In this document: positions 1 to 64,000 of the stretch, in pieces | Layout: each line of letters opens with the position of its first letter | Numbering within the stretch: the first letter of the stretch is position 1 | Source: Methylocapsa acidiphila B2 | GTDB taxonomy: Bacteria > Pseudomonadota > Alphaproteobacteria > Rhizobiales > Beijerinckiaceae | NCBI RefSeq assembly: GCF_000427445.1 | Contig: NZ_KE386496.1 | Coordinates: 2,336,506-2,400,505 of the forward strand | Direction of reading: 5' to 3' | DNA: 64,000 nucleotides | The notes under the pieces: model-generated | The model's database searches: none | What the model was told of the DNA's origin: nothing | The model's input: only the letters and a program-made list of their open reading frames with translations | Translations under genes and position numbers: made by a program

Positions 1-133
1 TGCAGCCTTGCGAGCCGTGGAACAGCGGCATGCTGTCCCTGATGCCCATGAAGGCGAGCGCCCCACCGATCGGCTGACTCATTTTCAAAGGATTGACGGC
101 GCAGGCCTTCTTGCCGATCTCGACGATGGCCAT
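1..133 (-). CDS. nifN: NifN, N-terminal fragment (runs off the left edge)
   Basis: Scaffold subunit of the NifEN complex, on which the FeMo-cofactor precursor matures. Only the first 44 residues are in the window. They read [15 protein letters not shown], then a SQPIGG segment and an FHGSQGC motif, the typical NifN/NifK-type start with the first cluster-binding cysteines. The ATG at 131-133 is preceded by GAGGTGATCCT, a good ribosome binding site, and lies 9 nt after the nifE stop, so nifE and nifN are co-transcribed and probably translationally coupled. Identity is firm from the N-terminus plus position after nifE; the rest is outside the window. Confidence 0.93.
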
Positions 134-142
134 AGGATCACC

Positions 143-2014
143 TCATTCAGCAGCGACAGCGATGGGAGCGACGATTTCCGACAAAATGTCGTCAATCGTA
201 TCGCAGCAGCTCGTGCAGCCGCCGCCTGCGTTGGTCGCTTCGGTCACTTCCGCGACCGTAGTCAAATTTTTGGCGTGCACGGCGTCTTCGATCATGCCGC
301 GCGTGACGTCCTTGCAATTGCAGATCTTGACCGCGCGCCGCTCTTCCAGCGTCAGCTCGACGACCGGACCGCCGGCCAGACCTTCCAGAATGCCGCCAAT
401 CGCACCCCGGCACCCTGTGCAGCCCGAACCGGCATGGGTGATGTCGACAACCTGTTCGACCGTCGTCAGCGCGCCGGTCGAGATCGCATCTTCGATCGTG
501 CCGAGATCAACCGTCTTGCACTTGCAGATTTTCTTCGAACGGCGCTTGGCCTCAGCCTTCGCCGGATCGGCGGCGAGTTCGGCGGCTTCGCGCGCGGCCT
601 CGGCGTCGGCTTTGGCCTGCCAGCTATCGGCGGCGTTTTGCCAGGGCGCGATCGTCCGAACCTGATCCCAGATCGGATTATAGAGCGCCTTGTCGATCTC
701 CTTGACGAGATCGACCATGCCCTTGTAGCCGGAATAAGCGTGATGACGCTCCTGGTTGATGTCGAGCCAGGGCATATTGGCCTTGAGTGCGATGAACTGG
801 GACCGGCCGCCCGAAAGCATGATGTCGGCCCGCGCGTCCTTCAACATCTTGTACATTTCGCGCGGCGACATGTCGTCGAAGGCATGCGCGTCCTCACCCA
901 TCAATTCCTTGATGCGCTCTTTATCTTCCTTGGTCGACTTCTTGACCGAGGTGCCGACGATCTCCATGCCGACTTCCTGCAGCGCCGCGACGACCGACCA
1001 GGACTTGACGCCGCCGGTGATGAGCAGGACCTTCTTGCCCTTCAGCCGCGGCAGATAGGACATGATCTCGTCCCAGGCGAGCTTTTCCTCGCGTGCGATC
1101 ACCGCCTCGACACGGTCCATGAATTCCGCCGGAGCGCCCCGGTCGATGACAAGCTGGGCAAGTTGCCGCAGCGAGTCGCTCATATCGCCAATGCCGTAGA
1201 AGGAGCCTTCAAAATAAGGAATTCCGTATAGATCCTCGAGCTTGCGCGTGATGTTGATCATCGCCTTGGAGCACACCATCATCGTCGCCCGGGCGCGATG
1301 CGAGCTCGCGACATCCGTATATTTAGCGTCGCCGGAAATGCAGGAGAGGATCCGAAAGCCAATTTCCTTCAGAAGCGGCTCGACCTGCCACATTTCACCG
1401 GCCAGATTATATTCGCCGATGATATTGACGTCATATGGCGTGGTATATTCGGGCTCGACCGTGCCGATCACATGCGCAAGCAAAGCCTCGCCCGCGAGCT
1501 TATTGCCGAGATTCTTCGGTCCAACGAAACCCGGCGAATTCACCGGCACGATCGGCTTGCCGAATTTCTTCGAGGCCGCCTTGCAAACCGCGTCGATGTC
1601 GTCGCCGATCATGGCGGGGACGCAGGTCTGATAAACAAAGACAGACGGAGGATTATATTTCTCGATAATTTCCTTGATGCTCTTATAGAGCCGCTTCTCG
1701 CCGCCGAACACGACGTCGGTCTCGTTCAGGTCCGTGGTGAAGCCGGTCCGATAGAGCGTGGAGCCCGAGGAATAGGCGCCGCGATTGTCCCAGGAATTGC
1801 CTTCGCAAGCGATTGGGCCATGCACGAGGTGAGCGACGTCGGTGATCGGCTGCAGCGCGATTTTTGCGCCGTCGAATGCGCATCCACCCGCGGCCCCGCC
1901 CGGCTGCAATTGCTTTGTGCAGCCCTTCTTGCGTTCCTTCTCCGATTTCGCCGCATTTTTTGGACATGCGGGCTCGTTGAAAACGTCCTGGACCGTCGCC
2001 GACACACTGCTCAT
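143..2014 (-). CDS. nifE: NifE, FeMo-cofactor scaffold subunit with two C-terminal Bfd-type [2Fe-2S] domains
   Basis: NifE pairs with NifN to form the FeMo-co assembly scaffold. The start is placed at 2014 (MSSVSATVQDVFNEP) because GAGGAG lies 6 nt upstream and family members begin there; an in-frame start at 2119 would add 35 unsupported residues. The conserved core has KNAAKSEKERKKGCTKQL, an AGGCAFDGA motif and GPIACEGNSWDNRG. At 623 aa the protein is about 150 residues longer than typical NifE. The extra C-terminus holds two tandem Bfd-like modules: C497-x-C499 with C532-xx-C535, and C565-x-C567 with C600-xx-C603, each with 32 residues between the cysteine pairs. These should bind [2Fe-2S] clusters. 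Third position after nifK, with a hairpin between. Confidence 0.96.
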   Translation of the reverse strand: MSSVSATVQDVFNEPACPKNAAKSEKERKKGCTKQLQPGGAAGGCAFDGAKIALQPITDVAHLVHGPIACEGNSWDNRGAYSSGSTLYRTGFTTDLNETDVVFGGEKRLYKSIKEIIEKYNPPSVFVYQTCVPAMIGDDIDAVCKAASKKFGKPIVPVNSPGFVGPKNLGNKLAGEALLAHVIGTVEPEYTTPYDVNIIGEYNLAGEMWQVEPLLKEIGFRILSCISGDAKYTDVASSHRARATMMVCSKAMINITRKLEDLYGIPYFEGSFYGIGDMSDSLRQLAQLVIDRGAPAEFMDRVEAVIAREEKLAWDEIMSYLPRLKGKKVLLITGGVKSWSVVAALQEVGMEIVGTSVKKSTKEDKERIKELMGEDAHAFDDMSPREMYKMLKDARADIMLSGGRSQFIALKANMPWLDINQERHHAYSGYKGMVDLVKEIDKALYNPIWDQVRTIAPWQNAADSWQAKADAEAAREAAELAADPAKAEAKRRSKKICKCKTVDLGTIEDAISTGALTTVEQVVDITHAGSGCTGCRGAIGGILEGLAGGPVVELTLEERRAVKICNCKDVTRGMIEDAVHAKNLTTVAEVTEATNAGGGCTSCCDTIDDILSEIVAPIAVAAE

Positions 2015-2069
2015 GTCATTCTCCTCATCCGCCCGCTTCAAAGGCGCCGGATCGGTTTCGACTAAAAGC

Positions 2070-2087
2070 GCTTCAATTTTCGTGCCG
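2070..2087 (-). promoter_or_regulatory. Near-match to a sigma-54 promoter upstream of nifE
   Basis: Reading the minus strand, CGGCACG-AAAA-TTGA resembles TGGCACG-N4-TTGC, but the first base is C and the highly conserved -12 GC is GA. No TGT-N10-ACA site was found upstream. It may be a relic or chance. nifE can be expressed by read-through from nifHDK. Confidence 0.2.
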
Positions 2088-2135
2088 CGGCGTTGAAGAG
2101 CGCTCTCAGCCTCTGTCATTATTCCAAAAATAGTT

Positions 2136-2174
2136 CGGCGGGCATGGATGCTTTTGAAAGATCCATGCCCGCCG
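2136..2174 (-). terminator. Perfect 14-bp hairpin between nifK and nifE, partial terminator or mRNA-stabilising element
   Basis: CGGCGGGCATGGAT at 2136-2149 is the exact reverse complement of 2161-2174, with an 11-nt loop. On the transcribed (minus) strand the stem is followed within a few bases by a run of five T. This fits an attenuating terminator or a 3' stabiliser at the end of the nifHDK message. nifE starts about 120 nt further on. Confidence 0.7.
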
Positions 2175-2200
2175 ACGCATTTCCTGACCTTGTCCGCCGA

Positions 2201-3763
2201 TTAGCGGATAATGTCGTAGCTGAAATCCGAATGCGCGGGCACGATCGTATTCTGATCGATGACCTCGAAGATCCGGTCAAGGATCCAGACCAGGACGTTC
2301 AAGCCGCCCTGATAACCCCACACCGGATAGCGATGGTGATGGTGGCGATCGAAGATCGGGAAGCCGATGCGGATCAGCGGGGTGCCGGTGTCGCGCTCCA
2401 GATATTTTCCGTAGGTGTTGCCGATCAGGAAATCCACCGGCTCGGTGAAGAGCAGCGAGCGCATGTGCCAGAGATCCCGAAGCGGATAAACATGGCAGTT
2501 TGCGCCGAAGGGGTTCGAGTCGAGCAGGGCCTGAACTTTAGCTTCCCATGCCTTGCCGCCATTGGTGGCCAGAATATGGGTCGGCTCGCCGCCGCATTCC
2601 ATCAGGAATTCAGCAAGGCCGATGCAGAGATCCGGATCGCCATAGATCGCGAATTTCTTTCCGTGAATATGCGCGCTCGAATCGGCGAGGGCGTCGACGA
2701 GACGGCCGCGCTCCAGCTTGATCTGCTCCGGAACCGGCTTGCCGGTCAGGCGCGAGATCTCAAGAAGGAATTTATCGGTCGCAGCGACGCTGATCGGGTG
2801 ATTGAAGGCGGCGGTCTCGTGCTTCCACTCTTCGTCGATGTATTTCAGGGTCTTTTCTGTGCAGTATTCCTGCATCGAGACCGTCGCCTTGGCGTTGACC
2901 GCGGCGTTCATCTCGTCGATCGTCGTGCCGCCGTCGAACATGCGGAACGTGCCGTCGGTCGGGGTGTCCCACACGTCGCTATTATCGGCGATAATCGTAT
3001 ATTCGACGCCCATGAGGTCGAAAATGCGCTTGATCTCGCGGAGATTGCCGACCGTGTAAGGGTCGAAGCCGCCGATGAAATTGATCGTCTCGTTCGGCAC
3101 GCGCGCGAGCTTCTCGACCGTGCCGGCCTTGCCGCCCCAGAAATGCTCGAAAATGCCTTTCAGGACATTGTCATAGCCGGTGATATGGCTGCCGACGAAG
3201 GCGGGCGTGTGGGCGAAGGGAACGTCATAGGCTTCCGGAACGGAGCCCTTGGTCTTCGCGGTCTTGATGAAGGCGTTCAAATCGTCGCCGATCACTTCCG
3301 CCATGCAGGTGGTCGAAACCGAAATCATCTTCGGCTTGTAGAGATTATAGGTATTGGCGAGCCCGTCGATCATATTGTTCAGGCCGCCGAAAACCGCCGC
3401 GTCTTCCGTCATCGAAGACGAAACGCAAGAGCTCGGCTCTTTGAAATGGCGCGAAAAATGGCTGCGATAATAGGCGACGCAACCCTGAGACCCATGAACG
3501 AAGGGGACCGTTCCTTCAAAGCCGACGGCGGCGAAAACGGCGCCGAGCGGCTGGCACGCCTTGGCCGGATTGACGGTCAGCGCTTCGCGGGCGAAATTCT
3601 TGTCGCGATATTCCTGCGTCTTGGTCCACTCGACCACGCGCTGCACTTCAGCATCGGCGACCGGATTCTCAAAATTCTTCTTCTTGTTCGCGAGCATCTC
3701 CCGATATTCCGGCTGGCGGAACAAGTCGAAGTGGTCGAGAACGTGATCGGCGTTCTGGGGCAT
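2201..3763 (-). CDS. nifK: Nitrogenase MoFe protein beta subunit NifK
   Basis: Beta subunit of dinitrogenase; it shares the P-cluster with NifD. Start set at 3763 ([20 protein letters not shown]), which has AAGAGGA 7-8 nt upstream and matches the family N-terminus; the longer frame to 3799 adds 12 non-conserved residues. Seen: [37 protein letters not shown] and [12 protein letters not shown], carrying the P-cluster cysteines. The 520-aa length is normal. It lies in the nifHDKEN operon, 81 nt after nifD, with a hairpin in the gap. Confidence 0.98.
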
Positions 3764-3809
3764 ACCAAAAATCCTCTTGAATTGTTTGTCTCTTAGCACT
3801 CCGACCGAC

Positions 3810-3833
3810 GCCCTCCCCTCGAAAGGGGAGGGC
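3810..3833. repeat. Perfect 10-bp hairpin between nifD and nifK
   Basis: GCCCTCCCCT (3810-3819) and AGGGGAGGGC (3824-3833) pair perfectly around a CGAA tetraloop. There is no T-run, so an RNA-processing or stabilising role is more likely than termination. Confidence 0.65.
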
Positions 3834-3844
3834 TTGAGCGGAGA

Positions 3845-5305
3845 TCAGAATGGCGCCTTCGTGAGGCCCCAAATCGGCGAGTTGATCGCCATGTCCATAT
3901 CGCGGGCGAAGATGGCGAAGCCGTCATAGCCGTGATACGGGCCCGAATAGTCCCAGGAATGCATCTGGCGGAAAGGCACGCCCATCTTCTGGAAGACGTA
4001 CTTCTCCTTGATGCCGGAGCCGACGAGATCGGGCTGGATCTTTTCGACGAATTTCTCGAATTCGTAACCCGTCACGTCGTCATAGATCAGCGTGCCGTCC
4101 TTCACATAGTGGGTCGTGCGCTGATAGTCGTCGTTATGGCCGAATTCATAACCCGTGCCAACGACCTCCATGCCGAGATCTTCGTAAGCGCCGATGACGT
4201 GACGCGGACGGAGACCGCCGACGAACAGCATCACCTTGCGGCCATGCAGACGCGGACGATATTTCGCGATCACGGCGTCCGACAGCGCCCGATATTTCTC
4301 GATGACGCGCTCGGCGCCTTCCTTGATCTTGTCGTCGAAATGGCTGGCGATGGTGCGCAGCGATTCGGCGATCTTGCTCGGTCCGAAGAAGTTATATTCG
4401 ACCCACGGAACGCCGAACTTTTCTTCCATGTGGCGCGAAATATAGTTCATCGAGCGATAGCAGTGCAGGACGTTCAGCTTCGCCTTCGGGGTCGCTTCGA
4501 GCTCAGCGATCGAACCGTCGCCCGACCATTGCGCAATCACGCGCAGGCCCATTTCCTCGAGCAGAATGCGCGAAGACCAGGCGTCGCCGCCGATGTTATA
4601 GTCGCCGATGATGGCGACGTCATATGCGGTCTGCTCGAAAGTGGCGGGCTTGCCCTCCATCTTGTCGAACACCCAGTCGCGGATCGAGTCGTTGGCGATG
4701 TGATGGCCGAGCGACTGAGACACGCCGCGGAAGCCTTCGCAGCGAACCGGAACGATCGTCTTGCCGCCGTATTCGCGCGACTTCTGCTTCGACACCGCCT
4801 CGATGTCGTCGCCGATGAGGCCGATCGGGCATTCCGACTGAACCGTGACGCCATGGTTCAGCGGGAACAGCTCCATGATCTCGTCCATGATCTTCGCGAG
4901 CTTCTTATCGCCGCCGAAGACAATGTCCTTTTCCTGGAAGTCCGAAGTGAACTGCATCGTGACGAACGTGTCGACGCCCGTCGTGCCGATGTAATAGTTG
5001 CGGCGCGCGGCCCAAGAATATTGGCCGCAGCCGACCGGACCATGGCTGATGTGGATCATGTCCTTGATCGGGCCCCAAACCACGCCCTTCGAACCGGCGT
5101 AGGCGCAGCCGCGGATCGTCATCACGCCGGGAACCGACTTGATGTTCGACTTGACCGAGCAATCCTTGCCGCCCTGCTGGAACTGGTTGAGGTGCTTGGC
5201 GCGGTTCTTCTTGCTCTTTTCGGGATAGGCTTCAAGGACCTCGGCGATGAGCTCCTTGTTCCTTTGCTTGATCTCTTCAATTGTTTCGGGTGCAGAAAGG
5301 CTCAT
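3845..5305 (-). CDS. nifD: Nitrogenase MoFe protein alpha subunit NifD
   Basis: Alpha subunit of dinitrogenase, which holds FeMo-co and half of the P-cluster. Family landmarks are clear: [44 protein letters not shown], and the C-terminal [15 protein letters not shown] containing the FeMo-co His ligand. At 486 aa it is full length. The start [13 protein letters not shown] fits the family and has GAGGA upstream. It follows nifH by 75 nt with a hairpin in between. Confidence 0.98.
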
Positions 5306-5337
5306 GCCAATCTCCTCAGAACGCGATAAGGGCGAGC

Positions 5338-5360
5338 GCCGGCCCCATGAAGGGGCCGGC
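5338..5360. repeat. Perfect 9-bp hairpin between nifH and nifD
   Basis: GCCGGCCCC (5338-5346) pairs with GGGGCCGGC (5352-5360) across a 5-nt loop. Stem-loops in this position are known in other diazotrophs to protect the 3' end of nifH mRNA; that role here is inferred. Confidence 0.65.
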
Positions 5361-5380
5361 CTTTAGCGAATACGCCTAAA

Positions 5381-6256
<876 letters not shown>

Positions 6257-6403
6257 TCACTTCTCCATTTGGGCCGTTTTGCTGTTAACCGTGAACCCGG
6301 GACGCTCGAACCCCGATAAAGAGGCATCGACGCGCCATGGCGGCGCGGGACACGACACGTCACATGCCTTAGATAACGGCGACGTATCCCCGCGCTCTTT
6401 GTG

Positions 6404-6418
6404 GCAATCGCCGTGCCA
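6404..6418 (-). promoter_or_regulatory. Sigma-54 (-24/-12) promoter of the nifH operon
   Basis: The minus strand reads TGGCACGGCGATTGC, an exact match to TGGCACG-N4-TTGC. The predicted transcript start is near 6392, giving a leader of about 138 nt before nifH. Confidence 0.93.
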
Positions 6419-6487
6419 GCCACGGCAAAAGATGCAACCCACTGAAATTTAAGCAGTATGGCGTCGATGCGGGGCGCCGAGCGGGCG

Positions 6488-6503
6488 TGTTCCGATTCCG
6501 ACA
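6488..6503. promoter_or_regulatory. NifA upstream activator site 1
   Basis: TGT-N10-ACA (TGT 6488-6490, ACA 6501-6503), about 70 nt upstream of the nifH -24 element, a normal distance for NifA looping. The motif is symmetric and could also serve the plus-strand gene. Confidence 0.8.
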
Positions 6504-6514
6504 GTGGGCTTTGG

Positions 6515-6530
6515 TGTCACGAACAAAACA
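6515..6530. promoter_or_regulatory. NifA upstream activator site 2
   Basis: A second exact TGT-N10-ACA (TGT 6515-6517, ACA 6528-6530), centred 27 bp from site 1. It lies roughly 100 nt from both the nifH promoter and the plus-strand -24/-12 candidate. Confidence 0.8.
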
Positions 6531-6620
6531 GGTAAAAAGACGAAAGCGCTGCGGGAGTCGGTTGAATCGGTTCGTCGGCTCGGTTGGCGCAAGGGGATTG
6601 GGCGGTTCGGCAAGGCGTCC

Positions 6621-6637
6621 TGGGAATGAATCTTGCT
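6621..6637 (+). promoter_or_regulatory. Candidate sigma-54 promoter for the divergent nif-linked operon
   Basis: GG at 6623-6624 and GC at 6635-6636 are separated by exactly 10 nt, and the -12 element is CTTGCT. The middle (AATGAA) departs from the CACG consensus, so it is a weaker match than the nifH promoter. It sits about 65 nt upstream of the start at 6702 and downstream of both NifA sites. Confidence 0.5.
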
Positions 6638-6701
6638 TTTCCGCCTTTCGGCAGTGCGCGCCCGGCCGCGTCCGGCGCTCTTTATTCTGAATGAGGTCAG
6701 C

Positions 6702-7166
6702 ATGCAGATTGGCGTCGATAATGACCGTAGGGTTGAGAACAAGCGCGTTTTCATCATCGACAATGATGGGATAACCGGGTCGATCCTTCAATTTATGTTG
6801 GAGGACGACAATGAGACGCACGAATTCGCGACCGTCGAAGAAGCGTATGAAGCGTCGGAAAAAGTCGTTTACGGCAAGACCGAAAAATCAATCCCGCATC
6901 TTCTGCTGGTGGGATTGAACATCCTCGAGGCGAAAGGCCTCGATATTCTTAAGGAGATTTCTGAGAAATTTCCTCAAGCCAAGGTCATAGTCGTCGCCGA
7001 GAACGCGGAAGCTCCCCTCGCCAAGCAAGCGCTCGCCAAGGGCGGCGGCGCCCATGGGTTGCTGACGAAGCCGCTAACCGTCGAGGTCGTTCGGCGCAAG
7101 GTGGACATGCTGCTCGGGCGCTTGAAAAGCGAATTTGTCCAGCTCGGCGATTTCAACTTCGGCTGA
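6702..7166 (+). CDS. Degenerate response-regulator receiver protein, nif-linked
   Basis: A 154-aa single-domain CheY-like fold. The acidic pocket is kept in part (D20, D22 in VFIIDND) and the Lys is kept in LLTKPL (K123). The phospho-acceptor Asp at the end of beta-3 is replaced by Gly (LLLVGLNI, G71) and the usual Thr/Ser by Ala (A99). It should therefore not be phosphorylated in the normal way. No output domain. Start at 6702 is chosen because GAGG precedes it; the frame is open to 6633 without an RBS. Divergent from nifH across a shared NifA/sigma-54 region, so nif-regulated expression is inferred. Function unknown. Confidence 0.8.
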   Translation: MQIGVDNDRRVENKRVFIIDNDGITGSILQFMLEDDNETHEFATVEEAYEASEKVVYGKTEKSIPHLLLVGLNILEAKGLDILKEISEKFPQAKVIVVAENAEAPLAKQALAKGGGAHGLLTKPLTVEVVRRKVDMLLGRLKSEFVQLGDFNFG

Positions 7167-7267
7167 GCCGGTTCGATGATTGGGAGGCGGCGGCGGCCCC
7201 AAATTGGCCGCCCCCAGCTGCTCGAATGCGCTTCTAAGGAAGCGCCCGAAATTCTCGGGAAGACTCA

Positions 7268-7708
7268 ATGGCGCATATCATCTTTTACGAAAAGCCGGGT
7301 TGCGCCAATAACGCCAGGCAAAAGCGGCTGCTCGAGGCGGCCGGGCACAGCCTCAGCGTCCGCGACATGCTGACCGAGCCCTGGACCGCCGAGCGATTGC
7401 GCGATTTTTTCGGCGACCGGCCAGTCGCAGAATGGTTCAATCGCGCCGCGCCGAGGGTCAAATCAGGCGCCGTCGAGCCGGAGAGGCTCGATGCGGAGCG
7501 GGCGATCGCCTTGATGCTGGACGAGCCGCTTTTGATCCGCCGTCCGCTGATGGAGGTCGAGGGAGAGCGCTCCGTCGGGTTCGATCCGGATCACGTGGAC
7601 GCCTGGATCGGCCTGAGCGCGCCCTCCGTGCAGGGCGTCGATCTCGAGACCTGCCGCCGCCCCACGACAGCGCCGGCCTGCGCCGCCGAGCCGGACGCCG
7701 CGCCATGA
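7268..7708 (+). CDS. NifO-like nitrogenase-associated protein (ArsC/Spx family)
   Basis: 146-aa thioredoxin-fold protein of the ArsC/Spx type. The N-terminus MAHIIFYEKPGCANNARQKR keeps one Cys (C11) in the position of the ArsC active site, followed by an AGH and a DRPVAEWFN segment typical of the nitrogenase-associated subfamily. NifO in Azotobacter affects the balance between nitrate use and nitrogenase; the biochemical activity is not settled. It overlaps the next gene by 4 nt (ATGA), so they are translationally coupled. Confidence 0.82.
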   Translation: MAHIIFYEKPGCANNARQKRLLEAAGHSLSVRDMLTEPWTAERLRDFFGDRPVAEWFNRAAPRVKSGAVEPERLDAERAIALMLDEPLLIRRPLMEVEGERSVGFDPDHVDAWIGLSAPSVQGVDLETCRRPTTAPACAAEPDAAP

Positions 7709-9717
7709 CCGCCGCCCCGACGCCCTCCGCAAACGCCGCGGAAGTCATCCTCTCCTATCATCAGCGCACCAAGCATCGGCTCGAACGCTATGCCGCGGGC
7801 CCTGAGACGCTCGATTGGTCGGAGCAGCCGAACCCTTTCCGCGAATATTCAGGTAGCGCGCGGATCCTGCTGCCGCTTGGGGGAGACGCGCTCAAGACCA
7901 CATTTTCGGATATTTACGCTAAGGAACATGGGTCCGCCGCGCCCCTCGCCCTCGATTCGCTCGGAATCTTGCTCCAGCTCTCCCTGGCGCTCGCCGCCTG
8001 GAAGGAATACGGCCCCGATCGATGGGCTGTGCGCTGCGCGCCGTCGAGCGGCAATTTGCATCCGACCGAGGCCTACGTCCTGGCCCGAAACATCGAAGGG
8101 CTGACTGACGGCGTCCATCATTATGTGAGCCTTGATCATAGCCTCGAGCTTCGCCGCACATTCGCCGCGACGGCAAAGGTCGAGCCGCAGCTCTGGATCG
8201 GCCTTTCCTCAATCCACTGGCGCGAAGCCTGGAAATATGGCGAGCGGGCTTTTCGCTACTGTCAGCTCGACGTCGGCCATGCAATCGGCGCCTTGCGCTA
8301 TGCCGCTGGCGTCCTCGGCTGGAAGGCCGAGATGCTCGAGTCGCTCGGCAGCCGGGACGTCGCGGCGCTCCTCGGGCTCGACCGCAACGAGGATTACGCC
8401 GGCGGCGCCGAGCGGGAGGCGCCCGACCTGATCCTGCGCATAGGCGCGACGCCGGGCGTCTCCCGCCTCACGGACGACGAGCCGGGCGTTTTTGCCGGCG
8501 AAGGCGCAAGCGATTGGCAGGGTCGCGCCAATATCCTCGACCGCCATCCAATGTATAAATGGCCGGTCATCGACGAGGCTTCGGCGGCGACGCGCAAGAC
8601 AGCCGCCGCGCCAGAGCCGCGCCATAGGGTGAACTATCCGCCCATAGGCCTCGGCTCGCCCGAGCCAGCCGCCGGCGTGATCCTAGGCCGGCGCAGCGCG
8701 CAAGGCTTTGATCGTAGCGCAAGCATGGGCTCCGGCGCCTTTTATCATCTGATCGACCGTTTGCTCGCCCGCAATGTCGCGCCTTGGGACGTCTGGAGCT
8801 ATGCGCCGCGCATCCATCCCATCTTCTTCATTCATCGCGTCGACGGGCTCGAGCCGGGCGTTTACGCGCTGGTGCGCAATCCCGACGCCGCGATGCGGCT
8901 ACGTCAGGCGATGCGGCCGGAATTTCTCTGGAAGCGCCCGGAGCATGTGCCGCCGCAGCTCGATTTCTATCAGTTGCTGCCGGGCGACTGCGCCAAGGCG
9001 GCGCGAACCCTGAACTGTCATCAGGCGATCGCCTCGGACGGCTGCTTCGCGCTCGGAATGCTCTGCGAGTTCGAGGAGATCGTTCGCGGCGAGCCTTGGC
9101 GCTACAAGCAATTGCATTGGGAGGCGGGCCTCCTCGGCCATGTGCTTTATCTCGAAGCCGAGACGCTGGGTTTTCGCGGCACCGGAATCGGCTGCTATTT
9201 CGACGATTCCTTGCATGAAATCCTAGGCTTAAAAGACGCGGCCTTCGCTTCGCTCTATCATTTCACCGTTGGCCGCGCCCTTGTGGACGCGCGGATCAGC
9301 ACCTTGCCGCCCTACGCCAATCGGAATGTCGCAAACCAGACACATCCCGAAGCTCAGGGATCTGACGCTAAATTAGGCGGCATGCATAAAGGAGAAGCAG
9401 CTATGGCCGAAGAAGCCAGTTTTGAAAGGATCGGCGTCGAAGCCGCCCGCGCCTTGATCGATGCCGGGGACGCCCTCGTGCTCGATATGCGCGACCCAGG
9501 CTCCTATGACGGCGGCCATATTGACGGCGCCGAGCATGTGACCGAAGCGAATATTTTCAACTTCCTGTCGGGAACGCCGAAGGACAAGCCAGTTCTGATC
9601 TACTGCTACCATGGCAACGCCAGCCAGGTTTACGCCAAGACATTCGCCGATTTTCGCTTCACCAAAGTCTACAGCCTCGACGGCGGCTATGAAGGCTGGA
9701 GGCAGCGCGGCGCATAG
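7705..9717 (+). CDS. SagB-type double nitroreductase fused to a C-terminal GlpE-like rhodanese
   Basis: A 670-aa fusion. Residues about 80-290 and 330-550 are two nitroreductase/SagB (ThcOx) domains, with CAPSSGNLHPTEAYV in the first and the SagB-type ending RISTLPPYANRN in the second. These normally bind FMN and oxidise azolines or other substrates. Residues about 570-668 form a rhodanese domain with the active loop CYHGNAS (C634), very like GlpE. Start 7705 overlaps the nifO-like gene. No stop separates the two parts, but AAAGGAG precedes an internal ATG at 9403. Role in nitrogen fixation is inferred from context only. Confidence 0.8.
   Translation: MTAAPTPSANAAEVILSYHQRTKHRLERYAAGPETLDWSEQPNPFREYSGSARILLPLGGDALKTTFSDIYAKEHGSAAPLALDSLGILLQLSLALAAWKEYGPDRWAVRCAPSSGNLHPTEAYVLARNIEGLTDGVHHYVSLDHSLELRRTFAATAKVEPQLWIGLSSIHWREAWKYGERAFRYCQLDVGHAIGALRYAAGVLGWKAEMLESLGSRDVAALLGLDRNEDYAGGAEREAPDLILRIGATPGVSRLTDDEPGVFAGEGASDWQGRANILDRHPMYKWPVIDEASAATRKTAAAPEPRHRVNYPPIGLGSPEPAAGVILGRRSAQGFDRSASMGSGAFYHLIDRLLARNVAPWDVWSYAPRIHPIFFIHRVDGLEPGVYALVRNPDAAMRLRQAMRPEFLWKRPEHVPPQLDFYQLLPGDCAKAARTLNCHQAIASDGCFALGMLCEFEEIVRGEPWRYKQLHWEAGLLGHVLYLEAETLGFRGTGIGCYFDDSLHEILGLKDAAFASLYHFTVGRALVDARISTLPPYANRNVANQTHPEAQGSDAKLGGMHKGEAAMAEEASFERIGVEAARALIDAGDALVLDMRDPGSYDGGHIDGAEHVTEANIFNFLSGTPKDKPVLIYCYHGNASQVYAKTFADFRFTKVYSLDGGYEGWRQRGA
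9403..9717 (+). CDS. Possible separately translated GlpE-like rhodanese (internal start)
   Basis: Within the SagB fusion an ATG at 9403 is preceded by AAAGGAGAAGCAGCT, one of the stronger Shine-Dalgarno sequences in the window. Initiation here would give a 104-aa single-domain thiosulfate sulfurtransferase almost exactly the size of GlpE, with active Cys at residue 68. It is either an internal translation product or the remnant of a once separate gene whose upstream stop was lost. Confidence 0.45.
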   Translation: MAEEASFERIGVEAARALIDAGDALVLDMRDPGSYDGGHIDGAEHVTEANIFNFLSGTPKDKPVLIYCYHGNASQVYAKTFADFRFTKVYSLDGGYEGWRQRGA

Positions 9718-9785
9718 CTCCACCGGAGCCCTTCCGCTCTGGTCGAGCAGAACCGACGTCGCGAGCGTGGCAAATCGGCTTTCGC

Positions 9786-10445
9786 TCAGATAGCCACGCC
9801 GGGCCGGGACCCGCTGCCTGTGACGGCTATCGCCGCCGAGACTTTCTCGATCAGGAGGACATGGTCGTTTGTGAGCGCGTCCTCCCCATCGATGAATTTT
9901 TGGATCAATAATTCCCGGGCGCGCTCGATCTCCGCTTCGATGATTTTCAGATCCTGCTTCAAGGCGCCGGTCTGCTTCCGGCGACGAACATACGCCTCCA
10001 CGCCTTGATCGAACGCCTCAAGCCTGCCCCAATTGGTCAGGGCGGATCCATTGGAGCGCGTGGTCGAGAGACTTTTATATTGCGCGAATTTTTTCGCGGA
10101 ATGGCTGAATTCCCGCGCCTGCTTCGGCGTGAGCCCTTCAGCTTTCAGCGCGCGATAGCGCCTCGTCGCGGCGGAGGCGGGATAATCCGGGCCATAAGGC
10201 GCATCGGATAAGGTTCGGCCCTTAGCGATGGTTTCCAGGGCGCAGTCGGCGACCAATGCAGCGCTTTCGCCCCGAACCGCGGTCGGAGGACTGGTCGGCA
10301 GACTTGGCGGACAACTTGGCGAAGAGGGTGCGACAGCCGGCGCCGCGGCGCTTTGCTGGTCGCCGACGAAGGGCGCGCTGAGGATCTCGGCGACGCCCTC
10401 CAGGGTCTTTTTGACAAAGGATCCGAATGTTCCGAAGGCGCTCAT
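9786..10445 (-). CDS. Hypothetical protein
   Basis: 219 aa, no family recognised. There is a Pro/Ala/Ser-rich low-complexity stretch (residues 33-58), then a basic helical segment with GLTPKQAREFSHSAKKFAQ, and a charged, probably coiled-coil C-terminus (about 140-200). No signal peptide or membrane segment. Convergent with the nif-linked operon, so it probably marks its border. The start at 10445 has no strong RBS. The reading frame is supported by length and by codon bias like its neighbours. Confidence 0.55.
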   Translation of the reverse strand: MSAFGTFGSFVKKTLEGVAEILSAPFVGDQQSAAAPAVAPSSPSCPPSLPTSPPTAVRGESAALVADCALETIAKGRTLSDAPYGPDYPASAATRRYRALKAEGLTPKQAREFSHSAKKFAQYKSLSTTRSNGSALTNWGRLEAFDQGVEAYVRRRKQTGALKQDLKIIEAEIERARELLIQKFIDGEDALTNDHVLLIEKVSAAIAVTGSGSRPGVAI

Positions 10446-10886
10446 CGCAGTTCATGCCTTTGAAGAAAAGCTGCAGGAATACGCTGATCACGCAACCGCC
10501 GCGTCACGCGGCCTCCTCCCAGAACGAGATCGATTTTTTTGTTTGGGCCCTTATCCGGGCGCCATAGGTGGTCGCGGAAATCGGACGACCGGACCGAAGC
10601 CCCGTTAGCCTTACGCGCTGTTCGCGGCTTTCAAATGACGAGAGCGCTGCCGAACCTGCGCCGGTCCCGCTTCCGTCCAACGCGCGAGGGATGCGACGCA
10701 AGATCCGTCGCCGATGAAAATGCGACGGTGCGAACGTCTCCGCGACTTCCGACGCATCTGATCCTATCGTCATTCAGGCTAACATGATTCTTGCGCAAGG
10801 AAGCGACGAAGTTCGCGCTGAATCTATTGTCCACAACGATCGACGCGCCCATGGACGAAATATGGACGAGATAAGGACAGCGAGAC
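10446..10886. other. Intergenic region between a hypothetical gene and mutM
   Basis: Divergent spacer of 441 bp that should hold the promoters of both flanking genes. Short open frames here have no RBS or recognisable product. I see no RNA gene or clear operator. Confidence 0.5.
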
Positions 10887-11759
10887 GTGCCGGAACTGCC
10901 TGAGGTCGAGACGGTTCGACGCGGACTCGAGCCCGCCATCTTGGGCGCGCGGCTGATCCGCATCGAGCAGAGGCGGCCGGACCTGCGCTTTCCCTTTCCC
11001 GAGAATTTCGCCGAACGTCTCGCCGGCCGGCGTGTGGAGGCGCTCGGACGCCGCGCGAAATATCTCCTGGCTGATCTCGACGACGCGCAGGTTCTCGTGA
11101 TGCATCTCGGCATGTCGGGATCGTTTCGAATTCACGCAAGCGAGGCTGAAACAGCCGTTGGTCCCGCCGCGGCTAAGAACCCCGCCCATGATCATGTCGT
11201 CTTCGAATTCTCCAACGGCGCGCGGGTCACCTATAATGATCCGCGCCGGTTCGGCTTCATGTTGCTGATCCGTCGCGCCGAGTTCGCCGCCCACCCGCTC
11301 TTCAAGGCCATCGGCCTCGAGCCTCTCGGCAATGAGCTGGACGGACAAACGCTGGCGGCCCTTTTCGCAGGAAAAGCGACATCGCTGAAAGCGGCGCTTC
11401 TCGATCAAAGCCTGATCGCGGGCCTCGGCAATATTTATGTCTGCGAGGCGCTCCACCGCGCTGGGCTGTCGCCGCGCCGCGCCGCTGGCGGCCTCGCCCG
11501 CAAGGATGGGACAGCCGGCCAGCGCGCCCATGTCCTCGCCAGAGTCATTCGCGAAGTTCTGGAGGAGGCCGTCGCAGCTGGCGGCTCGTCGCTGCGAGAC
11601 CATCGCCAAGCCAATGGAACGCTCGGCTATTTTCAGCATAGCTTTCGCGTCTATGACCGCGCGGGAAGCCCCTGCCCCAAGCCGGGCTGCGGCGGAACGA
11701 TCGAGCGCATCGTGCAATCCGGCCGTGCGACCTTCTATTGCAGCTCATGCCAGAGATAG
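10887..11759 (+). CDS. mutM: Formamidopyrimidine-DNA glycosylase (MutM/Fpg)
   Basis: Base-excision repair enzyme that removes 8-oxoguanine and ring-opened purines. It starts with GTG giving the invariant PELPEVE after Met; the Pro2 amine is the catalytic nucleophile and Glu3 the acid. AAGGA precedes the start. Also seen: the GRRAKYLL Lys loop, [23 protein letters not shown], and a C-terminal zinc finger built from CPKPGC and CSSC. Full length at 290 aa. Confidence 0.97.
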
Positions 11760-11833
11760 AATGGCGGGCGGCGCAAGCGATCTGTTTCGGCGTTCACGTG
11801 CCGCCTCACGCCAATCCCTATCGGCATGTCGCT

Positions 11834-12649
11834 CTAATTATGCGCGACCTTAGCCGCTTTCGAGGATGAGCCGAGCACCACGACGCGGGTTCCGACCGGC
11901 GTCTTGCTATAGAGATCGATCACGTCCTGATTGATCATGCGGATGCAGCCGGAGGACACGCTTTGGCCGATGGTCCATGGCTCGACCGTGCCATGGATGC
12001 GAAACAGCGTGTCCTTATTGCCCTGCCAAAGATACATGGCGCGGGCGCCGAGCGGATTTTTCGGCCCGCCGTGCATCCCCTCGCCGCTCTGCAGCGCGCT
12101 CATCACTTTCTTGAGTTCGGGCTTCCGCTCGATCATCTCCTTGGGCGGATACCAATCCGGCCATTCCTGCTTGCTCTTGATCGTCGCCTCGCCGGCCCAA
12201 ACAAAGCCTTCCTTGCCAACGCCGACGCCGTAGCGGGTCGCGCGGCCCCCTTCCTCGACATGGTAAAGATAGTGATGACCGGGATCGACGACGATTGTGC
12301 CGGGCGGCTCTTTCGTCACATAGGCGACATTGGCGCGCACGAAGGCCCGGTTGATCTCGGACGGCTTGACGGCGGGAACCGGAAAAGGCTCGCTAGGCAC
12401 GGCTCCATAGACGCCGCCGACGGTTTTTGTATCGGCGTCGGCGACCGCAACAGTCTCGTTCGTGTCCGGCGGCGCAAGCGGCGTCGTCTCCACGACCGCA
12501 GCGGGCGGCGGCGCTTGGGTAGGCGGCACGATCACGGGCGCGCCCGCCTGGAACGACGGATTGGGGTTCGTGCTCACGCAGCCGGCGAGCCCCAGTGCAG
12601 CCGAAGCCGTGGCTCCCGCGATGACAATGCGGCGGTTCAGATCAGGCAT
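11834..12649 (-). CDS. Exported L,D-transpeptidase (YkuD family), probable lipoprotein
   Basis: Peptidoglycan cross-linking or lipoprotein-anchoring enzyme of the periplasm. The start at 12649 (MPDLNRRIVIAG) gives a signal peptide ending in LGLAGC, a lipobox with C24; the upstream frame to 12727 adds 26 residues without features. Residues about 30-100 are a Pro/Ala/Thr-rich linker. The YkuD domain ends with the catalytic His and Cys motif (FRIHGT and SVSSGCIRM). 271 aa. Convergent with mutM. Confidence 0.9.
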   Translation of the reverse strand: MPDLNRRIVIAGATASAALGLAGCVSTNPNPSFQAGAPVIVPPTQAPPPAAVVETTPLAPPDTNETVAVADADTKTVGGVYGAVPSEPFPVPAVKPSEINRAFVRANVAYVTKEPPGTIVVDPGHHYLYHVEEGGRATRYGVGVGKEGFVWAGEATIKSKQEWPDWYPPKEMIERKPELKKVMSALQSGEGMHGGPKNPLGARAMYLWQGNKDTLFRIHGTVEPWTIGQSVSSGCIRMINQDVIDLYSKTPVGTRVVVLGSSSKAAKVAHN

Positions 12650-12816
12650 GGCGCGTCCGCTGGTGTAAAGGGGCTCAAGGTTGAACTTTAGCCGAGATGC
12701 CGTCGGGCCGATATTGCTCGAATGCAACGGTTCCAGCTTTTCTGCTCCGACGCGAGGCGCTCCTTAGGCGCAGGGCGCACCCAATCTCAAAAAAGCTCTT
12801 GCCATTTCGCATTTCA

Positions 12817-12841
12817 GATATATCTTTATCTTAGATATATC
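12817..12841. promoter_or_regulatory. Tandem GATATATC palindromes, likely PadR/YqjI operator
   Basis: Two copies of AGATATATC (12816-12824 and 12833-12841), each holding the perfect 8-bp palindrome GATATATC, spaced 17 bp apart. A third partial ATATC lies at 12856-12860. They sit 44-70 bp upstream of the regulator start at 12885 in an AT-rich patch, which suits autorepression. Confidence 0.6.
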
Positions 12842-12884
12842 GAGATACGGTCTTTATATCGATCAACCCAAAGAGAGAGCACAC

Positions 12885-13454
12885 ATGAGATTTCACCCCT
12901 TTTTTCATGCGTTTGCACATGGCGATGGCCACCGTGGACGCGAATTTCCCGGCCCACATGGCCTGTTTCGACGCCATGAGCATTTCGGCGGCCGCAAGCG
13001 CATGTTCGAGCAGGGCGACCTGCGTTTCGTCGTGCTGAAGCTGATTTCCGAAAAGCCCTCGCATGGCTATGAAATCATCAAGGCGATCGAGGAGCGCCTT
13101 GGAGGCGCCTATGCGCCGAGCCCGGGGATCATCTATCCGACCCTGACCCTGCTCGAAGAAATGGGCGCGATCCGCGTCCAAGAGACGGAGGGTCCCCGCA
13201 AGCTCTATGCGATCACGCCTGAAGGCGAGGATATCCTGCGGCGCAACGAGGCCGCTGTCCAAGCGATTTTCGGCCGCATGGCGGAAGTCGGCGCGCGGCA
13301 CGGCGGAGGTCCCGCTCCGGACGTCATCCGCGGGATGGAGAATTTAAAGACCGCCTTGCGCTTGAGGATTTCACGCGGTCCGCTCAGCGGCGAGCAATCA
13401 GCCGAGATCGCCAATATCTTGGACTCGGCCGCCAAAGCTGTCGAGGCGGTGTGA
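12885..13454 (+). CDS. PadR-family transcriptional repressor, YqjI-like with His-rich N-terminus
   Basis: 189-aa winged-helix regulator. The first 35 residues carry seven His (H4, H8, H12, H16, H25, H31, H33), as in the nickel-responsive YqjI group. The PadR core follows: GDLRFVVLKLISEKPSHGYE, then APSPGIIYPTLTLLEE and the wing GPRKLYAITPEG. The rest is a helical dimerisation arm. E. coli YqjI represses a ferric reductase gene and itself; no such target is next door, so autoregulation is the clear local prediction. Metal specificity is inferred from the His-rich tail. Confidence 0.9.
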   Translation: MRFHPFFHAFAHGDGHRGREFPGPHGLFRRHEHFGGRKRMFEQGDLRFVVLKLISEKPSHGYEIIKAIEERLGGAYAPSPGIIYPTLTLLEEMGAIRVQETEGPRKLYAITPEGEDILRRNEAAVQAIFGRMAEVGARHGGGPAPDVIRGMENLKTALRLRISRGPLSGEQSAEIANILDSAAKAVEAV

Positions 13455-13590
13455 TCGCCGATCAGGCCGCAGCTGAATGGGACGCACTCTAGAGCAGGAT
13501 GCCTTCAGCTGGAATCGCCGCCAAAATCGGCGGAACCTGAGACATTGCGGCCGTTGACGCTTGCCGAAGGCAGCCCTTGAACCACGGCCG

Positions 13591-14355
13591 TCAGCGATGC
13601 AGCTCTGCTTCATTCGCCGGACGGCATGGTTGGGCTCTTTCCCTTCTAGAAGGCAGCGCCCATCTCAGCGCATCTGGCAGCGTAAGGCTCCAAGCTGTGA
13701 AATCGTGCCCTCCGTCAAACTCGACATAACGAGGGTGGTAGCCGTGTCGTAGCAATGCGTCTCGAAACCGCTTCACCCCTTCGATCTGGGAGATGACCTG
13801 CAAAACATCCTCTTTGTGCAGAACGTTCTCCTGTATCTCTTGAAGACCGACATCCAAGTAAAATTCTGTTTTTGGCTTGGGATCCAGTTTCTCGAAATAT
13901 TCGATAATCCAACAATCGTTTGACCAGAACGAGCCGGACTGGGCAATCACTTTCGTGAATCGGGATTGATTCATCATCGACACATAAGCCGCGGCCAATC
14001 CTGTATAGCTCAGACCCGCGATAACACGCTCCCTGGCTCCGAGCGCGCTAGGATAGGCTCCCTCAAGCCACGGAAATAATTCATCTTCGATGAACTGCGC
14101 GAACGGTGCGTGGCAGGGACACTCCACCCACCGGGAAGCGGCGCTTTCCATTGAGACAAAGACAAAAAGTGAACTGTCGATGTCACCGTTGGAATCTAGG
14201 GCGTCGATGATCGAAGTCGCGCCAACACGGTCTCTGTAAAGCTCCGCGTCCAGAAACACCGTCACGTTCGTGGCCCAATGCTCTGGCTCACGCACCCATA
14301 TCGCCCGCTCATTCGCAAGGTGGACGCTCTTTAACGTGTGCTGGGTTTCTTTCAT
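13591..14355 (-). CDS. Putative esterase of the Fes/IroE (enterochelin esterase-like) family
   Basis: 254-aa alpha/beta hydrolase without the N-terminal Fes domain and without a signal peptide. The nucleophile elbow is GLSYTG (S116) and the C-terminal His lies in GGHDFTAW (H217). The region LFPWLEGAYP matches the esterase-D/IroE group. Such enzymes cleave siderophore esters or other acyl esters. No siderophore gene is nearby. Base composition is visibly less GC-rich than its neighbours, which hints at later acquisition. Confidence 0.78.
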   Translation of the reverse strand: MKETQHTLKSVHLANERAIWVREPEHWATNVTVFLDAELYRDRVGATSIIDALDSNGDIDSSLFVFVSMESAASRWVECPCHAPFAQFIEDELFPWLEGAYPSALGARERVIAGLSYTGLAAAYVSMMNQSRFTKVIAQSGSFWSNDCWIIEYFEKLDPKPKTEFYLDVGLQEIQENVLHKEDVLQVISQIEGVKRFRDALLRHGYHPRYVEFDGGHDFTAWSLTLPDALRWALPSRRERAQPCRPANEAELHR

Positions 14356-14903
14356 TTTTTGCCCGGCTTTATATTAGCGGACATAAATATCGGCTCAATT
14401 CCTGGAGGGCCGTATATTTCCCGACTATGACTGAACCAGTATTGCGAAGGGCTGCTTTTGGCTTAACCGCGCCGTTGAACTGCGAGTGCGCCATCGCACA
14501 TGCGGCAGGCGCCCATCTTAACCGCAAAACATCGCATCAAGCGCAAAAGTCCGGATTGAATCCGTCGGACAATGTCAGATTTCGCCCTTCAGCTCACGGC
14601 CGGTATGATCGGCGAGACGGCCGCGATTCTGTCAAGGATGCGAAGCATCGGCTGCGCCGGCGCGAGCTTTAGCTCGCGTCCTTGACAGGATCGACCCGCT
14701 CGCCAAACTCGCAGCCGAGAAATGAATGGCGCATTGCTATTTCTCGGCGGCAGCGTCCGAAATCCCAACGCCAACCTGTAGCCCTTTTACTGCAGAGCGC
14801 GTTCCGATTGGATGGATTCGTCCAATCGAAAAGAACAGGCTCCAGTTCAATCAGCTGGAGCCTGTTCTGATCGAAAAAGTCGATCAACCTTTTCGGAAGA
14901 TGT
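14356..14903. other. Intergenic region with a repeat/hairpin element
   Basis: 548 bp between convergent-facing esterase upstream sequence and the end of typA. It contains the palindromic repeat at 14795-14867 (listed separately). The remainder shows only short frames without ribosome binding sites. Confidence 0.5.
14795..14867. repeat. Dispersed palindromic element copy 1, with a 13-bp hairpin downstream of typA
   Basis: AGAGCGCGTTCCGATTGGA introduces a stem (CGATTGGA 14805-14812 with TCCAATCG 14821-14828). Next comes a perfect 13-bp hairpin: GAACAGGCTCCAG 14833-14845 pairs with 14855-14867 across a 9-nt loop. Read on the minus strand the second stem is followed by TTTT, so it could end the typA transcript. 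A closely related element lies at 16997-17045. Confidence 0.7.
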
Positions 14904-16724
14904 CTAGGCGCTCTCCTTCGCGCGCACGGCGCGCTTGCGCTCATTGGGGTCGAGATAGGTTTTGCGCAGACGGATCGACTTGGGCGTGACCTCAACGAGC
15001 TCGTCTTCCTCGATATAGGCGAGCGCCCTTTCCAGCGTCATCTTGATCGGCGGGGTGAGCCGCACCGCCTCATCCTTGCCGGCGGCGCGAATATTCGTCA
15101 GCTGCTTGCCCTTCAAGACGTTGATCTCAAGGTCGTTTTCGCGCGTATGCTCGCCGACGATCATGCCACGATAGACCTTCCAGCCCGGCTCGATCATCAT
15201 CGGGCCGCGATCCTCGAGCTTCCACATGGCGTAGGCGACCGACTCGCCATTGTCGTTCGAGATCAGAACGCCGTTGCGGCGCCCGGCGATCTCGCCCTTC
15301 CAAGGCGCATATTCATGAAACAGCCGGTTCATGATCGCCGTGCCGCGCGTATCCGTCAAAAGCTCGCCCTGATAGCCAATGAGGCCGCGCGTCGGCGCGT
15401 GGAACACAAGCCGCAGACGATTGCCGCCGGACGGACGCATCTCGATCATCTCGGCCTTGCGCTCGGCCATCTTCTGCACGACGACGCCGGAATGCTCCTC
15501 GTCGACGTCGATCACGACCTCCTCGATCGGCTCGAGCAGTTGCTTGCCGCTTTCATCCTTCTGGAAGACGACCTTCGGCCGCGAGACGCCGAGCTCGAAA
15601 CCCTCCCGACGCATGGTCTCGATCAGGATCGCGAGCTGCAGCTCACCCCGGCCTGAGACGATATAGGAATCCGAGCCGGGCGAATCCTCGACGCGCAGAG
15701 CGACATTGCCCTCGGCCTCCTTGTAAAGGCGATCGCGAATGACGCGACTCGTCACCTTGTCGCCTTCGGTTCCGGCAAGCGGCGAATCATTGACGAGGAA
15801 GGTCATCGACAAAGTCGGCGGGTCGATCGGCTGGGCCTGAAGAGGCACGGCGACGTCGGGCGCGCATAAAGTGTCGGCGACGTTGAATTTCTCGAGCCCG
15901 GCAATGGCCACGATGTCGCCCGCCTCGGCCTCGTCGATCGGGGTGCGCTCAATGCCGCGAAACGCCAGGATCTTGGACACCCTGCCCTGCTCGACGACAT
16001 TGCCGTTGCGGTCGAGGACCTTGACGCTCTGGTTCGGCTTCACCGAGCCGGCGAACACGCGGCCCGTGATCAAGCGGCCGAGATAGGGATTGGCCTCGAG
16101 CAGAGTGCCGAGCATGCGAAAGCCGCCCTCTTCGACGCGCGGCGGCGGCACGTGATCAAGGACGAGGTCGAACAAAGGCGCCATGCCGTCCTGCGGGCCG
16201 TCCGGGCTCGTCGCCATCCAGCCTTGCTTCGCCGAACCATAGAGGATCGGAAAATCGAGCTGCTCGTCGGTCGCGTCCAAGGCGGCGAAGAGATCGAAGA
16301 CCTCGTTGACCACCTCGGTGACGCGCGCGTCCGGCTTGTCGACTTTATTGACCGCGACGATCGGCCGAAGGCCGATCTTCAGCGCTTTGCCGACCACGAA
16401 TTTCGTCTGCGGCATCGGCCCTTCGGAAGCGTCGACGAGAACGATCGCGCCGTCGACCATCGAAAGGATGCGCTCCACCTCGCCGCCGAAATCCGCATGG
16501 CCGGGCGTGTCGACAATATTGATGCGCGCGTCCTTCCAGGCGATCGACGTCGCCTTGGCCATGATCGTGATGCCGCGCTCTTTCTCAAGATCGTTCGAAT
16601 CCATCACCCGCTCGGCGACGCGCTGATTTTCGCGAAACGCGCCCGATTGCTGGAGCAGGCGATCCACCAACGTCGTCTTGCCGTGGTCGACGTGGGCGAT
16701 AATAGCAATATTCCGAAGATTCAT
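14904..16724 (-). CDS. typA: Ribosome-associated translational GTPase TypA/BipA
   Basis: Translation-factor GTPase that binds the ribosome and helps 50S assembly and stress or cold adaptation. G1 is AHVDHGKTT (residues 10-18), the switch region [12 protein letters not shown]3 [12 protein letters not shown] and G4 NKVDKPDAR. The EF-G-like domains III and V and the BipA-specific C-terminus complete a full-length 606-aa protein. Single gene with a possible terminator hairpin about 40 nt downstream. Confidence 0.97.
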
Positions 16725-17088
16725 TGGTTCGCCATGTCTAATTTGAAGCCGCTGAAATCAAGCCGCAGGGATTTCCGGACAGATCTCGAATTTGGATGCG
16801 CACAACCCATCTGCGCCGAGGCGGCGCAGGGAAGCGCCCTCGCCCGGAGCCCGCGCACAATTCCCAAGGACGAGCTGGCGCGATGCTTGATATATGGGGC
16901 GGCGCTTTCGCAGTCGCAGCATCCCATATACGAAACCATTTGATTTGGAAACCTCTTATGCGCCGCTCGAACGAAGCCTTCATGAACGCGCAAGCTAGAG
17001 CGCGTTTCGATTGGACGCCGCCGTCCAATCGACAAGAACGCGCTCCCGATTGTTATGTTGGAGCATGTTCCAGGCGCTCAGGAGCCCT
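16725..17088. other. Intergenic region upstream of typA
   Basis: Divergent spacer of 364 bp holding the typA promoter region and repeat copy 2 at 16997-17045. No gene with a credible RBS and product is visible. Confidence 0.5.
16997..17045. repeat. Dispersed palindromic element copy 2
   Basis: GAGCGCGTT (16998-17006) pairs with AACGCGCTC (17037-17045), enclosing an inner perfect 10-bp stem CGATTGGACG (17008-17017) / CGTCCAATCG (17022-17031) with a 4-nt loop. The left arm matches copy 1 over AGAGCGCGTT-CGATTGGA. Confidence 0.75.
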
Positions 17089-17337
17089 ATGGCGATGGAC
17101 GGTCTGACGCTTTTCGGCTTGTTCGCGGTCAGCGCGATGCTGGCGACCTATGCGCTCGAAGGCAAAAGCTCGTGGTTTGTCCTCGGCTTCGCCTTGGCTT
17201 GCGGTCTCGGCTCGATCTACGGCTTCCTGCAAGGCGCTTGGCCGTTCGGCCTCGTCGAGGCGATTTGGAGCCTTATCGCGGCGCAACGATGGCGCGCGCG
17301 GCGGCGCGCGGCGGGTCCAAACGACTCTATTCGTTGA
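17089..17337 (+). CDS. Small inner-membrane protein
   Basis: 82 aa with two hydrophobic segments (about residues 5-23 and 29-49) and a third short one before a basic C-terminal tail. The FGLFAVSAMLATYALE and YGFLQGAWPFGLVEAIW segments resemble a small membrane protein that I recall from other Hyphomicrobiales; no function is known. CAGGAG lies just upstream; ATG at 17089 or 17095 could be used. Its last 11 bp overlap the end of the convergent TAXI gene. Confidence 0.72.
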   Translation: MAMDGLTLFGLFAVSAMLATYALEGKSSWFVLGFALACGLGSIYGFLQGAWPFGLVEAIWSLIAAQRWRARRRAAGPNDSIR

Positions 17338-18658
17338 CGAGGCGCGGCGCGAAGCGCGTGCGCACGGGAGCTTCAAAAAACCGGCGCCGGTCGGCGATGG
17401 CGTGACGCACCTGGTTGAGCGCGAGGCCGGTCGCGGCGAGGCGATTGCCGCTCAGGGCATGGCTCGCGTCGAGAGCTAGCGCCATGGCCAAAAGCTCATC
17501 CGCCTCGCGTTCGAGCTCATCCAGCGCATCGAGGCGGGCGGCCTCCCGGCTGTGTCGGATGATCTCCATGAGACGCAGCAGGATCCGCTCGAAATCCTCG
17601 CCTTGTCGCCGGTTGAGCTTAGCGACAACGGCCGCCGCGCCCGTGCCGAACAGGCTGAGGATCATAGCCCCGATATAGATGAAGTCGCTGTAGGTCTCGA
17701 AGAAGCCTTTTTCCTCGTCGTCGAGATAGGCGATGGTTCCGGGATGGACCGGTAGAGCGGCGCCCTTGTCGGTCGGCGGCGCCTCGATGCGGTTCGCCAC
17801 GGGCACCTGCACGGCGATGTCCGGGCGCTCGTCCAGCAAAAGCCGAGTCAGTTCGGCGACCGTTTGATTGTCGAGACTATGCCGCGCGACGAGCCGGGTG
17901 CTCGCGCCGAGCGTGTCGAGATCGGCCGCCGGACGAGGCTGCGCGCCCCCGAAAGCGCCCCGCGTCACCTCCATCGCTTCGAAATTCGGCGAACGCTGGG
18001 CGATGGCCTTGGCTTCGGCGATCGGAATGAAATTCGGCGCGCCGCCCCCGGCCTCGGCGATGGCCGCAATCGCGCTGGCCGCAGCCGCCGATCCAGGCGC
18101 CTCGATTACGAGAACGGCGTCGACTTCGCCATGAGAGATCGCGCTCGGCAGATCCTCAAGCGCGAGCGCCACCTTTCGGACGGAAGCCGACGGGACGTCA
18201 TATTGTGCGAGCGCAGCGTCAAGAAGGCTTTGGCCGCCGGTCTTTCCCACCTCCTCGCCTAAGAGGACGCCGACCTTCTTACCGCGCAGATCCTCGATCG
18301 ACCGCGCTTCCGACGACGCTGGCGCGACCAGCAGAGCGGCGTTCCGGCGCATGATCAGCACCGTTTGTCCGCCCGACGGCATCGCGACGTCGCTGCGCAC
18401 GACCGCGAGATCGGCCCGCTGGTCCTCGAGCGCCCGCGCGCTCTCAGCCAAAGTCTCGACCACGACTGGCTTGAGGCGAATGCTCGTCTTGTCCTGAGCC
18501 AATTCCTGCGCCGCAGCCGCGAAGATCGCCTGATCGGCGCTAGCGCGCGTCACGGCGACGCGAAGCACGGTCGGGCGTTCATACGAATAGACGGCGGCCC
18601 CCAATGCGCCGATAACGACGAAGGCTCCGCCCGCGGCGGCAAGCTTCAGAGCGCGCAT
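17327..18658 (-). CDS. TAXI-family solute-binding-like protein, membrane anchored
   Basis: 443 aa. An N-terminal signal or anchor (about 8-28) leads into a periplasmic TRAP-associated extracytoplasmic immunogenic (TAXI) domain, about 30-320, with a GKKVGVLLGEEVGKTGGQ segment. A transmembrane helix follows near 332-352 (FIYIGAMILSLFGTGAAAVV), then a charged helical cytoplasmic tail. TAXI proteins normally feed a fused DctQM permease; none is in the window. The anchored layout suggests sensing or an unlinked permease. Confidence 0.82.
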   Translation of the reverse strand: MRALKLAAAGGAFVVIGALGAAVYSYERPTVLRVAVTRASADQAIFAAAAQELAQDKTSIRLKPVVVETLAESARALEDQRADLAVVRSDVAMPSGGQTVLIMRRNAALLVAPASSEARSIEDLRGKKVGVLLGEEVGKTGGQSLLDAALAQYDVPSASVRKVALALEDLPSAISHGEVDAVLVIEAPGSAAAASAIAAIAEAGGGAPNFIPIAEAKAIAQRSPNFEAMEVTRGAFGGAQPRPAADLDTLGASTRLVARHSLDNQTVAELTRLLLDERPDIAVQVPVANRIEAPPTDKGAALPVHPGTIAYLDDEEKGFFETYSDFIYIGAMILSLFGTGAAAVVAKLNRRQGEDFERILLRLMEIIRHSREAARLDALDELEREADELLAMALALDASHALSGNRLAATGLALNQVRHAIADRRRFFEAPVRTRFAPRLVNE

Positions 18659-19029
18659 TCCAGACTCCCTAGAGGAACCTCAAAGCCGAACCGGTCGCCG
18701 GCAAACACGCCTTCGGTCCCCCGACCCGAAGCGTCATTTCAAATTGTCGCCGCCCCCGCGCATTCCCAAACTTCCAATCCTAACGAAACTTCAAAACAAG
18801 GCAGGATCATGAAAGATCCCTTAATGGAATCACGCCTCGCTTCGCGAAAGACTTAAAGCATCACTCGCGCCAAAGCCTCGGAACCCGCATTCCCTCGCGA
18901 GATCAAGCGCCGGCCGCCACCCGAGGCCGCCTTAAAGCAAACGCCAAGGCGGCTGCCATTTAAGACGCAAGAACTCGAATCATCATCAAATTCGCTTGAA
19001 ATTGCGTCAATCTTCAGGCTGGCGCGAAG
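18659..19029. other. Intergenic region between cysG and the TAXI gene
   Basis: 371 bp between two minus-strand genes. It should hold the TAXI promoter. No open frame with an RBS, hairpin with T-run, or RNA gene was noticed. Confidence 0.45.
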
Positions 19030-20499
19030 CTATGCCGCGCCGTCGGCGCGACTCTCGGACTGCTGCGCCAAGGCGTCCTGCTGGGCGGCGAAGGCGCCGA
19101 TCAGAATGACGCAAGGGCCGGAGAAGTCCTCGGCGAGAACCTTACCCGGAAGATCGGCGATCGTTCCCGCGACGCTGCGCTCGTCCGGCCAAGTCGCGCG
19201 CTCGACGAGAAGCGCCGGCGTCGACGGATCGAGCCCTTGCGCCAGGAGCCGCGCCGACAAGACGCCGAGCGTCTTCAGGCCCATATAGACGACGCTCGAA
19301 GCGCGCGGATCGCACAGCGACCGCCAGTCAATATCCTCGGGCAGCTTGCCGTCATGTGCGTGGGCGGTGATGAATTGCACGCGGCGCGCCCGGTCGCGCT
19401 CGGTCAGGGAGATTTTCAGGGAGGCGGCGGCGCCGAGGGCGGCGGTGACGCCTGGCACCACCTCGACTGGAATTCCCGCCGCGCGCAGCGCCGCGATCTC
19501 TTCATTGGCCCGTCCGAAGATCATCGGATCGCCGCCTTTCAGGCGCACCACACGCTTGCCGCTCGCCGCGAGGGACATCATCAGCGAGACGATATGCTCT
19601 TGCCGGCAGGACGGCCGATAGCCGCGCTTTCCAACCGAGATCCGTTCGGCCTCGCGCCGCGCCATCTCGACGACGCCCGGCGCGACAAGATCGTCGAATA
19701 AGACGACATCGGCGGATTGCAGGACCCGCAAGGCTTTCAAGGTCAGAAGCTCGGGATCGCCGGGGCCGGCGCCGACCAAAGCGACGGAGCCAGTTCGCGC
19801 GGGAAGCGCGCCCGCTCTCGCCGCGTCCAAGAGCGCCGAGAAATCATCCGCCTCGGGGGCTGAACGCCCCGCATCGAGGGTCCGGGCGCTGAAAAGCTCC
19901 CAGAAGCGCCGCCGCGCCGACGCCGGGAGATCCAGTCCTTTCAATTGTCGCCGCCAATCCTTGGCCGCGCCGGCCCAGAACTTGACCTTATGCGGCAGCA
20001 TGGCCTCGAGCCGGCCGCGCAGCGCCTGGGCGAGAACGGGCGCGCCTCCCCCTGTCGAAATGCCAATGACGAGAGGCGATCGATCGACGATCGCGCCGAA
20101 TTGAAAATCGGAAAAAGCCGGCTTGTCGATAATATTCGCCGGCGCGCCGGCGGCTTTGGCCATGGCCTTGAAATTCTCGGCTTGAGCCTCCCCCTCGACA
20201 TCCGCGATCGCGAGCGCGGCGCCGCGGAGGTCCTCGGGCTCGATCGGGCGCCGGACCAAGCGCGCTCCCGACACGCGCTCGACGAAGGCGCAAAGCTCGG
20301 CGCAAGGATCGGGGCTATAAATATCGAGCTCGGCCCCGGCCGCGTGGAGCAATTCGGCCTTCCAAAGCGCGGCCTTGGAGCCTCCGGCCACCACGGCCCG
20401 CTTGCCTTCGAGCCCGAAGAAAACCGGAACGCTCGCCAAGCCCCGCGCGAGCGGTAGCTCCTCATCCGCTAGGCTCCGTGGCGGCTCCGCCTTTTTCAT
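19030..20499 (-). CDS. cysG: Siroheme synthase CysG (trifunctional)
   Basis: Makes siroheme from uroporphyrinogen III: methyltransferase, precorrin-2 dehydrogenase and ferrochelatase. N-terminal Rossmann part about residues 25-225 (VPVFFGLEGKRAVVAGGSK, IGISTGGGAPVLAQALR). C-terminal SUMT part about 238-475 (VALVGAGPGDPELLTLKAL, VRLKGGDPMIFGR). The 489-aa length is that of a full trifunctional enzyme. No sulfite or nitrite reductase gene lies next to it here. Confidence 0.95.
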   Translation of the reverse strand: MKKAEPPRSLADEELPLARGLASVPVFFGLEGKRAVVAGGSKAALWKAELLHAAGAELDIYSPDPCAELCAFVERVSGARLVRRPIEPEDLRGAALAIADVEGEAQAENFKAMAKAAGAPANIIDKPAFSDFQFGAIVDRSPLVIGISTGGGAPVLAQALRGRLEAMLPHKVKFWAGAAKDWRRQLKGLDLPASARRRFWELFSARTLDAGRSAPEADDFSALLDAARAGALPARTGSVALVGAGPGDPELLTLKALRVLQSADVVLFDDLVAPGVVEMARREAERISVGKRGYRPSCRQEHIVSLMMSLAASGKRVVRLKGGDPMIFGRANEEIAALRAAGIPVEVVPGVTAALGAAASLKISLTERDRARRVQFITAHAHDGKLPEDIDWRSLCDPRASSVVYMGLKTLGVLSARLLAQGLDPSTPALLVERATWPDERSVAGTIADLPGKVLAEDFSGPCVILIGAFAAQQDALAQQSESRADGAA

Positions 20500-20962
20500 G
20501 AAAGCTGTTTCGTCCTGTTTTAGCCCCGAGGGACCGTTTAAAAACTCCGCCTGCCTCGTCCCGAGACCTGCGCTTTAGCTGACGCCCGCACGATTCAAGG
20601 CGGCCTTTTCAAAATCGGCCAAGGCCGACTTTAAACAATTTCAGGGTCTGATCTCGACAAAGGCCGAAATCGGTGGGCCTCCTCGCCGCGAGGCTTTTGA
20701 AGGATTGGCGCGTTCTCAAACGGCCTCTATGGACGCGAGGCACCCGAACGATTGGCCAGTTTGACTTGCACCGATCAATGGGACGGCTATAAGACGTGCG
20801 GCCCCGTTCACACGCAGACTATTGAAGGTTTCTAGTCAGTTTTCAAGCACGGTATTATCGGCACCAAAAGTTAGCCGCAAATATATGCATCTACGTCGCT
20901 GAACTCTAGCCCCGCGATAGTAACTGCCAGAACCCTGACATTTTTGGCGAGGCGATCAACGG
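20500..20962. other. Intergenic region between cysG and a lower-GC orphan gene
   Basis: Divergent 463-bp spacer. GC content drops towards the right, where the orphan gene begins. Possible promoter-like hexamers exist but spacing is poor, so none is annotated. Confidence 0.45.
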
Positions 20963-21892
20963 ATGTTGAGCCGATTTTACCTCATGTTATTTCTTTCCGT
21001 TTGTTCAGTTGGCGCGGCACAATCAATGCCACTATCGTCAAATCACATTGAAAACAAGACCTATCCACGGCCAACAAAGAATACAGGCATACAGCAACTA
21101 CCCGCTGAAAGTGGCCAGCATCCTACATCTTCTAACTCCACAGATGGCCACGGAAATGCCGGTAAAGGCAGCAACAACACATTCGATAAAGTGTCGCCAG
21201 ATTTGATTGTTGCCTGGTTCACTGGAATGCTCGTCGTTGTGGGCGCGGCTCAAGTTTGTTTGTTTTTTTGGCAATTGAGGCTAATCCGAGAAAGCCTCGC
21301 TGACGCTAAGGAATCCGCCGATGCTGCGGCTGAGGCGGCAAAGGCAGCTACTGAACAGGCCATCATAGCTAAGCGAACCTTTGAAGACCGGGAGAGGCCC
21401 TATATTTTTGTCTTCGGCGTGAAATATATTCAGCGGTCTGGAGACCCGTTTTCAGGCGGATTCATCGTTGAATACAACATTGCTAATTATGGCAGTACAC
21501 CTGCCATAATTGATGAGGCATATATTGGGGTCGTTCGTAGTCAAGATATGCCGCCGGCACTCCCATCGCCAATTTACGACGGCCATTCTCTTCTCTCTTC
21601 GCCGATATTCCCATCCGGAGAAAGACGCGACAACCTCTTTATGCATGTTCCAGATGGCATTATTGTTGGAGATGGCGGCGGTGAGATAGTTGCCTTTAAC
21701 AATAACGGGTCGTCCGAAAATTATCCAATCCCAATTTTTAACGATCCCGATATGCCTATATTTTTTAGAGTTCTGATTAAATATCGTGGGACATTTAGCA
21801 GCGGCCACGAAACAGCAGCACTCTGGATATATGATCATGCGTTTAATACATTCACCCAAACTCGGGAAAAACTCTATAATTATATACGTTAG
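20963..21892 (+). CDS. Hypothetical membrane protein of lower GC
   Basis: 309 aa. Signal-like N-terminus (1-20), a Ser/Asn/Gly-rich linker, one transmembrane helix (about 83-105), a short Ala-rich helical stretch with SADAAAEAAKAATEQA, then a beta-rich domain starting FEDRERPYIFVFGVKY. The ERPY segment after a TM helix and coiled coil is a common layout of uncharacterised proteobacterial proteins. Codon use is much more AT-rich than all neighbours, indicating horizontal origin. Function unknown. Confidence 0.65.
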   Translation: MLSRFYLMLFLSVCSVGAAQSMPLSSNHIENKTYPRPTKNTGIQQLPAESGQHPTSSNSTDGHGNAGKGSNNTFDKVSPDLIVAWFTGMLVVVGAAQVCLFFWQLRLIRESLADAKESADAAAEAAKAATEQAIIAKRTFEDRERPYIFVFGVKYIQRSGDPFSGGFIVEYNIANYGSTPAIIDEAYIGVVRSQDMPPALPSPIYDGHSLLSSPIFPSGERRDNLFMHVPDGIIVGDGGGEIVAFNNNGSSENYPIPIFNDPDMPIFFRVLIKYRGTFSSGHETAALWIYDHAFNTFTQTREKLYNYIR

Positions 21893-22007
21893 CAACACCC
21901 GGCCAGACGAACCAAGTCATTATGGCGCTCATGGTTTATGTTAAGTCTGGGTCTTAATAAGCCGGAACGCCGGGAGCCGCCGCAATCGACGCCATGGGGA
22001 CGAACGC

Positions 22008-22862
22008 GTGAAGCGCAAGGAAAACAGATCGAAGCCCGTGGCCTCGCTCCTCGCCGCGTGGCTCGCATGCGCCGCAAGTCCCGCCGCAGCCGCGCCGGAC
22101 ATCTTGGCCCCGAGCTTCTGGGATCCCCATCATCGCGTCGAGAAGCCGGAGGCCTCGGATCTCCGCAGCATCCGCTTCCTGACCGAGGACGATTATCCGC
22201 CCTTCCATTTCGCCCTGCCGGGCGGCGCGCTCGCAGGGTTCGACGTGGACCTCGCCCGCGCCATTTGCGAAGAGCTGAAAATCCCCTGCACGATCCAGGC
22301 CCGCAGGTTCGACACGCTGATCGACGCGCTCGAGGACAATCAGGGCGACGCCATCATCGCGTCGCTTCGGATCGACGCGCAATCGCGGGCGAAACTTGAC
22401 TTTACGCTGCCCTATTCGATGACCCCCGGGCGTTTCGTCACGCTGAAGACCAGCCCGATCGCCGAGGCCACGCCGGAAAGCCTGCGCCGGAAAACCGTCG
22501 GCGTCGAGACGCATAGCGCGCATGAAGCCTATTTGGAGACCTTTTTTCCAGAGGTCGTGCGCAAGCCCTACGCCTCGCAAAAAGCGCTGCGCGACGCGCT
22601 CCAGGCCGGCGAGATCGACGCGCTCTTCGGCGACGGCGCGTCTCTCGGGTTTTGGCTTCAAAGCGACGAGGCGCAGGCTTGCTGCGCCTTTCGCGGCGGC
22701 CCTTTCCTCGACAGCCGGTTCTTCGGCGAAGGAATAGGAATCGCGGTCAAAAAAGGAAATCCGAGGCTGCGCCAGGCGCTCGACTACGCCCTCGCCGCGC
22801 TAGCCGCCAAGGGCATCTATACCGACCTCTATCTCAAATATTTCCCGTTGGGATTTTACTGA
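22008..22862 (+). CDS. Periplasmic solute-binding protein, family 3 (amino-acid type)
   Basis: 284 aa with a signal peptide (about 1-28, cleavage near AAAA). The family-3 fold is shown by DYPPFHFALPGGALAGFDVDL, DAIIASLRID, the hinge FTLPYSMTPG and GIGIAVKKGNPRLRQAL. Start is GTG at 22008 with GGGGA upstream. There is no permease or ATPase next to it, so the partner transporter is elsewhere or it serves another role. Confidence 0.85.
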   Translation: MKRKENRSKPVASLLAAWLACAASPAAAAPDILAPSFWDPHHRVEKPEASDLRSIRFLTEDDYPPFHFALPGGALAGFDVDLARAICEELKIPCTIQARRFDTLIDALEDNQGDAIIASLRIDAQSRAKLDFTLPYSMTPGRFVTLKTSPIAEATPESLRRKTVGVETHSAHEAYLETFFPEVVRKPYASQKALRDALQAGEIDALFGDGASLGFWLQSDEAQACCAFRGGPFLDSRFFGEGIGIAVKKGNPRLRQALDYALAALAAKGIYTDLYLKYFPLGFY

Positions 22863-22889
22863 GGCTTTTCAAGCGCGGCGCCAACCTCC

Positions 22890-23513
22890 TCAAAGCAAGG
22901 CTTCGAGGTCCCGGGCGGCGTCTTTCGGCGGCTTCGAAAGATTGAACGCATTCACGAAGCGACCGCGCTTATCCATCAGATAGACGACGCCGGTGTGATC
23001 GACGAGGTAATCGCCCTTGGCGTCCGGCGCTTCGCGCATATAGACCTTGAACGCCTTCACCACGGCCTCGATCTGCTTCGCGTCGCCGGTCAGTCCGATG
23101 ATGCGCGGATCGAAATTGTCGAGATAGGCCTTCAAAGTCTCCGGCGTGTCGCGCGTGGGATCGACAGTTATGAAGAGGGCGGCGATCTTCTTGTCGGGCC
23201 CCAGCTCCTTGAACACTTGGGAAATGTCGAATAGCGCCGTGGGACAAAGCTCGGGACAATGCGTATAGCCGAAAAAGACCAGATAGGGACGCCCTTCGAG
23301 CTCCTTATTGGTCACGACGCGGCGATCCTGGTCGATCATCGAGAAAGACCCGCCAATCGAGGCCGAGCCCAGTTCGGCGCGACGCGCGATTCCGCTATAG
23401 GCCAAGGTCGCAAGACCGGCGAGGCCCGCGACAAAGCCAGCCACGACAAAACCAAGGCGACGGGCGGCCTTGGCGGAGGTCTCGGACGAATTCCGGCGTG
23501 AAGCTTTAGTCAT
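22890..23513 (-). CDS. SCO1/SenC/PrrC copper chaperone-like thioredoxin-fold protein
   Basis: Membrane-anchored periplasmic protein (TM about 20-41) that delivers copper to the CuA site of cytochrome oxidase or acts as a thiol-disulfide factor. The metal site is intact: C86 and C90 in THCPELCPT, and H173 in YLVDHTG. 207 aa, full length. Divergent from the zinc uptake block and convergent with the solute-binding protein. Confidence 0.93.
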   Translation of the reverse strand: MTKASRRNSSETSAKAARRLGFVVAGFVAGLAGLATLAYSGIARRAELGSASIGGSFSMIDQDRRVVTNKELEGRPYLVFFGYTHCPELCPTALFDISQVFKELGPDKKIAALFITVDPTRDTPETLKAYLDNFDPRIIGLTGDAKQIEAVVKAFKVYMREAPDAKGDYLVDHTGVVYLMDKRGRFVNAFNLSKPPKDAARDLEALL

Positions 23514-23647
23514 TGAAGAAGCTTACCAAACCAAGCTCGGGATTCCAATGCGACATAGGATAACGCAGGCGCGAGGCGTTGAAAACGGAACAGCCACACG
23601 CGCCGCGGTCAAGCCTCTGGCGACTCGGCTTGCGCCCGCTAACTGGA

Positions 23648-23662
23648 TGTTATACTGTTACA
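23648..23662. promoter_or_regulatory. Putative Zur box upstream of the zinc uptake block
   Basis: TGTTATACTGTTACA fits the imperfect dyad TGTnAnAnTnTnACA expected for an alphaproteobacterial Zur site. It ends 3 nt before the ATG at 23666, so bound repressor would block the leader of the zinc genes. Confidence 0.5.
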
Positions 23663-23665
23663 AGC

Positions 23666-23821
23666 ATGCAGAGGCGCAATGACCATGGCCATGAAAGCCG
23701 GCCGGCGGCGCCGGAACTCGCTGGATTCTCATTGTTTCGCCTGTCCGCCTCGGCGCGCTTCGGCGGCGCCGCGGTCTTGATCACCGGCCTTTGGGCCGCG
23801 GTCTATTGGGCGCTTCATTGA
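23666..23821 (+). CDS. Small single-helix membrane protein preceding znuC
   Basis: 51 aa; His/Arg/Asn-containing N-terminus (MQRRNDHGHE) and one hydrophobic helix at about 34-50 (AAVLITGLWAAVYWAL). It lies between a Zur-like site and znuC and reads in the same direction with a 32-nt gap. It is probably the first gene of the zinc operon. No assigned function; a leader role is possible. Confidence 0.5.
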   Translation: MQRRNDHGHESRPAAPELAGFSLFRLSASARFGGAAVLITGLWAAVYWALH

Positions 23822-23853
23822 TCGAGCCGAAACCCCTCGTCCCCAGGAATTCC

Positions 23854-24594
23854 ATGACGGCCGCGATCCGCTTCGACGATTTGACGCTGGGCTATGACCG
23901 CCATCCGGCCGTGCACCACCTCGACGGCGAGGTCGAGGCCGGAACGCTCCTTGCGATCTGCGGCCCCAATGGCGCCGGCAAATCGACCTTGCTCAAAGGG
24001 ATCGTCGGCGCGCTTGCGCCGCTCAGCGGCGCGATCTCGCTCTCGCGCGTGAAGCCGCGCGACATCGCCTATCTGCCGCAAGCCGCCGACATTGACCGAA
24101 GCTTTCCGATCGACGTCTTCGACGTCGTCGGCATGGGCCTTTGGAAACGGATCGGCCTCTTCGGCGGGTTTTCCGCGCGCGACGAAGAGAAAATCCACGA
24201 CGCTATCGCCGCTGTCGGGCTTCGCGGCTTCAAGCGCCGGCCAATTGCAACCCTCTCGGGCGGACAATTGCAGCGCATGTTGTTCGCGCGGCTCCTCATT
24301 CAGGACGCCGCCGTCATTCTTCTCGACGAGCCCTTCACCGCGATCGACTCGAAGACGACCTCCGACCTTCTGGATCTCGTCGCGCGCTGGCGGGCGGAAA
24401 AACGCACCGTCCTCGCCGTCTTGCACGATCTCGATCTGGTGCGGCGGCATTTCCCGCAAACGCTTCTGCTCGCGAGGCAGACCATCGCCCAAGGCCGCAC
24501 CGAGGCGGTCCTCACGCCGGAAAACCTGCTCAAGGCGAAGGCGATGATCGAGTCTTTCGACCGACAGGCGCATGCCTGCGAACGCGCCGCCTAG
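23854..24594 (+). CDS. znuC: Zinc ABC transporter ATP-binding protein ZnuC
   Basis: ATPase of a high-affinity zinc (or manganese/zinc) importer. Walker A GPNGAGKST, signature LSGGQLQR, Walker B VILLDEPF, and the H-loop in LAVLHDLDLV. Start at 23854 (MTAAIRF) has CAGGAATTCC upstream; the frame is open further but lacks an RBS. 246 aa. First of znuC-znuB-znuA. Confidence 0.92.
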   Translation: MTAAIRFDDLTLGYDRHPAVHHLDGEVEAGTLLAICGPNGAGKSTLLKGIVGALAPLSGAISLSRVKPRDIAYLPQAADIDRSFPIDVFDVVGMGLWKRIGLFGGFSARDEEKIHDAIAAVGLRGFKRRPIATLSGGQLQRMLFARLLIQDAAVILLDEPFTAIDSKTTSDLLDLVARWRAEKRTVLAVLHDLDLVRRHFPQTLLLARQTIAQGRTEAVLTPENLLKAKAMIESFDRQAHACERAA

Positions 24595-24663
24595 CGCGGG
24601 ATGAGGAAAAGTGGAAACCGGCCTTCCGTCCCATCCCGCTCCATATAATTGAGCCTCCGGCGC

Positions 24664-25533
24664 ATGTTCAGCGAACTCTTGATCTCACCCTTCGTCGAAT
24701 TCGCCTTCATGCGGCGCGCCCTGGTCGGCGCGACCGCCCTTGCGCTCGCGGGCTCGCCGCTCGGCGTGTTCTTGATCCTTCGCCGCATGTCGCTGACCGG
24801 CGACGCCATGGCCCATGCGATTCTGCCCGGCGCCGCGATCGGCTATCTCTTCGCCGGACTGTCGCTCGGGCCGATGACGATCGGCGGCCTCGCGGCCGGC
24901 CTCATCGTCGCTGTCGGTTCGGGCGTCGTCGCCCGCGCGACGATCCTCCGCGAGGACGCCTCGCTCGCGGCCTTTTACCTGATCTCGCTCGCGCTCGGCG
25001 TGACGCTCGTCTCGATCCGCGGCTCGAACATCGACCTCTTGCATGTGCTCTTCGGCAGCGTTCTCGCCCTCGACGACGCGACTCTCATCCTTCTCGCCGC
25101 GATCGCGAGCGTGACAATGGCCGGCCTCGCCTTGCTCTATCGGCCTTTGGTCATGGAGACCGTGGACCCCGGCTTTCTCGCCTCCGTCAGCCGCGCGAGC
25201 GGACCCACGCAAATCGCCTTCCTCACGCTTGTGGTCTTGAATCTCGTCGGCGGATTTCAGGCGCTCGGAACTTTGCTCGCTGTCGGGATGATGATGCTGC
25301 CGGCGGCCTCCGCAAGGCTGATCTCCCGCGACATGACGGCGATGATCGCGATCGCGGCCGCGCTCGGATGGCTCGCCGGCTATGTCGGCCTCGTTATTTC
25401 CTTCCACGCGAGCCTTCCGTCCGGCCCGGTGATCATCCTGACCGCGGGAGCGCTCTACCTCCTGGCCTTGATTTTCGGACCCGCCGGCGGCCTCCTTCGC
25501 GGCCTCAAGCCGAGAAGTCATCTCGAAGCCTGA
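24664..25533 (+). CDS. znuB: Zinc ABC transporter permease ZnuB
   Basis: Integral inner-membrane subunit of the ABC-3 family with 7-8 hydrophobic helices. It contains GDAMAHAILPGAAIGYL and FGSVLALDDA, which match ZnuB/TroC-type permeases. ATG at 24664 is preferred over TTG at 24649. It follows znuC by 69 nt and precedes znuA by 39 nt. Confidence 0.9.
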   Translation: MFSELLISPFVEFAFMRRALVGATALALAGSPLGVFLILRRMSLTGDAMAHAILPGAAIGYLFAGLSLGPMTIGGLAAGLIVAVGSGVVARATILREDASLAAFYLISLALGVTLVSIRGSNIDLLHVLFGSVLALDDATLILLAAIASVTMAGLALLYRPLVMETVDPGFLASVSRASGPTQIAFLTLVVLNLVGGFQALGTLLAVGMMMLPAASARLISRDMTAMIAIAAALGWLAGYVGLVISFHASLPSGPVIILTAGALYLLALIFGPAGGLLRGLKPRSHLEA

Positions 25534-25572
25534 TCGCGCACGGCCCATTTCAAAACCCTTGGGGAGCTTCCG

Positions 25573-26475
25573 ATGCCCACACGACGTAATGTTATAACTT
25601 CCGTAACACTTTGCCTTGTCTCGGCGTTGATCGGCGCCGGTCGAGCCAAAGCGGCGGGGAAGCTTCCGGTGATCGCAACCTTCACCATTCTCGCCGATCT
25701 CGCCCGCAATGTCGGCGGCGAGCGCGTCGAGGTCCAGACGCTTGTCGGCCCCAATGGCGACGCCCATGTCTATCAGCCGACTCCCGCCGACGCGAAAAAT
25801 CTCGCCGCGGCAAAGCTGATCCTGGTCAATGGCTTAGGGCTCGAAGGCTGGATCGACCGCCTGATCAAGGCGTCGGGCGCCAAAGCCCCCGTCCTCGTCG
25901 CGAGCAAGGGCGTGAAACCGCTTCAGATGCGGGAGGAAGGCCGCATCGGCGCCGACCCGCATGCCTGGCAATCTATCGCCAACGCCAAAATCTATGTCGC
26001 CAATATTCGCGACGGCCTGATCGCCGCCGATCCCGAGGGCGCCGAGGCCTATCGCGCGAATTCCGCGGCCTATCTCGCCAAGCTCGACGGGCTCGAAACG
26101 GAGGTGAAGCAAGCAATCGCGAAAATTCCGCCGGCGCAGCGCGCGATCATCACGACCCATGACGCCTTCGGCTATTTCGGTGCGGCCTATGGCTTTCGCT
26201 TCGTCGCTCCGCAAGGGGTTTCAACCGAGACCGAGGCGAGCGCCAGCGACGTCGCGAAAATCATCCGCCAGATCAAGGCCGAGAAGATTCCCGCCGTCTT
26301 TCTCGAAAATATCGCCGACGTGCGATTAGCGCGAAGGATCGCCGAGGAAAGCGGCGCCAAGATCGGCGGCGCATTGTTTTCCGACGCGCTTTCGCCGCCG
26401 GACGGCCCGGCCTCGACCTATCTCGACATGATGCGCAACAATGTCGGGGAGCTTTCGGCCGCGCTCGAGAAATAA
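25573..26475 (+). CDS. znuA: Periplasmic zinc-binding protein ZnuA (cluster A-I)
   Basis: 300 aa with a signal peptide (about 1-28). Metal-ligand positions: H65 in GDAHVYQP, H130 in ADPHAWQS and H196 in TTHDAFGYFG, plus a later acidic residue. It lacks the His-rich loop of E. coli ZnuA, so manganese is possible from sequence alone. The COG0523 GTPase downstream and the Zur-like dyads favour zinc. Confidence 0.9.
   Translation: MPTRRNVITSVTLCLVSALIGAGRAKAAGKLPVIATFTILADLARNVGGERVEVQTLVGPNGDAHVYQPTPADAKNLAAAKLILVNGLGLEGWIDRLIKASGAKAPVLVASKGVKPLQMREEGRIGADPHAWQSIANAKIYVANIRDGLIAADPEGAEAYRANSAAYLAKLDGLETEVKQAIAKIPPAQRAIITTHDAFGYFGAAYGFRFVAPQGVSTETEASASDVAKIIRQIKAEKIPAVFLENIADVRLARRIAEESGAKIGGALFSDALSPPDGPASTYLDMMRNNVGELSAALEK
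25588..25600. promoter_or_regulatory. Second Zur-like dyad inside the start of znuA
   Basis: AATGTTATAACTT contains the perfect palindrome GTTATAAC (25591-25598), an AT-rich break in GC-rich coding DNA 15 nt after the znuA ATG. Its resemblance to the first half of the 23648 site suggests Zur binding, but coding constraint could also explain it. Confidence 0.3.
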
Positions 26476-26581
26476 CCCCGCACGTCAAGACGCGCCGACG
26501 GCCCCCAACCCTTTTTATTTGCGGGACGCGTCGAACCGCTCCATATAGCGGGCTCGCGTTTTCCTTCCCGTCGGAGCTCTC

Positions 26582-27646
26582 ATGCCGGACGAAAAAATTC
26601 CCGTCACTGTGCTCACCGGCTATCTCGGCGCCGGCAAGACGACCCTCCTGAACCGCATCCTCTCCGAGGATCACGGACGGAAATTCGCCGTCATCGTCAA
26701 TGAATTCGGCGAGATCGGCATAGACAACGACCTCGTCATCGGCGCCGACGAGGAAGTCTTCGAGATGAACAACGGCTGCATCTGCTGCACCGTGCGCGGC
26801 GACCTCATCCGCATCGTCGAGGGCCTGCTCAAACGCAAGGGCAAGTTCGACGCGATCATCGTCGAGACGACGGGGCTCGCCGATCCAGCCCCGGTGGCGC
26901 AGACCTTTTTCGTCGACGCCGACGTGCAAGGGGCGGCGCGGCTCGACGCCGTCGTCACGGTCGCCGACGCCAAATGGCTGGCCGAACGCCTGAAGGACGC
27001 GCCCGAAGCCAAGAACCAGATCGCCTTCGCCGACGTGATCCTTCTCAACAAGATCGATCTCGTGAGCCCGGCTGAAGCGGCGGAGGTCGAGGCCAGGATC
27101 CGCGCGATCAACCCCTACGCCAAATTGCACAAGACCGTGAATTGCGCCGTGCCGCTCGACGCGGTCCTCGCCCGCAACGCCTTCGACCTCGACCGCATCC
27201 TCGAGATCGAGCCCGCCTTTTTGGAGGTCGAGGAGGCGCATGATCACGCCCATCACGATCACGAACATGCGCATCATGACCATGATCATCACGACCATGG
27301 CCATCACGAGCATGTTCACGAGACCCACGGGCTGAAGCACTACCACGACGAAGACATGCAGTCGGTCGCCCTGTCGATCGACGGCGACGTGGACCCCGAC
27401 AAGTTCATGCCCTGGCTCAATGACTACATTCAGAAGGAAGGCGCCTCGATCCTGCGCTCCAAGGGCATTCTCGCCTTGAAGGGCGAGCCGAGGCGGTTCG
27501 TCTTCCAGGGCGTCCATATGATCCTCGACGGCGATCTCCAACGCGAATGGAGGGAAGGCGAAACGCGCACGAGCCGCATCGTCTTCATCGGCCGGAACCT
27601 GAAGGAAGACGAGATCAGCAAGGGTTTCCTCGCTTGCGCGGCCTGA
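26582..27646 (+). CDS. COG0523 (CobW/ZNG1-like) metal-chaperone GTPase with His-rich loop
   Basis: 354-aa GTPase expected to hand zinc to client enzymes during zinc limitation. P-loop GYLGAGKTT (13-21), the metal motif GCICC (C66, C68, C69), G4 NKID, and a very His-rich loop (about 220-260, some 19 His). The C-terminal CobW domain ends in FIGRNL. It lies 106 nt after znuA in the same direction. Confidence 0.93.
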   Translation: MPDEKIPVTVLTGYLGAGKTTLLNRILSEDHGRKFAVIVNEFGEIGIDNDLVIGADEEVFEMNNGCICCTVRGDLIRIVEGLLKRKGKFDAIIVETTGLADPAPVAQTFFVDADVQGAARLDAVVTVADAKWLAERLKDAPEAKNQIAFADVILLNKIDLVSPAEAAEVEARIRAINPYAKLHKTVNCAVPLDAVLARNAFDLDRILEIEPAFLEVEEAHDHAHHDHEHAHHDHDHHDHGHHEHVHETHGLKHYHDEDMQSVALSIDGDVDPDKFMPWLNDYIQKEGASILRSKGILALKGEPRRFVFQGVHMILDGDLQREWREGETRTSRIVFIGRNLKEDEISKGFLACAA

Positions 27647-27704
27647 CAATCTCGCACGCGGGGGCGTCCGCCGACGCAAGACCTCGCCTTAAGGCGCTGC
27701 GGCC

Positions 27705-28709
27705 ATGACGGAGCCCGCCTCCTCCCTCACATCCAATGTCGCGCCCTTTGACGCCGGCGCGCCCGTCACCGCGGCGGCTTTTCTTGGCCCAGTCCCGGCG
27801 TTGGCGCTCGGCGACGGCTCGGTCTTGCTCGTGGCGAAGGGAGTGGAAAAGCGCATCGCCGCGCATGCGGACGGCGCCGTGCTCGTGGCCGCGCGGGCCG
27901 GGCGGAGCCTCGTCACCGGCGGCGACGACGGCCGGGTCATGCGCATCGCGGCCGACGGCGGCCTGGAAGAAATCGCGCGGGAAAAAGGCAAATGGATCGA
28001 CGCCCTCGCCACGCGCGAGGACGGCGCGATCGCCTGGAGCGCGGGCAAGGAGGTCCGCGCCCGCGACGCCAAGGGTGAAATCAAATCCTTCGCCGCGCCT
28101 TCGACCGCGCGCGGCCTCGCCTTTTTGCCTAAGGGCTATCGGATCGCCATCGCTCATTATAATGGCGCGACGCTCTGGTTTCCAAACGCCGCGGCGCCGC
28201 CGGACAAGCTTGAATGGAAAGGCTCGCATCTCGACGTCGCCGCATCGCCCGATGGGCGCTTTCTGCTCACCTCGATGCAGGAGAACGCCCTGCACGCCTG
28301 GCGCCTCGCCGACAAGAAGGACTTGCGCCTCGCCGGCTATCCGGCGAAGACGCGCTCGCTCTCATGGTCCCATGACGGGCATTGGCTCGCGACGTCCGGC
28401 GCGGACGCCGCCATCATCTGGCCGTTCAAGGATAAGGAAGGGCCGATGAACAAGGCGCCGCTCGAATGCGGCGTGCGCAAAGCCAAGGTGACCAGCGTCG
28501 CCTTTCACCCGAATGCGCTCGTATTGGCGCAAGGCTATGAGGACGGCTGGCTGCTGCTCTGCCGCGTCCCGGACGGCGCCGAAATCCTGGTGCGCGGCCA
28601 AACCGACAAGGCGGCCGCGATCTCCGCGCTGGCTTGGGACGAGTCCGGCCGCCGCCTCCTGTTCGGGACGGCGGAGGGCGAGGCCGGCCTTCTCGACATG
28701 CCCGCGTAA
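27705..28709 (+). CDS. WD40-repeat protein linked to zinc GTPase
   Basis: 334 aa, no signal peptide, composed of about seven beta-propeller blades. Examples of blade endings: GGDDGRVMRIAADG, SPDGRFLLTSMQENALHAW and SHDGHWLATSGADAAIIW. It follows the COG0523 gene by 58 nt. In my recollection the COG0523-WD40 pairing recurs in alphaproteobacteria, which suggests a scaffold in zinc allocation. The specific function is not known. Confidence 0.85.
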   Translation: MTEPASSLTSNVAPFDAGAPVTAAAFLGPVPALALGDGSVLLVAKGVEKRIAAHADGAVLVAARAGRSLVTGGDDGRVMRIAADGGLEEIAREKGKWIDALATREDGAIAWSAGKEVRARDAKGEIKSFAAPSTARGLAFLPKGYRIAIAHYNGATLWFPNAAAPPDKLEWKGSHLDVAASPDGRFLLTSMQENALHAWRLADKKDLRLAGYPAKTRSLSWSHDGHWLATSGADAAIIWPFKDKEGPMNKAPLECGVRKAKVTSVAFHPNALVLAQGYEDGWLLLCRVPDGAEILVRGQTDKAAAISALAWDESGRRLLFGTAEGEAGLLDMPA

Positions 28710-28822
28710 GGCACGAAAGCGAGAAGAGGACGCGGCCCCAAAATCCCCTTTATCAAAACGTTTTCTGTCCAACCGAACGCTGAAATTTCGCCTTGAGCGC
28801 GTTCGACGACAAAGACTGGAAC

Positions 28823-29638
28823 ATGATCCCTAATCTCCTCTCCATCGCAGGGTCCGATCCGAGCGGCGGCGCGGGCGTCCAAGCCGATCTCAAGACGTTC
28901 AGCGCGCTCGGCTGCTACGGGATGGCTGCGATCACGGCGCTCACCGCGCAGAACACGCGGGGCGTCAGCGACGTTCATGTCCCCTCGGCGCAATTCGTCG
29001 CCGCGCAGATCGACGCGATCTTCGAGGACATCGAGGTCGCGGCCGTCAAGATCGGCATGCTGGCGACCGGCTTCATCATCGAGGCGGTCGCGAAACGGCT
29101 CTGCTATTACAAGCCGCGGTTCATCGTTCTCGATCCAGTGCTGGCGGCAACAAGCGGCGACGCCTTGGCCTCATCCGACGCCGCCGAGGCCATGGTCCGC
29201 TATATTTTTCCGCTCGCCACCGTGGTCACGCCGAATTTCTTCGAGGCCTCGCGGCTTTCCGGCCATGTGATCGCCGCCGATCACGCCGGCATGCGCCGCG
29301 CCGCCGGGCTCTTGCACGCACGCGGGGCCAGGGCCGTGCTGCTGAAGGGCGGCCATGTGCCGGGGCCGACCAGCGACGATCTTTTGTTCGATGGCGCGTC
29401 TTATCGGGCGTTTTCAACGCCGCGCATCGGCGTCTCCGGCGCGCATGGCACCGGCTGCACCTTATCGTCGGCGATCGCCGTTTATCTCGCGAAGGGCCTG
29501 CCGCTCCCCGAGGCGATCGAGGCGGCCAAGGCCTATCTGACCGCAGCGCTCGCCGCCGCGGATCAGCTCACGGTCGGCCAAGGGATCGGGCCCGTGCATC
29601 ATTTTCATGAGCTTTGGCCCAGCGCGCCGAAGAGGTAA
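28823..29638 (+). CDS. thiD: Hydroxymethylpyrimidine/phosphomethylpyrimidine kinase ThiD
   Basis: Phosphorylates HMP and HMP-P for thiamine synthesis. LLSIAGSDPSGGAGVQADLK opens the ribokinase-like fold; VLDPVLAATSG and the anion-hole loop GAHGTGCTLSSAIA complete it. Start at 28823 (MIPNLLSIAG) matches the family; the frame extends to a TTG at 28793. 271 aa. No other thiamine gene nearby. Confidence 0.94.
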   Translation: MIPNLLSIAGSDPSGGAGVQADLKTFSALGCYGMAAITALTAQNTRGVSDVHVPSAQFVAAQIDAIFEDIEVAAVKIGMLATGFIIEAVAKRLCYYKPRFIVLDPVLAATSGDALASSDAAEAMVRYIFPLATVVTPNFFEASRLSGHVIAADHAGMRRAAGLLHARGARAVLLKGGHVPGPTSDDLLFDGASYRAFSTPRIGVSGAHGTGCTLSSAIAVYLAKGLPLPEAIEAAKAYLTAALAAADQLTVGQGIGPVHHFHELWPSAPKR

Positions 29639-29651
29639 GTGGCAAGCGGGC

Positions 29652-30086
29652 TTAGAGACCCTCAAGCGTGCGCTTGTCCAGGTCGCCGCCGAAAAATTTG
29701 CGCAAGGCTTGCTGAAAAACCAGATCATCATCGGCGACGCTGGCGAAAAGAGTCGTCGACGAATGAAATTTCATGTCGTCGGGCGCGCCAAAAATCTGAT
29801 GGACCGACCGCCCTTCGACAGAATTCACGTGGCGCGTGGCGCGACGCAGCCTCGGCCCGAGAACAGGATGGCGCAAATAGGCCTCCGCCTCCGCGCGGCC
29901 GGAAATCGCAAATTTCCGCGCCATCGAACTGGTCCCCAACCCCTCTAGCTGCGGGAAGATGAACCACATCCAGTGGCTTTCCTTTCGACCTGCGGCAAGT
30001 TCCGCGCAAGCTGTCTCGAAGACCGGCTCCTGCGCATCGACAAATCGCTGCAAATCATAGGGATCATTGCTCTTTCTGTCGGTCAT
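29652..30086 (-). CDS. DUF1810 family protein
   Basis: 144-aa soluble protein of the DUF1810 family, recognised by DPYDLQRFVDAQ, SHWMWFIFPQLEGLG and HPVLGPRL. Start at 30086 is supported by AGGGAAAG upstream; the frame runs to 30158. Function uncharacterised. It ends 13 nt from the convergent thiD stop and is divergent from prfC. Confidence 0.88.
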   Translation of the reverse strand: MTDRKSNDPYDLQRFVDAQEPVFETACAELAAGRKESHWMWFIFPQLEGLGTSSMARKFAISGRAEAEAYLRHPVLGPRLRRATRHVNSVEGRSVHQIFGAPDDMKFHSSTTLFASVADDDLVFQQALRKFFGGDLDKRTLEGL

Positions 30087-30169
30087 CGCTTTCTTTCCCT
30101 CTCGCAGCTCGACGACTCGAGGCGCAGGACAATTGACATCCACCCCGCCGCTTGCCACGTAGCAGCGGC

Positions 30170-31747
30170 ATGAACGCTCATGATCCGGTCAGCCGGCGAC
30201 GCACCTTCGCCATCATCTCCCACCCCGACGCGGGCAAAACGACGCTCACCGAGAAGCTGCTGCTTTTCGGCGGCGCGATTCAGCTCGCCGGCGAAGTGCG
30301 CGCCAAAGCCAACCGGCGCCAAACGAGATCCGACTGGATGGGAATCGAGCGCGAGCGCGGGATCTCGGTCGTCACCTCGGTCATGACCTTCGAATATGGC
30401 GGCTGCGTCTATAATCTGCTCGACACGCCGGGCCACGAGGATTTCTCCGAGGACACCTATCGCACGCTCACGGCTGTCGACAGCGCGATCATGGTGATCG
30501 ACGCCGCCAAGGGCATCGAGGCGCGCACCCGAAAACTCTTCGAGGTCTGCCGCCTGCGCGACATTCCGATCCTCACCTTCATCAACAAACTCGACCGCGA
30601 AACCCGCGACCCGTTCGACATTTTGGACGAGATCGAGAAGACCCTCGCCCTCGACGTCGCGCCGATCACCTGGCCGCTCGGGCGCGGCCGCAGTTTCGTC
30701 GGCACCTATGATCTCGAGCACAAGATCGTGCGGCGAATCGACCGCGACAGCGAGCCGACGCCCGTCTCGGGCCCCGACGACCCGTTCATCGCGAGCCTCC
30801 TCAATGAAGCCGATCTGAAAGAAGCGCGCGAGCAGATCGAGCTCGCCGCCGACGGCTGCAAGCGCTTCGAGCGCCAATCCTTCCTCGAGGGTCATCTGAC
30901 CCCGGTCTTTTTCGGCAGCGCCTTGCGCAATTTCGGCGTCCGCGACCTCATCGACGCCTTGAAGGATTTCGCGCCGCCGCCGCATGGGCTCGAGACGGCC
31001 TCGCGCATGGTCGACGCCCGCGAGGACAAGATGACTGGATTCGTGTTCAAGATTCAGGCGAACATGGACCCGAACCACCGCGACCGCATCGCCTTTATGC
31101 GCGTCTGCTCCGGGAAACTGAAGCGCGGCATGAAGGCGAAACTCGTGCGCACCGGCAAGAATATCGCGCTCAACGCGCCGCAATTCTTCTTCGCGCAGGA
31201 TCGCCAATTGGCTGAAGAGGCCTATGCCGGCGATGTCGTCGGCATTCCCAATCATGGCGCGCTGCGCATTGGCGACACGTTGACGGAAGGCGAGACGCTG
31301 ATCTTTCGCGGCGTGCCCAGCTTCGCGCCGGAAATTCTCCGCCGCGTCAAGATCGGCGACGCGATGAAGGCGAAGAAGCTGCGCGAGGCGCTCGGCCAAA
31401 TGGCCGAAGAGGGCGTCGTCCAGCTGTTCCTGCCGAACGACGGATCGGGCGCGATCGTCGGCGTCGTCGGCGCCTTGCAGCTCGACGTTCTGGCCGAGAG
31501 GCTCACCGCGGAATATAGCGTTGAGACGAGCTTCGAGACCTGCCGATTCGAGACCTGCCGGTGGATTACAGCGAAAGCCTCGGCGGAACTCGACAAATTC
31601 ATTCGCGCCCATCCCTCCTCCATGGCCGCCGATCTCGACGGCGCGCCGGTCTTCATGGCCTCGTCCGCCTGGGACCTGAAATATGAGCAGGAGAAATGGC
31701 CAGAGATCAGCTTCTCCGACATCAAGGATTATCAGAAGGCGGCGTGA
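30170..31747 (+). CDS. prfC: Peptide chain release factor 3 (RF3)
   Basis: GTPase that removes RF1/RF2 from the ribosome after termination. G1 SHPDAGKTT, switch ERGISVVTSVMTFEY, G3 DTPGHEDFSEDTYRTL, G4 NKLDRETRDPFD, followed by the RF3-specific domains (GAIVGVVGALQLDVLAERL). 525 aa, full length. ATG at 30170 (MNAHDPVSRRRTFA) is chosen over 30152. Confidence 0.97.
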   Translation: MNAHDPVSRRRTFAIISHPDAGKTTLTEKLLLFGGAIQLAGEVRAKANRRQTRSDWMGIERERGISVVTSVMTFEYGGCVYNLLDTPGHEDFSEDTYRTLTAVDSAIMVIDAAKGIEARTRKLFEVCRLRDIPILTFINKLDRETRDPFDILDEIEKTLALDVAPITWPLGRGRSFVGTYDLEHKIVRRIDRDSEPTPVSGPDDPFIASLLNEADLKEAREQIELAADGCKRFERQSFLEGHLTPVFFGSALRNFGVRDLIDALKDFAPPPHGLETASRMVDAREDKMTGFVFKIQANMDPNHRDRIAFMRVCSGKLKRGMKAKLVRTGKNIALNAPQFFFAQDRQLAEEAYAGDVVGIPNHGALRIGDTLTEGETLIFRGVPSFAPEILRRVKIGDAMKAKKLREALGQMAEEGVVQLFLPNDGSGAIVGVVGALQLDVLAERLTAEYSVETSFETCRFETCRWITAKASAELDKFIRAHPSSMAADLDGAPVFMASSAWDLKYEQEKWPEISFSDIKDYQKAA

Positions 31748-31827
31748 GAAGAGGCCAAGCGCCCGCTGGCGAAAATGCTATGCTTCATTGTGGTGTTTTC
31801 ACAATCTTCCTTTCGATGCGAGGCCAC

Positions 31828-32172
31828 ATGCCGAAGCCGTTTCAATTTTCTCTGGCGCCCCAGCAATTGTGGCAGGCGATCAACCCTCTGACCTTCTATC
31901 AACAGGGCGCAGAACTCGGACTGATCAACATCGACATCGGCCAGACGCCGAATCGCGCGATGGAGCAGACCATTCTCGACGATGTCGGGAGCTATGGAAG
32001 ACAGATCGGCCGCATCGGCGACGCGCTCGAGGTTCTCCTCAACCACGTCAAGCTCGACGATTTAAGCCAGGACGAGCAAGACGCCCTCGACATTTTGCGG
32101 GGCCAGCTCGCCGAAGTGCGGCGGGCGAAGCGGCGAGCCCGCCAAAATCAGTCCAGCCAAGTCGAAAGTTGA
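31828..32172 (+). CDS. Hypothetical small helical protein
   Basis: 114 aa. The N-terminus MPKPFQFSLAPQQLWQAINP precedes an acidic helical region with DDVGSYGRQIGRIGDALEVLLNH and a basic tail (RRAKRRARQNQ). Composition recalls phasin-like or amphipathic helical proteins, but no family is assigned. GAGG lies upstream of the ATG. It begins 80 nt after prfC, so it may be co-transcribed. Confidence 0.6.
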   Translation: MPKPFQFSLAPQQLWQAINPLTFYQQGAELGLINIDIGQTPNRAMEQTILDDVGSYGRQIGRIGDALEVLLNHVKLDDLSQDEQDALDILRGQLAEVRRAKRRARQNQSSQVES

Positions 32173-32442
32173 CGCCGCCCGCCTGGAACGAATGCAATCG
32201 GTAAAATCGAGTACGCTTCGCATAGGACATCGCGTAGAGGCGCGCAGCTCTTCCAGACAACCAACACACATTTGCAACGACTCGAGAGAGACCTTAACAA
32301 AAGCGTTGCAGTTGACGCGTGCCCATATTAGAATCCCTCCACACGCTTGAAGAATATTAATTCTAGTTACTTCAAAGAAGCTATATTCGGCGCGAGCGTG
32401 GAAAAAGAAAATTATATAGATCTTTTGGGGGGATATCTAATC

Positions 32443-33138
32443 ATGAGAAAGCTTTTGATTCTCAGCGCCGCCACGGCGCTATTTTCTGCGGGAGTGGCGC
32501 GATCTGATGACAATAACTCTTATAGGTCAGCATGCGGCATCGACGCGACGACTGTTCAAAACATCCAGAAACAATTGGCGACGGTCGTGCAGAGCGGCAA
32601 TGGCGGTCTCTTCAAGCCCAATCTGATGTGGTCCGCCATCGTCGATCGTCAGGGCGTTCTTTGCTCCGTGATCAAGACCGGCGACGCCTGGCCGGGCAGC
32701 CGCTCGATCGCCATCGCCAAGGCGAGCGCGGCGAATGATTTCAGCAATGCGAATTTCGCGCTCTCGACCGCGATGCTCTACGGGCCGACGCAGCCCGGCG
32801 GGTCGCTGTACGGGCTGAACAACTCCAATCCATTCAATCCGCAGTTTCAAACGCAGGGAACAGGCCTCGGCTATGTCCCCGGCGGCATCATCACTTTCGG
32901 CGGCGGCGTGGCGCTCTACAAGGCGGGCCACGTGATCGGCGGGCTCGGCGTCAGCGGCGACACATCCTGCGCCGATCACGCCATCGCCTATAAGATGCGC
33001 AAGGCCGCCGGCCTCGACGGCGCGCCGAACAGCGACAACATTCAATATCCGGTCAATCCGCCAGCGCCCGCCAATCCACAGCCGGCCGTGACCGGCTTCC
33101 AGCAACCGCGCTGCCTGGATACGGACATCATCCCGTAA
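32443..33138 (+). CDS. Exported GlcG/HbpS-like (DUF336) protein
   Basis: 231 aa, with signal peptide (about 1-21) and a mature GlcG/HbpS fold. It is recognised by SAIVDRQGVLCSVIKTGDAWPGSR, IAIAKASAANDFS and GGGVALYKAGHVIGGLGVSGDT. Members bind haem or act as periplasmic sensors. GGGGGGA precedes the ATG at 32443. An AT-rich upstream patch suggests its own promoter. A strong terminator lies downstream at 33258-33288. Confidence 0.85.
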   Translation: MRKLLILSAATALFSAGVARSDDNNSYRSACGIDATTVQNIQKQLATVVQSGNGGLFKPNLMWSAIVDRQGVLCSVIKTGDAWPGSRSIAIAKASAANDFSNANFALSTAMLYGPTQPGGSLYGLNNSNPFNPQFQTQGTGLGYVPGGIITFGGGVALYKAGHVIGGLGVSGDTSCADHAIAYKMRKAAGLDGAPNSDNIQYPVNPPAPANPQPAVTGFQQPRCLDTDIIP

Positions 33139-33192
33139 CATCTCCGTCGCGGCGCGAAGGCCAACGACGAAGGTTTCGCTCCGATTGATCAT

Positions 33193-33237
33193 AGAGCGCA
33201 TTCCGAAAAAGCCGATCGCCTTTTTCAATCGGAACGC
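33193..33237. repeat. Diverged copy of the dispersed palindromic element
   Basis: AGAGCGCATTCCGAAAAAG is followed by a stem GAAAAAG (33205-33211) / CTTTTTC (33220-33226) and an alternative outer pairing TTCCGA / TCGGAA. The left arm resembles AGAGCGCGTTCCGATTGGA of the copy at 14795. Confidence 0.5.
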
Positions 33238-33257
33238 CATCTAAAGCCCACCAAGCC

Positions 33258-33288
33258 CCGGCGCGCAGTCTTGCGCGCCGGTTTTTTT
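33258..33288 (+). terminator. Rho-independent terminator
   Basis: CCGGCGCGCA (33258-33267) pairs with TGCGCGCCGG (33272-33281) around GTCT, followed at once by seven T. It is the clearest intrinsic terminator in the window and should end the GlcG/HbpS-like transcript. Confidence 0.92.
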
Positions 33289-33502
33289 CGCCGAATTATG
33301 AGTGATGTCCGCGGATGAAAGTTGACGCTCGAGTCGTCGACTTTCGAAACGACCGGCGGCGTCATCAGAAGAACATCCCCTATTGCGCCGATCCGCTGTC
33401 CGCCTGCCAATAAGTGAAAGCTGGGCCAGATCCGTGTGATCGCGACGCCGGATCTGGCTCCTACGCCTCAACTCGATCCAGCTGCGCAGCCGAGTCGCGC
33501 CC

Positions 33503-33859
33503 TCACCTCGGGGGCAGGCTCGCGAAATAGGCCGCGATCGCCTCCATTTCCTGTTCGGTCATGTTGCGGCTCATGAAGCGCATCTCCTTGTGCTCGCGCC
33601 GGCCAGAATGAAAGGCGCGGAGCTGGTTCAGAAGATAGGGTTCGTTTTGCCCGGCCAGGTTAGGCACGGCGCCGAAACGCGAAATGCCGTCCGCCCCATG
33701 ACAGGGAACGCAGCCTGAGATCAGATCGGGCGACGACGGCTGCGCGCGCGCCGGGGAGGCGAGGAAGACAGCGACAATAAAACCGGCGAGAGCCATGCCG
33801 GCCCGCCCGACGATGGTCGCGATAGTCTCCTTCCACAAACCAGCGCGCCGCCATCGCAT
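33503..33859 (-). CDS. Small periplasmic class I cytochrome c
   Basis: 118 aa. An N-terminal hydrophobic segment (about 22-39) ends in ASPARA, a signal peptide cleavage site. One haem motif C50-VP-C53-H54, followed by GxxxFGAVPNLAGQNEPYL and FMSRNMTEQEMEAIAAYFASL, with Met as likely axial ligand. It belongs to the c553/c4-like group. ATG at 33859 lies 4 nt after the stop of the DUF465 gene; a shorter start at 33796 would also give a signal peptide. Confidence 0.9.
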   Translation of the reverse strand: MRWRRAGLWKETIATIVGRAGMALAGFIVAVFLASPARAQPSSPDLISGCVPCHGADGISRFGAVPNLAGQNEPYLLNQLRAFHSGRREHKEMRFMSRNMTEQEMEAIAAYFASLPPR

Positions 33860-33863
33860 GGCC

Positions 33864-34103
33864 TTACGCGGTCAAAAGGATCTGAGCGATCTGGTCCTTG
33901 AGAGACAGGCGCTGTTTTTTCAGGGCTTCGAGCGTGGCGTCGTCGGTCGGCTCGACTTCCGCCTCCATGCGGTGGATCGTGCGATTGACCTCATGATATT
34001 CTTCGGCGATCCGCGCGAAATGCGCATTCGCGCCTTTTAGACCTTTGATGGCCTCGACCTTGTCCGGAAACTCCTCGTGCAATTCATGCGCAACGTGACT
34101 CAT
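33864..34103 (-). CDS. DUF465/YdcH family small protein
   Basis: 79-aa, fully helical charged protein of the DUF465 (YdcH) family, recognised by HRMEAEVEPTDDATLEALKKQRLSLKDQI split across its C-terminal half. Function unknown. Probably co-transcribed with the cytochrome c gene. Confidence 0.88.
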   Translation of the reverse strand: MSHVAHELHEEFPDKVEAIKGLKGANAHFARIAEEYHEVNRTIHRMEAEVEPTDDATLEALKKQRLSLKDQIAQILLTA

Positions 34104-34205
34104 GCTTTGTTCCTTAGTGAATATGGCTTCAATATAGTTTCGCCGTGAGGGTCGTTCGGAAATGGTCTCGCCGGCCGCGGCGCCAACCCCAAAACCGGCA
34201 AGCGC

Positions 34206-35240
34206 TCACGCCGCCTTTTGCTTCGGCGAGATCAGCTTACGGTTGATCAGAACTTCCGCGATCTGGACCGCGTTCAGAGCTGCGCCCTTGCGCAGATTAT
34301 CGGCCACCACCCAGAGGACGAGTCCGTTGTCGACGGTCGGATCCTCGCGGATGCGCGAGATATAGGTGGCGTCCTCGCCCGCCGCCTCATGCGGCGTGAT
34401 GTAGCCGCCGGGCTCGCGCTTGTCGATCACCAGGCATCCCGGCGCCTCGCGCAGGATGTCGCGCGCCTCATCGGCGCTGATCGGGTTCTCGAACTCGATA
34501 TTGACGGCCTCCGAATGGCCGATGAAAACCGGCACGCGCACGCATGTGGCCGACAGCTTGATCTTCGGATCGAGGATCTTCTTCGTTTCGGCCATCATCT
34601 TCCATTCTTCCTTCGTGTAGCCGTCCTCCATGAAGACGTCGATCTCGGGGATGACGTTGAAGGCGATGCGCTTGGGGAATTTCTTGCTCTCGACCGCGTC
34701 CGAGACGAAAATCGCGCGAGTCTCGGCGAAAAGCGCGTCCATCGCCTCCTTGCCCGCGCCCGACACCGATTGATAGGTCGAAACCACGACCCGCGTGATC
34801 TTGGCCTTGTCGTGCAGCGGCTTCAGGGCGACGACGAGCTGCGCCGTCGAGCAATTCGGATTAGCGATAATGTTCTTCTTGGCGAAGCCCGCGATGGCGT
34901 CGGCGTTAACCTCCGGCACGATTAAGGGCACGTCCTGATCATAGCGCCAGGCAGAGGAATTATCGATGACGACGCAGCCTTGCCGAGCGATCTTCGGCGA
35001 CCATTCCTTCGAGACTGCGCCACCCGCCGACATCAGGCATATATCGGTTCCGGAAAAGTCATAATTGTCGAGCGCCTTGCATTTCAAAGTCTTATCGCCG
35101 AAGGAGACTTCCGTGCCGAGGGAGCGCGACGAAGCCAGCGCGATGATTTCGGCGATGGGAAATTGACGCTCCGCGAGAATATCGAGCATCTCGCGCCCGA
35201 CATTCCCCGTCGCGCCGACGACGGCGACCTTGAATCCCAT
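34206..35240 (-). CDS. asd: Aspartate-semialdehyde dehydrogenase
   Basis: Second step from aspartate to lysine, threonine and methionine. NADP-binding VAVVGATGNVGREML at the N-terminus, active Cys C130 in NPNCSTAQLV, SGAGKEAMD loop, and the C-terminal dimer region. 344 aa. GGAGAG precedes the ATG. The leader holds a tandem 15-bp repeat. Confidence 0.97.
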   Translation of the reverse strand: MGFKVAVVGATGNVGREMLDILAERQFPIAEIIALASSRSLGTEVSFGDKTLKCKALDNYDFSGTDICLMSAGGAVSKEWSPKIARQGCVVIDNSSAWRYDQDVPLIVPEVNADAIAGFAKKNIIANPNCSTAQLVVALKPLHDKAKITRVVVSTYQSVSGAGKEAMDALFAETRAIFVSDAVESKKFPKRIAFNVIPEIDVFMEDGYTKEEWKMMAETKKILDPKIKLSATCVRVPVFIGHSEAVNIEFENPISADEARDILREAPGCLVIDKREPGGYITPHEAAGEDATYISRIREDPTVDNGLVLWVVADNLRKGAALNAVQIAEVLINRKLISPKQKAA

Positions 35241-35245
35241 TCATT

Positions 35246-35279
35246 CTCTCCAAATCGAGACGCGCTCTCCAAATCGAGA
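35246..35279. repeat. Tandem 15-bp repeat in the asd leader
   Basis: CTCTCCAAATCGAGA occurs at 35246-35260 and again at 35265-35279, a 19-nt period. Each unit can form a small TCTC/GAGA hairpin. The first copy overlaps the asd ribosome binding site. Confidence 0.6.
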
Positions 35280-35529
35280 GGCGCAGTGCAGCGCTGGCGC
35301 GTCCGGGCTCGAGCCTGGAACGGATAACGAACGGCCAGAGCCGATCGGCATAGGCCAAATTCCGATGCGCCGCAACGCGGGCGCATTCGGGCTCATCGGA
35401 CCTTTTGGTAAATCCATATTGACCCTAATTGCAAATGCCGCGCGAGCGTAACGCTCCGCGCAACCTTCTTGCCGCAGAGTGCGCCATTAGCCATGCGCTC
35501 AAATCGCGCGGCGGAAGGGAGTTCGAGAC

Positions 35530-36405
35530 ATGAGACGGCCTGCCTTTCAAGGCCGAGGCTTCGCCTGGGGCCATGACGCGGGGACGGCGCTCGAGACCCT
35601 TCGCCTCCCTTTGTCGCCGGTCAAGCGATCTCGCCGCTTGATGCTGCGCCTCGCCGGCGCCGCTTTCGCCGCCTGCGGATTTGGCGCGGCTTCAGCGCTC
35701 CTGATCGGCGAGCGCGGCCCCGCCAGTCCACGCGCCGGCTCGGCCGTGCCGCCGACCGCGCCCCCGCCCGCCTGGATCGAGACCCCGCGCGCGCCCGCTC
35801 ATTTCACGCTGCAGGCGCCCGAACTTACCGGGGAGCCGAAATTCGAGGAGATCAAGCATCACCGGACCGGAGGGGGACGGCAAGACGTCCTCGTTTTCGG
35901 CGGCGCCAATGGCGGCCCGCCTCGCTTGCGCATCACTTTTTATCAAGTCGGCGACGAGAGCGCGCCGGATGCGGCTTTTTTCGTGGATGTGGCGCGGCGC
36001 GCCGCGGAGATGGGACGCGCGATCGCTTGGATGGCGCAGCCGACGGCGCTAAAAACGCGTCTTGGCGCGTTCGAGGTCGCAAGCCTCGACTTGACGCAAA
36101 GCAAAGGCGTCGACGCCGCCTGCCTCGCCTTTCGACGGATCGACGCAAAACCCCGCCTGCGGATCGTCGGCTTCGCCTGCGGCGACGCGATCGCCCGTCC
36201 GCGATCGGAGCTCGCCTGCCTCATCGATCGCATTGATCTCGCGCCGGCTGTCGACAATGACGAGATCGTCGCGTTTTTTGCCCGCCGAGAATTGAACGGC
36301 GAAACCGATTGCATCGACGATTCCGCGGAAACGCCTAGCCAGATGAGCCGAATCGCCGTGCGCGACGACCAGCCAATGCAGAAAGGACAAAATAAATCGC
36401 GCTGA
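35530..36405 (+). CDS. Hypothetical membrane-anchored protein
   Basis: 291 aa. Basic N-terminus and one hydrophobic helix (about 38-60), then a Pro-rich linker and a globular domain of about 170 residues with DVLVFGGANGGPPRLRITFYQ and CLAFRR-type segments. It is probably periplasmic. No family recognised. Its right end is 78 nt before the next exported protein, so the two may form an operon. Confidence 0.65.
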   Translation: MRRPAFQGRGFAWGHDAGTALETLRLPLSPVKRSRRLMLRLAGAAFAACGFGAASALLIGERGPASPRAGSAVPPTAPPPAWIETPRAPAHFTLQAPELTGEPKFEEIKHHRTGGGRQDVLVFGGANGGPPRLRITFYQVGDESAPDAAFFVDVARRAAEMGRAIAWMAQPTALKTRLGAFEVASLDLTQSKGVDAACLAFRRIDAKPRLRIVGFACGDAIARPRSELACLIDRIDLAPAVDNDEIVAFFARRELNGETDCIDDSAETPSQMSRIAVRDDQPMQKGQNKSR

Positions 36406-36483
36406 ATTTCCGCTTCTCAGGTCGACCGAGCGAACTAAATCGCCGCTTTGGCGTTGAGCGAATATCAGAAAGGGACAAGCCAC

Positions 36484-36849
36484 ATGCTTTCGAGACCTCA
36501 TTCGGCCTTGCTGTTTGCCTCCGCCCTCGCTATGGCGCTCGCGACCGCGGCGTCGGCCGAAACGACGCCGCGCCATCGCGCCACGCATCGCAAACCCGTC
36601 ACGCCGGTCGTATATAATGACGAACGCCCGCCGCTGACTGTCAATAAGCGCAGCTTTCTCGACCCCGGTCCGGTCGTGCCCGTCGGCAGCATGTCGAATT
36701 ATGTGACCGCCAACACGATCTTCAACCGCACTCCGGATCAGACCTTCGCCCGCTCCAGATATGGCAATGAGGAATTGCCGGCGCCGCTCGAGGTCCCGGG
36801 TCGGCCCGGCCCGCTCTTCGAATTCGAGACGCCCGCCTATCCTTATTGA
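36484..36849 (+). CDS. Small exported hypothetical protein
   Basis: 121 aa, signal peptide with cleavage near AASAE (about residue 25). The mature part is Pro/Arg/Thr-rich without a recognised domain and probably unstructured. AAAGGGACAAG precedes the ATG. Function unknown. Confidence 0.68.
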   Translation: MLSRPHSALLFASALAMALATAASAETTPRHRATHRKPVTPVVYNDERPPLTVNKRSFLDPGPVVPVGSMSNYVTANTIFNRTPDQTFARSRYGNEELPAPLEVPGRPGPLFEFETPAYPY

Positions 36850-37269
36850 GCGAGAGCGCAACCGGAAAACTCGGACCGGGCTCCAGCGCGGCCAAGCTCG
36901 TGGAAATTACGCGAGCTTGATCGTCGATCCGGACCAAAATAATGCGGCGATGATCGCGTCGGATCGGGTCCATCCAATATTATGACGATTGGCGATAAGG
37001 GTTCGCTCTGACGCAGATCGTTTTCCTTATCCGATTCATACGATCCGGATTGGCGCAATAGTGGAAGCGCCTGTCCGCATGTTGTCCTACAGAAGCGCAG
37101 CAAATTGCCGCGAGCCGCGCAAATGAGCGCAACGCGCCGGCTGCTCCACAAACTGTGGCCTCCCCGCCATAACGCCGCCGATTCGGACCGCGCCAGGGAG
37201 GCGCTTATTGACGTCTGAAGACTATGTGAGATCGTTACTCGTTGGTCCTTTTACCATCGCGAGGACGAG
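36850..37269. other. Intergenic region upstream of the porin-omptin fusion gene
   Basis: 420 bp. A weak hairpin (AAGCTCG 36894-36900 with CGAGCTT 36912-36918) lies shortly after the preceding gene. The right part should carry the promoter of the next gene; no operator was recognised. Confidence 0.45.
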
Positions 37270-38985
37270 ATGCATTCTTCAAGACAAGTTTGGGCTGCTC
37301 TCGGCGCTACTTCAATTTTCCTTGTTGGCGGCCTTTCTTCAGGTAGGGCCGCGGATCTTCTCCAGCCTCCGCCGGTTATCGCGGTGGACGGCGTCAATTG
37401 GGCCGGCCCCTATGTCGGCCTTCACGGCGGCTTCGCCGTAGGCGACTCAACCTGGAGCAATCCGACGGGCTATTTCGCCGCCGACCGCGGCCGCAATGTC
37501 CCGCCAGACGTTCAAGCAAATGGCGCGCAGAGCGGCCTGCTCGGCGGCCTTCAGCTCGGCTATAATTATCAATATGGCGCCTTTGTGCTTGGCATAGAGG
37601 CCGACGCCTCCTTTGGCCCACTCGATGGAAATGCGGCCTGCGGCGCCGTCGTCGGCGTGAAGCCGACTAACGATCTCCCCTTCCAACGCGGCTCGAAAGA
37701 CCCCTGCCACGCCAAAACGGACGCGCTCGCGAGCTCTGCGGGCCGGCTTGGCTTTGCGTTTGGGCGCACGTTGATTTTCATCAAGGGCGGCTTGGCCTAT
37801 GCCTCGGATCAATATGACGTGGTCAGTCCGGGCTTCAACTTCAACAATTTCCCGGCCAATCCCGCTCAAGCGAGCGCCGATCGTCTCGGCTGGACGCTCG
37901 GCGCGGGACTCGAATATGCGCTTGGCGGCAACTGGTCGGCCAAGGGCGAATATGACTATTATGATTTCGGAACGAAGACGATTGGCTTCACGGTTCCGGG
38001 CTTTCCGACCTTCAACAGCTTCTCAATCCGCCGCGACCAGCATGTCGCGAAATTCGGACTGAACTACCGCTTCGCCGAAGCAAATCCCGGCGCCAATTTG
38101 TCCGCCCCCACGCCAGCTTTCATAGGCGACATTGCCGGCGAGTTCGGCGGCCGAGTCGGCTTTTCGAGCGGCCGCTTCCAAGAATTTCTATATGGCGGCC
38201 CGACCAAGGCGCAGCTCGTCTCCCGGCTGACCTGGCCAAATCAGACCGGGGTCTCATTGGAGAGCTTCGCCCGCGCCGATCATGTCTCGGGCGTCTTCGC
38301 CAAGGGCTATTTCGGCGGCGTCGATCTCTTGGGCAGCCACATGAACGACGAGGATTTCCCGACCACGGAGGAGGACTATTCAAACACCGTGAGCTCGACT
38401 CAGCGCGGGCGCGACATTTATGCGAGCGCGGACCTCGGCTATGTTTTCCTACATGAGACCTCTTGGCGCGTCGGGGGCTTCCTCGGATACCATTATTACA
38501 GCCAGCGCATGAACGCTTATGGCAGCTGGCAGATAGCCTACCCGACGAACAGCTTCGCGCCTTCAAACACGCTTGTTCTCGGCCAGACCGAAACTTGGCA
38601 GGCCGCGAGGGTCGGCCTGGGCGGCGACGTGATGCTAACCGACCGCTTGAAATGGTCGGCCGAAGCGGTCTGGCTGCCCTATATGGCCTATCTCGGCAAG
38701 GACAATCACTGGCAGCGCTCCGACATCAATCCCCAATATGACAGCGGCCACGGCTTCAACGGATTCCAAGCCGAGTCTATTCTCTCCTACGCGCTGACCG
38801 ATCGGATCGACATCGGCGTCGGGGGTCGATACTGGCTGTTTCAAGCGCAACACGTCTCGACCCATTTCCCAGGGGCTGACTCGCGCCAGGCGGAGACGGT
38901 GACCTCGACGCGCTACGGCGCCTTTGTCCAGGCGTCCTACAAATTTGGCGACATCGCCGCACCTGCCGTCGTCGCCAAATATTGA
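37270..38985 (+). CDS. Outer-membrane fusion: Omp25/RopB-like beta-barrel plus omptin-type protease barrel
   Basis: 571 aa with a signal peptide (cleavage near GRAAD, residue 28). Residues about 40-270 are an opacity/Omp25-like 8-strand barrel (NWAGPYVGLHGGFAVG, GGLQLGYNYQYG, FGLNYRF). Residues about 285-571 look like a complete omptin barrel. SSGRFQEFLYGG resembles the omptin start; GSHMNDEDF gives D360 and D362; GKDNHW gives D478 and H480, matching the OmpT Asp-Asp and Asp-His pairs. The end KFGDIAAPAVVAKY is repeated loosely in other porins here. Protease activity is inferred from residue conservation by eye. Confidence 0.72.
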   Translation: MHSSRQVWAALGATSIFLVGGLSSGRAADLLQPPPVIAVDGVNWAGPYVGLHGGFAVGDSTWSNPTGYFAADRGRNVPPDVQANGAQSGLLGGLQLGYNYQYGAFVLGIEADASFGPLDGNAACGAVVGVKPTNDLPFQRGSKDPCHAKTDALASSAGRLGFAFGRTLIFIKGGLAYASDQYDVVSPGFNFNNFPANPAQASADRLGWTLGAGLEYALGGNWSAKGEYDYYDFGTKTIGFTVPGFPTFNSFSIRRDQHVAKFGLNYRFAEANPGANLSAPTPAFIGDIAGEFGGRVGFSSGRFQEFLYGGPTKAQLVSRLTWPNQTGVSLESFARADHVSGVFAKGYFGGVDLLGSHMNDEDFPTTEEDYSNTVSSTQRGRDIYASADLGYVFLHETSWRVGGFLGYHYYSQRMNAYGSWQIAYPTNSFAPSNTLVLGQTETWQAARVGLGGDVMLTDRLKWSAEAVWLPYMAYLGKDNHWQRSDINPQYDSGHGFNGFQAESILSYALTDRIDIGVGGRYWLFQAQHVSTHFPGADSRQAETVTSTRYGAFVQASYKFGDIAAPAVVAKY

Positions 38986-39224
38986 GCATTTTCCGACGAG
39001 GAACGGAGAAAGCGATTTCTCCGCCTCCATCTTGCGTTGGCTTGGCGGGCGCGGCCCGCCGAGGCGCCTTTACCTTCAAATGGCCCGAGCGGGACGCGCG
39101 GATCGCCGTGTCCCACTCCGCACCAGGAAAAGTCGCCCGCTCGCGCCTTTGATCGGGATGGGGCGCGTCTCGCGGAGCGGCGGCAGTCCCTGCTCCGGGC
39201 TGGCCGTTGCTCGTCGACGCCGTC

Positions 39225-40337
39225 TTATTTGAACGCGATCCGCAATTCCTCGAGAATCGCGTCGCCCATCTGGGCGGTCGAAAGCGTCTCCTTCGCGCCG
39301 GCGGCGATGTCGGCGGTGCGCAAGCCCTTGTCGAGGACGCCGGAAATCGCTCCCTCGATCTTGTCGGCGATCGCGCCGAGGCCGAAGGAATAGCGCAACG
39401 CCATGGCGAGCGAGCCGATCATCGCGATCGGATTGGCGACTCCCCTGCCCGCGATGTCCGGCGCCGAGCCATGAACCGGCTCATAAAGCGCCTTGCGGGT
39501 TCCGGTCTGCGGATTGGTTTCGCCGAGCGAGGCCGAGGGCAGCATGCCGAGCGAGCCGGTCAGCATGGCCGCCACGTCCGACAGCATGTCGCCGAAGAGA
39601 TTATCTGTGACGATGACGTCGAACTGCTTGGGCCGGCGCACGAGCTGCATGCCGAGCGCGTCGGCGAGCTGATGCTCGAGCTCAACGTCGGGATATTCAC
39701 GCGCGCGCAGGGCGGTGATGACCTCGTTCCAGAGAACGCCGGATTTCATCACATTGCGCTTTTCCGAAGACGTCACCTTGTTGCGGCGCTTGCGCGCGAG
39801 CTCGAAGGCCACGCGCCCGATCCGCTCGATCTCGTAAGTGTCATAGACCTGCGTGTCGATCGCGCGCTTCTGGCCATTGCCGAGATCGATGATCTGCTTA
39901 GGCTCGCCGAAATAGACGCCGCCGGTCAATTCGCGCACGATCATGAGATCGAGCCCATCGACCAGCTCGCGCTTCAGCGAGGAGGCGTCGGCCAAAGCCG
40001 GATAGCAAATCGCGGGGCGCAAATTGGCGAAGAGCGCCATATCCTTGCGCAGCCGCAGCAATCCGGCCTCCGGGCGAACGTCATAGGGTACGCCGTCCCA
40101 TTTCGGGCCGCCGACCGCCGCGAGCAGAACCGCGTCCGCCGCTTCAGCGCGGGCCATGTCCGCGTCGCTGATCGCAACGCCATGGACGTCATAGGCAGCG
40201 CCGCCGACGAGACCTTTCTCGATTTCGAAACCGACAATTCCCTCGCGCGTCAACCAAGCCGTAATTTTCTCGACCTCGGCCATGATTTCGGGGCCGATGC
40301 CGTCGCCGGGAAGCACGAAAAGCTTGTAAGCAGCCAT
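39225..40337 (-). CDS. leuB: 3-isopropylmalate dehydrogenase
   Basis: NAD-dependent oxidative decarboxylation in leucine synthesis. [14 protein letters not shown] at the start, [26 protein letters not shown], the metal-binding [15 protein letters not shown] and the adenine loop [16 protein letters not shown]. 370 aa, full length. GAGGCGGATC precedes the ATG. Confidence 0.97.
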
Positions 40338-40418
40338 CTATATTGATCCGCCTCATGAGAAAAAGGCGCGCAAGGATGAAAAGCCTTCCGCGCCTCGATG
40401 CAAAGAGTTCCGTGAATT

Positions 40419-43145
<2,727 letters not shown>

Positions 43146-43279
43146 CTGAATTGTCCACGGAAAGCGTATGAAAAAAGGGAGAAGACAATCGGGCTTATAA
43201 ATAATTTCTCGGGCGAGAGCTACATGGATGATAAGCAAGGCCATCGTTCACGAGCGCGGCGCGGATCTGGTCCTTCATC

Positions 43280-43885
43280 ATGCAGCTTTCGGTATCGGGG
43301 CTCAGCGTCGAGCGCGGCGGGCGAATCGTTTTCTCCGCATTGTCCTTCACGCTCCAGGCCGGCGAGAGTCTCGTCGTCACGGGCCGCAACGGGGCCGGAA
43401 AGTCGAGCTTGCTGCGCGCGCTCGCGGGCCTTCTCCCGAGCGCTGAAGGCGCGATTTCCTATGCGCCCGCCTCGGACGAGCCGCTCTACGAAATGACCCA
43501 TTACGTCGGCCATGCGGACGCGCTCAAAAGCGCGCTGACCGCGCGCGAGAATCTTGCGTTCTTCGCCGCGGCTCTCGGCGCCGGGCGCGGCGGCTGCTCC
43601 CCTGAAACGGCGCTCGACGCTTTCGGCCTCGGCCGCGTCGCGGCGCTTCCTTGCGCCTATCTTTCGGCGGGGCAAAAACGGCGCGTCTCGCTCGCTAAGC
43701 TCCTCGTCGCGAAGCGGCCGCTCTGGCTGCTCGACGAACCGACGACCGCGCTCGACGCCGCTTCGCAGGAGACGATGACGAAGGTCATGCAAGCGCATTT
43801 GAATGAGGGGGGCATGATCGTGGCGGCGACCCATGCGAGTCTCGATCTCGCGGCGCGCGAGCTGCGGCTCGGGGCGGCGGCATGA
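43280..43885 (+). CDS. ccmA: Haem exporter ATP-binding protein CcmA
   Basis: ATPase of the CcmABCD complex that releases haem-loaded CcmE during cytochrome c maturation. Walker A GRNGAGKSS, a CcmA-type signature LSAGQKRRVSLA, Walker B LWLLDEPTTALD. 201 aa. Its end overlaps ccmB by 4 nt (ATGA). Confidence 0.95.
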   Translation: MQLSVSGLSVERGGRIVFSALSFTLQAGESLVVTGRNGAGKSSLLRALAGLLPSAEGAISYAPASDEPLYEMTHYVGHADALKSALTARENLAFFAAALGAGRGGCSPETALDAFGLGRVAALPCAYLSAGQKRRVSLAKLLVAKRPLWLLDEPTTALDAASQETMTKVMQAHLNEGGMIVAATHASLDLAARELRLGAAA

Positions 43886-44559
43886 GCGAGGCTCCCGCGC
43901 CCCGATCTGCGCTTGTCGCGCTCTTTATTCGTGAATTGCAAATAGGTCGGCGGATCGGCGGCGGCGCCAGCTTAGGGGTCGTCTTCTTTCTAATTCTTGT
44001 GACTCTGACGCCTTTCGCCGTCGGCCCCGATCTCGTGCTGCTCGCGCGGATCGCGCCGGCCATCCTATGGATCGCCGGTTTGCTCGCCACCTTGCTCGGG
44101 CTCGACCGCCTGTTCCAGGCCGATCACGAAGACGGGTCGCTCGATCTCCTGTTGATGAGCCGGGCTCCGATCGAGCTAATCGTCCTCGTCAAATGTTTCG
44201 CCCATTGGCTTTTGACCGGCCTGCCGCTCGTCCTCGCCGCGCCTTTCTTCGGCTTGATGCTCGCGCTGCCGGCGAATCAAATTGCGAGCGTCGCCTTGTC
44301 TCTTCTCGCAGGCACCCCGGCCCTGACGCTGATCGGCGCCATCGGCGCGGCGCTCACGGTCAGTCTAAGGCGCGGCGGGCTCTTGCTCGCCGTCCTGATT
44401 CTGCCGCTTTGCGTGCCGGTTCTCATTTTCGGGGTCGCCGCTGCGAGCGGACCAAGCGATTCCGCCGCGCCGTTCCTCATCCTTTGCGCGCTCACCCTCT
44501 TCGCGCTCGTCGGCGCGCCAATCGCCGCCGGCGCGGCGCTACGACGCATGGGCGAATGA
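43882..44559 (+). CDS. ccmB: Haem exporter permease CcmB
   Basis: Six-helix inner-membrane subunit of the Ccm ABC complex. FIRELQIGRRIG at the N-terminus and LFQADHEDGSLDLLLMS are typical. 225 aa. In most alphaproteobacteria ccmC follows directly; here it is 3 kb away behind three unrelated genes. Confidence 0.95.
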   Translation: MSEAPAPRSALVALFIRELQIGRRIGGGASLGVVFFLILVTLTPFAVGPDLVLLARIAPAILWIAGLLATLLGLDRLFQADHEDGSLDLLLMSRAPIELIVLVKCFAHWLLTGLPLVLAAPFFGLMLALPANQIASVALSLLAGTPALTLIGAIGAALTVSLRRGGLLLAVLILPLCVPVLIFGVAAASGPSDSAAPFLILCALTLFALVGAPIAAGAALRRMGE

Positions 44560-44668
44560 TCCAGGATCGCGTCGCCGGGGCTTGGCTCCGCCTATGCGGC
44601 AATTTACTTGGCGCTTGAAAACATTTATCAGATCAAAGGTCAAAGCGAAGCTATCGGCGATCGAGGCC

Positions 44669-45577
44669 ATGATGAAACAGCTCGGCGTTCTCTTGCTTGC
44701 TGCCGCCCTGGGTTTTCTCGGAGCCGCGCCCTGCGCTTTGGCGCAAAAGCCTCCCGCCGTCGTCAAGAAACATCCGGCGACGCATGAAAAAGCCCCGGCC
44801 GACGCGAGCGAGAAGAAGCCGGCCGCTGACGTCGCCGCTCCGGTGGCGAGCGAGAAGCCCGCGCCGGCGCCGAGCGATCCGGACCATCCGGCGATTGAGC
44901 CGGCCGCGCTCGCTCTTCTCAAAGCCTCGAGCGAACGGCTGGCCCAAGCCAAGAGCCTTTCCTTCGTGGCGCGCGGCGCGTTCGACGTGCCCGCCCGCAA
45001 CGGCCAGCCACTTTTCTATCTCACCCGGTCCGAAGTCCTTCTCGTGCGGCCGAACAAGCTTCGAGTCATCGTCCCCGGCGACGGTCCGCCCACGGAGTTT
45101 TATTTCGACGGCAAGGAGGCGGCGGTCTTCACCCCCTACGCCGATTTGATCGCCTCCGCTCAGGTTCCCGGGACACTCGATCAGGCGCTCGAGGCTCTCT
45201 ATCAAAAGGCAGGCGTTTACTTTCCCTTTGTCGATTTCATCGTTTCCGATCCCTACAAGGCCCTGACCGACGGGCTGACCAGCGCCTTCGTCATCGGCCA
45301 GTCAAAGCTCGTCGGCGACACGACGACCGACATCGTCTCGATTTCCGATCCGCAGGTGCATTTGCAAATCTGGATCGGGACGGAAGACAAGCTGCCGCGG
45401 CTCATCTGGGCGACCTCCGCGGACGGCCCAGACAAGCCGCGCCATTCCATCGAGTTTTCCGATTGGAAGCTCGACGGCGAGGACGCCGAGGACGCCGAAT
45501 TCGCGCCCCGAACGACCGCCTCAACGAGGCGCATCCCCTTCGCCCGGCCCGACGCGGCGCAGAGCGCAAAGCCTTGA
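44669..45577 (+). CDS. Exported DUF2092 protein
   Basis: 302 aa, signal peptide ending near ALAQ (about residue 24), then a Lys/Ala/Pro-rich linker (25-75) and a DUF2092 domain: SLSFVARGAFDVPARNGQPL, NKLRVIVPGDGPPTEFYFDG and PRLIWATSADGP. The fold is expected to be LolA/LppX-like, which suggests lipid or lipoprotein handling. The start has two adjacent ATG codons (44669, 44672) after GAGG. Next gene is an exported Gly-rich protein. Confidence 0.83.
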   Translation: MMKQLGVLLLAAALGFLGAAPCALAQKPPAVVKKHPATHEKAPADASEKKPAADVAAPVASEKPAPAPSDPDHPAIEPAALALLKASSERLAQAKSLSFVARGAFDVPARNGQPLFYLTRSEVLLVRPNKLRVIVPGDGPPTEFYFDGKEAAVFTPYADLIASAQVPGTLDQALEALYQKAGVYFPFVDFIVSDPYKALTDGLTSAFVIGQSKLVGDTTTDIVSISDPQVHLQIWIGTEDKLPRLIWATSADGPDKPRHSIEFSDWKLDGEDAEDAEFAPRTTASTRRIPFARPDAAQSAKP

Positions 45578-45661
45578 CCATGAGGCGCGGCGCGGCGGCT
45601 TGAACAAGGATCGAGGTCGAGCGCACAATCGCCTGAAGGATCGCCAATGAGGTCTATAGCC

Positions 45662-46243
45662 ATGACACGCAATCTGCTTCCGGGCGCCGCCGTCCTCGCC
45701 TTCGCCCTGACCATCGGCGCGCCGCAGCCCGCCGACGCATTTCGCGGCGGCGGCTTTGGAGGATTTCATGGCGGCGGATTGGGCGGCGGAGGCGGCGCCT
45801 GGCATGCCGGCGGCATGGACGGCGGCTGGCACGCGGGCGGGGTCACCGGCGGCGGGACCGCTTGGCATGCCGGCGGCGTCGCAGGCGAGGGTTTGCATGG
45901 AACGGCGGTCAATGGCGGCGGGGTCTATCACGGCGCCGGCGACTGGGGCGGCACCTGGCACGGAGACGGCTGGCACGCCGGCGGCTTGTACGCCGGCGGG
46001 TTTCATGGTCCAGCCGTGGTCAATAGCTATTACCATGGCGGTTGCTGGAATTGCGGCGCAGCGGCCGTCGGGGTCGCGGCGGCGGCGACGGCCGTCGCGA
46101 TTGGGACCTTGGTGGCGTCGGTGCCGGCCGGCTGTCCCTACCAAGTCGTCGAGGGCGTGAATTATTACGTCTGTGGCGGAACCTGGTACCAGCCCTATTA
46201 CGGAGCTAACGGCCTCTATTATCGCGTCGTGCCGCCGCTCTGA
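45662..46243 (+). CDS. Exported Gly/His/Trp-rich protein
   Basis: 193 aa. Signal peptide (cleavage near ADA, residue about 26). Residues about 27-115 are Gly-rich with four WHAGG units and other HGG/HGxG turns. A hydrophobic stretch follows (AAVGVAAAATAVAIGTLVA, about 138-156), then CPYQVVEGVNYYVCGGTWYQ-type tail ending in YYRVVPP. The tail resembles small exported proteins that follow DUF2092 genes in Hyphomicrobiales. His and Trp spacing suggests metal binding, but this is untested. Confidence 0.75.
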   Translation: MTRNLLPGAAVLAFALTIGAPQPADAFRGGGFGGFHGGGLGGGGGAWHAGGMDGGWHAGGVTGGGTAWHAGGVAGEGLHGTAVNGGGVYHGAGDWGGTWHGDGWHAGGLYAGGFHGPAVVNSYYHGGCWNCGAAAVGVAAAATAVAIGTLVASVPAGCPYQVVEGVNYYVCGGTWYQPYYGANGLYYRVVPPL

Positions 46244-46587
46244 GCACAGGCGGCGAATAATAAAGGACGCATGGGCGGGCGGCGGATAGGCAGCCCGCTT
46301 TGAAGCCTCGCGCGCGCGATGACAAAATTTGCGCTGCCCCATCGCTTAAGGGCCTCCATCGGCCTGAAGCATAGGCTTGCCGCCGCCATCTTCCGGCCCG
46401 TCGTCACCCTCCAAAAATCAGAACCATGGTCGCGTAGATGCGCCGCGTCGCAGGCCGCAGGCGCGCGTTTTCGCCATTCCGGCTAAATGGGACGAAAGTA
46501 AACATTTAAGAATGTTGTATTACGTCACTTTAGCACAAAAGCGAAAATGCCTTTGTGTCGGATACCCCAACACGAAAGGTCTACCAA
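46244..46587. other. Intergenic region upstream of a porin gene
   Basis: 344 bp. The last 100 bp are AT-rich (near 46490-46560) and likely hold the porin promoter. No terminator with a T-run was seen. Confidence 0.45.
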
Positions 46588-47388
46588 ATGATTCGCAAGT
46601 TTACACTTTTCGCAGCTGCGGTCGCCTCCGTATCAACGAACGCCATTGCAGCCGATCTGCCCTCGCGCGCGCCTCCGCCGGTTTACATACCGCCCGCGGC
46701 TTTCACCTGGAGCGGCGTCTATCTCGGGGCGACGGCCGGATTCGCCCAAGGCTTCCACACAATCGACGATCTCCAGGGCGCGTTTCTTGGCTATCCAGGA
46801 TTATCAAATGATCGAACCAATGGGTTCGCCGGCGGCGGAACGCTTGGGGTCAATGTGCAGGCTGGAATGTTTGTTTATGGGCTCGAGACCGACATAAACT
46901 GGCTGAGCAATAAGGCTACCTACACGGACCCCAACGGAGCGATCAACGCTTTCTATCCCTCTGAAACGAACCGCCTCAACTATCTCGGCACAGTTCGTGG
47001 CCGCCTTGGCGTCGCATTCGACCGGGCATTGATCTATTTCACGGCGGGTCTCGCCTATGGGAACCTGAACGACAGCATTCAGTATAATTCCTATACGTCC
47101 ACGACCTGGAACACGCCTTCATTCGGCGTTAACACAACGCGTATAGGGTGGGTCGCAGGCGGAGGCGTCGAATATGCGCTAACCCCGAATTGGACCTTAA
47201 AAGGCGAAGCGCTTTACGCGGATCTCAGCAACGCCAATGCGACTTGGGTGTCTCCCGGCTCCGGCACCTTTCCGGCAGGAGCGCAATATAATCTCCGCTT
47301 TAATACTGCCGCGGCCATCATTCGCGCCGGCGTGAACTATAAGTTTGACTGGTTTGCGCCGCCCGGGACCAATATCGCAAAATATTAA
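46588..47388 (+). CDS. Opacity/Omp25-like outer-membrane beta-barrel protein
   Basis: 266 aa. Signal peptide ends at AIAAD, followed by a Pro-rich stretch and an 8-strand barrel: FTWSGVYLGATAGFAQG, VRGRLGVAFDRALIYFTAGLAYG, GGVEYALTPNWTLKGEALYADL and a C-terminal IRAGVNYKFDWF. The family forms the abundant RopB/Omp25 porins of rhizobia-like bacteria. GAAAGG precedes the ATG at 46588. It sits within the ccm locus. Confidence 0.9.
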   Translation: MIRKFTLFAAAVASVSTNAIAADLPSRAPPPVYIPPAAFTWSGVYLGATAGFAQGFHTIDDLQGAFLGYPGLSNDRTNGFAGGGTLGVNVQAGMFVYGLETDINWLSNKATYTDPNGAINAFYPSETNRLNYLGTVRGRLGVAFDRALIYFTAGLAYGNLNDSIQYNSYTSTTWNTPSFGVNTTRIGWVAGGGVEYALTPNWTLKGEALYADLSNANATWVSPGSGTFPAGAQYNLRFNTAAAIIRAGVNYKFDWFAPPGTNIAKY

Positions 47389-47560
47389 GGGCGGACACCG
47401 CTCTAACTTTCATCTAATTGGCGCCCAGCGACGCGTCGGGCTCCCCCGCCTCTCTGGTTCGGCCGTTCTACCGGACGCTCCTCTCGCCCGGCGCGAAACT
47501 GCGGTCGAACCGCCTGCAACTGATTTGCCTTTATGCCAGAGCGGGCCTAGATGGACGCCC

Positions 47561-48334
47561 ATGCAAAACTACGCCAATCCGACGAATTTCCTGCGGCTCG
47601 TCAAGCTGGCCGCGCCGGTTCTCGCGGCTCTGACAGCTCTGCTGCTCGGCCTCGGCCTTTATCTCGCCTGGTTCGTCGCGCCGGCGGATTATCAGCAGGG
47701 CGAGACGGTCAGGATCATGTATCTTCATGTCCCCGCGGCCTGGCTCTCCATGTTCGCCTATGTCGTCATGACCTCCGCGGCGCTCGGCACGCTGGTCTGG
47801 CGCCATCCGCTCGCCGACGCCGCGCAAAAGGCCGCGGCGCCGCTTGGGGCCGGCTTCACCTTTCTCTGCCTCGTGACCGGATCGCTCTGGGGCAAGCCGA
47901 TGTGGGGGGCCTGGTGGGTCTGGGATGCGCGGCTCACCTCGGTCCTGATCCTTTTCCTCATTTATCTCGGCCTCGTCGCCTTGTGGACGACGATCGAGGA
48001 TCAAGGCAAGGCCGCGCGGGGCGCCGCGATCTTCACGCTGGTCGGCGCGGTGAACATCCCGATCATCAAATTTTCCGTCGATTGGTGGAATACGCTGCAT
48101 CAACCGGCCTCGGTGTTCCGTCTCGGCGGGCCAACGATCGTCGGCTCCATGCTCTGGCCGCTGATCGTCATGGCGCTCGCCTTTACTTTCTTGTTCATGA
48201 CCCTGCATCTCTTGGTGATCCGCAACGAGATCCTGCGCCGCCGTCTGCGCCGTCTGTCGATCCTGGCGGCCGACGCCGAGGAGGCCAGCCCCGACCGGCC
48301 GCCGTCCTCCTTGGAGGCGGCCTATGAGCAGTGA
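47561..48334 (+). CDS. ccmC: Haem exporter/handling protein CcmC
   Basis: Six-helix membrane protein that loads haem onto CcmE. The haem-binding WWD-type motif reads WGAWWVWDARLTS, with conserved His in MYLHVPAAW and TLHQPA. Start at 47561 (MQNYANPTNFLRL) fits the family; the frame upstream to 47345 has no supporting features. 257 aa. Overlaps ccmD by 11 nt. Confidence 0.95.
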   Translation: MQNYANPTNFLRLVKLAAPVLAALTALLLGLGLYLAWFVAPADYQQGETVRIMYLHVPAAWLSMFAYVVMTSAALGTLVWRHPLADAAQKAAAPLGAGFTFLCLVTGSLWGKPMWGAWWVWDARLTSVLILFLIYLGLVALWTTIEDQGKAARGAAIFTLVGAVNIPIIKFSVDWWNTLHQPASVFRLGGPTIVGSMLWPLIVMALAFTFLFMTLHLLVIRNEILRRRLRRLSILAADAEEASPDRPPSSLEAAYEQ

Positions 48335-48512
48335 CCCGAATTTCGGCTTCGTGATCGCCGCCTACGCCATCGGCTTCGTCGTCGTCGGAGCCATGATTGC
48401 ATGGACATTGCTCGATTACCGGCGGCTGAAGCGGGCTCTGTCCCGATTTCCTGAGCGAGGCGAGCGCGAGGTCTCGCAGGTCGTCTCCACGGAGCGCAAG
48501 AGCAGGACATGA
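48324..48512 (+). CDS. ccmD: Haem exporter small protein CcmD
   Basis: 62 aa, one transmembrane helix (about 9-29) followed by DYRRLKRAL, the usual CcmD pattern. It holds CcmC and CcmE in the complex. Overlaps both ccmC and ccmG. Confidence 0.92.
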   Translation: MSSDPNFGFVIAAYAIGFVVVGAMIAWTLLDYRRLKRALSRFPERGEREVSQVVSTERKSRT

Positions 48513-49114
48513 GCGCGACGCCGGACTCGGAAAGCCCGCAGAAAAGGCGCAGCCTCAGTCGCTCGCCCTTGCTCTACCTTCCCTTGGTCGTCTTCGTCGC
48601 CTTGGCGGCGCTCTTTTTCGCGCGGCTCTATTCCGGCGACGCGTCACGCCTGCCCTCCGCCTTGATCGGTAAGCAGGTCCCGACCTTCGTCCTGCCGCCG
48701 GTGGATGGGCTCGCGGACCGGCCGGGATTTTCGGATGCGGACCTTCGCCGCGGCGGCACTACCCTCGTGAATGTCTTCGCCTCCTGGTGCGTTCCCTGCC
48801 ATCAAGAGCATGGGTTTCTGATGCGCCTCGCCTCGGATCAGGCGCTGGCCGGGCGCGGCCTGCGCATCGTCGGCGTCGCCTACAAAGATGATCCCGCCAA
48901 TATCCGCAGCTTTCTCGGACAAAGCGGCGATCCCTATGCGATGATCGGGGCGGACCGCAGCGGTCGCGTCGCGATCGATTGGGGCGTTTACGGCGTGCCT
49001 GAAACCTATCTCGTCAAAGGCGACGGGACGATCGCGTATAAATTCGTGGGGCCTATGACCGAAGAGGCCTATCAGAAGACAATTCTTCCCGAGGTTGAGA
49101 AGATCTTGCGTTGA
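48509..49114 (+). CDS. ccmG: Thiol:disulfide interchange protein CcmG/DsbE
   Basis: Membrane-anchored periplasmic thioredoxin that keeps apocytochrome cysteines reduced. TM about 20-40, active site C94-VP-C97 in ASWCVPCHQEH, and the CcmG motif YGVPETYLV. 201 aa. ccmE, ccmF and ccmH are not in the window. Confidence 0.95.
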   Translation: MSATPDSESPQKRRSLSRSPLLYLPLVVFVALAALFFARLYSGDASRLPSALIGKQVPTFVLPPVDGLADRPGFSDADLRRGGTTLVNVFASWCVPCHQEHGFLMRLASDQALAGRGLRIVGVAYKDDPANIRSFLGQSGDPYAMIGADRSGRVAIDWGVYGVPETYLVKGDGTIAYKFVGPMTEEAYQKTILPEVEKILR

Positions 49115-49193
49115 GGCCGCAGCCGCAGGGTTGAGGCAAGGATGACCGCATAATCCTCCCGCTTGCTTTAAAACGAGCGACTGAGGATCGATC

Positions 49194-52100
49194 ATGGCGG
49201 GATTGGCGAGCGGATACTTGTCCGAGGCGCAGGCTACTGAGCCGGCCGTCGGGTCTATCGTCCCGCATCAACTGGCGATCGCGCTCGAATTTTTTCGCGC
49301 CGGGCGAGATGACGAGGCGCAAGAGATCTACGCCGCCATTCTCGCCAATTCGCCCGACCAATTCGTCTGCCTGCACCATCTCGGCCTCATCGCCCATCGG
49401 CGGGGAGACCACGCGGTCGCCGAAAGGCTGATCGAGCGGGCGGTCGCGGTCAAGCCCGACTATGTCGAAGCTCATTCGAATCTCAACGCGATCTATCGGG
49501 CCATGGGCAAGACCGAAAGCGCTCTGGCCGCGGCGCGGCGCGCTGTCGAGCTCGATCCGAATTTCGCGCAGGCGCATTCCAACCTCGGCGCGGCGCTCGA
49601 GGACCAAGGCCAGCTCGAAGCCGCGCTCGCCGCCTATCGGCGCGCCGCCGCGCTCAATCCGAGCTTCGTCGAGGCCCAGTCGAACGCCGCGAATGTTTTG
49701 CGCAAGCTCGGGCGTCCCGATGAGGCGATGGAAACCTGCTCCAGCGTCATTGCGCAAAGGCCCGACGCGGCTGCGCCCTATTTCAGCCTCGGCAATATTC
49801 TCAAGGAGATGCGACGACCGAACCAGGCGATCGAGGCTTATCGGCGCGCAATCGCCCTACAGCCCGATTTCGCCCAGGTCTATGTCAATCTCGGCAATGT
49901 GCTGCAAAGCCAGGAGAATTTCGAGGAGGCGGTCGACGCCTATCGTGAAGCTCTCGCATTGCGCCCGACGCTCGCCGAAGCGCATGTCAATCTGGGCGCG
50001 GCTCTGGACGAGCTCGGCCGATTGGACGAGGCCATCCAATCGTTCCGGGCGGGGCTCGAGCTCGATCCGAAACTGATCGCGGTGCGGGCGTGGCTGCATC
50101 ACAAGCGCCGTCTGATCTGCGACTGGACCGGGATCGACGCCGAAGAGGCGGAGCTTCGCGCGTCCATGGAGCGCGATCCGACGCCGGTGCATCCCTTCGC
50201 CATTCTCGGCACGCGGGCGACCGCGGCGGAACAGCTGCGCAACAGCCGCAACTATGCGGCGAGCGTCGCGCGGGGGGCCAAACCTTTCGCGCCTTCGACG
50301 ACGGAGCCGGCGAGCGGCCGAAAGTTGAGGATAGGCTATCTCTCGGCGGATTTTTGCCGCCATGCGACGGCGCTTCTGGCGGTTGAATTGTTCGAGCACT
50401 GCGACTCGTCCCGTTTCGAGATCACGGCCTATTCTCATGGGCCGGACGATCGCAGCGAAATGAGCGCGCGGCTACGCGCCGCCTTCGATCATTTCGTCGA
50501 TCTTCGCGCGCTCTCGGACGACGAGGCCGCGGCGCGCATCCGTGCGGACAAGATCGACATTCTGATCGAGATGAAGGGTTACACCAAAGGCGCGCGCACG
50601 GGGATCTCCGCCCGCCGGCCGGCGCCGGTCCAGGCGAGCTTCCTCGGCTTCCCCGGGACGATGGGAGCGGATTTCATCGACTACGTCATCGCCGATCCGT
50701 TCGTCCTGCCGCTGGATCAGCAGGAGGCCTTCAGCGAGAAGATCGTTCATTTGCCCCATTGCTATCAGCCGAACGACGCGCGCCGGCTGATCGCGGACCT
50801 GACCCCGACGCGAGGGGAATGCGGTCTTCCAGAGGACGGATTCGTCTTCTGCTCCTTCAACAACAGCTACAAGATCACGCCCGAATTCTTCGACATCTGG
50901 ATGCGGCTCCTGACCAATGTCCCGGGCGGCGTCCTTTGGCTTCTCGACACGAACGATCTCGCCAAGCGCAATCTCGTCCGGGAAGCCGCCGCCCGCGGCG
51001 TCGATCCCGATCGCCTGGTCTTCGCTCCGAAACTCGCCTCGCCGGAACATCTCGCCCGCCATCGGCTGGCGGATCTCTTTCTCGACACATTGCCTTACAA
51101 TGCCCATACGACGGCGAGCGACGCGCTATGGGCGGGCCTGCCGGTCTTGACTTGCGTCGGACACACATTCGCCGGCCGGGTAGCGGGAAGCCTTCTGCAC
51201 GCCGTAGGCCTGCCGGAACTCGCCACAGCCTCTCCGGCGGCCTATGAATCGCTGGCGTTGCGGCTCGCCCGCGAGCCAGATTTGCTGCAGGGCGTCCGCC
51301 ACAGGCTTATCGGCAACCGGCTGAATTCACCCCTTTTCGACGCTGCGGCCTATACGCGCGATTTCGAGGCCGCGCTCGAAAATATGTGGAGAATTTTCGA
51401 GCAAAAGCGCGAGCCGCGAGCCTTCGCCATCGCGGCGGCGCCCGAAACGCCGGTCGCGACGGCCAAGATCCAAAGGCTTGCCTATCTTTCCTGCCCGCTT
51501 TGCGATCACGCCGACATTCCGGCGATTATCAACGCAGATTGCTCGAAACATCCGATCTACCATCCCGCGCTGCCGCCCGTGATGACATGGCGCGAATGCC
51601 AAAGCTGCGGTCATGTCTTCACCGACGGCTATTTCGACGACGGGGCCTGCGAGCTCATCTTTGCAAAAACGCAACCGAACCAGACGGTTGGATTCGACAT
51701 GGAGCGGCAGCGACTGGTTTCGGCGCGCGTCGTCGAGCGGATCGCGCGCCATGTGGCCCCCGGCGGGCATTGGCTCGACGTTGGCTTCGGCAGCGGCTCG
51801 CTCTTGTTCGCCGCGGAGGAATGGGGCTATGTCCCGGTCGGGCTCGACTTGCGCAAGGACAATGTTCAGGCGCTGATCGGACTCGGCTACGAGGCGCATA
51901 GCCTATCGATCGAGGAGCTCGAGCATGACGAGCGCTTCAGCGTCGTGAGCATGGCTGACGTGCTCGAACATATGCCTTTCCCAAAAGCCGGCTTAGCGGC
52001 GGCGCGCCGGCTGCTGCTCCCCCAGGGCGCCCTGTTCCTGTCCATGCCGAACATGGACAATATGGTCTGGCGCCTATTGCACGCGAATAACGTCAATCCT

Positions 52101-52247
52101 TATTGGGGCGAGATCGAGCACTATCACAATTTCACGCGCCAGCGGCTTTACCACCTTTTGGAGGAACATGGATTCACGCCGGCGGCCTATCATGTCAGCG
52201 AACGCTACCGCGTTTGCATGGAGGTCGTCGCCATCAAGCAAGGATGA
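49194..52247 (+). CDS. TPR - OGT-type glycosyltransferase (GT41) - zinc-ribbon methyltransferase fusion
   Basis: 1017 aa. Residues about 22-305 are TPR repeats (for example NFAQAHSNLGAALEDQGQLE). About 376-745 is the GT41/SPINDLY-like catalytic part (LRIGYLSADFCRHATALL, QASFLGFPGTMGADFIDYVI, YNAHTTASDALWAGLPVLT). Then comes a CPLC (about 767) and CQSCGH (about 801) ribbon, and a class I SAM methyltransferase (HWLDVGFGSGSLLF near 859, VVSMADVLEHMPFP). No signal peptide, so it is cytoplasmic. Likely glycosylates a protein or surface structure and methylates the sugar or product; the target is unknown. Confidence 0.88.
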   Translation: MAGLASGYLSEAQATEPAVGSIVPHQLAIALEFFRAGRDDEAQEIYAAILANSPDQFVCLHHLGLIAHRRGDHAVAERLIERAVAVKPDYVEAHSNLNAIYRAMGKTESALAAARRAVELDPNFAQAHSNLGAALEDQGQLEAALAAYRRAAALNPSFVEAQSNAANVLRKLGRPDEAMETCSSVIAQRPDAAAPYFSLGNILKEMRRPNQAIEAYRRAIALQPDFAQVYVNLGNVLQSQENFEEAVDAYREALALRPTLAEAHVNLGAALDELGRLDEAIQSFRAGLELDPKLIAVRAWLHHKRRLICDWTGIDAEEAELRASMERDPTPVHPFAILGTRATAAEQLRNSRNYAASVARGAKPFAPSTTEPASGRKLRIGYLSADFCRHATALLAVELFEHCDSSRFEITAYSHGPDDRSEMSARLRAAFDHFVDLRALSDDEAAARIRADKIDILIEMKGYTKGARTGISARRPAPVQASFLGFPGTMGADFIDYVIADPFVLPLDQQEAFSEKIVHLPHCYQPNDARRLIADLTPTRGECGLPEDGFVFCSFNNSYKITPEFFDIWMRLLTNVPGGVLWLLDTNDLAKRNLVREAAARGVDPDRLVFAPKLASPEHLARHRLADLFLDTLPYNAHTTASDALWAGLPVLTCVGHTFAGRVAGSLLHAVGLPELATASPAAYESLALRLAREPDLLQGVRHRLIGNRLNSPLFDAAAYTRDFEAALENMWRIFEQKREPRAFAIAAAPETPVATAKIQRLAYLSCPLCDHADIPAIINADCSKHPIYHPALPPVMTWRECQSCGHVFTDGYFDDGACELIFAKTQPNQTVGFDMERQRLVSARVVERIARHVAPGGHWLDVGFGSGSLLFAAEEWGYVPVGLDLRKDNVQALIGLGYEAHSLSIEELEHDERFSVVSMADVLEHMPFPKAGLAAARRLLLPQGALFLSMPNMDNMVWRLLHANNVNPYWGEIEHYHNFTRQRLYHLLEEHGFTPAAYHVSERYRVCMEVVAIKQG

Positions 52248-52728
52248 AGCTCGATTGCGTTTCCCCGGGCGCGGCGTTCGCTGATTTCCGGCCTTCCCAC
52301 GGTTGCGGCCTCCTTGCCGTCGTCCGGTCGTTCACGTTCGACGCTGAGCGGAACGAGATTCTCCCTCCACCCCTGTCCTTTCGCGCCAAATCCAATGCGC
52401 TAACAGCGCACAGCCGAGCAGCGAGCAGGCGGCTTGAAATGCGCGAATTTTGCAGCCCGCATGGCCGAACCACAATATCCCTTCAATGGGCCATCTGTTC
52501 ATTACGCTTCGTTGCGGCCATGTTGCAGATTAACGGTGTTGACATTTAGGGCGCTATAGAGTCGAAACTTAATTCATATGATTCGGCTGCTTTCGGGCAG
52601 CGTCGCACGCGGCAAATCTCCGCATTTGCGCGGCCGAGGATTGCAATCACGCCGAAGCTTCCCATGTCTCGACATGTTGGGATCGGCATGCGGCTCGATC
52701 CAGCCCGAGTCTTCCATAAACGCGCAAC
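52248..52728. other. Intergenic region upstream of a small DNA-binding-like protein
   Basis: 481 bp. An open frame of about 100 codons overlaps the preceding stop (ATGA at 52243) and runs to 52549, but its composition shows no family or clear coding bias. TTGACA occurs at 52539-52544 without a well-spaced -10. Confidence 0.4.
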
Positions 52729-53214
52729 ATGAGCATGGCCATCATGGACACCGCACTCGAACGCATCCAAGCGAAAATCGTCGAACTTGAGGCGAAGATC
52801 GGCGATCTTCGCATCGCTGAGCGTGAGCTCAAGGCCCTCGAGAAAATTTCGACGCGTCGAACCCCGACAATGGCGCCGGCGCCAAGGAGACGGCGAGGGC
52901 CGAAACCTGCGCTGCCGGCAAGAGCCGGACGCAAGTCAAAGGCGATTGCGCCGGTTGGGGCGCGCCAGACGATCGGCTCGGCGATCGCCGAAACGCTCGA
53001 ACAGCATGGCGCCCTTTCCGCAGCCGCCATCTCCGAGCATATCAAGGCCTCTGGAAGAGACATCAATAATCGAACCGTCTCCTTCTCGCTTCAAGCGTTG
53101 AAAAAACGCGGCCTCGTCAGGAACGAGCATGGCAGTTGGACGCTGGCCTCGAGGGCGCGGCGCGGCCGCCCACTTCCCGGCGGCCAGGCGGAGGAAATCG
53201 GCGCGGCGAGTTGA
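52729..53214 (+). CDS. Small coiled-coil/winged-helix protein with AT-hook-like basic linker
   Basis: 161 aa. Residues about 5-40 form a coiled coil (ALERIQAKIVELEAKIGDLR). A basic linker with RRRRGPKPALPARAGRKSK follows, containing an AT-hook-like RGPKP. Residues about 85-145 look like a winged helix (GALSAAAISEHIKASGRDIN, ALKKRGLVRNEHGSWTL). A second RRGRPLP AT-hook-like core lies at the end. Likely a nucleoid or transcription-associated protein; no named family. Confidence 0.68.
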   Translation: MSMAIMDTALERIQAKIVELEAKIGDLRIAERELKALEKISTRRTPTMAPAPRRRRGPKPALPARAGRKSKAIAPVGARQTIGSAIAETLEQHGALSAAAISEHIKASGRDINNRTVSFSLQALKKRGLVRNEHGSWTLASRARRGRPLPGGQAEEIGAAS

Positions 53215-53395
53215 GGTCAATCGTCGGGCCCATCGCCTTTCGACCTGTTTCTATTCGCGCGGCTAGTCATTATTTCCGCCGCTCGCGCTACAAGGACGCA
53301 AATAGGCGCAATCGGCGCGCGACGGCGTGCGCCCATCGCACGCGAAAAGCGTGGCGATCCGGCGCGATTCGCTCTTTTTTCTGATAAGGCAGGGC

Positions 53396-54316
53396 ATGCA
53401 GCCGATCATCTCTATTTCGGGCCTCGGCAAGAGATACGCGTCCGGCTTCAAGGCCCTCACGAATATCGATCTGGACATCTACCCCGGTGAAATATTCGCC
53501 TTGCTCGGCCCAAACGGCGCCGGCAAGACGACAATGATCAACATCGTCTGCGGCATCGTCAATCCGACCGAGGGAACAGTCGTCGCTGACGGCCACGATA
53601 TTCGAAAGGATTATCGCGCCGCCCGATCCAAGATCGGTCTCGTCCCGCAGGAACTGGCCACGGATGCGTTCGAGACCGTATGGGCGACCGTGAGCTTCAG
53701 CCGCGGCCTCTTCGGCAAGCCCGCCGACCCGGATCATATTGCAAAAACCCTGAAAGCGCTTTCCCTATGGGACAAGAAGGACAGCAAAATCCTTACTCTG
53801 TCAGGCGGCATGAAGCGCCGCGTGATGATCGCCAAAGCGCTGTCGCATGAGCCGAAGATCTTGTTTCTCGACGAGCCGACCGCCGGAGTCGACGTCGAGC
53901 TTCGCCGCGGCATGTGGGAGATGGTTCGGTCTTTGCAAGCAACCGGCGTGACGGTCATCCTCACCACACATTATATCGACGAGGCCGAGGAGATGGCGGA
54001 CCGAATAGGCGTGATCAACAAAGGCGAACTCGTCTTGGTCGAAGACAAGACGGCGCTGATGAACAAATTCGGCAAGAAGCAACTGACGCTCAATTTGCGG
54101 ACGAGGCTAACCTCAATCCCCGCCAAGCTCGCCGATTTTCGGCTCGAGCTCTCGGCCGACGGGAGCGAGCTCGTCTACGCATTCGATCCTCATGACGATA
54201 AGGTCGGCGCGCTGATGAAGGGGCTGAACGAGCTCCATATTGACTTCACCGACATAAGGACAAGCCAGAGCTCGTTGGAGGAGATTTTCGTCAGCCTGGT
54301 CAGGGCCAGACCATGA
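53396..54316 (+). CDS. ABC-2 type exporter ATP-binding protein
   Basis: 306-aa ATPase of the YadG/CcmA-like exporter group. Walker [10 protein letters not shown], signature LSGGMKRR, Walker [14 protein letters not shown]-loop [15 protein letters not shown]. Start at 53396 ([14 protein letters not shown]). Ends with [11 protein letters not shown], usual for ABC-2 ATPases. Overlaps the permease gene by 4 nt. Substrate unknown. Confidence 0.93.
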
Positions 54317-55074
54317 ACTTTTACGCCATTCGCGCAATCTACATATTCGAGATGATGCGCACCTGGCGCACGTTGCTTCAAAGCATCGTCGCGCCCGTGA
54401 TGTCGACCTCGCTCTATTTCATCGTCTTCGGCGCTGCGATCGGATCGCGCATCGCGTCGATAGAAGGAATCTCCTATGGCGCCTTCATCGTGCCCGGGCT
54501 GACCATGTTGTCTCTGCTGACGCAAAGCATCTCGAACGGTTCCTTCGGCATTTTCTTCCCGAAGTTCTCCGGCACGATCTACGAGATTCTTTCCGCGCCC
54601 ATCTCCTATCGCGAAATCGTCATCGGTTACGTAGGCGCGGCGGCCAGCAAATCGATCATGCTCGCGGTCATTATTCTCGCAACCGCTCGATTGTTCGTAG
54701 CTTATGAGATCGCACACCCATTGTGGATGGTGATTTTTCTTTTTCTCACAGCCGTCAGCTTCAGCCTTTTCGGCTTCATCATCGGCATCTGGGCGGATAA
54801 TTTCGAAAAGCTTCAATTGACGCCGTCTCTCATCGTAACGCCGCTGACCTTTCTCGGCGGCAGCTTCTACTCGATCGGCATGCTGCCGCCATTCTGGCGT
54901 AACGTCACGATGGCGAATCCCATCGTCTATCTGGTCAGCGGATTTCGCTGGAGCTTTTTTGGGGCCTCCGACATCAATGTCGGCGTCAGCCTCGGCTTCA
55001 CCTTGGGCTTCCTGCTCCTATGTCTGACGACGGTGTGGTGGATCTTCAAAACCGGATACCGATTGAGAGCCTAA
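54313..55074 (+). CDS. ABC-2 type exporter permease
   Basis: 253-aa six-helix permease of the YadH type. It has [17 protein letters not shown], a [17 protein letters not shown] loop, and [20 protein letters not shown], the conserved ABC-2 segment. Paired with the preceding ATPase. An imperfect hairpin (about 55091-55117, CTGAC-GGGC / GCCC-GTCAG) downstream may end the transcript. Confidence 0.92.
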
Positions 55075-55428
55075 TCGGCGCGCAGAGATCCTGACGGGCC
55101 TAGACGCCCGCCGTCAGCCTGCCCCTCCCCAAGTTCGCCCCCTGTCGTGGCCGACGCAGCTGTTCCGCAGCGTTGACGATGCGCGGGTTCGGACAAGCCC
55201 GCAATGGCCGGCCCCGAGGGAAACTCCCGTCGCTCCCAATCATCGCCCCTGCCCCAGCATCGCCGGTGCGCTTCGACGCCGGTGGCTAATTTGCCACAGC
55301 CGGCGGAGATCGGATTCACGCGCCGATTTTTCGTTTGACGCAGCGGCAGCCATGTCCTTACCAATATAGCTATGTTCACTTATATATCGCTTTGCGCCCT
55401 TATGCGCAGGCTAGAAGGGCGCCAGGTC
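55075..55428. other. Intergenic region upstream of the two-partner secretion genes
   Basis: 354 bp. The last 70 bp turn AT-rich (AATATAGCTATG and TTATATATCG near 55362-55390) and probably hold the tpsA promoter. In-frame ATG codons at 55372 and 55405 are alternative starts for tpsA. Confidence 0.5.
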
Positions 55429-58400
55429 ATGCAATACCTGAATTCTCAGATAGATAGCTTACTGCGCCTGCCCCTGCCCGACGCGACGCCCTCCTTACCC
55501 ACAGCCTCGATCAATCTTCGCGGACTGCACGGCGTCCTTTTGACCACGACGGCTGTCGCCGCTCTGCTGGCGCTGCAGGATGCGGCGCTCGCTGGACCAA
55601 CTGGAGGAACCGTCGTCGAGGGCTCGGCCAATATCTCGCAGTCTGGAAGCACGACCAACATCAACCAGTCCAGCAGCAAGGCCATCATCAACTGGCAGGG
55701 CTTCTCCATCGGGTCCCAGGAGACAGTCAACTTCAACCAGCCGAGCAGTTCGTCGGTGACGCTCAACCGCGTCATCGGCAATGAGCAAAGCATCATCTCC
55801 GGCGCGCTCAACGCCAATGGTCAGGTCTTCATCATCAATTCGGCGGGCGTCCTCTTCACCAAGGATTCGCAGGTCAATGTCGGCGGACTCGTCGCCTCAA
55901 CGCTCGACATTTCCAACAAGAATTTCATGGCCGGAAACTACGTATTCTCTGGCTCCTCCTCGGCCTCCGTGGTCAATATGGGCACGATCCACGCAGCCGA
56001 CGGCGGCTATGTCGCGCTGCTCGGCCAAACGGTCTCCAACCAGGGCGTGATCACGGCCACGCTGGGGACCGTCGCCATGGCCTCGGGCAATAAGATCGCC
56101 CTCAATTTCAACGGAGATTCCCTTGTCGACGTGACCATCGACGAAGGGACGCTGAACGCGCTGGTGGAGAACAAGGGCGCGATCAAAGCCGACGGTGGGC
56201 GGGTGGTGTTGACCGCCAAGGCGGCCGACGCGGTGCTCTCGGCGCAGGTCAACAATAGCGGCGTCATCCAGGCGCAGACCATGGCGGCGCTCAAAGGCGG
56301 CTCCGGCGCATCGGCGACAGCGCATGTGGGATCGATCAAGCTTCTGGCTTCTGGCGGAACTGTGAAAGTCGCCGGCAAGCTCGACGCCTCGGCGCCGAAG
56401 GGCGGAAATGGCGGCAAGATCGAGACCAGCGGCAACCGGGTCACGATCGCCGACGACGCTGTCATCACCACCAAATCGGCGAGCGGCGACAACGGAACCT
56501 GGCTGATCGACCCCGACGGGTTCAACATCGGGGGACCTCAAGCCGACATCAGCGGGACTCTTCTCAGCAGTCTTCTTGGCTTCAACAACATCACGCTGCA
56601 ATCGACCGACGGGCATGGCGTCGACGGGAACATCAATGTCAACGCGCCCGTGACCTGGTCGGCGAACACGACCCTGACTCTGGACGCGACGAACAATATC
56701 AACATCAATGCGCCGATCACGGCGACGGGCCTCTCCGCCGGGCTCGTGCTGAACTATGGCGGCTACGCGACCACCGGGAGCGTCAAGGCGGGGACGGACT
56801 ATTACATCAACAATATAACGACGAACTCAGATGGAAGCGTGCAGGTCAGTCCAGCCTCGATCACGCTGAGCGGCGACAACGCTAGCCTCTCCATCAACGG
56901 CCAGGCCTACACGCTCATCCACACCATGGCCCAGCTCGAGGCGATCAGCACGCCGGTGCTCGACGCCAATGGGAACCAGGTTTACAGTGATTGGGATGGA
57001 ACGCCTGTCTACACCGCGGCGACAGGGTACTATGCCCTCGCCGAGAATTTGGACGCATCAGGCAAGACTTATTCCGGCTCCGTGATCAATACCTTGTCCG
57101 GCACGCTCGCCGGGCTCGGGCACAAGGTCAGCAACCTGACCATTACTGACACAAAAGGTTACGGCAACGATGGCTTGATCGGCCAAGTTGGCTCAATTGC
57201 CACTGACGGCACCGTCTCGAGCACCGGCACAGTCCGCGACATCGGTCTGGTGAACGCGACAATCACCGACGATACCGGAGTTGGCAGAGGAGGCGGCGCC
57301 GACGGCGCCTTAGCCGGAGTCAATAACCAGGGAAGCTCAATCAGCAACGTCTACGCGATCAACGCGATAATGACGGGGGTCTTCCAGGTCGGCGGGCTGG
57401 TCGGCCGCAATCAGGGCGCTATCGACAACGCACATACGGTCACGACCATATCGGCCCTCGACGCCGGCTCGGACTATGGCGGGTTGGTTGGGTTCAATCT
57501 CGGGACCATAGACAACTCCAGCGCCAAAGCGAAGATAACGAGCGCAGGCGTGCTGAGCGATGGCGGCAGCAGCCTTACCTTCAGCACCAACATCGGCGGG
57601 CTGGTCGGGTACAACGCAGGCTCCATCAACAACTCCCACGCCTTTGTGGACATAACAGCCACGAACGGCTGGGAGGTCGGCGGACTGGTCGGGTACAACG
57701 CCTCGGGCTTCGACAGTACAAGCCGCCCTGGCAAGATCACAGGATCGAGCGCGGTTGGAACCGTGAATGCGACATGGACCTATACCCAGGTCAATGGCCA
57801 AAACTATGGCGGGCTGGTTGGAGAGAATTCCGGCGGCTCCATCATTGACTCCGCCTCCAATGTCAATCTGACCGTGACTGCGACGAATGGCTCCTTTGTA
57901 CAGAATATAGGCGGCCTGGTTGGGTCAAACTCTTCAAATATTTTCGATGGGACAGGCGGCGCGATCACCAATTCCACGTCCTATGGGAATGTGAGCACCA
58001 GCGGGCTTGCCTTCGAAGTCGGAGGTCTGGTCGGACTGAACTTCGACGGCACCTTCAATGGCGATCACGCCTTCGGGAATGTGAATGGCACCGTCGATGT
58101 CGGCGGGTTGGTCGGGTCAAACGAAATTGGCTCAATCAGCGATAGCACTGCCAGCGGGACGGTGACGGGCAAGGCGAATGTAAACGGGTTGGTCGGTTCT
58201 AATGGCGGAACAGTCGCCAACAGCACCTATCAAAACGCGGCTGCGGCGGCCGCGGCGGCCGCGGCTCAACAGCTCGCGCAGGAGGCGGCGACCGCAACGG
58301 CGGCGGCGAATGTGATCTCGACGACCAATGCGGAGATGACGGCGGCGACGCCGCCGAGCGGATCGCAATCAACCGCAGGCAAGGAGAAAGTCGCCGCCAT

Positions 58401-58713
58401 CGCCGGTCCTAAGATCGACGACAACCTGACGATCAAAGAGCCGCCGCCATCCTCAGGCGCAGCCGGCGGGGGGCGAGCAAACCGCGGCGGCGATTCGGAG
58501 GCCGCCGCAGGCGAGGAGGAGAACGCCGCGAGCGAGGCGCCCCGCGCGCGTCATCATGTGTCCTCCAGGTCAACGACGCGGAAAGCTGTCGTGAAGGTCA
58601 AGGGCGCCGGCTTCGGCGCCACCATCCGCCATATCGAGATCGACGGCGAGCGCTACAATTTGGAGGACAGTTCCTCCAAGAACGGCGGCTCCGCCCCCGA
58701 GAAAGCCCAGTAG
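55429..58713 (+). CDS. Two-partner secretion exoprotein TpsA (filamentous haemagglutinin-like) with GLUG repeats
   Basis: 1094 aa from the ATG at 55429, which gives an extended signal peptide ending near LAGPTGG. The TPS (haemagglutination activity) domain follows: AIINWQGFSIGSQETVNFNQ, then NGQVFIINSAGVLFTKDSQV and VGGLVASTLDIS. The second half carries eight GGLVG units and one NGLVG, classical GLUG repeats. The C-terminus is Ala-rich, then charged, with no autotransporter barrel. Secreted across the outer membrane by the TpsB encoded 31 nt downstream. Adhesin or ligand-capture function is inferred from the family. Confidence 0.9.
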   Translation: MQYLNSQIDSLLRLPLPDATPSLPTASINLRGLHGVLLTTTAVAALLALQDAALAGPTGGTVVEGSANISQSGSTTNINQSSSKAIINWQGFSIGSQETVNFNQPSSSSVTLNRVIGNEQSIISGALNANGQVFIINSAGVLFTKDSQVNVGGLVASTLDISNKNFMAGNYVFSGSSSASVVNMGTIHAADGGYVALLGQTVSNQGVITATLGTVAMASGNKIALNFNGDSLVDVTIDEGTLNALVENKGAIKADGGRVVLTAKAADAVLSAQVNNSGVIQAQTMAALKGGSGASATAHVGSIKLLASGGTVKVAGKLDASAPKGGNGGKIETSGNRVTIADDAVITTKSASGDNGTWLIDPDGFNIGGPQADISGTLLSSLLGFNNITLQSTDGHGVDGNINVNAPVTWSANTTLTLDATNNININAPITATGLSAGLVLNYGGYATTGSVKAGTDYYINNITTNSDGSVQVSPASITLSGDNASLSINGQAYTLIHTMAQLEAISTPVLDANGNQVYSDWDGTPVYTAATGYYALAENLDASGKTYSGSVINTLSGTLAGLGHKVSNLTITDTKGYGNDGLIGQVGSIATDGTVSSTGTVRDIGLVNATITDDTGVGRGGGADGALAGVNNQGSSISNVYAINAIMTGVFQVGGLVGRNQGAIDNAHTVTTISALDAGSDYGGLVGFNLGTIDNSSAKAKITSAGVLSDGGSSLTFSTNIGGLVGYNAGSINNSHAFVDITATNGWEVGGLVGYNASGFDSTSRPGKITGSSAVGTVNATWTYTQVNGQNYGGLVGENSGGSIIDSASNVNLTVTATNGSFVQNIGGLVGSNSSNIFDGTGGAITNSTSYGNVSTSGLAFEVGGLVGLNFDGTFNGDHAFGNVNGTVDVGGLVGSNEIGSISDSTASGTVTGKANVNGLVGSNGGTVANSTYQNAAAAAAAAAAQQLAQEAATATAAANVISTTNAEMTAATPPSGSQSTAGKEKVAAIAGPKIDDNLTIKEPPPSSGAAGGGRANRGGDSEAAAGEEENAASEAPRARHHVSSRSTTRKAVVKVKGAGFGATIRHIEIDGERYNLEDSSSKNGGSAPEKAQ

Positions 58714-58744
58714 CGAAACGCTCTGGCCTGAAAGGTCTATAGCA

Positions 58745-60469
58745 ATGAAATACGGCACGTTCATCGCCTGCTGCGGCGCGTTTCAAGCAGCTTTGTTCAC
58801 AGCGCCACAAGCCATCGCGCAGGTCGCGACGCCGGTTCTGCCGTATAATCTGGGCGACGCGGTCCGCGACGCGGACGCCGCGCGGCGCGCGCCTCTGCCG
58901 CCGCCGCAGGCCCAGCCGGTCTTGCCGCAGGTCTCCGAGCCGCGCCTCGTCATCAAGGACCATGAGACGCTTTTCGTACGCAGCATCGAGGTCGAAGGCC
59001 CCAATCTTATCGCTTCGGCCGAGGTGCAAGAGGTCCTCGCGCCCTTCGAAAACCGCAAGCTCACGCTTTCCGAGATCTATGACGCGGCGGACAAGGTCAC
59101 GACCCTCTACCGCACGCGCGGCTATCTCGTCGCCAAGGCCTATGTGCCGGCGCAGGACGCGCGCGGAGGCGTCCTGCGGATCAAGCTGATCCCCGGCCAA
59201 TATGGCGAAATCGCGCTCAAGAACCAATCGCTCGTCCGCGACGATTTTCTCCAAGCCCTGCTCGGTCACGCGCTCGGCGGCTCTCCCTATGTTCAAAAGG
59301 ATCCGCTCGAGCGCGCCATGCTGCTGACGTCCGATTTGCCGGGAGCGGCCATGCCGCGCGTGGCGGTCGGTCCGGGACGGGAGGCCGAGACCTCCGACTT
59401 CGTGTTGAACGTGCCGGAAGGCCGCCGCTTCGACGGCTATCTCGTCGGCGACAATTTCGGCTCGCCCTATACGGGGCGGGATCGCGTCAGCGCCTCGCTC
59501 TCCTTGAATTCGCCGCTGGGCTACGGGGACCGTCTCTACGCCTTCGGCATCGTGTCGCAGGAGACCAATCTCGTGAACGGGCGGGTCGCCTACGCCTTTC
59601 CGATCGGCTATGACGGGATGCGCGGCGAGATCGGCGCCTTCCGGACGACCTATGTGCTCGGCGGCGTTTACGAGAGCCTTGACGGGACCGGCGTCGCGGA
59701 CGGGTTGACTGCGACCTTGACCTATCCGATCGCGCGCCAGCGGGACCACAGCATTTATGTCGCCGCCAACTACACGCACAAGGAGTTGAACGACAAGGTG
59801 CTCGGCGCCTCGGTCGCAAATCGCACGATCGATCTCGCGACGCTGAGCGTCTCAGGCGATACGTTCGGATCGGTCTTCGGCCTGCCTGTGACGACGAGCA
59901 CGACCTTCTCCTATACGGCCGGCAATGTCGACTTCCCCGATTACAAGCAGATGGTCTCCAATATCGTCGGCGCCGATACATACGGCATTTACGAGCGGGT
60001 GAACCTCTCCTTCAACGCAACCCTCGCGTTGAATGACAAGCTCTCTCTCTCGACCTTATTGCGCGCGCAGAAGTCCCTGTCCGGGAATCTCGACTCGAGC
60101 GAGCAGATGAGCCTCACCGGCTATTGGGGCGTTCGGTCCTATGACGAAGGCCTGAGCGGCGACAGCGGCTATCTCGTCACGCCCGAACTGAAATATGCGC
60201 TGCCGGACTTCTATCTCTACCGCCATTCGCTCGGGCTCTTCACCGACGTCGGCGCCGCCTGGCTCGCGGACGGCTCCTACACGACGACGCAAAGAACCTA
60301 CACTCAGCTGAATGACATAGGCCTCGGCTATTATGCGACCTTTGAATATTCGCAGCAAAGGTTCTTCCTGATTAAGGCTCAGGTCGCCCACACCTATGGT
60401 TCGGACACGGGCGCGTCGACCTATAACCGAGGCACAAAAGGATTGTTCCAGGTCGGGCTCACCTTTTAG
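58745..60469 (+). CDS. Two-partner secretion translocator TpsB (FhaC/ShlB family)
   Basis: 574 aa. Signal peptide (about 1-25), a short Pro-rich region, POTRA domain(s) at about 73-195 (FVRSIEVEGPNLIASAEVQE, YRTRGYLVAKAYVPAQD), then a 16-strand barrel (GYLVGDNFGSPYTGRDRVSA) ending in FQVGLTF with a terminal Phe. AAAGG lies upstream of the ATG. Forms a pair with the preceding TpsA. Confidence 0.93.
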   Translation: MKYGTFIACCGAFQAALFTAPQAIAQVATPVLPYNLGDAVRDADAARRAPLPPPQAQPVLPQVSEPRLVIKDHETLFVRSIEVEGPNLIASAEVQEVLAPFENRKLTLSEIYDAADKVTTLYRTRGYLVAKAYVPAQDARGGVLRIKLIPGQYGEIALKNQSLVRDDFLQALLGHALGGSPYVQKDPLERAMLLTSDLPGAAMPRVAVGPGREAETSDFVLNVPEGRRFDGYLVGDNFGSPYTGRDRVSASLSLNSPLGYGDRLYAFGIVSQETNLVNGRVAYAFPIGYDGMRGEIGAFRTTYVLGGVYESLDGTGVADGLTATLTYPIARQRDHSIYVAANYTHKELNDKVLGASVANRTIDLATLSVSGDTFGSVFGLPVTTSTTFSYTAGNVDFPDYKQMVSNIVGADTYGIYERVNLSFNATLALNDKLSLSTLLRAQKSLSGNLDSSEQMSLTGYWGVRSYDEGLSGDSGYLVTPELKYALPDFYLYRHSLGLFTDVGAAWLADGSYTTTQRTYTQLNDIGLGYYATFEYSQQRFFLIKAQVAHTYGSDTGASTYNRGTKGLFQVGLTF

Positions 60470-60514
60470 GTCCGATCCCCAAATGGGACGCGGCGAGATT
60501 TGGAGAAATTCATA

Positions 60515-60943
60515 ATGCGCATGGATTGGCTGTCGAACGCGATCGACTTCGGCGTCATCGGACTGCTTGGCGCCCTCAGCGTCATTGTCGTCGGCGTCGT
60601 CATAGAAAGGGTTGTCTTTTACCGGTCCGTCGACGTGCGCGGCTACAAGAGCGCGAAGGCGCTCGAGCTCGAGTTGAGCCAGAGGCTCTTCTTGATCGGC
60701 TCCGTCGCGGCGAACGCGCCTTATATCGGCCTGCTCGGAACCGTTCTCGGCATCATGCTGACTTTCTACAATATGGGCCTCGACGCGACGGCTGACGCCG
60801 CCAAGATCATGACCGGCCTCGCCCTTGCCCTCAAGGCGACGGCGGTCGGCCTGGTCGTGGCTCTCGTGTCGGTGACGAGCTACAATGCGCTCTTGCGCAA
60901 GGCGAAAGTTATGCTGCTGCAATGGGAAATCGGCCATGGATGA
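60515..60943 (+). CDS. exbB: ExbB-type proton-channel protein (short form)
   Basis: 142 aa, MotA/TolQ/ExbB family. Three hydrophobic helices (about 11-31, 65-90 and 107-128), with [17 protein letters not shown] and [17 protein letters not shown], the conserved family core. It is much shorter than E. coli ExbB (244 aa), like the compact ExbB forms of some other bacteria. GGAG precedes the ATG at 60515. Overlaps exbD by 8 nt. Confidence 0.9.
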
Positions 60944-61319
60944 GCGGCCCTTCGAGACGATCAACGTCATTCCCTTCGTCGACATCATGCTCGTCCTTCT
61001 CGCCATGGTGTTGACCACGGCCAATTTCATCGCAACAGGGCGCATACCCGTCGCCTTGCCCCAGGCCTCGCACGCGGATGTCGAGAAGCAAAAGAACACG
61101 ATCATCGAGCTCGCCGCCGACGGCCAGATCTATTTCGAGGGGCAGCCCGCGTCGAAGGAGGAGCTCGAGGCGCGGCTCGCGAGCCTCCCGGCCGATGCGT
61201 CCTTCTTGATCCGGGCGGATCGCGGGATCGCCTTCCAGCGCTTCATCGACGTCGCCGATATTCTGAAGGGGCTGAAGTTTACAAAGGTCGCCGTTCAAGT
61301 CGAGGGCGCAGCCAAATAG
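60936..61319 (+). CDS. exbD: ExbD-type energy transducer component
   Basis: 127 aa, one N-terminal helix containing the essential Asp (D16 in [14 protein letters not shown]), then a periplasmic domain with [16 protein letters not shown] and [20 protein letters not shown]. Works with ExbB to energise TonB with the proton motive force. Confidence 0.93.
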
Positions 61320-61360
61320 CCCTTCGGATTTCGTTCATGCGCCACGGGCGCGGAGGGAAA

Positions 61361-62086
61361 ATGGGCAAGATAAAATTCACGATCTATCATGGCGTGGCAG
61401 CGTCCTTCTTGCTGCATTCCGCGCTCAGCGTGCCTATCGCCGTCTACGGCCTCGCGCGCGAGCAGGACGAGCCGACGCTCGTCGTCGAGCTGCGCGGCGC
61501 CGTCGCCGAGGTTCAAGTCGAGCAAAAGCTCCAACAGCAGACGAGCACGCAGGCCAGGCCAGTGGCGGACGAGCAGGCGAAGACCACGGAAGATACGCCT
61601 GAAAAGACGGCGGCTCCCGATCAGCCCGAGGAGCTCAAGCCCGACGACGACGATGCGGCGACGCCGCCGCCCGCGCCGCAAACGCCGCAAACGCCGCCCG
61701 TCGAGGCGAAGACCGGAAATCCGGGGGCCAGCAATACGCCGGGGGCGGACGAGGCGCAAAAGGCGCAAATCATCAGGAAGGCTCGTGACGAGGAAATGAA
61801 TCTCCTCAAGGCCTATGTGAAAGCGCTGCGGAAAAAGGTCCAAACCAATCTCGTCTATCCGGACGAAGGCCGCGCGCGCGGCCTGCAAGGAGAGGCGACG
61901 GTCTCCTTCACTGTTCTCGAAAGCGGACAGATCCGCGAAGGGACATTGAAGATCGTCGCGAGCAGCGGCCAGGCGCAACTGGATTCGAGCGCGCTGAAGA
62001 CCATTCGCTCAAGCGCGCCCTTTGACGCGCCGCCCCGGCAAATGACCGTGGTCATTGATGTCGGCTACGGCCGCAAGCATCGTTAA
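61361..62086 (+). CDS. tonB: TonB energy transducer
   Basis: 241 aa. N-terminal anchor (about 5-24, with HGVAASFLLHSALSVPIAVY including the signal-anchor His), acidic/Pro-rich spacer (50-125), and a C-terminal TonB domain (LVYPDEGRARGLQGEATVSF, DSSALKTIRSSAPFDAPP). GGAGG precedes the ATG at 61361. It completes exbB-exbD-tonB. No TonB-dependent receptor is in the window. Confidence 0.92.
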   Translation: MGKIKFTIYHGVAASFLLHSALSVPIAVYGLAREQDEPTLVVELRGAVAEVQVEQKLQQQTSTQARPVADEQAKTTEDTPEKTAAPDQPEELKPDDDDAATPPPAPQTPQTPPVEAKTGNPGASNTPGADEAQKAQIIRKARDEEMNLLKAYVKALRKKVQTNLVYPDEGRARGLQGEATVSFTVLESGQIREGTLKIVASSGQAQLDSSALKTIRSSAPFDAPPRQMTVVIDVGYGRKHR

Positions 62087-62219
62087 GGCGCCCGGCGGCC
62101 CGCCGCCGGAGCAGGTGCGCGCCTGAAACATCGGCTAAAAGGCCGAAATATGTCCATATAATATCAATATATTGAAAATAATCGGCGCATTTTTAGGCTT
62201 TTTTGCGCCGTTATGGCCA

Positions 62220-62234
62220 TGTTATAGATTTACA
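62220..62234. promoter_or_regulatory. Imperfect dyad resembling the putative Zur site
   Basis: TGTTATAGATTTACA upstream of the ModA-like gene shares TGTTATA and TTACA with the dyad at 23648. It may be a metal-responsive operator or an AT-rich coincidence. Confidence 0.25.
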
Positions 62235-62258
62235 TGTCGCACGGGACTCGTGGCCGTA

Positions 62259-62274
62259 TCGGCCTTTCGGCCGA
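62259..62274 (+). other. Short leader hairpin before the ModA-like gene
   Basis: TCGGCC pairs with GGCCGA around TTTC and is followed by AATTTTC. It could be a weak terminator for tonB or an attenuator of the next gene. Confidence 0.3.
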
Positions 62275-62353
62275 ATTTTCTGCCAATAACAATAAATTAC
62301 ATGGCCACGCAGGAAGGGCGGCGTAGACCTGCAACGAGAGGGGACAACAATAA

Positions 62354-63256
62354 ATGTCGAAATATACGCTAATAAAGCTCGCGATCGGCGCTTGGGCGCT
62401 TGCGCAGGCGTGCGCGCCCGCGCAAGCGGCTTGCACGACAACGTCGAACATTACCGTCGCGGTGTCGCCGACCGCCGCGAACACATTCTCGGATATCGTC
62501 GCCGACTTCCAGGCTGCCTATTCAGCGTCCTATACGTCAACTTGTTATACGGTATCTTTAGTTAGCGACTCCGATGCTTCAATCGAGAACACTATCGTCG
62601 CCGCGGGCGGAAACAGCGCCTATGACATCATGATCTCGAAGTCGCCAGTCGTTCCGGTGGAGCTTGCCCTAAAATACTCGAGTTATGTGGCCGCATCGCC
62701 TTTCGCCGTCGCTAAGGACCCGCTTGTCCTTTACTCGGTCACGACGGACATCTCTGGCGGCTTGCCATCTGCGCTGAGCGCGTTTTCGGTTCCAGATCCC
62801 GCGACGCTGGACCCTTACGGCCTAGCCGCAGTGCAAGCCATGAAAGGCGCATGGCTTTACGCCGTGGGCAAGAAACTCGCGACCAAGACGCCGGACGCCA
62901 TCAGCTCTTGGACCCAAGTTGAATATGGCGGATTGACCTATGGCTTTACCGGCAAGTCGCAGATTTGCACGAATGTGACGGGCCTCTCGGAAGACTATGA
63001 GACAGGCAGCTTTCACCACGAGTATGTTCAGGGCGTCGATTATTTCAATGGCATTGCGTGGACGGGCGTGAAGCTCAGCCGTCTCTCTGGGGGCGTCGCC
63101 GTGCGGACAGCCGGCCAGGAGGCGGCGCTCAACGCCTTCATCAGCTTTCTGAGCGCGACAAGCGTGCCGGTGACTAATCCGCAGAATACGGGCGCGTCGC
63201 TACAGCTGAACGCCGGGTTGACAGACTTGGCGCAGCACTGCCTCAAAAATCCGTAG
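62354..63256 (+). CDS. ModA-like periplasmic binding protein, paralogue 1
   Basis: 300 aa. Signal peptide ends near AQAA (about residue 26). The mature part follows the ModA/type II binding-protein pattern: NITVAVSPTAANTFSDIVAD, YDIMISKSPVVPVELA, PDPATLDPYGLAAVQAMKG. Cysteines (about 27, 63, 206) may form disulfides. The usual molybdate permease genes modBC do not follow; instead a second paralogue does. Ligand could be molybdate, tungstate or another oxyanion. Confidence 0.78.
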   Translation: MSKYTLIKLAIGAWALAQACAPAQAACTTTSNITVAVSPTAANTFSDIVADFQAAYSASYTSTCYTVSLVSDSDASIENTIVAAGGNSAYDIMISKSPVVPVELALKYSSYVAASPFAVAKDPLVLYSVTTDISGGLPSALSAFSVPDPATLDPYGLAAVQAMKGAWLYAVGKKLATKTPDAISSWTQVEYGGLTYGFTGKSQICTNVTGLSEDYETGSFHHEYVQGVDYFNGIAWTGVKLSRLSGGVAVRTAGQEAALNAFISFLSATSVPVTNPQNTGASLQLNAGLTDLAQHCLKNP

Positions 63257-63363
63257 ATGACAACGCCGCCGGATTGGCGAGCGAACCGCCCCGTCAAATT
63301 CGGACACACATGATGCGACGTCAATGAGTCATCGCGACTCCAGAAGACATTAGGGAAACAGCC

Positions 63364-64000
63364 ATGTCGACAAAAAAGAACATAGTTTTTGCGGCGTCTG
63401 TTCTTGCTGCCGCAGCCGTCACGAGCGGCCCGGCGCAGGCGACGTCAATCAATATCGCCGTCGCGGCGAATTTCGCAGGGGCGATCGCGGCCTTAGCCGC
63501 TCAGTTCCTACAGACCGCCCCGTATTCGACGAAGGGGTATAGCGTATCGTACACCTCGGACTCATCAGCTGTTCTGCTGGCAGCTATACAAAACCACACC
63601 GCGAGCTATGACCTCTTCCTGTCAGCGGACGCGACCCGACCGAATACGCTTACGGCGTCGCCAAATCTGCAATCCACCGGGGCAGTTGGAACATGCACGA
63701 CGACATGTGGGATAGGCGCCCCATTCCTCTATGCCGTTGGCGAGTTGGAGCTGTGGTCTCCGACGTTGACAACCGTCGCCAGCGGCCTTCCCACGACTGG
63801 CGTTCCTCCGTTTAGCCCAGCCATCGTCATCGCCGATCCGTCCAAAGCTCCATATGGTTTTGCGGCGCAGCAGGTTCTCGCGCACTCGCCCTGGTCGCTT
63901 CCGCGGACCGGAGATCCGACGGTGAGTTGCAAGGACCCGAATTCGGGGGCGACCGCCACTTGCTTGTCTCAGGCGACGAGCGAAGGCCTTTATGAGCAAT
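63364..64000 (+). CDS. ModA-like periplasmic binding protein, paralogue 2 (cut by the right edge)
   Basis: First 212 codons only. ATG at 63364 with AGGGAAACAGCC upstream. Signal peptide MSTKKNIVFAASVLAAAAV ends near AQA, then INIAVAANFAGAIAALAAQF, SYDLFLSADATRPNTL and IADPSKAPYGFAAQQVL, a clearer ModA match than its neighbour. It lies 107 nt after paralogue 1 in the same direction. Confidence 0.8.
   Translation, partial: MSTKKNIVFAASVLAAAAVTSGPAQATSINIAVAANFAGAIAALAAQFLQTAPYSTKGYSVSYTSDSSAVLLAAIQNHTASYDLFLSADATRPNTLTASPNLQSTGAVGTCTTTCGIGAPFLYAVGELELWSPTLTTVASGLPTTGVPPFSPAIVIADPSKAPYGFAAQQVLAHSPWSLPRTGDPTVSCKDPNSGATATCLSQATSEGLYEQ

Follow-up and report, generated by a model that had tools for sequence, protein, structure and literature searches.

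Why should a two-partner secretion pair be encoded together with a TonB-type energy module and with binding proteins of the ModA type? The question is raised by a stretch of 64,000 nucleotides from Methylocapsa acidiphila B2 (contig NZ_KE386496.1, positions 2,336,506 to 2,400,505; hereafter the window), at the right-hand end of which tpsA, tpsB, exbB, exbD and tonB, then the genes for two solute-binding proteins (SBPs), lie head to tail on the plus strand. A sequence-only reading had placed the three parts next to each other, and domain matches and gene order confirmed this arrangement:

55335..55389, plus strand: tpsA promoter region, with TTGAC (-35-like) at about 55335 and degenerate ModE-box-like dyads at 55350 and 55370
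55372..58713 (ORF; likely start 55429), plus strand: TpsA exoprotein (PF05860, E 1.1e-35; TIGR01901), with GLUG repeats
58745..60469, plus strand: TpsB outer-membrane translocator (POTRA_2 and FhaC/ShlB barrel)
60515..60943, plus strand: ExbB, group 2 (TIGR02805 exbB2, 146 bits against a cut-off of 135)
60936..61319, plus strand: ExbD (PF02472; TIGR02804, 104 bits, below the cut-off of 123)
61337..62086, plus strand: TonB (PF03544 TonB_C, 50.6 bits against a cut-off of 24.6)
62354..63256, plus strand: SBP1, ModA-like with signal peptide (PF13531, 30.8 bits, cut-off 25)
63364 to about 64287, beyond the window end at 64000, plus strand: SBP2, ModA-like with signal peptide (PF13531, 68 bits)

The pair is a type Vb two-partner system (a TPS-domain TpsA adjoining a TpsB with POTRA and an FhaC/ShlB barrel), TpsB having orthologues of 58-75% identity in five relatives. 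The MotA_ExbB, ExbD and TonB_C domains of a TonB-ExbB-ExbD complex are encoded side by side, and this TonB is one of six TonB_C matches in the genome. From tpsA to SBP2 the intergenic gaps are 31, 45, -8 (the exbB and exbD frames overlap by 8 bp), 17, 267 and 107 bp; because of the last two, the SBP genes may form a transcript separate from tpsA-tonB. Two upstream neighbours were left out of the locus: an ABC-2 exporter-type pair (53327-55074), the permease of which is unmatched in the relatives' stretches, and a GT41 glycosyltransferase (49194-52247), which shares just 27-29% identity with the GT41 genes of other clusters, while these match the L115 copy at 59-67% identity.

To the right of the locus lie genes for an ScfR-type regulator and isocitrate lyase, with an AmoC/PmoC gene roughly 19 kb further along. 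It was here that the sequence-only reading looked for a TonB-dependent receptor and a permease, and neither was recognised in the 25 kb read to the right of the window, most ORFs being judged by eye. No TonB-dependent receptor gene was found within the operon (55372-64287) nor, by eye, among window ORFs of at least 330 aa. ModB permease and ModC ATPase genes were not found beside the locus, the ModB matches of the genome lying elsewhere, and no VreA-like receptor, ECF sigma or anti-sigma factor was recognised among the window-flank ORFs, which were scanned in part. Among relatives, an ECF sigma gene adjoins the L127 cluster, and FecR and FecA-like genes adjoin the L052 cluster.

That the parts belong together, as the same reading had proposed, was borne out by comparative data. 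The five-gene order tpsA-tpsB-exbB-exbD-tonB recurs in 15 of the 29 distinct stretches compared, and is therefore not due to chance. These stretches were chosen for holding TpsB, ExbB2 or SBP matches and come from fewer genomes (several each from G087, G179, G193, G114, G205, G023 and G000); nine of 11 named loci were contigs already in the sample, L045 and L046 alone being additional. Because of this preselection, SBP linkage was counted on the SBP matches themselves: all 26 (at least 147 bits, 199 family genomes) sit in tps clusters. The SBP family was present in 14 of the 199 genomes, all within the 15 in which the TpsB clade occurs (hypergeometric 1.4e-20, relatedness between genomes being ignored; G008 and G010, for instance, are near relatives), and strong ExbB2 matches occurred in 16, namely those 15 and G079. 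Such searches score candidates up to a fixed number in each genome, and a family is called absent where none matched at this sensitivity. Ten control stretches with non-clade TpsB matches contained no SBP and no type II secretion system (T2SS) match. SBPs are absent from 10 of the 29 stretches. The SBP pair of the window, downstream of tonB, groups with pairs from other genera (L120, L123/L124) and not with those of its congeners (L027-L029), which are divergent from tpsA; linkage is kept in both positions. In the phylum, strong ExbB2 was found in eight of 398 genomes, including that of the window, and a TPS link outside the family was not upheld, since none of the four genomes examined out of the seven others gave a TpsA or TpsB match (blastp with the window set).

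With no receptor gene recognised near the locus, TonB-ExbB-ExbD might drive the secretion, release or retraction of TpsA, acting through TpsB or a periplasmic TpsA C-terminus, with the SBPs as cargo or surface partners that play no part in uptake. In favour of this explanation, tonB stays beside tpsB where no exbB or exbD is recognised between them (L128, L052 and L170, the last two from one MAG), and TpsA proteins ranging from 1002 to 2536 aa have in common one short, conserved C-terminal motif, GATIRHIEIDGERYNL, behind a basic Pro/Ala-rich linker. A profile built from these same TpsA ends matched at E<=1.3e-9, among 199 genomes, only in the 15 TpsB-clade genomes and G136 (just 31 candidates being scored in most genomes). 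The TpsB of G136 is truncated. The motif could, however, simply serve TpsB, and such an energy source is considered unnecessary for type V secretion (PMC5422565). A TonB box was sought by eye in TpsB and not recognised: the conserved mature N-terminal segment, PYNIGDAVRxAExARR, is unlike one and may be a plug helix. Moreover, exbBD-tonB lies apart from tpsAB in G193 and G114, and in G193 it adjoins a TonB-receptor-plug protein. On balance we regard energised secretion as unlikely.

The haem uptake system HxuCBA of Haemophilus influenzae, invoked as a parallel by the sequence-only reading, also ties a TPS pair genetically to TonB-dependent uptake, but it holds only as a loose analogy. There, according to PMC5422565, the operon of three genes includes the HxuC receptor but neither an ExbBD-TonB set nor an SBP, and HxuA has a disulfide-bearing C-terminal anchor; here no receptor gene adjoins, and the last 200 residues of TpsA contain no cysteine, as in 22 of 26 TpsA rows. 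The TpsA alignment A3 leaves out three rows, namely a fragment from an edge, a broken fragment and L053.

A link between TPS and ExbBD genes is already known from PUMA3/Pdt (PdtA-PdtB-ExbB2-ExbD2, with the Hxc T2SS) of Pseudomonas aeruginosa, which has homologues in other bacteria, Rhodopseudomonas palustris among them (PMC2729926). The window locus likewise has tpsB followed by exbB2-exbD2. Further likenesses are several tpsA genes per tpsB and, in part of the clusters, a T2SS and a PpiC isomerase nearby: T2SS genes are present in 8 of the 29 stretches and PpiC, too, is found with the relatives' clusters. The T2SS of the window genome lies 1.2 Mb from the locus, and T2SS secretins are frequent in the family (63 of 199 genomes). 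The window locus differs in its separate tonB after exbD, in its ModA-like proteins and in that no VreA-VreI-VreR was recognised beside it. In P. fluorescens SBW25, psp, the gene for a T2SS-secreted DING phosphate-binding protein, is flanked by hxc and a haemagglutinin gene (PMC2225411). There too, the gene of an exported solute-binding protein that acts extracellularly has T2SS genes on one side and a TpsA-like gene on the other; DING, however, is PstS-like and binds phosphate, whereas the proteins considered here are ModA-like and often paired.

These precedents make scavenging of phosphate, or of anions in general, a rival to be weighed: the locus would be the alphaproteobacterial counterpart of PUMA3/Pdt and Hxc-DING, its ModA-like proteins binding phosphate or another anion. 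P. aeruginosa keeps T2SS, TpsA, TpsB, ExbB2D2 and PpiC together, P. fluorescens keeps T2SS, a phosphate-binding exoprotein and a TpsA-like gene together, and PdtAB and psp respond to phosphate limitation, although hxcR does not. Yet the SBPs are of the ModA type, and no interaction of P. aeruginosa ModA with phosphate or sulfate was apparent (PMC9171197). In 52 regions upstream of SBP and tpsA genes, a PHO box was not enriched (best mismatch averaging 5.42, versus 5.31 in shuffles), whereas a ModE pattern was enriched in the same regions (6.21 versus 6.88); these two patterns were tried, and ModE alone was taken further. The regulatory hint here is molybdate and not, as for PUMA3/Pdt, phosphate, and we judge the phosphate explanation distinctly improbable.

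Of 28 canonical modA loci, 9 have the ModE-box-like dyad YTRTAT-N8-ATAYAR upstream of the gene (at most one mismatch, gap 8), against 0-3 at other gaps. With a weight matrix from the modA sites, four of five tpsA promoters of the genus outscored all 500 shuffles. The window promoter has only degenerate copies (score 13.5, equalled or exceeded by 7 of 500 shuffles), and a perfect dyad stands before the second tpsA of the window genome. Simple AT repeats contribute to the signal, since spacing 6 outscores spacing 8 at the window tpsA and in G005 (17.7 and 20.4). Six sites score at least 16 in 247.5 kb of genus sequence: five are in tpsA promoters or between tpsA and SBP genes, and the sixth closely follows a nitrogenase gene. 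In other genera most tpsA promoters score no higher than shuffles, and the dyad is likewise missing before modA (0 of 14 loci). No ModE box was found at SBP promoters at gap 8.

The binding proteins themselves had been taken for ModA relatives, with which both the tree (12 of 28 canonical ModA loci used) and the PF13531 matches agree. Against TIGR01256 modA, SBP2 scores 43.4 bits, under the cut-off of 62.5 that some of its relatives reach; SBP1 has no NCBIfam match, TIGR01256 included. P. aeruginosa ModA binds molybdate through Asn33, Thr60, Tyr141 and Ile168 (PMC9171197), and these ligands are retained (Thr or Ser at 60) in 19 of 20 SBP2-type proteins, SBP2 of the window having N, S, Y and I. 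They are retained in none of nine SBP1-type proteins, where acidic residues occur instead: SBP1 of the window has T, D, Y and A, with the pocket changes T60D, A139D and N167D. Compared with 16 control ModA-like ORFs, the SBPs are poor in charged residues (11.0% versus 18.8%) and rich in S+T+N+Y (32.8% versus 16.3%), and 29 of 29 have at least two cysteines (control mean 0.44); L083 is included in this comparison, its pocket being badly aligned, and is omitted from the tree. By composition and cysteines, which are no proof of secretion, the SBPs look extracellular rather than like periplasmic components of an ABC importer. They thus share family and, in SBP2, ligand residues with ModABC, but form a separate clade with no ModB or ModC recognised nearby. 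A TPS-linked SBP as the sole ModA of its genome was ruled out, because canonical ModA was found in all 26 genomes checked; for the same reason the SBPs are dispensable for basic uptake.

The altered pocket of SBP1 would suit a different function, in which TpsA is an adhesin for biofilm formation, the SBPs are domesticated ModA relatives with a structural role in the matrix, and the TonB module is a mere neighbour serving another receptor. The GLUG repeats of TpsA point the same way, as does the presence, in 8 of the 29 stretches, of a gene for a GT41-type glycosyltransferase; HMW adhesins have a GT41 enzyme, which these genes recall. A purely structural protein would not be expected to keep the oxyanion ligands as SBP2 does, and both the ModE-box-like dyad and the co-inheritance of SBP, TpsB and ExbB2 speak against adhesion, which we consider as improbable as the phosphate explanation.

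The locus is best read as a variant of the PUMA3/Pdt and Hxc-DING arrangement that responds to molybdenum and scavenges at the surface. We tentatively propose that it forms a module dedicated to scavenging a nutrient at the cell surface, in all likelihood molybdenum (molybdate or tungstate). Capture of molybdenum, tungsten or another metal had been suggested from the window alone; the loss of the ligands in SBP1 and the degenerate box of the window speak against it, but the molybdenum link is better founded than could then be known, owing to the ligands kept by SBP2-type proteins and the tpsA dyads of the genus. Starting from gene identities, linkage and co-inheritance, SBP2 pocket residues, extracellular-type composition and the genus dyad, all read directly from sequence, the system might work as follows. 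At low molybdate, ModE would leave the tpsA promoter, and the long, beta-helical TpsA would be brought to the surface by TpsB. SBP2-type proteins, whose oxyanion pocket is intact, would cross the outer membrane, probably via a T2SS, and bind molybdate, and TpsA would hold or concentrate them; the acidic pocket of SBP1 may take a different ligand, or SBP1 may be a non-binding partner. ExbB-ExbD-TonB would supply inner-membrane energy to a receptor encoded elsewhere that takes the captured ligand, or else to TpsA/TpsB. In P. aeruginosa, a secreted ModA works with the outer-membrane receptor IcmP (PMC9769707). There an ordinary ModA leaves by a T6SS, whereas here a separate ModA-derived clade belongs to a TPS-TonB locus, and its use outside the cell is predicted from sequence.

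It is also conceivable, if improbable, that the motor is dedicated to the TPS pair and pulls the TpsA tail or TpsB, moving molybdate-loaded, secreted ModA-type proteins in or out in response to molybdenum. Such a surface organelle for capture would be an energised two-partner secretion or uptake system, with a motor that serves no TonB-dependent receptor.

In acidic soils and peat, the habitat of such methanotrophs, nitrogen fixation can be limited by molybdenum. The cluster is conserved in methane-oxidising, nitrogen-fixing soil bacteria. If the scavenging reading is right, these bacteria would obtain a trace metal that nitrogenase uses by a new route, one in which ModA relatives work extracellularly under a molybdate regulator. 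The puzzling ExbBD genes next to TPS loci, reported in Pseudomonas in 2009 (PMC2729926), would also gain a purpose that can be tested, and the cluster bears on the question of whether TonB may have a partner other than a TonB-dependent receptor.

The five genes from tpsA to tonB lie on the forward strand of a 4.1 Mb genome, with gaps of 31, 45, -8 and 17 bp between them; tonB is followed after 267 bp by the first of two genes for solute-binding proteins (SBPs), and this after 107 bp by the second (L and G numbers below denote stretches of DNA and genomes).

Features of the cluster (positions within the window)
55372-58713, + strand, tpsA
58745-60469, + strand, tpsB
60515-60943, + strand, exbB
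60936-61319, + strand, exbD
61337-62086, + strand, tonB
62354-63256, 3' of tonB, SBP1, ModA-like solute-binding protein
63364 to about 64287, running past the window end, SBP2, ModA-like solute-binding protein

Considering that a gene for methane/ammonia monooxygenase subunit C is located about 19 kb to the right (L008) and a nitrogenase-type gene elsewhere in the genome (L194), the host is probably a diazotrophic methanotroph. The sequence-only reading had proposed looking to the right of the window for a TonB receptor and a permease; inspection of the following 25 kb, largely by eye, revealed no recognisable TonB receptor or importer permease.

Relatives of the locus were found in Methylocapsa aurea, Methylocella silvestris, Beijerinckia mobilis, Methylosinus, a Bradyrhizobium MAG and others. 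Among 60 genomes examined, five others contain TpsB orthologues (58-75% identity), all with exbB-exbD-tonB 3' of tpsB; a scan of the named genomes gave 11 loci, nine of them contigs already among the stretches compared. The complete order tpsA-tpsB-exbB-exbD-tonB is present in 15 of 29 distinct stretches, chosen for matches to TpsB, ExbB2 or SBP. In 199 family genomes the score gaps were clear: the SBP family reaches at least 147 bits in 14 genomes (next 101, ordinary ModA relatives), the TpsB clade at least 766 bits in 15 (followed by the truncated gene of G136 at 290), and ExbB2 at least 133 bits in 16 (next a 78-bit partial match, then 65). These sets are nested, the SBP genomes all falling within the TpsB genomes and these within the ExbB2 genomes. 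Within the window genus, three of 10 members drawn have all three families and seven have none at these scores. The linkage of two-partner secretion (TPS), TonB and ModA-like genes proposed from the sequence is borne out by this co-occurrence and gene order, and the cluster is a real, conserved system.

The SBP genes travel with tpsA. All 26 SBP matches from the 199-genome search are located in tps clusters, and in 17 of the 19 stretches (out of 29) that hold an SBP it adjoins tpsA or is one named gene off; in the other two, the window and L114, it stands at the tonB end. The SBP stays with tpsA even where exbBD-tonB is elsewhere (G193, G114 and G023, besides additional copies in G179 and G205; stretches L125-L130, one of which, L128, does have a tonB). 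Ten stretches have no SBP: L046 and L047 are ended early by contig ends, the genomes of L030, L038, L116 and L118 have SBPs elsewhere, and G087, G079 and G136, with no SBP match, are also represented. Plain adhesion is one rival reading of the locus. Ten stretches with TpsB matches outside the clade gave no SBP and no type II secretion system (T2SS) match, and two of them carry ExbB/ExbD and a PpiC gene. In L040 (1731-13331) and L041 (6255-17883), distant TpsB matches were likewise seen close to ExbB (inside a long ORF) and ExbD, as well as to PpiC and a weak match to TonB; TPS and TonB may have become linked earlier, or more than once.

In a tree, the 29 tps-linked SBPs form a single group (100/99), separate from both the ModA-like proteins of P. 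aeruginosa type (15) and the canonical ModA proteins (12), although the tree tool cautioned that the branches separating the tps-linked group from the canonical one are long; nine SBP1-type proteins form a subgroup (100/96). The window pair joins pairs of other genera (L120, L123, L124) and stands apart from the pairs of the congeners (L027-L029), whereas the window TpsB is nearest to the congeners' TpsB, so that the window pair appears to have been replaced from outside. To judge from the sequences, the incoming pair looks to have landed at the opposite end of the operon with linkage kept.

The description of the SBPs as ModA-like was confirmed: first among the profile matches are the ModA proteins of P. 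aeruginosa (7t4z group, E 5.7e-27) and Azotobacter vinelandii (1atg, 2.1e-23). In the P. aeruginosa protein, as described in a section of PMC9171197, Asn33, Thr60, Tyr141 and Ile168 hold molybdate, and Ala139 and Asn167 likewise contact it. With each protein labelled after whichever member of the window pair it matched best by BLAST, all four ligands are retained (Ser allowed for Thr) in 19 of 20 SBP2-labelled proteins, the exception being L127:9361-10299. Asn33 is retained in none of the nine SBP1-labelled proteins, which have Asp at 139 (9/9), 167 (8/9) and 60 (4/9); window SBP1 has all three. After position 25, charged residues make up 11.0% of the SBPs vs 18.8% of 16 family ModA-like control ORFs, and S+T+N+Y 32.8% vs 16.3%; all 29 tps-linked SBPs have at least two Cys. 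Low charge, high S+T+N+Y and Cys are typical of extracellular proteins. The SBPs have this extracellular-type make-up, which is not proof of secretion. A canonical ModA is present besides the SBPs in all 26 genomes checked.

Fifty-two upstream regions were tested with two patterns, the PHO-box and ModE-box consensus: the ModE box was enriched and the PHO box was not. The latter result bears on a second rival, phosphate scavenging, for which a precedent is the DING phosphate-binding protein of P. fluorescens SBW25; according to part of PMC2225411, it is secreted mainly via the Hxc T2SS, its gene being flanked by hxc and by one encoding a 4083-residue haemagglutination-domain protein. The ModE-box-like dyad, YTRTAT-N8-ATAYAR, has the geometry of the ModE consensus ATCGNTATATA-N6-TATATANCGAT quoted in a passage of PMC545781. 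With at most one mismatch, it precedes canonical modA at 9 of 28 loci (7/12 in the window genus, 2/2 in genus g10, 0/14 elsewhere), and at 0-3 of the same loci at gaps 3-7 and 9-14.

A weight matrix trained on the modA sites was applied to the tpsA promoters. It scored 21.9 in G008, G010 and at the window genome's second tpsA (0/500 shuffles each), 16.2 in G005 (0/500) and 13.5 at the window's own tpsA (7/500). Spacing 6 scored higher in G005 (20.4) and the window (17.7), so AT repeats blur the signal. Among the other 18 tpsA promoters, five (L128, L052, L119, L120, L117) had at most 3/100 shuffles scoring as high and 13 at least 9/100. In an alignment of the five tpsA promoters of the genus, the dyad core is kept 3' of an invariant TTGAC, where an operator could lie. 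Since the stretches are centred on clusters, the following counts are not from random DNA: six sites of at least 16 in 247.5 kb of window-genus sequence, and five in 527 kb from other genera. Five of the former belong to tpsA promoters or to the DNA between tpsA and SBP genes; the sixth lies in the gap that separates a nitrogenase gene from its neighbouring ORF, with modBC-like genes 5 kb away.

Sites of at least 16 in other genera
L046 (Bradyrhizobium MAG), 21.8, directly upstream of tpsB
L114, upstream of the GT41 gene
L119, within an ORF, 169 bp before tpsA
L128, within an ORF, 261 bp before tpsA
L126, within tpsA

Genome-wide, the dyad (at most one mismatch) occurred 5, 8, 9 and 4 times in four genomes and its reversed form 1, 1, 1 and 3 times; many of the dyad sites are at genes without clear relevance. 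ModE-like matches were obtained in 25 of 26 genomes, the window's included, all below the curated cut-off.

In L194 (1-7943), the opposite strand after the nitrogenase-type gene encodes a BtuF-type binding protein (PF01497) together with ModC-like and ModB-like proteins; no ModA was recognised beside them, and a ModE-box-like site (16.7) is at 1187. In L240 (1-2730, G014), a TonB-receptor-like gene (Plug) is divergent from a PF01497 gene with an exact dyad match between them, a candidate for TonB-dependent molybdenum uptake.

A third rival is energised secretion in place of molybdenum scavenging. Type V secretion is regarded in PMC5422565 as independent of external energy, and a dedicated TonB motor therefore wants explanation either way. 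The gene tonB adjoins tpsB without recognised exbBD in L128 and in L052 and L170 (one MAG), pointing to a TPS protein as TonB partner; the arrangement in G193, where exbBD-tonB stands apart and has a receptor-plug protein as its neighbour, points the opposite way. TpsA proteins of very different length share a C-terminal motif, [FY]GAxIRSIE[IV]DGQ[RH][FY][DN]L, preceded by a Pro/Ala/Arg-rich linker. In the 199 genomes, matches to its profile of 1.3e-9 or better were confined to the 15 genomes of the TpsB clade and to G136, which has the truncated TpsB (next, 1.3e-5 in G114 and 1.1e-4 in G197). The motif may serve TpsB, TonB or neither.

Two further tpsA copies were seen in the window genome. 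The second (L038:4932-10036; G000:C2 about 3235031-3240135; 1624 aa, 87% identity over 417 aa to window TpsA) has a perfect dyad in its promoter and, 3', a 77-aa stub matching the first 47 TpsB residues only; PF04185 phosphoesterase and multicopper oxidase genes are nearby. The third (L166:8989-13289; G000:C2 about 413988-418288) is split into several ORFs, the last still ending near the conserved motif.

T2SS genes (GspD, E, F or G) are present in L031 (as an edge fragment), L045, L046, L114, L115, L125, L126 and L127, eight of the 29 stretches; secretins of this type are frequent in the family (63/199 genomes), and the window genome has a T2SS about 1.2 Mb from the cluster. In L045, a prepilin peptidase gene and gspD lie 3' of tonB on the opposite strand, with a ModE-like gene (HTH_1 plus TOBE) upstream; PpiC is 3' of tonB in L031/L048 and L114. 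A TPR plus GT41 glycosyltransferase near tpsA or SBP in eight of 29 stretches (L114, L115, L122, L126-L130) makes glycosylation of TpsA or the SBPs possible. The window has a TPR plus GT41 protein fused to a C-terminal methyltransferase domain (49194-52247, 1017 aa), only distantly similar to these. Where exbBD-tonB is absent, the gene 3' of tpsB encodes a conserved 220-aa protein (L125, L126, L167, L169; e.g. L169:12281-12943, - strand); the single copy scanned gave no Pfam match. Unusual outer-membrane proteins with an alginate-export-type barrel and an OMP_b-brl domain adjoin the SBP or TonB end in L120, L123 and L124.

The PUMA3/Pdt locus of P. aeruginosa, with relatives in R. palustris, combines TpsA-TpsB-ExbB2-ExbD2 with a T2SS and PpiC (from a portion of PMC2729926), and a portion of PMC9769707 reports that P. 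aeruginosa ModA is secreted by a T6SS, the outer-membrane protein IcmP mediating molybdenum transport. These and the DING-Hxc case provide precedents for the elements of the cluster; among the open-access papers searched, no description was found of a TPS locus with a ModA-type pair, its own TonB and a ModE-like dyad. The best reading is a molybdenum-responsive surface scavenging system, which we put forward tentatively, at a little less than an even chance. Should TpsA or TpsB turn out to be what TonB acts on, a stronger claim could be made.
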